A DNA stretch of 33,360 bases, taken from Sulfuricurvum sp. (GTDB taxonomy: Bacteria; Campylobacterota; Campylobacteria; Campylobacterales; Sulfurimonadaceae). The translations under genes and the position numbers were made by a program. Every line of letters starts with the position of its first letter. The first letter of the stretch is position 1. Below are positions 1 to 33,360 of the stretch, one piece after another. The stretch spans positions 1 through 33,360 of the forward strand of contig NZ_JAHFAQ010000007.1 of assembly GCF_023250475.1 (NCBI RefSeq), written 5' to 3'. The notes beneath the pieces were generated by a model. The model did not search any database. It saw only the letters and a program-made list of their open reading frames with translations, and was not told where the DNA came from.

Positions 1-1224
1 TCCGATCATCGCCCTCTGCGCCACTCCGAGGTTTGAGGGTGTTCCGTTGCCGAGATTCCATTGGGTCGGGGTGATAATCGAATACGATACAATTTTCCCT
101 TTTTCGATGGTTGCACGGTGGATCAGCGACCCGCGCGGTGCTTCGATAACCCCTGCGCCAGAGCCGCTGATACTCTCGATAGAGGGAGGAGTGATGAAAG
201 AGGGCTGTGAGAGATCGAGTGATGTTAACAGCTTCCGTACCTGAGCGCACAGCGTTGCCATCTCCCCGACTCGGGCGCATAAACGCGTTATCGCGCTGTC
301 TCCGTAGATGCGATACACATCACTGATCCCTGAGCGTTCCTGCACCAAAGCGCGTGCCAAAGGCCCCCCCTCGTAAAACTCTCCGTTGTAGAGGGCATTT
401 TTCGCATACGTTTTTCCGCCGTTCTCAAAGGTTTGCGAAGCATCTTCCGAAACCAGTGTGAATTCGGCACTGCTTCGGACGCCGTTTGCCATCGCTATCC
501 CCTCATCTCCCAGAACCAAAAATCGGCCGTGACTTTTCCCCGTATCCAATAATTTCAACCGCTCAAAATTACGCAAAACCGTTCCGAAATCTCCCGTGAG
601 GTTAAGAACTTCATTATCCCTCATCGCCTGTTCAAACGCTTCCGGAGCGCATCCCAGTACCTCATCTTCGATAAACCGCTCGACATCGGAGAGGATTTTT
701 AATGCCTGCATCACCTCGATATGGGTCGGATCACACGTCACCCCGCCGGGGATAGCATACGAACTGTGTGGCCACTGGCCGCTGAACAATGCGCACAGTT
801 GATTGACCTGCGACGAGACATAGAGCGCTTTCAGGGCAACGTTAGGTTCTTCGCCCATCATCTTTCCGCTCTCATGAAGCATCACAAGATAGAGCCATTT
901 GATATGGTTTTGAATGAGTTCGCACGAAAGGGTTATCTGACGTATCGCGTTTGCTTTGTCGCTGATACGAATCGCTGCACCCGCATTTCGGTAAATATCT
1001 TCAATCATCTTGACCGTAGCGATCAGATGAGAATGGCCGCAGATACCGCAGACACGCGGGGTGATGACCAGAGCATCGAGGGCATTTCGTCCTTCCAATA
1101 TCGCCTCCATCCCCCGAAAATGCAAAAAGCGAATCGTAGCATCCTGAACAGCTCCGCTTTTATCGGTTTGAAAATCGAGTACCGCTTCCCCCTCGATCCG
1201 CTCGATCAGTTCATGCGTGATCAT
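1..1224 (-). CDS. hupL: [NiFe] hydrogenase large subunit, group 2-like (HupL), 3' truncated by window edge
   Basis: Catalytic Ni-Fe subunit that splits or forms H2, paired with the small subunit encoded just upstream. I translated it from the ATG at 1224, which lies 14 bp inside the end of the small-subunit gene. The first 408 residues are visible. RIEGEA at about residues 9-14 and RVCGICGHSH at about 57-66 form the N-terminal motifs; C59 and C62 are the first two Ni/Fe ligands. A later EAPRGSL stretch is also typical. The C-terminal DPCxxC motif, with the other two ligands and any cleavable tail, lies beyond the left edge. No Tat signal is present on this subunit or its partner, so the enzyme is inferred to be cytoplasmic. 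The short overlap suggests translational coupling. Group assignment is by motif impression only; the hydrogenase family itself is secure. Confidence 0.9.
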   Translation of the reverse strand, partial: MITHELIERIEGEAVLDFQTDKSGAVQDATIRFLHFRGMEAILEGRNALDALVITPRVCGICGHSHLIATVKMIEDIYRNAGAAIRISDKANAIRQITLSCELIQNHIKWLYLVMLHESGKMMGEEPNVALKALYVSSQVNQLCALFSGQWPHSSYAIPGGVTCDPTHIEVMQALKILSDVERFIEDEVLGCAPEAFEQAMRDNEVLNLTGDFGTVLRNFERLKLLDTGKSHGRFLVLGDEGIAMANGVRSSAEFTLVSEDASQTFENGGKTYAKNALYNGEFYEGGPLARALVQERSGISDVYRIYGDSAITRLCARVGEMATLCAQVRKLLTSLDLSQPSFITPPSIESISGSGAGVIEAPRGSLIHRATIEKGKIVSYSIITPTQWNLGNGTPSNLGVAQRAMIG

Positions 1225-2107
1225 CGATCAGCCTCTCTTCCAGCCGTTTGATATGGAACGATTTTGCCGCCCCCGCTAATGCGAGATAACTCCGTTTCGG
1301 TATTCCAAGCGGCATCTCCGAGGGGATCGACATATAGGTTTTAGTCGTGAAAAGTTCCCGTTTGGGGAATGTGGGCTCGGTACACCCCACACACGGTGTC
1401 CCTGCGCGGGTTTTGGAGCTCACCTCATTCCAAAGAATCTTATTGCAACTGCCGTGGGTAAAGGGGCCTTGGCACCCTTGGGCGTAAAACAGACATCCCT
1501 CTTTGGTTCCGAAATGATCGCTGTCCACTTTCCACTCGAAATACTCGTTCCGAAGACATCCGTTATGGACGAGGTAGCCATACAGCTCCCTCGGACGACG
1601 GTATTCGTCAACTAAAATCGGTTTATTGAGACGTATCATATCGATAACGAAACTAAGCCACTTCGGGTGAGCCGGACAGCCGCTGAGGGTAATCACTTTC
1701 TTCCGCATATCGCGCAAAGGGCCGCTGTCGTTTTCTTTATCAAATACTATTCCGCTGATATGTGCGGGATCATGCTCTTTAAATATCCCTCCGAAACTTG
1801 CACAGCTTCCCATGGCAATGATATGTTTTGCTTTCAGTGCCAGTGTCATTAAAAGGCTCTCCATTACCATTCCCGCACGCTCAAAAGAGGCGCTGTATGC
1901 CCCCTCAAAAATGAGAATATCCGATTTTGGGAGTTTTTTAACCAACTGTTGCAGCGTAAGGGTACAGGGAAGGAGGGGATGATGAAGCAATTCGACCGAT
2001 TCTAAAAGATTCCCCAAAGCCGGATCGTTTAAAAAAGAGTGGGTATTACCGTTGCAGGTCATCCCCTGCAGCCAGATAATTTTGAGTTTAGTGGGATTTG
2101 AGGGCAT
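1211..2107 (-). CDS. hupS: [NiFe] hydrogenase small subunit, group 2-like (HupS), cytoplasmic
   Basis: Electron-transfer subunit of 298 residues, expected to carry three Fe-S clusters from the Ni-Fe site of HupL to a partner. There is no Tat signal: the protein begins almost directly with the WLQGMTCNGN region. Likely ligands are C18, C102 (GSC) and C144 (SGCP) for the proximal cluster, H181 and C184 with C205 and C212 for the distal cluster, and C221, C239 and C242 (PCVGC) for the medial cluster. The second cysteine of the usual proximal C-x-G-C motif is replaced by Asn21. The ATG at 2107 lies 20 bp inside the upstream TetR gene, and the 3' end overlaps hupL, so the three genes look co-translated. 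The Campylobacterota cytoplasmic uptake or sensor-like enzymes are the nearest match I recognise. The electron acceptor is not evident. Confidence 0.92.
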   Translation of the reverse strand: MPSNPTKLKIIWLQGMTCNGNTHSFLNDPALGNLLESVELLHHPLLPCTLTLQQLVKKLPKSDILIFEGAYSASFERAGMVMESLLMTLALKAKHIIAMGSCASFGGIFKEHDPAHISGIVFDKENDSGPLRDMRKKVITLSGCPAHPKWLSFVIDMIRLNKPILVDEYRRPRELYGYLVHNGCLRNEYFEWKVDSDHFGTKEGCLFYAQGCQGPFTHGSCNKILWNEVSSKTRAGTPCVGCTEPTFPKRELFTTKTYMSIPSEMPLGIPKRSYLALAGAAKSFHIKRLEERLIDDHA

Positions 2108-2681
2108 TGTAGATATTTTCTGCGATGGTGTGTTCGTAACTCTCCAACGACTTAGGGAGAATTTTTTCCCCGTTTAAAAATACCATTCCGCCCAAATAGC
2201 CCATAAAAAGGCCGAAGGCGCTGAAAAAGTCCTGATCTCTCAGATCGCCCGCTCTCACTCCCTCTTCGAAAAAGATCATCAACTCCGTCACAAATGCGGA
2301 TACACAGATCATCCCCGCACAGCAGTTCTGAAAGACTTCCCGATTGGAAAGATAAACCCGTAGGAAATACTCAATCGTCTCCGGGCGCTCTTGAGCGATA
2401 CGAAAATACATATGAACGATCGCTTTAATTTTCTCCTGAGTGCTTGCCGGACTTTCATTGATTTTGCGAATCTCATCACCTAGGATATTGGCGATATAGA
2501 GGATAAGATCTTTGGCAAGCATCTCTTTGGAGGTAAAATAGTTGTAAAGATTCCCGACACTCATGCCGATTTTTTCAGCAATAGAGGGCATTGTCGTTTG
2601 ATAAAATCCCTCTTTGGAGAATAACTCCAATGCTTTTGTCATAATCGAGACTTTGCGTTCTTCTTTCGTCAATCTTGCCAA
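2088..2681 (-). CDS. TetR/AcrR family transcriptional regulator
   Basis: A 197-residue one-component repressor-type protein. The N-terminal HTH spans about residues 10-55, with the typical core at 30-50 (TMPSIAEKIGMSVGNLYNYF) followed by the SKE motif. The rest is an all-helical ligand-binding domain of usual length, whose ligand cannot be predicted. The start is TTG at 2681. The ATG at 2688 is out of frame, and the next in-frame ATG (residue 14) would cut into HTH helix 1. A purine-rich AAAGGGATGAGAG precedes the TTG. The gene lies 32 bp after the large-subunit gene and overlaps hupS by 20 bp, so control of hupSL, and perhaps of itself, is likely. A 28-bp imperfect palindrome overlapping a -10 box lies just upstream. 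The effector is unknown. Confidence 0.88.
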   Translation of the reverse strand: MARLTKEERKVSIMTKALELFSKEGFYQTTMPSIAEKIGMSVGNLYNYFTSKEMLAKDLILYIANILGDEIRKINESPASTQEKIKAIVHMYFRIAQERPETIEYFLRVYLSNREVFQNCCAGMICVSAFVTELMIFFEEGVRAGDLRDQDFFSAFGLFMGYLGGMVFLNGEKILPKSLESYEHTIAENIYNALKSH

Positions 2682-2695
2682 CTCTCATCCCTTTC

Positions 2696-2723
2696 TTCGA
2701 AATATTTTACGTATTATATCGAA
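2696..2723. promoter_or_regulatory. Candidate TetR operator (imperfect palindrome over the promoter)
   Basis: The arms TTCGA (2696-2700) and TCGAA (2719-2723) bound a 28-bp imperfect palindrome matching at 9 of 14 arm positions. It covers the TATAAT at 2713-2718 and the predicted transcription start, directly in front of the TetR gene. This position fits autorepression. The assignment is inferred from symmetry and position only. Confidence 0.4.
2713..2718 (-). promoter_or_regulatory. -10 box, putative promoter for tetR-hupS-hupL
   Basis: A perfect TATAAT on the minus strand overlaps the stop codon of the upstream large-subunit gene and lies about 32 bp before the TTG start of the TetR gene. 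No good -35 box is seen at 17 bp (TAAAAT), which is common in Campylobacterota. If real, tetR-hupSL can be expressed separately from the upstream hydrogenase genes. Confidence 0.45.
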
Positions 2724-4405
2724 CAGAGCGGTGAAATTTTATACTGTGATAGCTCCCGACCTGAAGCATCGATAACATGCACCGCACATGCCAAACACGG
2801 ATCAAATGAGTGAACGGCACGCAATACCTCCAACGGTGAGGATGGATCGGCCAGGACTATTCCTATCAGCGACTCTTCATAGGCTCCGCGCCCTTCCTTG
2901 GCTCCCTTGGGAGAAGCATTCCATGTCGTCGGAACGACCGCTTGATAATTGGCAATTTTCGCATCTTCTATTCGGACAAAATGGCCCAATACCCCGCGCG
3001 GAACTTCAAAAATCCCGGCACCTCTCCCCTCAAGCGGAAGCGATTCGAAAACATACTTCGTCCATGTCTCTTCATCGTAGTATTTGATATTTTCGATCAA
3101 ATCGCTCATCATATCAAACAGGTAATCGCCACAGATTTGGGCTTCGATAGCCCGCGCTGCATTGCGTCCGATCGTAGATGAAAAATCGATCAATTCAAGG
3201 CCTGTCTGTTCCATAAACCGTTCCATGTAAGGGCGTATCGTCGGAGTTTTTTTGGTGTATCCCATGATCATCCGGGCCAAAGGCCCCACTTCCATCACCT
3301 CTCCATCGTAGCGAGGCGCTTTAATCCATGTGTATTTCCCTTCCGTTTTAAGAGACCCGTCATCATTCAAATCGGTATAGAACGGGGTAGTATCTCCCTC
3401 ATACGGGGAGAGCGGTGCATCATTTTCATACCACGAGCGGGATGCCTCTTCGGTAATTTTGCTCGCGTCGAACGGCTCAACCGACTCGAAATCATGCCCT
3501 CGAATCACTCCGTTTTCAAATAAAACTCCGTTTTTGCCGAACCGGTAGCCTCCGCAGCACATAAAATTCCCCACAGCTCGCCCCTCTCCTGCACGGATCG
3601 AATCACGATAGGCCGAAACGATCATTTTCATATCGGGAATATAGGCTCTCTCGACAAAATCACGCACCTCTTTGATAATAAACATGAAATCATTCAGCCT
3701 CTGAGGATTGAGCATATCGGCAATACTCGTCACACCTCCCACCACAAGATTTTGGGGATGGGGTGTTTTCCCCGCAAATATGGCAATCGCTTTGGATATT
3801 TCCCGCTGTATCCGGAGCGCCTCCAAATAGTGATTCATGTGCACCAAATTCTCTTCAGGTGAAAGCCGATACGCTGTATGACCCCAATAGCCGTTAGCGA
3901 ATAATCCGAGTCTTCCCGCTTTCACAAAACCGCCGATTTTTTCCTGAATGCTCTCCAAATGACCCACAGAGTTGCGATAGGGATGGTCCGTCCACTTTTC
4001 CGCTTCGGCAGAAGCCCTCTTACAATCGGCTCCCAGTGCACTCGTGATATCGACAAAATCGAGGGAATGAAGATGATAATAGTGAACGATATGGTCTTGG
4101 ATAAACAAAGAGAGCGTTACCAGATTTCGGACGATTTCGGCATTGGAGGGGATTTTGATTCCGTACGCCTCTTCAACGGCACTGATCGACGCGCGATAAT
4201 GGACATTCGTACACACCCCGCAAATCCGCTGGGCAATTAATCCCGCATCCCTGGGATCACGCCCTTTTAGAATTGTCTCGATCCCCCGAAAAAGCTGCCC
4301 TGAAGCCCACGCTTCGGTAACAACATTGTTCTCATCAATCTCTACTTCGATCCGCAAATGCCCCTCGATGCGGGTGATCGGGTCAATAATTATTTTCTTA
4401 CTCAT
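2714..4405 (-). CDS. [NiFe] hydrogenase large subunit, group 1-like, partner of the flavin-fused small subunit
   Basis: Complete 563-residue Ni-Fe catalytic subunit. The N-terminus has DPITRIEGHLRIE (residues 8-20) and RICGVC at 60-65, with C62 and C65 as Ni/Fe ligands. The C-terminus has DPCLACAVH at 535-543, with C537 and C540 as the other ligands, followed by a 20-residue tail. A HyaD/HybD-type maturation protease normally removes such a tail after the His; none is encoded in this window. The length fits group 1 large subunits. The start codon overlaps the end of the flavin-hydrogenase fusion gene as ATGAGTAA, so the two are almost certainly subunits of one enzyme. Because the partner has an N-terminal FAD domain and no Tat signal, this complex should be cytoplasmic, unlike classical group 1 uptake enzymes. 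The exact HydDB subgroup was not determined. Confidence 0.95.
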   Translation of the reverse strand: MSKKIIIDPITRIEGHLRIEVEIDENNVVTEAWASGQLFRGIETILKGRDPRDAGLIAQRICGVCTNVHYRASISAVEEAYGIKIPSNAEIVRNLVTLSLFIQDHIVHYYHLHSLDFVDITSALGADCKRASAEAEKWTDHPYRNSVGHLESIQEKIGGFVKAGRLGLFANGYWGHTAYRLSPEENLVHMNHYLEALRIQREISKAIAIFAGKTPHPQNLVVGGVTSIADMLNPQRLNDFMFIIKEVRDFVERAYIPDMKMIVSAYRDSIRAGEGRAVGNFMCCGGYRFGKNGVLFENGVIRGHDFESVEPFDASKITEEASRSWYENDAPLSPYEGDTTPFYTDLNDDGSLKTEGKYTWIKAPRYDGEVMEVGPLARMIMGYTKKTPTIRPYMERFMEQTGLELIDFSSTIGRNAARAIEAQICGDYLFDMMSDLIENIKYYDEETWTKYVFESLPLEGRGAGIFEVPRGVLGHFVRIEDAKIANYQAVVPTTWNASPKGAKEGRGAYEESLIGIVLADPSSPLEVLRAVHSFDPCLACAVHVIDASGRELSQYKISPLCSI

Positions 4406-6824
4406 TGGGCTTTTCCTCTAACTTACGATTATTGGCGTAACTGTCAAACGCTATTTTTCCCTGACCGCAGGCAAAACATCCGTGTCCCGCTTGTACCGGC
4501 CAGCTGGTCCCCTCATTGAATTTCACCAAAGAGCAGTTGAGATCGGCATACGGCCCTTTGCATCCCATCTCAAAAAGGCACCACCCCTTCTTCGCCCCTT
4601 CATCTCCCCATTCACGGACAAACTCGTCCGCATCGTAATGACCCCGACGCTCGCAGTTGTCATGCACCCGAAATCCGTACGCCCATTCGGGACGATTATT
4701 ACTGTCAAGTTTCGGAAACTCATCAAACATAATGTAATGCAGCAGTGTTCCGACAATATTGATCGGGTTGGTAGGACATCCCGGAAGGTTGATAATATCC
4801 TCTCGCTCCAACGCTTCCGCTACCCCTACGGCACCCGTAGGATTCGGTGCTGCCGCAACAACACCGCCATCATACGCACACGAACCGACGGACATTACCG
4901 CAGCAGCATTCGCAGCAACACGACGAAGCAATGCCAATCCAGTCTCCCCTTTCGGACCGATACGCAGAAATTTTCCATCCAATCCCAGAGGAACTGCCCC
5001 TTCGACGAGCAAGAGATATTTCCCGCTCTCATTATGGACGATACTCTCCAGCACCGATTCGGATTGGTCTCCCGATCCCGCCATCAGCAGTTCATGGTAA
5101 TCGAGCGAAATGTATTTCAAAATCAGATCATCGACTTTGGGATGGGATGTTTTGATAAAGGCTTCCGAGTTACCCGTACAGTCGGAGAGTTCCAGCCAAA
5201 TAATCGGGATTTTGTTCAGCTGAACCACCGCCTCTTTAACCGGTTCTTCGTACGTCGGATGCAAATGCATCGATGCGGTGATCATCGAGACCCAACGGTT
5301 ATACTCTTTGCTCATCTCAAACGATGCAAGAGCCTCTTCCAGGTTTTCGGGACTAAGCTGGTTGGCAGGATGAAGGGCATTGTATTTCTCGATGCGTGCA
5401 CGTACTTTTGCCAGCTCAGCCGCCTGAGCGGACGCGATACGTTCTTCTTTTAGCCGTGCCGCTTCCGCGGGGTCAACCGGAGTAGCACTGATAATCGCGC
5501 AGATATCCTGTTTGCACCGTCCGCAGGTTCGTCCCGCTTTGGAATGCTCTTTGAGTTCGCCGAACGACGTCACCGCATTTTCTTTGATGATATCGACCAG
5601 CTCCTGCTCGTGAACCCCTTCGCAGCTGCAAACAAGTCTCCCTTTTTCCGACATCAAGCGGTTTGAATAAAGGTACGCCGCATCGATCGGCGAATCGGTG
5701 TCAATCAGCCGTTTCAGAGCTAACAGATCAATATTGGTATTAATCCCGATGAACCGTTTCAGACGATCATGGTTGACGATATACTGATCGATTCTATCTC
5801 CATGAGAGATAAGGATACTCTCATTCTCCGGATCCTTGGGATTAAAATCAGTCCCAGTGACGTCGGCAAACAAAAAGGAGCCTACTTTTAACCCGTCGAT
5901 CGCCACTTCCTCTTTGAAGGTTTTGCTTTCATCTCCAAGGAGGTTTGCGATCATAACATCAGCCTCGATGGTACACTCTTTGACCCGCCCGGCGACAAAT
6001 CCCCCTGCGCGTTGCTCCGCCGCTTCGCCGACACAATAGATATCGGCTACGGAGGTCTGCATCCTCTCATTCACCAATATCCCCTTATTGCATTCGAGCG
6101 TTTCGCGTGCAAAAGCGATATTGGGATCGATTCCGACGCCAAAAATGACAAACGGATTGTCAATCTCCCCTTGCTTGGTCAAAATCTTCGTTATTCTATT
6201 GCCGCTCACCTCTTTGTCCACGATCTGATCGTTAAATCGGATACGGACACGAGGATCGGCTTCAAAAATACCCCGTATCAGTTCTAACCCTTCACGGCTG
6301 ATAACCTCGGAGTAGAGATAGTTTTTTCTCACCAATAGAGTGATGGTTTCCGGTCCCTCACTGCGCATCAGCGTATCGAGAAGCTCCAGAGCAATCGGCC
6401 CCGCTCCGACAATGATCACATTCTTGCCGATGATCCCCTGCGCAATCGCTTCGCAATCCTTCTGGGAGCGGAACGTCGCCGCATTCTCAATCCCTGAAAT
6501 ATTAAACAATGTTTTCGGAACCGAACCGGTTGCAATAATGAGTTTATCGTAATGAAATGCGGCGTGCTCACTGAAAATACGCTTGCTCTTTGAATCAATC
6601 GAAATGATTTTTTGGTTCAGTTCCAGCCCGACGGCAGGATGAAGCTCCAAAGCGATGGAGTCGACACACTTGCAATCATCGACCAATTTGCACAGATGGA
6701 TGCGATCATACGGAGGATGCTCTTCATCCGAAACGATCACCACTTCCGATCGGCTCTCTTGTTCCATGAGAGTATTAGCAATATACACAGCGGCAATTCC
6801 GCCTCCGACAATAACAATGCGCAC
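4398..6824 (-). CDS. NirB-like FAD/NAD(P) oxidoreductase - BFD [2Fe-2S] - [NiFe] hydrogenase small subunit fusion
   Basis: An 808-residue multidomain protein. Residues 1 to about 300 form a class I pyridine-nucleotide disulfide-type oxidoreductase: FAD Rossmann VGGGIAA at 6-12, ATGS near 98, a second nucleotide-binding GAGPIA at 140-145, and the flavin motif IYCVGEAAE near 262-270. This resembles the N-terminus of NirB/NasB. A BFD-like [2Fe-2S] domain follows with C399, C401, C434 and C437. Residues about 447-537 are a charged, mostly helical linker. Residues about 538-800 are a complete hydrogenase small subunit: C549-T-G-N552, C649, C683, H721/C724, C749, C755, C764, C783 and C786. The proximal C-x-G-C motif has Asn for its second Cys. 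The start is GTG at 6824, 3 bp after the ferredoxin gene, with GAGGAG upstream. The inferred role is direct H2-NAD(P)H electron exchange inside one polypeptide plus the next gene's large subunit. The domain assignments are strong; the direction of electron flow is not known. Confidence 0.93.
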   Translation of the reverse strand: MRIVIVGGGIAAVYIANTLMEQESRSEVVIVSDEEHPPYDRIHLCKLVDDCKCVDSIALELHPAVGLELNQKIISIDSKSKRIFSEHAAFHYDKLIIATGSVPKTLFNISGIENAATFRSQKDCEAIAQGIIGKNVIIVGAGPIALELLDTLMRSEGPETITLLVRKNYLYSEVISREGLELIRGIFEADPRVRIRFNDQIVDKEVSGNRITKILTKQGEIDNPFVIFGVGIDPNIAFARETLECNKGILVNERMQTSVADIYCVGEAAEQRAGGFVAGRVKECTIEADVMIANLLGDESKTFKEEVAIDGLKVGSFLFADVTGTDFNPKDPENESILISHGDRIDQYIVNHDRLKRFIGINTNIDLLALKRLIDTDSPIDAAYLYSNRLMSEKGRLVCSCEGVHEQELVDIIKENAVTSFGELKEHSKAGRTCGRCKQDICAIISATPVDPAEAARLKEERIASAQAAELAKVRARIEKYNALHPANQLSPENLEEALASFEMSKEYNRWVSMITASMHLHPTYEEPVKEAVVQLNKIPIIWLELSDCTGNSEAFIKTSHPKVDDLILKYISLDYHELLMAGSGDQSESVLESIVHNESGKYLLLVEGAVPLGLDGKFLRIGPKGETGLALLRRVAANAAAVMSVGSCAYDGGVVAAAPNPTGAVGVAEALEREDIINLPGCPTNPINIVGTLLHYIMFDEFPKLDSNNRPEWAYGFRVHDNCERRGHYDADEFVREWGDEGAKKGWCLFEMGCKGPYADLNCSLVKFNEGTSWPVQAGHGCFACGQGKIAFDSYANNRKLEEKPNE

Positions 6825-6827
6825 TCT

Positions 6828-7259
6828 TTACTCCTCACTCTTGTTTTGGATTTTTCCCGCTTTTTTGGCTCTCGCATACTCTTCACGGCTCTCTTTACAC
6901 GCTGCTTCCCACACAAACCACCCCTCGTTCACACCCTCTTCTTTAACGGCACTGTGCTGCTTCGTTTCGCTTTGCCACAATGCCTCTTGAGGTTTTGGGC
7001 AGGCACGGACACACTCTCCGCAATAGATACACAGCCACGGGTTATAGCGGTACTCCTTATCTCCGTCCTCATGCTGATAAAAAAGTATCGCCCCAGGAGG
7101 ACACACTTTTTCACATTTATCACAAAAGATGCATGCCTCTTTACCATACTCGATCAACCCACGATACCCAGTTGGAAGGGTAATTTCTTCTGCAGGGTAT
7201 CGGTGGGTGCGGATGGGTCTGAAAAGATTTAAAAACGCTTCAAGCATAGAGCGGAACAT
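6828..7259 (-). CDS. 2x[4Fe-4S] ferredoxin-like hydrogenase subunit (HycF/CooX/EchF-like)
   Basis: A 143-residue iron-sulfur protein that probably links the small subunit of the group 4 hydrogenase to soluble ferredoxin. Two C-x2-C-x2-C-x3-C-P motifs bind two cubane clusters: C43, C46, C49, C53 and C77, C80, C83, C87. The N-terminal amphipathic segment (MFRSMLEAFLNLFRP) and the NuoI-like spacing suggest peripheral attachment to the membrane complex. I chose the ATG at 7259 because it follows a strong AGGAGG and lies just after the stop of the Ni-subunit gene. A longer reading from 7325 would overlap that gene by 56 bp and adds a non-conserved leader. About 55 residues of charged C-terminal tail follow the second motif. 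The gene sits between the group 4 hydrogenase and the flavin-hydrogenase fusion, so it could serve either complex. Confidence 0.88.
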   Translation of the reverse strand: MFRSMLEAFLNLFRPIRTHRYPAEEITLPTGYRGLIEYGKEACIFCDKCEKVCPPGAILFYQHEDGDKEYRYNPWLCIYCGECVRACPKPQEALWQSETKQHSAVKEEGVNEGWFVWEAACKESREEYARAKKAGKIQNKSEE

Positions 7260-7269
7260 CTTTGTCCTC

Positions 7270-8355
7270 CTACTTAGCCGTGCAGGACATACACGGATCG
7301 AAAGAAGCAAGGATGGCAGGGGCATCAGCGTACTCTGACCCCTTAAACACTTCCATCATGGCCGGAATAGCCGAAAAGGTCGGCGTCTTTATCCGTACCC
7401 TCTCCAGCATATTTTGGCCGTTCCCCCGCACCAGATAGAAGAGCTCTCCCCGCGGTGCTTCGACACGGACAACCGCTTCGCCGTTCGGTTTCCCTTTTGC
7501 TTTCTCTTGTATCTCTCCGACGGGCAGATTATCGATAATATTGCGGCATATTTCCATCGAATTAACAATCTCCCGAAGCCGGACAAAATTACGGGCATGA
7601 ATATCACCGCTCGATTCCAGGATCATTTGATACCCCAATGTTTCGTAAGGAAAATCGTTTGTTTCAGCGCGGACATCGGTTGCCAGCCCCGCCGCTCGTG
7701 CCAACGGCCCCAGGGCATTATAGGTGTAAGCATCCTTGAGACTCAATACCCCTACCCCTTTGTATTTGAGGGATAATGACCAATTGTTATCAAACAATCC
7801 GATAAGCGCATCGATTTTATCCGAAAGCAATCGGAGATTTTTATGGATCAATGCCGTAAGCTCGGGGGTCATATCACGGTTCACCCCGCCGATCGAGATA
7901 TAATCAAACTGGACACGGTTGCCGCTGATCGCCTCTTGAACATCCATGATCAATTCGCGATCCCCCATAATCTGCATAAAAAGAGCTTCAAACCCCGCAT
8001 TCTCTGCCGTGTGGGCGAGACAGAGCATGTGCGAATGGATACGATCCAGTTCTACCATCAGCATTCGCAGATACTTGATCCGATCATTCGCCTCATATCC
8101 GAGTAATTTTTCAACTGCCAATGTATAAGAGAGTGAATGGGTAATAGCGCACAATCCGCAGACGCGAGCGACGACATACCCCACCTGTTTAAACTCAAAA
8201 CTGCGGGTACAGGCCAGTTCCACTCCGCGATGGACAAACCCCACATCGGCATCGACCCCGATAATCTTTTCGTTCTCACATTCGAATTTAAACCGGATCG
8301 GCTCCAGCAAAGAAATATGCTGAGACCCCAAGGGGATTTGAATAGTTTTCTTCAT
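7270..8355 (-). CDS. Group 4 [NiFe] hydrogenase large subunit (CooH/HycE/EchE-like, NuoD family)
   Basis: The 361-residue Ni-Fe catalytic subunit of a membrane-bound, complex I-related hydrogenase. RVCGLC at residues 64-69 gives C66 and C69; DPCMSC near the end gives C355 and C358. All four Ni/Fe ligands are therefore present, separating it from true NuoD. The protein stops three residues after the last Cys (TAK), so it has no cleavable C-terminal extension, as reported for Rhodospirillum rubrum CooH; a maturation protease should not be needed. VGFVHRGVE near residue 38 is the typical NuoD/CooH N-terminal motif. The start overlaps the upstream NuoC-like gene as ATGA. It acts with the other five subunits to couple proton reduction or H2 oxidation to ion translocation. 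In autotrophic Campylobacterota such enzymes are thought to feed low-potential ferredoxin; this is inference here. Confidence 0.94.
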   Translation of the reverse strand: MKKTIQIPLGSQHISLLEPIRFKFECENEKIIGVDADVGFVHRGVELACTRSFEFKQVGYVVARVCGLCAITHSLSYTLAVEKLLGYEANDRIKYLRMLMVELDRIHSHMLCLAHTAENAGFEALFMQIMGDRELIMDVQEAISGNRVQFDYISIGGVNRDMTPELTALIHKNLRLLSDKIDALIGLFDNNWSLSLKYKGVGVLSLKDAYTYNALGPLARAAGLATDVRAETNDFPYETLGYQMILESSGDIHARNFVRLREIVNSMEICRNIIDNLPVGEIQEKAKGKPNGEAVVRVEAPRGELFYLVRGNGQNMLERVRIKTPTFSAIPAMMEVFKGSEYADAPAILASFDPCMSCTAK

Positions 8356-8696
8356 GCCTCCCCCCTTAGCGGGTATTTCATCGAGTCTTTATCGAGATAA
8401 AGCCCTTTTGCCGCACCGTCTACTTTTAATCCGAACATGTCGACAATCTCCCTCTCCCCCATAATCGCCGAGGGGATTAGGTCTACGATAGAGGGGACAG
8501 GGGTATCGTAATCGCTGAGGGCGTAATAGATCACAATCTCATCTTTGACGCCGTATTTTGAGAAAATCCATTGCAGTTCGATTTTCCCGCCCCCCAGATC
8601 AATCCCGTTAACACTTAAGAAATGCCACTCTTTCGGAACGTAAAATACTCCGATATCGTTCAATAATGCTGCGAGTGAAGTCTCAATTTTTCTCAT
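8352..8696 (-). CDS. Group 4 hydrogenase NuoC-like subunit (CooU/EchD-like)
   Basis: A 114-residue hydrophilic subunit related to the 30-kDa complex I protein (NuoC), shorter than NuoC itself and similar in size to CooU/EchD. The signature is the GEREIVDMFGL stretch at about residues 80-90, near the C-terminus, followed by a short tail containing YPLRG. NuoC-like proteins dock the Ni subunit to the small subunit and carry no cofactor. The gene overlaps its neighbours at both ends: ATGA with the Ni-subunit gene and 14 bp with the NuoB-like gene. In E. coli HycE this domain is fused to the large subunit; here it is separate, as in Coo and Ech systems. Confidence 0.88.
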   Translation of the reverse strand: MRKIETSLAALLNDIGVFYVPKEWHFLSVNGIDLGGGKIELQWIFSKYGVKDEIVIYYALSDYDTPVPSIVDLIPSAIMGEREIVDMFGLKVDGAAKGLYLDKDSMKYPLRGEA

Positions 8697-9213
8697 GCTG
8701 TTCCACCTTTTTTGCCATATTGAGGCGGCTGAGTTTATTGCCGATCATCTCGATCGTCCCAAAAAGTTTAAAAGGATGTTCAATCTCTTTGCTTTTCGCT
8801 TCGAGAACGTCAAGCCCTTTAACCAACGCATCGATAATGAGCTGAGGCGATGCGGCACAACCGGGGACGTAGACATCGACGGGAATATAGCGGTCGATCC
8901 CGTCTTCGACGTTATACATCCCCCGAAACACTCCCCCCGTCGTCGTACACGATCCGACAGCCACGACCACTTTCGGTTCGGGGATTTGGGAATAAAGTTC
9001 AACCAGACGTTCACGGGAACGGTACGTTACCGGCCCTGTCACCAAAAAGATATCCGACTGCTTCGGATTTCCCGTATTGATGACCCCGAAGCGCTCAAGA
9101 TCGAATTTCGGCCCCAATGCCGCAAGAATCTCAATATCACAGCCGTTGCAGCTCCCGGCATTATAATGCAAAACCCACGGTGATTTTTTTCTAAAAGCGC
9201 TAAAAAACTTCAT
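8683..9213 (-). CDS. Group 4 hydrogenase small subunit (CooL/HycG/EchC-like, NuoB family)
   Basis: A 176-residue NuoB-type subunit carrying the single proximal [4Fe-4S] cluster of group 4 hydrogenases. Ligand motifs are CNGC near residues 22-25, VAVGSC at mid-protein and VPGC further on. All four cysteines are kept, unlike in the two other small subunits of this cluster. It lacks the medial and distal cluster region of group 1/2 small subunits, as expected. The ATG at 9213 forms TGATG with the stop of the NuoH-like gene; a GTG one codon earlier (9216) is an equally possible start. The C-terminal 40 residues are charged and variable. It passes electrons between the Ni subunit and the 2x[4Fe-4S] protein. 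Confidence 0.93.
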   Translation of the reverse strand: MKFFSAFRKKSPWVLHYNAGSCNGCDIEILAALGPKFDLERFGVINTGNPKQSDIFLVTGPVTYRSRERLVELYSQIPEPKVVVAVGSCTTTGGVFRGMYNVEDGIDRYIPVDVYVPGCAASPQLIIDALVKGLDVLEAKSKEIEHPFKLFGTIEMIGNKLSRLNMAKKVEQHEKN

Positions 9214-10028
9214 CACAAAATCCCCGCAATATTTACGATACAGAGCATCATGGCAATAGAATAAATAATTTTAAGCATATCTGCCGTTTTCACACGTGCC
9301 GTCGCATTATCAACAAGATTGACCGCTAAAAAGGTTCCCGCTACCAAAACCGTTCCGACCCAACTCGATACACCGCCGAAAAGAAAAACAAAACTGTAGA
9401 TGAAAATGTATTCGAGAAATCGGGACATATATAAAAACTCGTAAAAAATACCGCTGTACTCGATCTCGACACCGCCGACAATCTCCTGATGGGCTTCTCC
9501 GACATCGAACGGCGATTTTTTTACCTTAATAGGTATAACCATTGCCAATGCAGCAAACAGCAACGGCATCGAAGTCAAGTAGCCGCCTTTTTGCAGAATC
9601 TCAGATATCTCAAAACTGCCACTCTCCAGATAAAAGCCGACTGCAACCAGCAGCAATATCGGTTCATACGCAATCAGCATCAACAACTCGCGATTAGCTC
9701 CTATATGCGAATAAACGGATCGAACACTGTACCCCGCCAAAATAAGCAAGATCTGAGCAAACAAATGCAAAAAGATAATATACAGGAGATTCCATCCCAT
9801 AAAGATCGCGACAATACTAAACCAAAGGATAAAGAAATGGGCGACTGCCAATAACGCATGGGGCGAATGGACAATTAACGTCCGCTTATCGAGAAGCTTG
9901 AACATATCGTAAAACGGCTGCAGTAGCGGCGGCCCCTGACGGCGCTGCATCCGAGCACGCAACACCCGCTCTCCCCCATACGCCAAACCGCCTAAAATTG
10001 GTGCAAACGCTATCCATACCCATATCAT
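9213..10028 (-). CDS. Group 4 hydrogenase membrane subunit (CooK/HycD/EchB-like, NuoH family)
   Basis: A 271-residue integral membrane subunit with about eight predicted helices, which anchors the hydrogenase module and forms the quinone-site-like connection of complex I relatives. The RMQRRQGPPLLQPFYDMFKLL stretch, about 25 residues in, is diagnostic, as is the loop containing SPFDVGEAHQEIVGG with its conserved acidic residues. I chose the ATG at 10028: it forms an ATGA overlap with the upstream NuoL-like gene and has GGAG about eight bases before it. The longer reading starts at a TTG (10079) and would overlap the upstream gene by 55 bp. Ion-pumping type (H+ or Na+) cannot be told from the sequence. 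Confidence 0.92.
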   Translation of the reverse strand: MIWVWIAFAPILGGLAYGGERVLRARMQRRQGPPLLQPFYDMFKLLDKRTLIVHSPHALLAVAHFFILWFSIVAIFMGWNLLYIIFLHLFAQILLILAGYSVRSVYSHIGANRELLMLIAYEPILLLVAVGFYLESGSFEISEILQKGGYLTSMPLLFAALAMVIPIKVKKSPFDVGEAHQEIVGGVEIEYSGIFYEFLYMSRFLEYIFIYSFVFLFGGVSSWVGTVLVAGTFLAVNLVDNATARVKTADMLKIIYSIAMMLCIVNIAGIL

Positions 10029-11854
10029 GACAATGCTCCAAAAATTGCTACGGAAATAAAGAGTATCCCAAAACTCCAATACATGGCCTGTTGCATGTAG
10101 TGCGAGGGTTTATAATAGACCAATGCCGAATCAAACGACTCTTTTTCACCGCAATGATAAGGCTGCGAACGATCATATCCGTTCATACTGCGTACAATTA
10201 CGGGCAACAGTATTACAAATATTAACGGCAGTGCCAACACCATAACCGACATCTTTTGCTGCATCATTATATATCCACCAGCCATACCCACCGTCAAAAA
10301 AGCCAGAAGCCACAGCGGAATACCAAAACCCAAAGGGAGCGGAGTCGCTTGCGAAGGGAGAACATCCGAGGAGGAGGCGAGGAGTGCGGAAGCAACTTTA
10401 AAATACAGAAGAACCAACAGCGCACTTCCGACAATAAGAGAGAGGACGACAATCAGTAATAACGGACGTTCATGCAACAACGACGCTACCGAAGCAATCG
10501 CAAACATTTTTCCCATAAAAAGTCCGAAGGGAGGAAGTGTCAACGACATAAACCCGAAGATAATAAATCCGACCGTCTTAGGCGAGCGGCTCACCATCCC
10601 TTTCATCTCCTCAATATTTTTAGCATGATGCACACGCTCTAACACCCCTGCAGAAAGAAAAAGCAACGCTTTAGAGAGTGCATGAAACAACATCAGCGCC
10701 ATAGCAAGCATGATACTCTCTTTGGTTCCGATTGCCGCCAATGCCATCATAAGCCCCAAAAGAGCGACCGTGGAGTATCCCAGAATCTCTTTAAAAACTG
10801 ACCGAGAGAGTGCCAGATACGATGCCGCGACAAATACCAATGATCCGATGATTGAAATCATCCCGCCGACCGCTGTAGAACCGATAACTGGAGCAAGTCT
10901 CAAAATAAGATACGGCGCGATTTTCACCATCGTCGCCGAATGAAGCATTGCGCTCACGGGTGTCGGCGCTACCATTGCACCGAGCAGCCACCCCTCAAAA
11001 GGGATAGAAGCACCCTTAACCAATGCCGCCATCGCCAATAGTGCTATCGACAACAATACCCATCCACCTGAGCGCTGCATCAGGGTATCAAGCATCACCG
11101 TCTCAAATCCTTTAATAGCGATCAATGCCCCGAGTAAAATAACCACGCCGCCGATCTGATTCATCCACAGCGCTTTGAGCGCATTGGCACGGCTGGTCTC
11201 ATCATTTCTAAATGCGATCAACACGTACGATGCCAACGTTGTCATCTCAAATAAAAAGAAAAAAAGCATAAGAGAATTGGCACATACAATCAGATTCATA
11301 ACCGAGAGGAAAACAAGCAATGCACCGATAAACAACTGTTTTTTAAGCGGCGATACGGGTTCGTCCTCCATATAACGGACTGAATATAGTACGATAATTC
11401 CCCCGACAATGTTGATGATCAGAAACATAAATTTGGAGAGTTCATCAACCACTATCTCTGCAGAATTTGTTGATGAAGGAGAATACTCCATTGTAAATTT
11501 AGTGAGCCCGTCGATCACTACCTGTGCTGAATGTCCAGGGGAAGCATGCTCAATATATAAAAACAGCACTAACTGTACGATAGCTAATATAATGACTTTC
11601 GGACTATCGTATTTTTTACCCTGATAAAGGAAAAACAGCAGCAATACGATGTCGGCCGCAACGACAAAAGTATTCAAAGTCTGAGGAAAATGAAACGTTA
11701 AAATATTAGGAGAATTGTATAAAGAAAAAGCAGTGATACTCAACAAAGCCAAAACAGCTCCGCTGAGAACGTATTGAACCCTTACATTCGGGCTTAGCAC
11801 TAAAAATAGCGATGCTACAACCGGCAATAAAAAAAGTGTTAATACCATTTCCAT
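10025..11854 (-). CDS. Group 4 hydrogenase antiporter-like subunit (HyfB/HycC/CooM N-terminal-like, NuoL/MrpA family)
   Basis: A 609-residue polytopic membrane protein with about 15 hydrophobic segments, the putative ion-pumping arm of the hydrogenase. Recognisable elements are FEMTTLASYVL (conserved Glu in TM5 of NuoL/M/N) and KGASIPFEGWLLGAM followed by APTPVSAMLHSATMVK, the core antiporter signature with its Lys and His. It is close to HycC in length and about half the size of R. rubrum CooM, which has extra C-terminal domains. The ATG at 11854 is preceded by AAAGGGAT. It is the first gene of the cluster, with an extended -10 promoter just upstream. No separate NuoN/M-like subunit is present, so this is the minimal one-pump layout of Ech/Hyc rather than the larger Hyf type. 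Confidence 0.92.
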   Translation of the reverse strand: MEMVLTLFLLPVVASLFLVLSPNVRVQYVLSGAVLALLSITAFSLYNSPNILTFHFPQTLNTFVVAADIVLLLFFLYQGKKYDSPKVIILAIVQLVLFLYIEHASPGHSAQVVIDGLTKFTMEYSPSSTNSAEIVVDELSKFMFLIINIVGGIIVLYSVRYMEDEPVSPLKKQLFIGALLVFLSVMNLIVCANSLMLFFFLFEMTTLASYVLIAFRNDETSRANALKALWMNQIGGVVILLGALIAIKGFETVMLDTLMQRSGGWVLLSIALLAMAALVKGASIPFEGWLLGAMVAPTPVSAMLHSATMVKIAPYLILRLAPVIGSTAVGGMISIIGSLVFVAASYLALSRSVFKEILGYSTVALLGLMMALAAIGTKESIMLAMALMLFHALSKALLFLSAGVLERVHHAKNIEEMKGMVSRSPKTVGFIIFGFMSLTLPPFGLFMGKMFAIASVASLLHERPLLLIVVLSLIVGSALLVLLYFKVASALLASSSDVLPSQATPLPLGFGIPLWLLAFLTVGMAGGYIMMQQKMSVMVLALPLIFVILLPVIVRSMNGYDRSQPYHCGEKESFDSALVYYKPSHYMQQAMYWSFGILFISVAIFGALS

Positions 11855-11882
11855 CGTATCCCTTTAGGAACTACTTTTGATG

Positions 11883-11891
11883 ATTATAGCA
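11883..11891 (-). promoter_or_regulatory. Extended -10 promoter for the hydrogenase cluster
   Basis: TGCTATAAT on the minus strand is an extended -10 box (TGn plus perfect TATAAT), with no recognisable -35. The predicted start lies about 20 nt before the first hydrogenase ATG. Read-through from the tRNA gene located 60 bp upstream on the same strand is also possible, since no terminator hairpin separates them. Confidence 0.55.
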
Positions 11892-11947
11892 CAGGTAAAT
11901 CTTAGAAATGTTATTGGATGTTTGTTTAGTGAGGATTTTTAAAAAGA

Positions 11948-12024
11948 TGGTGGCGGGGGGGGGACTCGAACCCCCGACCTCCGGCTTATGAGACCAGCGC
12001 TCTAACCAGCTGAGCTACCCAGCC
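11948..12024 (-). tRNA. tRNA-Met (CAT anticodon)
   Basis: A 77-nt cloverleaf with encoded CCA at 11948-11950. The acceptor 5' strand is GGCTGGG, the D arm is AGCTCAGCTGGTTAGAGC-like, the anticodon loop is CTCATAA (anticodon CAT), and the T arm is GGGGG-TTCGAGT-CCCCC. The acceptor 3' strand is CCCCGCC, leaving a T4-C69 mismatch in an otherwise paired stem. Elongator Met is the favoured identity. A tRNA-Ile2 with a lysidine-modified CAT anticodon cannot be excluded by eye. Initiator tRNA is unlikely because position 1 pairs normally. Confidence 0.92.
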
Positions 12025-12043
12025 ATCTTTTGGGAAGACCGGA

Positions 12044-12049
12044 ATTATA
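12044..12049 (-). promoter_or_regulatory. -10 box of the tRNA gene
   Basis: A perfect TATAAT on the minus strand lies about 20 bp upstream of the mature tRNA 5' end, giving a predicted leader of about 13 nt. No convincing -35 box is present. Confidence 0.5.
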
Positions 12050-12140
12050 GTGATGGTTAACTTATTAAAAGCTTTAAAAGCCAAATATTCTACATTAAAA
12101 CAATTTATCCATCATTATAGCTATATCAAAGCTCATCATT

Positions 12141-12161
12141 ATTGAGTCTTAGTGACTAAGA
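12141..12161. promoter_or_regulatory. HAIR-like inverted repeat (candidate HspR site) upstream of groES
   Basis: ATTGAGT (12141-12147), a 7-bp spacer and ACTAAGA (12155-12161) lie directly upstream of the groES -35 box. The HspR-associated inverted repeat consensus is CTTGAGT-N7-ACTCAAG; the left half matches 6/7 and the right half 4/7, with the correct 7-bp spacing. HspR controls groESL in Helicobacter and Campylobacter. An overlapping perfect hairpin TCTTAG-TGA-CTAAGA is also present. No classical CIRCE element was seen. Confidence 0.45.
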
Positions 12162-12164
12162 GTA

Positions 12165-12193
12165 TTGACAATTAACCCAAACTCGTGTACAAT
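12165..12193 (+). promoter_or_regulatory. Sigma70 promoter of groES-groEL
   Basis: TTGACA (12165-12170), a 17-bp spacer and TACAAT (12188-12193) form a near-consensus housekeeping promoter about 35 bp before the groES ATG. It is the only strong -35/-10 pair I noticed in the window. The rest of the 12025-12140 interval is AT-rich, without a gene. Confidence 0.85.
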
Positions 12194-12228
12194 CCCGAGC
12201 ATACAAAACCATATAAGAAGGAAAAACA

Positions 12229-12489
12229 ATGAATTTTCAACCGCTTGGAAAACGCGTATTGGTTCAACGTCTCGAAGAGGCAACTAAAACCGCATCGGGA
12301 ATCATTATTCCTGACAATGCAAAAGAGAAACCTTCACAAGGTAGCGTCGTTGCAGTAAGTTCTGAAGTAGAAAACATTTCGACCGGAGATACTGTTGTGT
12401 TCGGCAAATATGCCGGAAATGAGCTTACACTAGAGGGAAAAGCCTATTTGGTTATTGAACTCGATGATTTATTTGGAATTATTAAATAA
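12229..12489 (+). CDS. groES: Co-chaperonin GroES (Hsp10)
   Basis: An 86-residue co-chaperonin that forms the heptameric lid of the GroEL folding chamber in the cytoplasm. [15 protein letters not shown] at the N-terminus and the mobile-loop region [20 protein letters not shown] (about residues 20-40) are diagnostic. The family is usually 94-97 residues; this short form, with fewer residues between the mobile loop and the C-terminal strand, is what I expect in Campylobacterota. The start is ATG with AAGAAGGAAAAACA upstream. groEL follows after 11 bp and the pair shares the promoter at 12165-12193, with probable heat-shock control through the adjoining HAIR-like repeat. Confidence 0.98.
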
Positions 12490-12500
12490 AGGAAACAACT

Positions 12501-14132
12501 ATGGCAAAAGAAATTCACTATTCAGATGACGCTCGTAACAGATTAGCCGCCGGGGTACAAAAATTGACCGATGCGGTCAAAGTGACGATGGGGCCGCGCG
12601 GGCGTAACGTCCTTATCCAACGCAGCTATGGAGCACCACTTATCACCAAAGACGGTGTATCGGTTGCCAAAGAGGTAGAACTCAAAGACCCGCTTGAGAA
12701 CATGGGAGCGCAACTCGTTAAAGAAGTTGCTTCCAACACAGCCGATGAAGCGGGTGACGGTACTACTACAGCGACCATCCTTGCCAACTCAATTTTCAAA
12801 GAGGGTTTACGCAACATCACTGCAGGGGCTAATCCGATCGAAGTAAAACGGGGTATGGATAAAGCAACCGAAGCAATTTTGGCCGAGCTTAAAGCCGCGT
12901 CACGTATCATCAACGATAAAAAAGAGATCGCGCAAGTCGCTACGATCTCTGCAAACTCCGATGAGCGTATCGGTGCGATGATCGCCGAAGCGATGGATAA
13001 AGTAGGACGTGACGGCGTTATCACTGTCGAAGAAGCCAAAGGGATCAACGATGAACTCGACGTGGTTGAGGGTATGCAATTTGACCGCGGTTATTTGAGC
13101 CCGTATTTTATCAACAACTCTGAGAAAATGACCGTTGAATTGGATCATCCGTTTATACTCCTTTTCGATCAAAAAATCTCGAATCTCAAAGACCTTTTAC
13201 CGGTATTAGAGCAAGTTCAAAAAAGTTCACGTCCGCTTCTCATCATCGCAGAAGATGTCGAAGGTGAAGCGTTGGCAACTCTCGTGGTGAACAAACTTCG
13301 CGGTGTATTGAACATCACTGCTGTTAAAGCTCCGGGATTCGGTGATCGCCGTAAAGCAATGCTCCAAGATATTGCGGTACTTACACGTGCACAAGTGATT
13401 TCCGAAGAAATCGGCCGTACGTTGGACAGTGCAACCGTAGCTGACCTCGGTCAAGCTTCACGCGTCGTTATCAGCAAAGACAACACGACCATCGTTGACG
13501 GAGCGGGAGACAAAGATGCGGTCAACTCACGTATCAAAGAGATCCGTACCCAAATCGAAGCGACTACGAGCGAATACGACAAAGAAAAACTTCAAGAGCG
13601 TCTTGCGAAACTCGCAGGCGGTGTTGCGGTTATCAAAGTCGGAGCAGCAACGGAAACCGAAATGAAAGAGAAAAAAGACCGTGTTGATGATGCACTCTCC
13701 GCAACCAAAGCAGCGGTTGAAGAGGGGATCGTTATCGGCGGCGGTGCGGCATTGATCCGCGCGGCAGCCAAAGTGAAACATGACCTTAGCGGCGATCAAA
13801 AAATCGGTTGGGAGATCATCCTTCGTGCAATCACCGCTCCGGTCAAACAAATCGCTGAAAATGCGGGATATGATGCGGGTGTTGTCGTCAATACTATCGT
13901 ATCGGCTACCAACGAAAATATCGGGTTCAACGCGGCAACCGGCGAATACGTCGATATGTACGAAGCGGGTATTATCGATCCGTTAAAAGTTGAACGTGTC
14001 GCATTGACCAATGCAACATCGGTTTCTAGCATGCTTCTAACTACCGAAGCGACCATCCACGAAATCAAAGAAGACAAACCGGCTATGCCGGATATGAGCG
14101 GCATGGGCGGCGGTATGCCGGGAATGATGTAA
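12501..14132 (+). CDS. groEL: Chaperonin GroEL (Hsp60)
   Basis: A 543-residue ATP-dependent folding chaperonin forming tetradecameric double rings with GroES. The N-terminus is [21 protein letters not shown]. The ATP-site motif [12 protein letters not shown] lies near residues 85-96, the chaperonin signature [16 protein letters not shown] is near 403-418, and the C-terminal Gly-Met tail GGGMPGMM is intact. Length and all domains are normal. It is co-transcribed with groES and followed by a strong stem-loop terminator. Only one groEL copy is in the window. The long antisense reading frames over this gene are composition shadows. Confidence 0.99.
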
Positions 14133-14150
14133 TCACTCCATCTATTCTTC

Positions 14151-14177
14151 TTAAACTCCCTTTTTTAGGGAGTTTAA
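14151..14177 (+). terminator. Stem-loop terminator of groESL
   Basis: A perfect 10-bp stem, TTAAACTCCC and GGGAGTTTAA, with a 7-nt loop lies 19 bp after the groEL stop codon. The downstream tract ACTTCTTTTCC is only moderately T-rich. From 14178 to 14334 the sequence is AT-rich with no gene or further clear signal. Confidence 0.75.
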
Positions 14178-14334
14178 ACTTCTTTTCCTAATTTTTAAAC
14201 TATTTTCATAGCATTCCTATTTTTTTCCATACATCTCCATTATCGACATTTTAAATATACTTTTAAACTGTATAAAACAGATATTTAATATTTAAAACTT
14301 CAATCATTAATAAATATTCCTCAAGAGTATCCGA

Positions 14335-14340
14335 TATAAT
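14335..14340 (+). promoter_or_regulatory. -10 box of the diguanylate cyclase gene
   Basis: A perfect TATAAT 31 bp before the ATG at 14371, with an AAGGG ribosome binding site between them. No clear -35 hexamer is visible in the AT-rich upstream region. Confidence 0.5.
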
Positions 14341-14370
14341 AGATGAATGAAATCATCAAGGGTTTAGCCT

Positions 14371-15729
14371 ATGCTCTCTTTAAATCTAAAAACTTTTTAT
14401 TCTCTTGTGTTCGGTTCAGCTCTATATTATGTCATTGCACTTTTCGGTATGTCTGTTTTTTCCTTTCACCCCTCCAACATAACTCTTTTGTGGCTGCCGT
14501 TTGGAATCGGTGTCATCTTCGTTCATCAAGTCGGATTAAAAGCATTGCCTTTTATCTTTATAGGAAGTTTTTTCGCCAATTATCCGGGAATGGTAAATGG
14601 ATCTGCCGTTCCTGCCCTTCATACCGCAATTTCAGCATTTGCGGATACCCTCGCACCCTATTTATCCACGCTGTTGATCAAACGATACGCAAACAACCCT
14701 TTTGACAATGTAAAAATATTGTTCCCTTTTACCTTGTACGGAGCCCTGATCCCTACGTTCATCAGCAGTAGTATCATTGCCCTAAACTTAGTTGGCGGCG
14801 GCTATATAGAGTTTGAAGATGTATATGGGTTTGTACCGATGTTAATGTTTGCCGACGGGTTGGGGCTGATGCTTCTCTATCCTTTATTTGAAGCCCTCAA
14901 AACTCTCTCAAATCCAACATTAAAAGAGTGGAAGAATACTATTTTTTACCTAGCGGCAACGCTTTTGCTCATTTGGTCATCCTTTTATTGTCACTACCTC
15001 ATTTTTTTACTTTTACCGCTGCTACTGACATCGGCTTTTCAAATAAGGATACATTTAATGATGGGAATCTTATTAGCCGTTGTCGTTGAAATGATTGCAT
15101 TATCGGCTCATGATCAAAACGGAATATTTCATGTCGGTACCCAAATGGAATCCCTATTAATGTTGATTACCTATTTAATCAGTTTGGTTTTTGTCGTCAT
15201 AGGAACCTCTCTTCACCATGCAGAACTCATTACCAATATCAATCTAACCAATACAGACACTCTTACAAAAGTAAAAAATGTAAAAGCATACAAAGAACGT
15301 ATCGACGAGCTTTTATCGCTCTTTGAGCGATACAAAACACCTTTTTCCATGATGATATTTGATATTGACGATTTCAAAGTAATTAATGATACCCATGGAC
15401 ACAGAACTGGCGATACCGTTCTTGTTGAACTGTGCTCTCTCATCCAGAATAACATTAGACTTACCGATACCCTCTTTAGAGTCGGGGGTGAAGAATTTGT
15501 AATTCTCTGTCCCAATACAACACTCAATGAGGCTATCGATGTTGCCGACAAAGTCAAAAAAGTTGTTGAGAGTGAGCTTTGTGTTATCCCAAATCAACGG
15601 GTAACCATCAGTATGGGAGTCTCCGAAGTAAAAAGGGGGGATGCCGAAGATGTCCTCTATCGACGCGTTGACGGATTACTCTATCAATCAAAACAAAACG
15701 GCAAAAACAAAGTAACATTTTCCCAATAA
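14371..15729 (+). CDS. MASE1-domain membrane diguanylate cyclase (GGDEF)
   Basis: A 452-residue inner-membrane protein predicted to make cyclic di-GMP from two GTP. Residues 1 to about 290 form a MASE1-like sensor of eight or more hydrophobic helices, recognised by LWLPFGIGVIF, the NYPG loop and FADGLGLMLLYP. The GGDEF domain follows from about 300: NTDTLTKVKN, FDIDDFKVINDTHGHRTGD, and the active site RVGGEEF with GGEEF at 372-376. RLTD at 363-366, five residues before it, is an intact RxxD inhibitory site, so product feedback inhibition is expected. There is no EAL domain. The signal sensed by MASE1 is unknown. The gene has its own -10 box and is followed 9 bp later by a small membrane-protein gene. 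Confidence 0.95.
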   Translation: MLSLNLKTFYSLVFGSALYYVIALFGMSVFSFHPSNITLLWLPFGIGVIFVHQVGLKALPFIFIGSFFANYPGMVNGSAVPALHTAISAFADTLAPYLSTLLIKRYANNPFDNVKILFPFTLYGALIPTFISSSIIALNLVGGGYIEFEDVYGFVPMLMFADGLGLMLLYPLFEALKTLSNPTLKEWKNTIFYLAATLLLIWSSFYCHYLIFLLLPLLLTSAFQIRIHLMMGILLAVVVEMIALSAHDQNGIFHVGTQMESLLMLITYLISLVFVVIGTSLHHAELITNINLTNTDTLTKVKNVKAYKERIDELLSLFERYKTPFSMMIFDIDDFKVINDTHGHRTGDTVLVELCSLIQNNIRLTDTLFRVGGEEFVILCPNTTLNEAIDVADKVKKVVESELCVIPNQRVTISMGVSEVKRGDAEDVLYRRVDGLLYQSKQNGKNKVTFSQ

Positions 15730-15738
15730 GGCTTATTT

Positions 15739-16023
15739 ATGGAACTCTCACTCAGCGATCTCATCGGGATACTCGGCGTATTTATCATTATGATCGTTTA
15801 TATGCTATTACAGCTTGAAAAAATGGATGTGAAAGATTTAAGCTTCTCATTGCTCAATGTGATCGGAGCTTTATTTATTATTATTTCATTGCTATTTGAT
15901 TGGAATCTCGCCTCATTCTTAATGGAATCGACTTGGATGCTGATAAGTTTGTACGGGACGTTGAAATACTATAAAACGAAGAAAATACAAAAGGAAGCCG
16001 TCCAAGACGGCGAAGAGTTTTAG
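15739..16023 (+). CDS. Small membrane protein, CBU_0592-like family
   Basis: A 94-residue protein with three hydrophobic helices (about residues 5-25, 36-56 and 62-76) and a charged C-terminal tail of about 20 residues. The pattern DLIGILGVFIIMIVYMLLQ, then LLNVIGALFIIISLLFDWNLASF, then W-LISLYG resembles the CBU_0592 family of uncharacterised integral membrane proteins. No catalytic residues are apparent and no function can be assigned. It lies 9 bp after the diguanylate cyclase gene and is probably co-transcribed with it. Its last 4 bp overlap the convergent DUF475 gene, so no room exists for a separate terminator. Confidence 0.82.
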   Translation: MELSLSDLIGILGVFIIMIVYMLLQLEKMDVKDLSFSLLNVIGALFIIISLLFDWNLASFLMESTWMLISLYGTLKYYKTKKIQKEAVQDGEEF

Positions 16024-17000
16024 GCTTTTAAATTTGCCTGTCGATTTTCCCAAATCGAATGGGCGAATGCAATCGAGATAAGACCGATGCCGATTGTCCC
16101 CGTTACCATTTCACTGATGTGGGTGGTGATTTTCATCAGCATGATAATCGCCAGTATTCCGATCGCATAATGGGCGCCGTGTTCAAGATAGCGAAAGGCA
16201 GAAAGTGTTTTGTGCTCTACAAAATAGAGGGTAATACTCCGGACAAACATCGCTCCGACACCCAATCCGATCATGATAATAAAGATATTGCTGGTAAGGG
16301 CAAAAGCTCCGATAACACCGTCAAAACTAAAACTTGCATCGAGAATTTCGAGATAGATAAATCCGGCAATACCGCTTTTTACCGTATCGGATGATAGAAA
16401 ATGATCCAGCATCCCCAGCAACGAGTGAAGAAGCACGCCGTACATAAAGGCAAGAACGATACCGAAATCCTGCGTGATATGACCAAGGGCGATTCCGATC
16501 ATAATGGCCGTAATCAGTTCGATATTCGCGACCCCCGAAAACTGTTCCATAATTTTAGAACCCTCAACAAAGGTCACCCATTTGATATCCCGTTCTTCAA
16601 AGAAAAAGTCAAGAAAAACCATCAATAAAAACGCTCCGCCGAATGCGAAAATCGTCGATTCGGTCATTTTGAGCACTTTTTCATACTCGTCAGGCTGATT
16701 CATCGCTACCTGCAAGGTTTCAATCAATCCCATTCCCGTAACAATCGATACAATCGCTAACGGAAATACCAAACGCATTCCGAAAACGGCGAGAGGAAGA
16801 CCGAAAAAGATAAACCGTTTCTGCCAGATCGGATCCATTGTCTCCAAAACTTTGGCATTGACAACCGCATTATCGAAAGAAAGCGAGATCTCTAATACAA
16901 TTAAAAGGAAGGTGATGTAGATAGCGGCGATTCCGCCCAAATAGTAAGCTGCGATCAGACCCAAAGCCATGATCGCAAACGAGCTGTAAAAATAACGCAT
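16020..17000 (-). CDS. DUF475 (TerC-like) integral membrane protein
   Basis: A 326-residue polytopic protein with about nine hydrophobic helices. It matches the DUF475/TerC superfamily through the acidic membrane motifs FLLIVLEISLSFDNAVVNAKVL (about residues 34-55) and FIYLEILDASFSFDGVIGAFAL (about 213-234), the paired E-x-x-x-S-x-D-N/G signatures of TerC-type carriers. Related proteins are linked to metal (Mn or tellurite) handling, but DUF475 members are not characterised in detail, so the substrate is open. The ATG at 17000 lies 22 nt from a predicted start, after a good -10 box inside the end of the preceding gene. It converges with the CBU_0592-like gene, overlapping it by 4 bp. Confidence 0.88.
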   Translation of the reverse strand: MRYFYSSFAIMALGLIAAYYLGGIAAIYITFLLIVLEISLSFDNAVVNAKVLETMDPIWQKRFIFFGLPLAVFGMRLVFPLAIVSIVTGMGLIETLQVAMNQPDEYEKVLKMTESTIFAFGGAFLLMVFLDFFFEERDIKWVTFVEGSKIMEQFSGVANIELITAIMIGIALGHITQDFGIVLAFMYGVLLHSLLGMLDHFLSSDTVKSGIAGFIYLEILDASFSFDGVIGAFALTSNIFIIMIGLGVGAMFVRSITLYFVEHKTLSAFRYLEHGAHYAIGILAIIMLMKITTHISEMVTGTIGIGLISIAFAHSIWENRQANLKA

Positions 17001-17028
17001 TATTTTGCCCTTGCAAAAAAGATGCGAA

Positions 17029-17034
17029 ATTATA
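17029..17034 (-). promoter_or_regulatory. -10 box of the DUF475 gene
   Basis: A perfect TATAAT on the minus strand just past the stop codon of the dioxygenase gene and about 29 bp before the DUF475 ATG. Any -35 box would lie inside the dioxygenase coding region and is not recognisable. Confidence 0.5.
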
Positions 17035-17036
17035 CC

Positions 17037-17732
17037 CTACATATAAGCATCATGCCATTGAACGAGGGAAAGTCGAAATCCCTCTTTAACCGGAAGGACT
17101 TCGTGAGCAAAATAGGGATTACTTAAAAATACTACCATATCTCCCGCTTCGGGACGAAGGGTAATCGTATTGCCATGCTCGTCGCACAGATAGTTAAACA
17201 GCAGTTCTCCCCCGCTAAAATGATCCTGATCACTCGGATGGGGTGTATAGGAGGTGGTAAATAGGACGGTGGTGAGCTTACGCTCCGTCGCAACGGTACG
17301 GTATCCGATCACATTCCCTTCTCGGTCACGAAGTTCGCTCGCATCATCGGAGTGTTTAAGATAAAAGGCCCCTCTCTCGTATCCGAGAACCTGCACATCC
17401 GTCGCTTTGCTCAATGAGAGAGAAAAAAAATCCTCTATCTCTTTCCGAACCGATTCAAAACGGCAATCATAGATTGCTCGGTGTTCACGACTTAGACGAT
17501 GGATATCGGTACGACGGATAGCGGTATCAACCGAACGTCCACGCAGTTGTGCCTCTATAGCCTCTTCATCCGCCAATGCGTACGCCGTAATAGCACGGCA
17601 TTCAGAGGGGCTTAAAACCCCTTCCAATACCATATAGGGAAAATCATGGTAAGGATTCGGAAGCCTTTTAGTCGGAATATCCCACTCCAAGAGTTCATCG
17701 CGCGCATATACGTAATTGCTAATCTGGTGCAC
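17037..17732 (-). CDS. 2-oxoglutarate/Fe(II)-dependent dioxygenase, PKHD/prolyl 4-hydroxylase type
   Basis: A 231-residue soluble oxygenase with a double-stranded beta-helix fold. The Fe(II) triad is readable as H127-x-D129 in YLKHSDD and H210 in NPYFAHEVLPV, with R220 ten residues later as the 2-oxoglutarate anchor. The spacing matches 2OG-FeII_Oxy_3 (P4Hc). The start is GTG at 17732, 4 bp after the exbD stop; the next in-frame ATG (residue 34) would remove the N-terminal strand region. The position after exbB-exbD recalls PiuC-type hydroxylases found with TonB-dependent iron uptake genes, but the substrate is unknown and the neighbourhood has no receptor. Iron or siderophore-related hydroxylation is an inference. 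Confidence 0.88.
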   Translation of the reverse strand: MHQISNYVYARDELLEWDIPTKRLPNPYHDFPYMVLEGVLSPSECRAITAYALADEEAIEAQLRGRSVDTAIRRTDIHRLSREHRAIYDCRFESVRKEIEDFFSLSLSKATDVQVLGYERGAFYLKHSDDASELRDREGNVIGYRTVATERKLTTVLFTTSYTPHPSDQDHFSGGELLFNYLCDEHGNTITLRPEAGDMVVFLSNPYFAHEVLPVKEGFRLSLVQWHDAYM

Positions 17733-17736
17733 TCGA

Positions 17737-18123
17737 TTACTTTTTGTCGGTCACAATATAGAGTTGTTCATGCCCGAGGCGTTTGAGAACATCCATCACA
17801 CCGACAAAGTTTTGAAAAGCTGCCTCTTTATCGCTGTAAAGAACAACCGTCATCTCTTTGCCCCCCTCAGTAACTTTTTGTTCAAACTCCGCTAGCGTAA
17901 TCGGTCTCTTTTCCTCGCCCAATATCAATGTCCCGTCTTTTTCAATCGTAAGCTTGAGTTCCGATTGCTTATGCTCGGCGGCAGTCCCTTTGGCTTCCGG
18001 TAAATCGACCGGGATGAGTCCTGTTCGGATAAAGGTCGCAGTCGTTAGAACCATCACCAAAAGAACCAGCATAATATCGATGAAAGGGATAACGTTGATC
18101 GTATCGATCCGTTTCATTCTCAT
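17737..18123 (-). CDS. exbD: ExbD/TolR-family proton-channel protein
   Basis: A 128-residue protein with one N-terminal membrane helix and a periplasmic domain. The helix PFIDIMLVLLVMVLTTATFI carries the conserved Asp (FID) that carries protons through the ExbB-ExbD motor. The periplasmic part ends in the typical LYSDKEAAF...VMDVLKRLG pattern. The start is ATG at 18123 after GAGGAT; a second ATG two codons later (18117) is possible. It follows exbB by 4 bp. With ExbB it should energise a TonB protein, but no TonB is encoded in this window; TolQR is an alternative reading made less likely by the short ExbB partner and the neighbours. Confidence 0.93.
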   Translation of the reverse strand: MRMKRIDTINVIPFIDIMLVLLVMVLTTATFIRTGLIPVDLPEAKGTAAEHKQSELKLTIEKDGTLILGEEKRPITLAEFEQKVTEGGKEMTVVLYSDKEAAFQNFVGVMDVLKRLGHEQLYIVTDKK

Positions 18124-18127
18124 GAGA

Positions 18128-18577
18128 TTATCCTCGGCTTTTGTGGGCGATAATATCCCACTGCGTCAGCAGCCGTTCCATTTTACGGAGCAGAATATTG
18201 TAAAACACGATAGAGGGGATCGCCACCACTAACCCCATCGCCGTTGCTTTGAGTGCCAATGCAAGCCCTGTCATAATCTTTTTAGGATCAACCGCTCCGA
18301 CATCACCGAGAGAATAAAACGTAATCATAATCCCTAGAACAGTCCCTAAAAGTCCTACATACGGAGCGTTTGAGCCGATCGTCGCGATGGTGCTGACGTT
18401 ATCGCCTAAATCAAGTTCAAGCTCCTCTTTGCTCTCGTAATCACCGATACGAACTGCGCTGTACGCCATTAAGCGCTCAATAAAGAGCCATAACGATACA
18501 ATACTCATCATCACCAAAATTCCGATAATCCCATAATCCACAACATTATGTGCCCAGCCGAGCCAACTATTTTCCAT
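18128..18577 (-). CDS. exbB: ExbB/TolQ-family motor protein
   Basis: A 149-residue inner-membrane protein with three helices forming the proton-driven pore around ExbD. The MotA/TolQ/ExbB domain is recognised by IGSNAPYVGLLGTVLGIMITF (about residues 67-87) and TGLALALKATAMGLVVAIPSIVFYN (about 103-127). It is shorter than E. coli ExbB, lacking the long N-terminal extension, as in the ExbB2-type proteins of Helicobacter and Campylobacter. The ATG at 18577 lies 11 bp inside the end of the interrupted histidine kinase gene, and exbD follows 4 bp later, indicating one transcript with coupled translation. Confidence 0.94.
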   Translation of the reverse strand: MENSWLGWAHNVVDYGIIGILVMMSIVSLWLFIERLMAYSAVRIGDYESKEELELDLGDNVSTIATIGSNAPYVGLLGTVLGIMITFYSLGDVGAVDPKKIMTGLALALKATAMGLVVAIPSIVFYNILLRKMERLLTQWDIIAHKSRG

Positions 18578-19412
18578 CTATTTCCCTTTTTTTAAATTCA
18601 AGTTTGACACATGTCCCCGCATCAAGCCGCGAAGAGATGTGCAATCCGATACCGTAACGATCACAATAACGCTTCACCAGATTTAAACCGATCCCATAAC
18701 CCGCCATCGTCGAGTCGCTTTGGTAATAGCGATCATAAATATGGATCAGGGTAATTTCGTCCATCCCTATCCCCTGATCACAAATACTCAGAGTATTCTC
18801 TCGAAGTGTAATCGTGATTATAGGGTGTTTGGGTGAATATTTCACCCCGTTTTCAATCAAATTATCGATCACTTTCCCCAATCCGATCCGATCGCAATTG
18901 ACTTCACAAGAATCAAGGCTAACTTCCCAAACAACACTCGGATAGAGAGAACGCAAAAACATCAGACGCTCTTCAATCACTTCACGCAGATCAAAAGCCT
19001 CGATTTTCTCCCGTTCACTCTGTTTTTTGATCAAATAATCGAGTTCGTTGTAGCGTTCTTTCAACATCTCAGCCGCAATCTAGATCCGCTCAAGTCGTTT
19101 AATGCTTTTCTCATCGGTATGTGTTTTGCGGAGCATCTGAACATTCGCGGTGATCGTATTGATCGGGAGATTCAGTTCATGGAGAGTCTCTTTGGAGAAA
19201 CGCTCCAAATGGTCAAAATGCTCCCGTAGAGGCGTGATCGCAATTTTTGCCAATATACTGCCCGCAACCAGAGTGATAATCAATGAGACGAATGCAATAA
19301 TTCCCCATTGCTGAACGCCAAGCACATCATGCACATAATATATACCGGCAATCAAAATACCGGTCGTAGTTACATACAACGATGCCAATGCAATTTCGAC
19401 ACTACGGAACAA
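18567..19412 (-). pseudogene. Sensor histidine kinase interrupted by an in-frame TAG codon
   Basis: One 281-codon reading frame encodes a compact sensor kinase but has a TAG at 19080-19082 (codon 111). Before it are two membrane helices (about residues 8-28 and 34-60) separated by a very short periplasmic loop, then the phospho-acceptor box LHELNLPINTI. After it, in the same frame, come the second DHp helix and the ATPase domain: N-box DNLIENGVKYSP, DQGIGM and GYGIGLNLVKRYC. The stop falls inside the four-helix dimerisation domain. An ATG at 19067, four codons later, could restart translation and yield the ATPase half alone (166 residues), but only a weak GCTGAG precedes it. The 5' end (TTG at 19412) overlaps the response regulator gene by 11 bp. 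A recent nonsense mutation, a sequencing error or suppression are all possible. Confidence 0.82.
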
Positions 19413-20058
19413 GACGATACCCTACTCCGCGGATATTGACGATCAACTCCGATCCGATCTCCTGTTTGAGACGATTGATATAAACCCGTATCGCCCCGTC
19501 ACTAATCATCTCCGAAGGGGTCCAAAGGGTATCCATAATCGTCTCTTTGGTGACAATTTCACCGGCATTTCGGATAAAAAGAGCCATCAGCTGATACTCT
19601 TTCAGGGAAAACGAGAGCTCTCTGCCCCCCATTAAAACACATTTATGTGTTTCATCAAGACAAAGCTCACCGGCACAATGACGCACTTTTCCCTTGCTAC
19701 GGCGCAGAAGTGCATGTATTCGAATAAGCAGTTCATCGGTATCGAACGGTTTTTTGAGATAATCCTCAGCCCCTATTTCAAAAGCTTTTGTGAGCGTTTC
19801 AATCTCCTGATGGGAAGAGAGATAAATGCACGGAGTGGTATCGTCGGCACGGCGAAGCTCTTGCAGAAGCGATAATCCGTCTATAAGAGGAACATTGATA
19901 TCCAGAAGATAAAGATCAAAACGGTTTTTATAGGTCTCATCAAGAGCAGCTTGTCCATTACGGCACAAGGTGACTTCAAAGCCCTCCTCTTCCAACACAT
20001 CTACGATCGATTCGCCAAAAAGCAAATCATCCTCCAGCAGTAAAATCTTAGTCAACAC
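19402..20058 (-). CDS. OmpR/PhoB-family response regulator
   Basis: A 218-residue two-component regulator. The receiver domain (about residues 3-117) has the acidic pair E9-D10, phospho-acceptor D53 in LLDINVPLIDG, a switch Ser in YLSS and the K in LKKPF. The winged-helix DNA-binding domain (about 125-218) shows SLKEYQLMALFIRNAGEIVTKE and the recognition-helix end AIRVYINRLKQEI...VRGVGYRL-like. The GTG start at 20058 overlaps pyrC by 11 bp, and the partner kinase overlaps its 3' end. Because the kinase is interrupted, the regulator may be orphaned or driven by another kinase. Downstream exbB-exbD-dioxygenase are plausible targets by position only. Confidence 0.93.
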   Translation of the reverse strand: MLTKILLLEDDLLFGESIVDVLEEEGFEVTLCRNGQAALDETYKNRFDLYLLDINVPLIDGLSLLQELRRADDTTPCIYLSSHQEIETLTKAFEIGAEDYLKKPFDTDELLIRIHALLRRSKGKVRHCAGELCLDETHKCVLMGGRELSFSLKEYQLMALFIRNAGEIVTKETIMDTLWTPSEMISDGAIRVYINRLKQEIGSELIVNIRGVGYRLVP

Positions 20059-21058
20059 GCTCTATCGACCACTTCAACGTTTCTCCCGCATTCATCGGTA
20101 CGACACTGCCGTAGATTTCGGGAACCACAAAATCGTGTTTCACCAACACAATCTCTTTAAATTCGGCACAGATACCGTAAATACGCTGAGCATTATCACT
20201 CACAAACGACTGTAGATTATCGAGTTTATCATGAGAATCAAATACCTCGCACAGCAACTGTAATGCGATGGGTGCGGTAAAGACCCCTGCCCCGCATCCG
20301 CAGGACTCTTTCGTATGTTTCGGGTGAGGCGCCGAATCGGAGCCGAACATCACTTTCGGGTGGGCTTCAAGCGCCACTTTCAAAAGTGCAGAGCGATCTT
20401 CGGGACGTTTGGCGATCGGTTTGCAAAACAGATGGGGTCGAAGCATCCCCCCCGCTACATCATCGAGGGTGATGATGAGATGGTGTACCGAAATCGTTGC
20501 ATAAAGATTTTCATAACGATCCAGCATTGCTACCGCATCGGCAGTCGTAATATGCTCCATAACGATTTTGAGCTTCGGAAAATTGGTTGCCAACATCTCA
20601 TAAACAGACATAAACTCCGCTTCCCGATCCATCACAAACCCGTTGGTCTCTCCATGAACTGAGAGGATAATCCCCAGATCACTCATCGCTTCGAGCGTTT
20701 CACGCATCAACTCGATATCAAAGGAGCTTACTCCCCCTTCCGAGTTCGTTGTTACACCGCTTGGGTAGAGTTTAATGGCGGTAATCTCATCTTGAACACT
20801 CTCTAAAAATGCTTTACTATAGTTTTGGTAAAAAAGGGTCATATAAGGTTCAAAATCATCCCGTCCTATAGCGTGTTTAATCCGTTTTTTATACTCTTTG
20901 ACCCCATCAAGCGTCGTCACCGGAGGGACAAGATTCGGCATTACGAGCGCACCGCTAAAACTGTACGACGTCAGCGGTGCAACGGTCTCTAACATCTCTC
21001 CGTCACGAAGATGCAGATGCATATCGAGCGGCATTGTCAAAGTAATTGATTTCATCAT
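20048..21058 (-). CDS. pyrC: Dihydroorotase
   Basis: A 336-residue metal-dependent amidohydrolase that interconverts carbamoyl-aspartate and dihydroorotate in pyrimidine synthesis. MPLDMHLHLRDGE gives zinc ligands H14 and H16; K96 in AIKLYPSG is the carbamylated lysine; SVHGE and MEHITT supply further His ligands; and GSDSAPHP carries the catalytic Asp. Length fits the class II PyrC of E. coli type. The start ATG at 21058 shares one base with the stop of the upstream mutase gene (TAATG). A second ATG directly follows. It overlaps the response regulator downstream by 11 bp, so a housekeeping gene is in the same transcript as the two-component genes. Confidence 0.97.
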   Translation of the reverse strand: MMKSITLTMPLDMHLHLRDGEMLETVAPLTSYSFSGALVMPNLVPPVTTLDGVKEYKKRIKHAIGRDDFEPYMTLFYQNYSKAFLESVQDEITAIKLYPSGVTTNSEGGVSSFDIELMRETLEAMSDLGIILSVHGETNGFVMDREAEFMSVYEMLATNFPKLKIVMEHITTADAVAMLDRYENLYATISVHHLIITLDDVAGGMLRPHLFCKPIAKRPEDRSALLKVALEAHPKVMFGSDSAPHPKHTKESCGCGAGVFTAPIALQLLCEVFDSHDKLDNLQSFVSDNAQRIYGICAEFKEIVLVKHDFVVPEIYGSVVPMNAGETLKWSIERVD

Positions 21059-22428
21059 TAGACCTTTAACTGTTTTTGTGCTTCTTGGATGAGAGCATTC
21101 AGAGCCTCTTCATAACGGATCGCTTCGGCCTGCTCGGTCGATTCGAAACGGGTCACCAATACCGGCGTCGTATTGCTCGCACGTACCAATCCCCACCCTT
21201 TATCAAAAATAACGCGAACACCGTCTACATCGATAATCTCTTTGATCGCCGGAAACGATGCAGGAGGAGTTTGTAGCAATACTTTCAACTTTGCCATCAA
21301 CGGAAATTTCTCTTGCTCCGTTGTTTTCACTTTGATCTCTTCGGTCGAAAATACTTTGGGAAGCTTCGCAATCTCGGCATCGAGATCAACCCCTTCATGG
21401 ATCAGTTCGAGCATACGAAGCGTCGCGTAAATCGCATCATCGTATCCGAAATAACGGTCGGCAAAAAAGACGTGACCGCTCACTTCACATGCCAAATCGG
21501 CGTGAAGCTCTTTCATTTTCACTTTGAGATTCGAGTGACCCGTTTTGTACATCACCGCCGTCGCACCCCGCTCACGTAGGGTGTCGTACATCACTTGTGA
21601 ACATTTTACTTCACCGATTACGGTCGGATTTTTCATCTTGAGGGCAAACAGCAATGCCATCATGTCCCCCTTGATGTTGTTGCTAGGGGTCAAGACGGCG
21701 ATACGGTCGGCATCACCGTCATAGGCAAATGCGATGTCCCCCTCTGCGGCAAGGAGTTTTTTAATATCTTCGAGATTATGCTCTTCGCTCGGATCGGGGT
21801 GATGATTCGGAAAAGTACCGTCCGGCTCGACATATATCCCTTTGGTAGTGAGTTCAAGCTCTTTGAAAATTTCCTCAACCGCCAATCCAGCGACTCCGTT
21901 GCCGCAGTCATACACAATCCGTTCTTTCATGGCGCGCAAATGACCAAATGACTCAACCATAAACCGTTTATAGCGGCTTAGTGCATCAATCTCTACCACG
22001 TGACGTTCGACTTTGATTGGCATATCCATTACATCGATTTTACGGCCTAACGTATAAATCTGCTCTCCAAAAAATGGTGCTTTATTGATCGTAATTTTAA
22101 ATCCGTTGTATTCGCTCGGATTGTGTGAACCGGTAATCATTACCGAAGCGCACGGTGTTACCCCATCGAACTCCTGATAGTTACAAAAATAGTTGACCGG
22201 AGTAGGAACCATCCCCATCCCCAGAACTTTCATCCCTCCGGCATTCAAACCAGCAGTAAGATATTCAAACAAAACAGGAGAGTGTGAACGGGCATCATAA
22301 CCGACCGCAACATAGTCGCCAAATTGACGCATCTCCTCCGCCAATGCATACCCCAAACGGGTAACATTCGCGTCGTTGAGCTCTTTTTCAAAAATTCCAC
22401 GGATATCATACTCACGATAAATAGACAT
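21058..22428 (-). CDS. manB: Phosphomannomutase/phosphoglucomutase
   Basis: A 456-residue alpha-D-phosphohexomutase that moves phosphate between C6 and C1 of mannose or glucose for surface-polysaccharide precursors. Domain 1 has IYREYDIRGIF and the catalytic phosphoserine loop TGSHNPSEYNG (S101). Domain 2 has the metal-binding YDGDADR, domain 3 the sugar-binding CEVSGH, and domain 4 the phosphate-binding RASNTTPVLVTRFE. This matches the AlgC/ManB bifunctional type. I chose the ATG at 22428 (MSIYREYDIRG), preceded by AAAAGGGAAAAT; an upstream TTG (22443) would add five unconserved residues. It appears to be the first gene of the run through pyrC to the dioxygenase gene. I did not find a strong promoter upstream. 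Confidence 0.94.
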   Translation of the reverse strand: MSIYREYDIRGIFEKELNDANVTRLGYALAEEMRQFGDYVAVGYDARSHSPVLFEYLTAGLNAGGMKVLGMGMVPTPVNYFCNYQEFDGVTPCASVMITGSHNPSEYNGFKITINKAPFFGEQIYTLGRKIDVMDMPIKVERHVVEIDALSRYKRFMVESFGHLRAMKERIVYDCGNGVAGLAVEEIFKELELTTKGIYVEPDGTFPNHHPDPSEEHNLEDIKKLLAAEGDIAFAYDGDADRIAVLTPSNNIKGDMMALLFALKMKNPTVIGEVKCSQVMYDTLRERGATAVMYKTGHSNLKVKMKELHADLACEVSGHVFFADRYFGYDDAIYATLRMLELIHEGVDLDAEIAKLPKVFSTEEIKVKTTEQEKFPLMAKLKVLLQTPPASFPAIKEIIDVDGVRVIFDKGWGLVRASNTTPVLVTRFESTEQAEAIRYEEALNALIQEAQKQLKV

Positions 22429-22490
22429 ATTTTCCCTTTTCAAGCAACATTAACAAATTATACAACGCGGTGGTTAAAAGAGTCTTTTAC

Positions 22491-22505
22491 GGGGCCGAAA
22501 GCCCC
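22491..22505 (-). terminator. Weak hairpin after the second amt gene
   Basis: A 5-bp GC stem, GGGGC and GCCCC with a 5-nt loop, lies between the two same-strand genes amt and manB. It is not followed by a T-tract on either strand, only by an AAAAGA/TCTTTT repeat, so its role as a terminator is doubtful. Confidence 0.35.
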
Positions 22506-22551
22506 ATGGAAGAATAGAGAAGAAGTGTTACAAAAGTGTTAAGTGTCGATA

Positions 22552-23730
22552 TTAAATAGCGCGTTTGAACTCAGGATAGGCTTCAAGACCGCACTCGCTG
22601 ACATCAAGCCCTTGCTGCTGTTCCTCATCACTTGCACGGAAAGGGAATACTTTATTGATAAGATAGATAATAACAAACGAAACCGGAAATACAAAAAGTG
22701 CAATTTCGGCAATCCCTTTGAGTTGATTCAATAGGGTTATATTGTTTGCAACGTCGCTTGCGAAAATTCCCACCGCAAGTGTCCCCCAAATACCGTTTAC
22801 CAAATGAACCGACAATGCCCCGACCGGATCATCAATGCGTACTTTATCAAATAGCGGAATCGCAACCACCACCAAAAGACCGCCGATAAATCCGACCGCT
22901 AACGCATCATAAAGAGAGAACAGATGAGCCCCTGCCGTAACCGCAACCAATCCGCCAAGGGCGCCGTTGAGAATCATTGTAATATCAAACAATTTGTAGC
23001 GTACATAGATTAAAATTCCGGCAGATATTGCCCCTGTCAACCCTGCAAGATTGGTATTGAAAATCGTCAATGCGACGCTATCGGCCAACGCTTTCGTCGA
23101 AATACCTCCGACAGAACCGCCGTTAAATCCAAACCAACCGATCCAAAGCAACATCGCTCCCAAAACCACCAACGGGATATTTGAAGCGGGGATAACACGC
23201 ATTTGACCTCCGACATAGCGACCTTTACGTGCTCCGATGACCAAAATAGCCGCAAGCAATGCCCATCCCCCCGTAGAGTGGATAACGGTAGAACCTGCCA
23301 AATCGACCATATTGATATCCAGTAACGTATCTTTGATCCAATCGCTTCCCCAGCTGATGTTCACCGCTGTCGGATAGATGAATGCACCCATTACAACCGT
23401 AAAAAGGGTTAAAGGGAGAAGGCGGGCACGTTCACCCACCCCACCGCTCATAATGTTGATCGCTTTACCGACAAACGCCATTTGGAACATAAAAAATGCC
23501 CATTGACTCATCGTGCTACTATGAAAATCGCCAAATGCAAGATGAAACCCAACCAAAATAAAAGCCATCGACGCCACCGCATAAATCATAACGTTAACGG
23601 TCAAAACGCTGGAGACGTTTTTTGTCCGAACCAAACCTGCTTCGAGCATCGCGAAACCGGGAACCATTAATATAATCAGGGTAATTGAAAAGAGGGCAAA
23701 GAGGGTGTCAATAACGTAAGCAGTATCCAT
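22552..23730 (-). CDS. amt: Ammonium transporter (Amt family), second copy
   Basis: A 392-residue ammonium channel with 11 predicted helices and no cleavable signal peptide. Diagnostic stretches are FAMLEAGLVRTKNV in helix 1-2, DLAGSTVIHSTGGWALLAA with the first pore His, LWIGWFGFNGGS, and ALSVHLVNGIWGTLAVG with the second pore His. The C-terminal cytoplasmic segment EEQQQGLDVSECGLEAYPEF is the PII-docking tail. It is clearly different from the other amt of this window (GSTVIHSTGG against GGTVVHMNGG), so it is not a recent duplicate. The gene has its own promoter and an upstream inverted repeat shared with the other amt. The upstream glnB is 179 bp away. Confidence 0.96.
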   Translation of the reverse strand: MDTAYVIDTLFALFSITLIILMVPGFAMLEAGLVRTKNVSSVLTVNVMIYAVASMAFILVGFHLAFGDFHSSTMSQWAFFMFQMAFVGKAINIMSGGVGERARLLPLTLFTVVMGAFIYPTAVNISWGSDWIKDTLLDINMVDLAGSTVIHSTGGWALLAAILVIGARKGRYVGGQMRVIPASNIPLVVLGAMLLWIGWFGFNGGSVGGISTKALADSVALTIFNTNLAGLTGAISAGILIYVRYKLFDITMILNGALGGLVAVTAGAHLFSLYDALAVGFIGGLLVVVAIPLFDKVRIDDPVGALSVHLVNGIWGTLAVGIFASDVANNITLLNQLKGIAEIALFVFPVSFVIIYLINKVFPFRASDEEQQQGLDVSECGLEAYPEFKRAI

Positions 23731-23761
23731 GCGGCACCTTTAGTTTAAGATAAAGGTGTGC

Positions 23762-23767
23762 ATTATA
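23762..23767 (-). promoter_or_regulatory. -10 box of the second amt gene
   Basis: A perfect TATAAT on the minus strand, predicted start near 23755, about 25 nt before the ATG. There is no -35 box at 16-18 bp, which fits an activator-dependent promoter. The shared inverted repeat is centred 40 bp upstream of this box. Confidence 0.55.
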
Positions 23768-23796
23768 TATCCAACTAAATGGATTTGAGGAGAAGA

Positions 23797-23817
23797 ATTG
23801 ATTAATTTTTAATCAAT
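23797..23817. promoter_or_regulatory. Inverted-repeat operator of the second amt gene
   Basis: ATTGATTAA, three bases (TTT) and TTAATCAAT form a perfect 9-3-9 inverted repeat centred near -52 of the predicted start. The same arms recur upstream of the other amt at 25709-25729. The binding protein is unknown. Confidence 0.6.
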
Positions 23818-23827
23818 CGAATAAATT

Positions 23828-23903
23828 GCACGCTCGCGTGCTTGGGCTTGACTTCTGAAGTAAACCCAGTGTTAACGTAGCAATCGGGACGAGTTCCGAT
23901 TGC
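23828..23903 (-). other. Three consecutive hairpins between glnB and amt
   Basis: The intergenic region holds GCACGC/GCGTGC (23828-23841), an imperfect stem GGGCTTGACTT/AAGTAAACCC (23844-23867) and GCAATCGG/CCGATTGC (23880-23903). The last begins 6 bp after the glnB stop codon on the minus strand. None has a T-tract directly after it, so they may stabilise or process the amt-glnB mRNA rather than end it by an intrinsic mechanism. Confidence 0.45.
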
Positions 23904-23909
23904 GTGTTA

Positions 23910-24251
<342 letters not shown>

Positions 24252-24261
24252 TCATTCCTTC

Positions 24262-25617
24262 TTATAGGTTAAATCCACGTTCACCGTGTACTGATTCATC
24301 CAAACCTTGGCTCTCTTGCTCTTCGTTAACACGAGAACCGCCGGTTAATGCCATTGCTACATAGTACACTACGACCGTACCGACCAAAGTAAATAACCCG
24401 ACCAATAGAGCCGATTCGGCTTGAACCATGATTTGTCCCATACGATCACCCGCATCTTTCAACGGTCCAGCCCAAAGAAGCGCGTTATCGCTGTTTGGCG
24501 TATACAGAGCGAACACACCGGTTGCAATCGCACCCCAAAGACCTGCAAGGAAGTGAACTCCGAATGCATCCAAACTATCATCGTAACCCAATTTTTTCTT
24601 GAGCGCCGTTACACCGAAGAATGCTACTACCGCCCCTACTGCACCAATAATCAATGCACCGCCGACACTTACGAATCCCGCTGCCGGAGTAATCGCTACT
24701 AACCCTGCGATCGCACCTGAAGCTGCACCAAGAAGGGTCGGTTTTTTGAACACTGCGTACTCAACTACGATCCATGTTACCGTTGCTACCGCAGCCGCAA
24801 TGGTTGTTGTAAGGAATGCTACACCGGCGATTGCGTTCGCACCGAAAGCTGAACCGGCATTAAATCCGTACCAACCGAACCAGAGTAAACCGGCACCCAC
24901 AGCGGTCAAAATAACACTAGCCGGTTTCATCGCTACTTTTGGATAGCCCGCACGTTTACCGATCAATAGAGCAAGAACAAGACCAGCCAAACCGCCGTTC
25001 ATATGAACAACCGTACCACCTGCGAAGTCAAGAGCACCTTCGTTGAAGAGGTAACCGCCGCCCCATACCATGTGAGCAATCGGAGAATAAACGACGATTG
25101 TCCAGATAAACGCAAATACCATCCATGTCGAGTATTTCATACGTTCGATAACCGAACCTGCCACAATCGCAATGGTAATAGCTGCAAATGTCCCTTGGAA
25201 CGCAACAAATACAAATTTAGGATAAAGTTGTCCCAATTCAACACTAGCAAAATCAGTCCAGCTGATACCATTGAGCATCACATTTGAAAATCCGCCGATG
25301 ACTTGGTTCATTGAACCCTCAGCCGTACCGAATGCGATAGAGAAACCTGCGATTACCCAGGCAATAATCGCGACTGCAAAAGCACCGAATACCATTGCGT
25401 ACGTATTAAGAACATTTTTCGCTCTTGTCATTCCGCCGTAAAACAATGCCAAACCGATCGGTGTCATCAACATAACCAATGCTGTTGACATCATCATCCA
25501 TGCAGTATCCCCTGTATTAAGTACAGGTGCCGCAACTGCTGCTGCAACCGTTGCATTAGCGTCATCAGCAAACGCCGATACACCAAGTAGCGATAAAGCT
25601 AAAAGCCACTTTTTCAT
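24262..25617 (-). CDS. amt: Ammonium transporter (Amt family), first copy with signal peptide
   Basis: A 451-residue ammonium channel of the AmtB type. The N-terminal MKKWLLALSLLGVSAFA is a cleavable signal peptide with cleavage expected before DDANA, as in E. coli AmtB. The channel then shows GLALFYGGMTRAKNVLNT, DFAGGTVVHMNGGLAGLVLAL with pore His, LLWFGWYGFNAGSAFG, and FGVHFLAGLWGAIATGVFALY with the second pore His. The C-terminal tail EEQESQGLDESVHGERGF is the PII contact region. I chose the ATG at 25617, which has AAGGAGAG before it; a longer frame from 25674 would cover the promoter elements. It is followed after 13 bp by glnB, the usual amtB-glnK pairing in reversed order. Confidence 0.97.
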   Translation of the reverse strand: MKKWLLALSLLGVSAFADDANATVAAAVAAPVLNTGDTAWMMMSTALVMLMTPIGLALFYGGMTRAKNVLNTYAMVFGAFAVAIIAWVIAGFSIAFGTAEGSMNQVIGGFSNVMLNGISWTDFASVELGQLYPKFVFVAFQGTFAAITIAIVAGSVIERMKYSTWMVFAFIWTIVVYSPIAHMVWGGGYLFNEGALDFAGGTVVHMNGGLAGLVLALLIGKRAGYPKVAMKPASVILTAVGAGLLWFGWYGFNAGSAFGANAIAGVAFLTTTIAAAVATVTWIVVEYAVFKKPTLLGAASGAIAGLVAITPAAGFVSVGGALIIGAVGAVVAFFGVTALKKKLGYDDSLDAFGVHFLAGLWGAIATGVFALYTPNSDNALLWAGPLKDAGDRMGQIMVQAESALLVGLFTLVGTVVVYYVAMALTGGSRVNEEQESQGLDESVHGERGFNL

Positions 25618-25672
25618 TTTCTCTCCTTGTTTGGACTTTTTAATGTCCGAATTAACTAAAATGTCAAATACC

Positions 25673-25678
25673 ATTGTA
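25673..25678 (-). promoter_or_regulatory. -10 box of the amt-glnB operon
   Basis: TACAAT on the minus strand, predicted start near 25666, without a usable -35. The shared inverted repeat is centred 41 bp upstream, mirroring the other amt promoter. A second candidate, TTGACA (25662-25667) with a 17-bp spacer and ATTAAA (25639-25644), lies closer to the gene and could be a constitutive promoter. Confidence 0.5.
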
Positions 25679-25708
25679 CAGAGTAATCCAAATGAGCGTG
25701 TGCAGATT

Positions 25709-25729
25709 ATTGATTAAATTTTAATCAAT
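25709..25729. promoter_or_regulatory. Inverted-repeat operator of the amt-glnB operon
   Basis: ATTGATTAA, three bases (ATT) and TTAATCAAT form a perfect 9-3-9 inverted repeat centred near -53 of the predicted start. Both arms are identical to those at 23797-23817. The remaining sequence up to 25798 is AT-rich and without further recognisable signal. Confidence 0.6.
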
Positions 25730-25798
25730 GTGTTGTGTGAAATAAAAATTGTGAATTTAGCGATATTTTAATAGCATCGAAGATAAAAATGATTGCGG

Positions 25799-25820
25799 GT
25801 TCAAAGCCTGCGCTTTGAAC
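25799..25820 (-). terminator. Hairpin after glnB copy 2, probable terminator
   Basis: A perfect 9-bp stem, GTTCAAAGC and GCTTTGAAC, with a 4-nt loop lies 18 bp after the stop of glnB copy 2. On the minus strand it is followed by CCCGCAATCATTTTTATC, a T-tract displaced by about ten bases. It probably separates glnB copy 2 from the amt-glnB transcript. Confidence 0.5.
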
Positions 25821-25838
25821 TATTGTATGTTTAGCAGA

Positions 25839-26198
<360 letters not shown>

Positions 26199-26200
26199 CT

Positions 26201-26206
26201 ATAATA
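26201..26206 (-). promoter_or_regulatory. Possible -10 box of glnB copy 2
   Basis: TATTAT on the minus strand, about 24 bp before the ATG at 26177; a GGAG lies between. The AT-rich stretch 26228-26250 upstream contains TTAATT-AAGCA-AATTAA, only loosely like the amt operators and at a different spacing. Confidence 0.35.
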
Positions 26207-26290
26207 TCTAGAACAATTGTAACCTTATTTAATTAATTAAGCAAATTAAAGCTAAAAAAATAGATTTTAAGAATTTAAGGCTCGTTCGGA

Positions 26291-26296
26291 TATAAT
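26291..26296 (+). promoter_or_regulatory. -10 box of gyrA
   Basis: A perfect TATAAT 32 bp before the gyrA ATG, with TTGGGGA as ribosome binding site. No -35 consensus (TAAGAA at 17 bp). Confidence 0.55.
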
Positions 26297-26327
26297 CAGC
26301 CATATTATCTTCACTTTTGGGGACCGC

Positions 26328-28808
26328 ATGAACGATCTGCTAGACAACAGCGAAATAAATGACATTAATATAGAAGACACTCTAAAGAGCAGTTATCTCG
26401 ATTACTCTATGAGCGTTATCATCGGACGAGCACTTCCGGATGTACGTGACGGTCTCAAACCGGTTCACCGTCGTATCCTTTATGCTATGGACAAACTAAG
26501 CCTCTCCGCGGGTGCCAAATATAAAAAATCAGCCCGTATCGTCGGGGATGTTATCGGTCAGTACCACCCTCACGGTGATACCTCGGTTTACGATGCTTTG
26601 GTTCGTATGGCACAGCCATTTGCCATGCGCGCACCGCTTGTAGATGGACAAGGAAACTTCGGTTCGGTCGATGGAGACAGCGCAGCAGCCATGCGTTATA
26701 CCGAAGCGAGAATGACCCGTTATGCGGGAGAGCTTCTCAAAGATCTTGAAAAAGATACCGTTGATATGATCGAGAACTACGACGGCACCACTTTCGAGCC
26801 CGAAGTTCTTCCGACACGTGTCCCGAACCTTATTATTAACGGTTCAAGCGGTATTGCCGTCGGTATGGCGACCAATATCCCTCCTCATAATCCGAATGAG
26901 GTTCTCAATGCGCTTGTCTATCTTATGGACAATCCGAATGCCTCACTTATTGATATTATGCAGTTTATCAAAGCTCCCGATTTTCCTACGGGGGGAACCA
27001 TCTACGGTAAAAAAGGGATTTTAGACGCGTATGAAACAGGACGCGGACGTATCCGTATCCGTGCCAAAACCCATATCGAGAAAAAAGCGAACAAAGACGT
27101 TATCGTTATTGATGAGCTGCCGTATCAAGTCAATAAAGCGCGTTTGATCGAAAGTATCGCCGATTTGGTCAAAGACAAATTCATCGAAGGTATCTCCGAG
27201 ATCCGCGATGAGTCTGACCGTGAAGGTATCCGCGTCGTTATCGAGCTTAAACGCGATGCGATGAGCGAAATCGTCCTCAACAATCTTTACAAATCAACCA
27301 ATATGGAGACGACATTCGGGATCATTATGCTCTCGGTCTTTAACCAAGAACCTCGTGTATTCACCCTTTTGGAAATGTTGGGGCATTTTATCAATCACCG
27401 TAAAACGGTTATTATCCGCCGCACTATTTTCGATCTCGAAAAAGCAAAAGCACGTGCCCATATCTTGGAAGGTTTGAAAAAAGCACTCGACCATATCGAA
27501 GCGATCATCAAACTTATCCGTGCAAGTAACGACGGCGAAGCGGCGAAAAACGGATTAATCTCCGAGTTCGGTTTTTCTCCGATCCAAGCCCAAGCTATTT
27601 TGGATATGCGTTTACAGCGCCTCACAGGTTTAGAGCGGGATAAAATCGAAAACGAGCTTAAAGAGATTTTAGCTCATATCGACTACCTAGAGAGCATTCT
27701 CCGCAGTGAAGAAGTTCTCAAAGATATCATCAAAGGGGAGTTCGTCGAACTCGTTGAGCAATTCAACATTCCTCGTGTCACCGATATCGAAGACAATTAC
27801 GATGATATCAATATCGAAGATTTGATCCCGAACGAGCCGATGGTCGTTACCATCTCTCATCGCGGATATATCAAACGTGTACCGTTGGTAGCGTATGAGA
27901 AACAAATCCGAGGGGGCAAAGGCAAAATCGCCGTAACCACCTACGATGATGACTTTATCGAGAAATTCTATACGTGCAATACTCATGATACACTGATGTT
28001 CGTGACCGATCGCGGACAGCTCCACTGGCTCAAAGTGTACAAAATCCCTGAGGGATCACGCACGGCCAAAGGTAAAGCGGTCGTCAATCTCATCAACCTT
28101 GAAGCCGATGAGAAAATCCGTTCCATCATCCCGACTACCGATTTTGATGAGAAAAAATCATTGGTATTCTTTACCCAAAACGGTGTCGTCAAACGTACCG
28201 CGTTGAATGAATTCTCGAATATCCGAAGTAACGGTGTCCGTGCGATTGTCCTTGATGACGATGATGCATTGATCACCGCCCACATCGCGACCGAAGAGAC
28301 GAAATATCTCTTTATTGTGACCAAATACGCGCAATGTATCAAATTCGAAATCGAGAAAACCCGTGATCAGGGACGCAGTACCCGTGGTGTTCGCGGTATC
28401 AAGTTTAAAATAGAGGGCGATGTCGTCGTCGATGCCAACATTATCAAGTCCGATGAAGAAGAGATTCTCATGGTGAGTGAAAAAGGGATCGGAAAACGTA
28501 CTACGGCAGAAGAGTACCGCCTCACTAACCGCGCAGGAACCGGTGTTATCGCAATGAAACTCAACGCAAAAACCGGAACCACCGTGGTGGGTTGTCTGAT
28601 GGTGGATGAGACGATGGACATGATGGCGCTTACCAAAGCGGGTAAAATGATTCGTGTCGATATGCAGACAATCGCCAAATCAGGACGCAATACCAGCGGT
28701 GTTTATATCATCAAAGGTGATGATGTCGCAAGTATTTCCCGTTGTCCGAAAAAAGAAGATGAAGAAGACGAAAATGAAGAGGGTGAGACAACCTTAGAGT
28801 TGGAATAA
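26328..28808 (+). CDS. gyrA: DNA gyrase subunit A
   Basis: An 826-residue subunit of the type II topoisomerase that introduces negative supercoils, working with GyrB (not in this window). The breakage-reunion domain begins [36 protein letters not shown]. The active-site Tyr lies in [10 protein letters not shown], and the quinolone-determining region reads [20 protein letters not shown]. The residue equivalent to E. coli Ser83 is Thr and that equivalent to Asp87 is Asp, the natural state in Campylobacter. The C-terminal beta-pinwheel contains the GyrA-box-like stretch QIRGGKGK, and the protein ends in an acidic tail ([13 protein letters not shown]). Complete and normal in length for Campylobacterota. 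Confidence 0.99.
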
Positions 28809-28817
28809 TATTTGCTT
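28802..28817 (+). promoter_or_regulatory. Candidate sigma54 promoter of flgP
   Basis: TTGGAATAATATTTGC has GG and GC 12 bp apart as in -24/-12 promoters; TGG and TTGC match the consensus, while the CAC after GG does not. It overlaps the gyrA stop and lies about 40 bp before flgP. It is suggestive because the sigma54 activator FlgR is encoded downstream, but the match is partial. Confidence 0.3.
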
Positions 28818-28823
28818 AATTAG

Positions 28824-28846
28824 GGTAATTATTCCAAAATTACCCG
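28824..28846 (+). other. Hairpin between gyrA and flgP
   Basis: A perfect 8-bp stem, GGGTAATT and AATTACCC, with a 7-nt loop, 15 bp after the gyrA stop. It lacks a T-tract and ends just before the flgP ribosome binding site GAAGGAA, so it may protect the gyrA mRNA end or modulate flgP translation. Confidence 0.4.
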
Positions 28847-28857
28847 AAGGAACCCGA

Positions 28858-29313
28858 ATGCGAATCTCTGCTCTTCTTGCACTGCTTTTCACTATTCCCG
28901 CACTTCACGCGGGATTTTTATCCCCCGATGAACCTGAATCCAAAGTCAAATGTGTCTACAGCGGTACTGACGGTCATTGTGTCGAACCGATTTTGAAATC
29001 ACAAAATGAAATTGTAATTACCGTGGTAGGACAAGGCGTTGCACCATCCGTCACCGCTTCTCCCGCACAAGCATATGCATTAGCCAAACGTGCCGCTATG
29101 GTAGACGGCTATCGTCTAATTGCAGAGAAAGTAAAAGGGGTTGAAGTTGAGGGGCAAGATACCATCAAAAATATGATGCTCATGCAATCCACAACACGTA
29201 CATCCGTAGAAGCGCTTGTGCGCGGTGCCAATATTACCAATACTACATTTAAAGAGGGTCTGTGCGAAGTCGAAATGGAAATTTCCCTTTCCTATTCACG
29301 AGTCTTGCGCTAA
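28858..29313 (+). CDS. flgP: FlgP-like LPP20-family secreted flagellar motility protein
   Basis: A 151-residue exported protein. The N-terminal MRISALLALLFTIPALHA is a signal peptide, with cleavage expected after LHA. An LPP20-type domain follows around residues 57-150: VVGQGVAP, then SPAQAYALAKRAAMVDGYRLIAEKVKGV. In C. jejuni the order gyrA-flgP-flgQ-flgR-asd is the same, and FlgP forms basal disks of the flagellar motor needed for motility. Unlike a lipoprotein, no Cys follows the signal peptide within the first 30 residues, so lipid anchoring is not predicted. The 3' end overlaps flgQ by 52 bp. Identification rests mainly on gene order plus the LPP20 domain. Confidence 0.88.
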   Translation: MRISALLALLFTIPALHAGFLSPDEPESKVKCVYSGTDGHCVEPILKSQNEIVITVVGQGVAPSVTASPAQAYALAKRAAMVDGYRLIAEKVKGVEVEGQDTIKNMMLMQSTTRTSVEALVRGANITNTTFKEGLCEVEMEISLSYSRVLR

Positions 29314-29669
29314 TCACGACTCTCGCCCTTAAAGCTGATAACTACTATATCGGGTATCGGCTTACTGCCAAAAATGCCCAACCTATCAATGAAACACTTT
29401 CGATCTCCAAAGCGATGCAGCCTTGTATCGCTTCAAATAACTCACCCTCATTAATTTTAAAATGCACACCCAATGAACGATTAGAATCCGTATTGCAACG
29501 AGAAGAAAACAATTTTTTAGAGTTTGCCTCATCCCAAGAACTTCATATCCAAAGCAATGATATCGTTGGGGTATCTCATACACAGCTACTGAATTCGCTT
29601 ACCCTCCCGACAAAATGCTATGCAGTCGAGTTTAATGATGAGTCTGTTACAATAACCGCAACTAAATAA
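29262..29669 (+). CDS. flgQ: FlgQ-like exported protein
   Basis: A 135-residue protein with signal peptide MRSRNGNFPFLFTSLALITTLALKA and predicted cleavage before DNYY. The mature part is small and has three Cys (in MQPCIAS, LKCTPNE and TKCYAVE) and no domain I recognise. The GTG start at 29262 has AGAGGG just upstream; it puts two Arg ahead of the hydrophobic core, as expected for export. The nearby ATG at 29275 is out of frame. The 52-bp overlap with flgP is unusually long for this window and implies coupled translation. The FlgQ name rests on position between flgP and flgR as in C. jejuni, where FlgQ is needed for motility and FlgP stability. Confidence 0.72.
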   Translation: MRSRNGNFPFLFTSLALITTLALKADNYYIGYRLTAKNAQPINETLSISKAMQPCIASNNSPSLILKCTPNERLESVLQREENNFLEFASSQELHIQSNDIVGVSHTQLLNSLTLPTKCYAVEFNDESVTITATK

Positions 29670-29683
29670 GCGGTGGTTTGCTA

Positions 29684-30838
29684 ATGAAAATTGCAATTGT
29701 TGAAGATGATATCAATATGCGTAAGTCGCTTGAAATTGCGATGAGCGACTATGAAAAATACGAAATTCATACCTTCAAAAATGCACGTGATGCCCTTAAA
29801 AAACTCGATGATACTTTTCAACTGGTGATCAGTGATATCAATATGCCCGGAATGGACGGAATCGAATTTGTAAAAACCCTTGGGGGGAAATTCGAAGTAA
29901 TCATCATCACCGGAAATGCCACCCTCACCCGTGCTATTGAGTCCATTCAGCTCGGAGTGAAAGACTTTCTCCTCAAACCGTTCGAAATCGAAACACTGGT
30001 TACGGCCATAGAGAGAACGGCAACCGTTGCGAAAAAATCACAAAAAGCTCTTAGCCAAGAGCCTCTGCAAGCCGATAATTTTCTAGGTTCTTCCCCGGTA
30101 TTGGATAAACTTCTTGGTCGTGTCGCCAAAGCTGCGGTAACCGATGCAAGTATGATGCTCCTAGGTGAAAGCGGCGTCGGCAAAGAGGTTTTTGCACGCC
30201 ATATTCATGAAAGTTCCCATCGTGCTTCCAAACCCTTTATCGCGATCAATATGGCAGCTATTCCCGACAACCTTATCGAGAGCGAACTTTTCGGCTTTGA
30301 AAAGGGCTCTTTTACCGATGCAACCGAAGCAAAAACGGGACAGTTTGAACTGGCTGAGGGGGGAACGCTCTTTTTAGATGAAATCGCCGAAATGCCCTAC
30401 CCCCTCCAAGCCAAACTTCTGCGTGTCTTGCAAGAGAGGGAAGTCCGTCGTTTGGGTGCTTCAAAAAATACAAAAATCGATGTACGGATTATATGTGCCA
30501 CCAACGCGGATCTTCATACCAAAATCGGTGAAGGGAAATTTCGGGAAGATTTGTATTACCGACTCAGTACTATCCCCCTTGTTATTCCTCCCCTTCGCGA
30601 ACGTCGTGAAGAGATACTCTCCATTGCTGAAGCGGCGCTGGAGCGCTATTGTACTCAGTACGGTTTTGATACCAAATCCTTTACGGCAAGTGCACGCAAT
30701 GCTTTAGAGAACTATAATTGGCCGGGGAATATTCGTGAACTTATCTCTGTAGTAGAGCGTTCTGCAATTTTGAGTGACGGAGAAATTATTGATACCGAGG
30801 ATCTCTTTTTAGAAGCGCGCGGATTGGGGCGGATTTAG
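29684..30838 (+). CDS. flgR: Sigma54-dependent response regulator FlgR, without C-terminal HTH
   Basis: A 384-residue NtrC-family activator for sigma54-dependent flagellar genes. The receiver domain has phospho-acceptor D51 in ISDINMPGMDG and a conserved Lys in LLKPF. The AAA+ domain starts near residue 133: Walker A GESGVGKE at 161-168, the sigma54-contact loop GSFTDA at 208-213 in place of GAFTGA, Walker B GTLFLDEI at 227-234, and the arginine-finger region FREDLYYRL. The protein ends about 20 residues after the AAA+ lid, so no Fis-type DNA-binding domain is present, as in Helicobacter pylori FlgR. The start is ATG at 29684; a TTG two codons earlier is less likely. Its kinase (FlgS type) is not in this window. 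Gene order flgQ-flgR-asd supports the name. Confidence 0.9.
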   Translation: MKIAIVEDDINMRKSLEIAMSDYEKYEIHTFKNARDALKKLDDTFQLVISDINMPGMDGIEFVKTLGGKFEVIIITGNATLTRAIESIQLGVKDFLLKPFEIETLVTAIERTATVAKKSQKALSQEPLQADNFLGSSPVLDKLLGRVAKAAVTDASMMLLGESGVGKEVFARHIHESSHRASKPFIAINMAAIPDNLIESELFGFEKGSFTDATEAKTGQFELAEGGTLFLDEIAEMPYPLQAKLLRVLQEREVRRLGASKNTKIDVRIICATNADLHTKIGEGKFREDLYYRLSTIPLVIPPLRERREEILSIAEAALERYCTQYGFDTKSFTASARNALENYNWPGNIRELISVVERSAILSDGEIIDTEDLFLEARGLGRI

Positions 30839-30882
30839 CTCTCTGTCCTAAATTTATCAAAGTTTTAAAAGCCCCCATTCGC

Positions 30883-30888
30883 TATAAT
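30883..30888 (+). promoter_or_regulatory. -10 box of asd
   Basis: A perfect TATAAT about 50 bp before the asd ATG in the 101-bp gap after flgR; no -35 consensus. AAGGAAAGCC precedes the start codon. Confidence 0.5.
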
Positions 30889-30939
30889 CGCGGAAAAATA
30901 TTCACGGGTGATCTCATTCATCCTTAAGGAAAGCCTCCT

Positions 30940-31968
30940 ATGAAACGATATAACGTTGCGATCGTCGGTGCCAGCGGTGCCGTCGGAGAAGAAATTTTAC
31001 GCATTTTCGAAGAGATCGATTTTCCATTAAACAAACTTGTCCCGATGGCAAGTGCACGAAGTGCAGGAAGCACGATTACGTTCAATGACAAAGACCTCGT
31101 GATCAAAGAGTTGACTCCAACAGTATTTGACGAAGAAGAGATTGAAATCGCTCTCTTTAGTGCCGGTGGAAGTGTATCGGCAGAGTTTGCCCCTTATGCT
31201 GCCAAAGCGGGAGCCGTTGTCATCGACAATACCAGCCATTTTCGTATGTTCGACGACGTCCCTCTCGTTGTTCCGGAAGTGAACCCCGAAGATATCGCCC
31301 AATGGCGCAATCGAGGTATCATCGCCAACCCTAACTGCTCTACCATCCAAATGGTCCAAGCCCTTAAACCGCTTGATGATGCTTATGATCTGCAACGAAT
31401 CGACGTCAGTACCTACCAGGCAACTTCAGGAGCGGGGAAAACGGGGATGGAAGAACTCGTGGAACAGATGCAAGCCTTTTTCGCTTTCAAACTCGATGAT
31501 ATGGAACCTAAAAAATTTGCTCACCGAATCGCACTCAACGCTATTCCGCAAATCGATTCGTTCACCGATAACGGATACACCAAAGAAGAGCTCAAAATGG
31601 TGAACGAAACCCAAAAAATTATGCACAAAGATATCGAAGTGAGTGCGACGTGTGTCCGTATTCCAACCCTTCGCGGTCATGCGGAAACCCTTACCCTTAC
31701 TTTTGACGGTGCGGTAGATGCGAATGAAGCGCGTGAGCTGCTTCGCAAAGCTCCCAATATTATCGTTCTCGATACACCGGAAGAAAATATCTACCCGATG
31801 CCGTCGCTGTGTATGGATCAAAATGAGACGTTTGTAGGACGTATCCGCAGCGATATTTACCGGGACAATGTTCTTCACATGTGGGTTGTTGCCGATAATC
31901 TTCGTGTCGGTGCCGCAACCAATGCCGTACGAATTGCCCAAAAATGGGTAGAGATGCAAGGAGAATAG
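30940..31968 (+). CDS. asd: Aspartate-semialdehyde dehydrogenase
   Basis: A 342-residue NADPH-dependent enzyme converting aspartyl phosphate to aspartate semialdehyde, for lysine, threonine, methionine and diaminopimelate synthesis. The NADP fold motif VAIVGASGAVGEE (residues 6-18), the catalytic C133 in ANPNCSTIQ, and the substrate-binding TYQATSGAGKTGMEEL are intact; CVRIPTLRGHAETLTLTF is the second catalytic region with its His. Length is normal for the bacterial family. It has its own -10 box and is the last member of the gyrA-flgP-flgQ-flgR-asd order shared with C. jejuni; the next gene starts 2 bp after its stop codon. Confidence 0.98.
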   Translation: MKRYNVAIVGASGAVGEEILRIFEEIDFPLNKLVPMASARSAGSTITFNDKDLVIKELTPTVFDEEEIEIALFSAGGSVSAEFAPYAAKAGAVVIDNTSHFRMFDDVPLVVPEVNPEDIAQWRNRGIIANPNCSTIQMVQALKPLDDAYDLQRIDVSTYQATSGAGKTGMEELVEQMQAFFAFKLDDMEPKKFAHRIALNAIPQIDSFTDNGYTKEELKMVNETQKIMHKDIEVSATCVRIPTLRGHAETLTLTFDGAVDANEARELLRKAPNIIVLDTPEENIYPMPSLCMDQNETFVGRIRSDIYRDNVLHMWVVADNLRVGAATNAVRIAQKWVEMQGE

Positions 31969-31970
31969 CG

Positions 31971-32495
31971 ATGAATTTCATCGAAAATTTGTTTGAAAAG
32001 GGACTCTGGAGTTCACGGTTCATCATTGTTTTAGCCGTGATATTCGGGTTGCTTGGAGCTTTTATCCTGTTTACGATCGCGAGTTTTGATGTCTATAATA
32101 CGATGCGGTATGTTATTAGTGTTTATGCCACTCACGCTCATCCGGCACATTTCCACGAAGAAGTAGTCGGCGGTATCATCGGAGCAGTTGACTTATACCT
32201 TATCGGTGTCGTTATGATTATATTCTCCTTCGGTTTGTATGAACTGTTTATCTCCGACATCGATCCGGCCAAGGACGAGCACGGGAAAGAGAACCAGCTT
32301 TTAGCTGTTCATTCGCTTGATCAGCTAAAAGATAAAATTTCCAAAGTCATTGTTATGGTTTTGGTCGTCGGTTTTTTTCAGAAAGTAGGTCATACCGTAT
32401 TTACCGGAGCGTTAGAATTACTCTATCTTGCTCTCTCGATCACAGCCGTTGCCGTCGGTCTATATTTTCTTAGTAAAGTAGGTCACCATGAGTAA
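31971..32495 (+). CDS. UPF0114 (YqhA-like) membrane protein
   Basis: A 174-residue protein with three or four hydrophobic helices (about residues 15-42, 65-90, 120-142 and 146-166). The stretches [46 protein letters not shown] and [21 protein letters not shown] are typical of UPF0114. No biochemical function is established that I know of. I chose the ATG at 31971 with AAGGAGAA upstream; a longer frame from 31944 would start inside asd. It follows asd by 2 bp and overlaps hemE by 8 bp (ATGAGTAA), so all three appear to be one transcript. Confidence 0.9.
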
Positions 32496-33360
32496 AATTT
32501 TCGTTGATGCGTGTTTTGGAAAAGAGACACCTTACACCCCGGTTTGGATGATGCGTCAAGCAGGACGTTACCTTCCTGAGTATATGGAAGTTCGTAAACG
32601 TGCCGGAAATTTCCTCAACCTCTGCCATGCACCCGATATGGCCGCGGAGGTCACCATTCAGCCTGTCGATTTGGTTGGGGTGGATGCGGCAATATTATTC
32701 AGTGATATATTGGTTGTACCGAATGAGATGGGGATGAAACTCGATTTCATCAAAGGAGAAGGTCCTGTTTTCGACAAACCGATTTCCTCGGAAGAAGATT
32801 TGAATGAGCTTATCGGCGATGATGAAGCTGCATCACGACTCACCTACGTTTACGATACCATCAAAATTTTAAGAGCGAAGCTTGATGAGCGCGACGATAA
32901 CAAAGCCCTTATCGGATTTACCGGCGCACCGTGGACACTGGCAACTTATATGATCGAGGGACAAGGGACAAAAACATACAATCTTTGCAAAAAGATGATG
33001 TATTCCAATCCGGACCTTCTTCATAAAATCCTCCGTAAAGTGACCGACGTCGTCAAGCTTTATATGGAAAAACAGATCCAATCGGGTATCGATGTCGTTC
33101 AAATTTTCGATAGCTGGGCCGCAGCGATTGAGCCAAGCCGATACGATGAGTTCTCTTGGAGTTACATGGTCGAGATCGCCGACTATTTGAAAGAAAAATA
33201 CCCTCATATCCCTATTATCATGTTTCCTAAAGGGATTCCGGCATTTTTGGATCAAGTGTACGGCAATTTCGATGTATTCGGTGTTGACTGGAGTACCCCT
33301 ATGGCTCTTGCAAAAGAGAAATTGGGAGATCGTTATGTTCTCCAAGGAAATATGGAGCCG
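32488..33360 (+). CDS. hemE: Uroporphyrinogen decarboxylase, 3' truncated by window edge
   Basis: The first 291 residues of the heme-pathway enzyme that decarboxylates uroporphyrinogen III to coproporphyrinogen III in the cytoplasm. [18 protein letters not shown] at about residues 19-36 is the N-terminal signature with the substrate-binding Arg. [21 protein letters not shown] carries the catalytic Asp region; [16 protein letters not shown] is the second signature; [10 protein letters not shown] also fits. The usual length is about 340 residues, so roughly 50 are missing beyond the right edge. The ATG at 32488 overlaps the end of the UPF0114 gene. Confidence 0.97.

Follow-up and report, generated by a model that had tools for sequence, protein, structure and literature searches.

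A private in-frame TAG in a Sulfuricurvum sensor histidine kinase gene is probably a consensus base error

We found that the TAG interrupting a sensor histidine kinase gene in the draft genome of a sulfur-oxidizing Sulfuricurvum is probably (at about 0.68) a single G:C-to-T:A error of the consensus sequence, one of several in the assembly, and that the gene is an ordinary kinase gene. A base error is favored over a recent loss of the gene because equivalent private stops occur in the single-copy genes dxs, kdsB, and nadC. The window, that is, the whole stretch of 33,360 nucleotides analyzed here, is contig C83 of an assembly of 185 contigs and 2.17 Mb, which is 94.95% complete. The features are listed in Table 1.

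Table 1. Coordinates of the kinase gene, its neighbors, and the private stops found in the assembly (window positions unless a locus is given)
Feature	Position	Strand	Basis
Sensor histidine kinase gene, 281 codons, one interruption	18567..19412	-	Pfam, orthologues
Kinase start codon TTG	at 19412	-	translation
Kinase terminal TAG	18569-18567	-	translation
In-frame TAG, codon 111 of 281	19080..19082	-	translation, orthologues
N-terminal part before the stop, with two predicted membrane segments and H-box His78	19083..19412	-	hydropathy, motifs
C-terminal part from ATG codon 116, with HATPase_c and N, G1, and G2 boxes	18567..19067	-	Pfam, motifs
OmpR-type response regulator, Response_reg and Trans_reg_C, intact	19402..20058	-	Pfam
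MotA/TolQ/ExbB family protein, directly downstream of kinase	18128..18577	-	Pfam
ExbD/TolR family protein	17737..18123	-	Pfam
dxs private stop TGA	L125 8681-8683 (contig C89)	-	survey, relatives
kdsB private stop TAG	L118 2320-2322 (contig C168)	-	survey, relatives
nadC private stop TAG	L151 9139-9141 (contig C37)	-	survey, relatives
Hybrid histidine kinase private stop TAA	L144 2508-2510 (contig C61)	+	by eye, relatives

The initial annotation had described a kinase frame split by one TAG, with the same frame on both sides, and its coordinates were right. The gene lies on the minus strand: in the translation from 19412 to 18567, the frame runs unchanged across codon 111 to the terminal TAG. 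The motifs on the two sides complement each other, as the initial annotation had also noted. The H-box (HELNLP, with His78) lies upstream of the stop, and the N-box (184), G1 (212), and G2 (238) lie downstream. The C-terminal part alone matched HATPase_c with 68.5 bits (cut-off 26.4), while no Pfam family matched the N-terminal part alone, and among the best 25 of 64 matched NCBIfam families none reached its cut-off. HisKA was placed at residues 70-130 with 22.1 bits, under the Pfam cut-off of 26.9. As this segment spans codon 111, the stop falls within the phospho-acceptor and dimerization region, which agrees with the proposed position inside the dimerization domain.

Hydropathy predicts membrane segments at residues ~6-25 and ~30-63. 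The presence of two such segments, the overlap with an adjacent OmpR-type regulator (whose 3' end covers the kinase start by 11 bases), and the order of the H, N, G1, and G2 boxes are all shared with the orthodox membrane kinases of OmpR systems, which carry HisKA and HATPase_c. Unlike these, the present kinase has a very short stretch between its membrane segments and a HisKA match below the Pfam cut-off, and in this assembly alone it carries the stop. Judged from its sequence, the feature would be an ordinary two-transmembrane sensor kinase gene with predicted kinase activity. The regulator had been reported as intact, and both of its domains are indeed present. The kinase has the same neighbors in all five relatives compared. 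Downstream of the kinase, a 2OG-Fe(II) oxygenase-family gene (17037-17732) adjoins the ExbB- and ExbD-type genes (17737-18577), and all three have matches in the syntenic stretches of the same five relatives. Possibly, they form an iron- or envelope-related unit under the kinase/regulator pair.

To learn the normal residue at codon 111, as the initial annotation had proposed, we searched 36 Sulfuricurvum genomes and obtained a full-length kinase orthologue from 32, with identities of 60-91% and the closest in the relative G017 (91%). Codon 111 encodes Glu in 32 of 32 (18 GAA and 14 GAG), and a stop is present in none. Therefore, the stop is private to this genome, and since the whole 281-codon frame aligns to the 32 orthologues, the frame is not a chance one. 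The orthologous kinases represent the same gene, with the same neighbors in the five relatives compared, differing by Glu at codon 111. The step from GAG to TAG would be one G-to-T change; the initial annotation had suggested that a single base change would restore the gene. In G004, the kinase comprises residues 149-281 only, the rest being cut off by a contig end; no orthologue was found in G023, G032, and G033, which are incomplete (83, 57, and 89%) and from which we conclude nothing. The 13 nearest named relatives of the protein are all from Sulfuricurvum (73-86% identity in the best segment), and the TTG start is common to nearly all Sulfuricurvum orthologues. Two apparent parallels were rejected. 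The TAG inside another kinase of this genome (L006) is the terminal stop of that gene, and a TAA in the G025 orthologue, at residue 275 of 277 aligned, reflects a slightly shorter C-terminus.

We then surveyed the assembly for similar lesions by comparing neighboring same-frame coding segments, with Pfam deciding which pairs form one domain. In 594 kb of this genome there were 43 candidates; the 38 outside the window were all tested with Pfam, and the 5 within it were judged by synteny with G017 or by their antisense position to known genes. Outside the window, domain-spanning breaks were found in kdsB, dxs, and nadC. A fourth, in a hybrid histidine kinase, was recognized by eye, its HisKA beginning three residues past the stop, and was confirmed by relatives. 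At each of the four positions, a sense codon was present in 7 of 7 relatives examined per gene, and dxs, kdsB, and nadC have one match each in this genome.

For comparison, none of 20 candidates in 440 kb (5 contigs) of G017 was spanned by a Pfam domain, nor did the 382 kb of G014 yield a case among 20 of its 21 candidates, the one left out being the GroES-GroEL border. Inspection of both lists was by eye alone and did not include the check on relatives given to the hybrid kinase. A homology comparison showed all five stops, though it is biased in that some G014 contigs were chosen for their orthologues of dxs, kdsB, and nadC/hybrid kinase. It also gave further internal stops: three here (in two ORFs), one in G017, and two in G014 (in one ORF). 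We took all of these for spurious antisense ORFs and discounted them, in the case of L108 and L171 by look alone; the window ORF at 20654-21058 lies opposite an amidohydrolase gene, and the L198 ORF lies opposite GroES. Taken alone, the contrast between five stops here (594 kb) and none in G017 (440 kb) is not strong evidence. The strong part of the survey argument is the identity of the broken genes.

The genes kdsB and nadC are usually needed, and a living cell in which three housekeeping genes are disrupted is difficult to credit. For dxs, a report on a Campylobacter jejuni transposon library describes insertions as absent or very rare and the gene as essential or crucial (PMC5438104), and on that account the dxs lesion, at least, is hard to believe real.

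All five private stops are G:C-to-T:A changes. They correspond to GAG or GAA to TAG in the kinase, GGA to TGA in dxs, TCG to TAG in kdsB, GAG to TAG in nadC, and GAA or GAG to TAA in the hybrid kinase; for the two kinases, whose relatives have GAA or GAG, the nearest single step was assumed. The chance of five out of five being of this type is 0.0025 under the private-change spectrum of the five relatives and 0.008 under equal rates. Among private amino-acid changes in the window genes, G:C-to-T:A accounted for 11 of 46 single-base changes here (the kinase stop included) versus 27 of 231 in the five relatives (two-sided P = 0.035), a weakly positive window-wide excess. Four of the five private stops lie in CpG context, which is not significant (P = 0.08). 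In a pairwise test covering 32,731 codons, amino-acid-changing differences from G017 in conserved surroundings showed no G:C-to-T:A excess (113 versus 111 in reverse), nor was there one in CpG context (11 versus 16). This null result means that errors would be too few to see in that test; the 594 kb would hold about 54 errors of this type, a number that the test could miss. A mutator phenotype through loss of mutY was rejected, as mutY is intact in this genome.

Taken together, we propose that codon 111, Glu in the relatives, was probably misread as TAG by one consensus error, caused for example by damage-type G-to-T miscalls at low coverage. As far as the accessible literature goes, G:C-to-T:A miscalls are a known mark of guanine oxidized during library preparation. 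The living organism would then make the full-length kinase. A signal at the membrane would lead to autophosphorylation at His78, and the phosphoryl group would be transferred to the adjacent OmpR-type regulator.

The initial annotation had left four readings unranked, namely error, recent loss, split kinase, and suppressed codon. Error and recent loss still stand; a conserved split is excluded, and nothing was found in favor of suppression. If the TAG were a genuine recent nonsense mutation, the kinase would have just been lost and its regulator orphaned, with an inactive 110-residue membrane fragment and a downstream part at most weakly translated. We regard this as rather unlikely. It fits a private stop that is a single clean lesion and substitution tests for errors that, on the wider scale, are negative or weak; moreover, sensor kinases are generally dispensable, so that errors in dxs, kdsB, and nadC would not preclude a genuine stop in the kinase. 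Against it, the matching stops in these three genes favor a common, non-biological cause, and the gene has not decayed. Its motifs are intact, and alignment to G017 revealed one stop and no frameshift. The dN/dS ratio versus G017 is 0.048 for the whole gene and 0.089 after the stop. With the stop set aside, there are 10 nonsynonymous and 34 synonymous lineage-specific changes here versus 12 and 39 in G017; past the stop the numbers are 10 and 10 versus 11 and 28 (P = 0.15). A pseudogene formed by decay was rejected on the low dN/dS and the lack of further lesions, yet judging from substitutions such an absence of decay would only limit the age of a loss.

A working split kinase, restarting at ATG 116 (or ATT 112) and assembling from two fragments with His78 phosphorylated in trans, is very improbable. 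The ATG lies five codons past the stop (at 19067), the motifs on either side are complementary, and, with EnvZ as an example, the catalytic domain of a histidine kinase is able to serve, in trans, a phospho-acceptor domain that is separate from it. However, the stop is kept in none of the 32 orthologues, which excludes a conserved split; the cut lies within the dimerization region rather than at a domain border; and by eye there is no clear ribosome-binding site upstream of ATG 116. That a fresh split still works, with a soluble catalytic fragment from ATG 116 phosphorylating the membrane H-box fragment in trans and a cut within a dimerization helix, we find scarcely credible.

Equally far-fetched is that the TAG is read through by a suppressor tRNA or recoding to give full-length kinase, even with three of the five private stops being TAG and all five lying in conserved genes: the 39 typed tRNA genes (assembly 94.95% complete) include no CUA anticodon and none that reads a stop, three release-factor-family genes are intact, of 157 long frames with a complete stop, 25 terminate in TAG, as does this kinase, and the remaining two of the five private stops are a TGA and a TAA, with original residues that differ among the five (Glu, Gly, and Ser). 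On the tRNAs, release factors, and TAG usage, suppression is unlikely, and a TAG-recoded or suppressing genome was rejected.

In the parts of the literature accessible to us, we found nothing on this gene in work on split or truncated kinases and Sulfuricurvum two-component systems, and no paper on pseudogenes in metagenome assemblies. In this assembly, with its stops of one type in housekeeping genes, reads are needed before a lone nonsense codon is taken as gene loss, splitting, or recoding. Were the kinase stop genuine, it would add one more recently lost sensor kinase.

Elsewhere in the window (22552-26177), a pair of P-II genes, near-identical and each of 112 aa, is interleaved with two ammonium transporter genes, and all four are matched in the five relatives compared.
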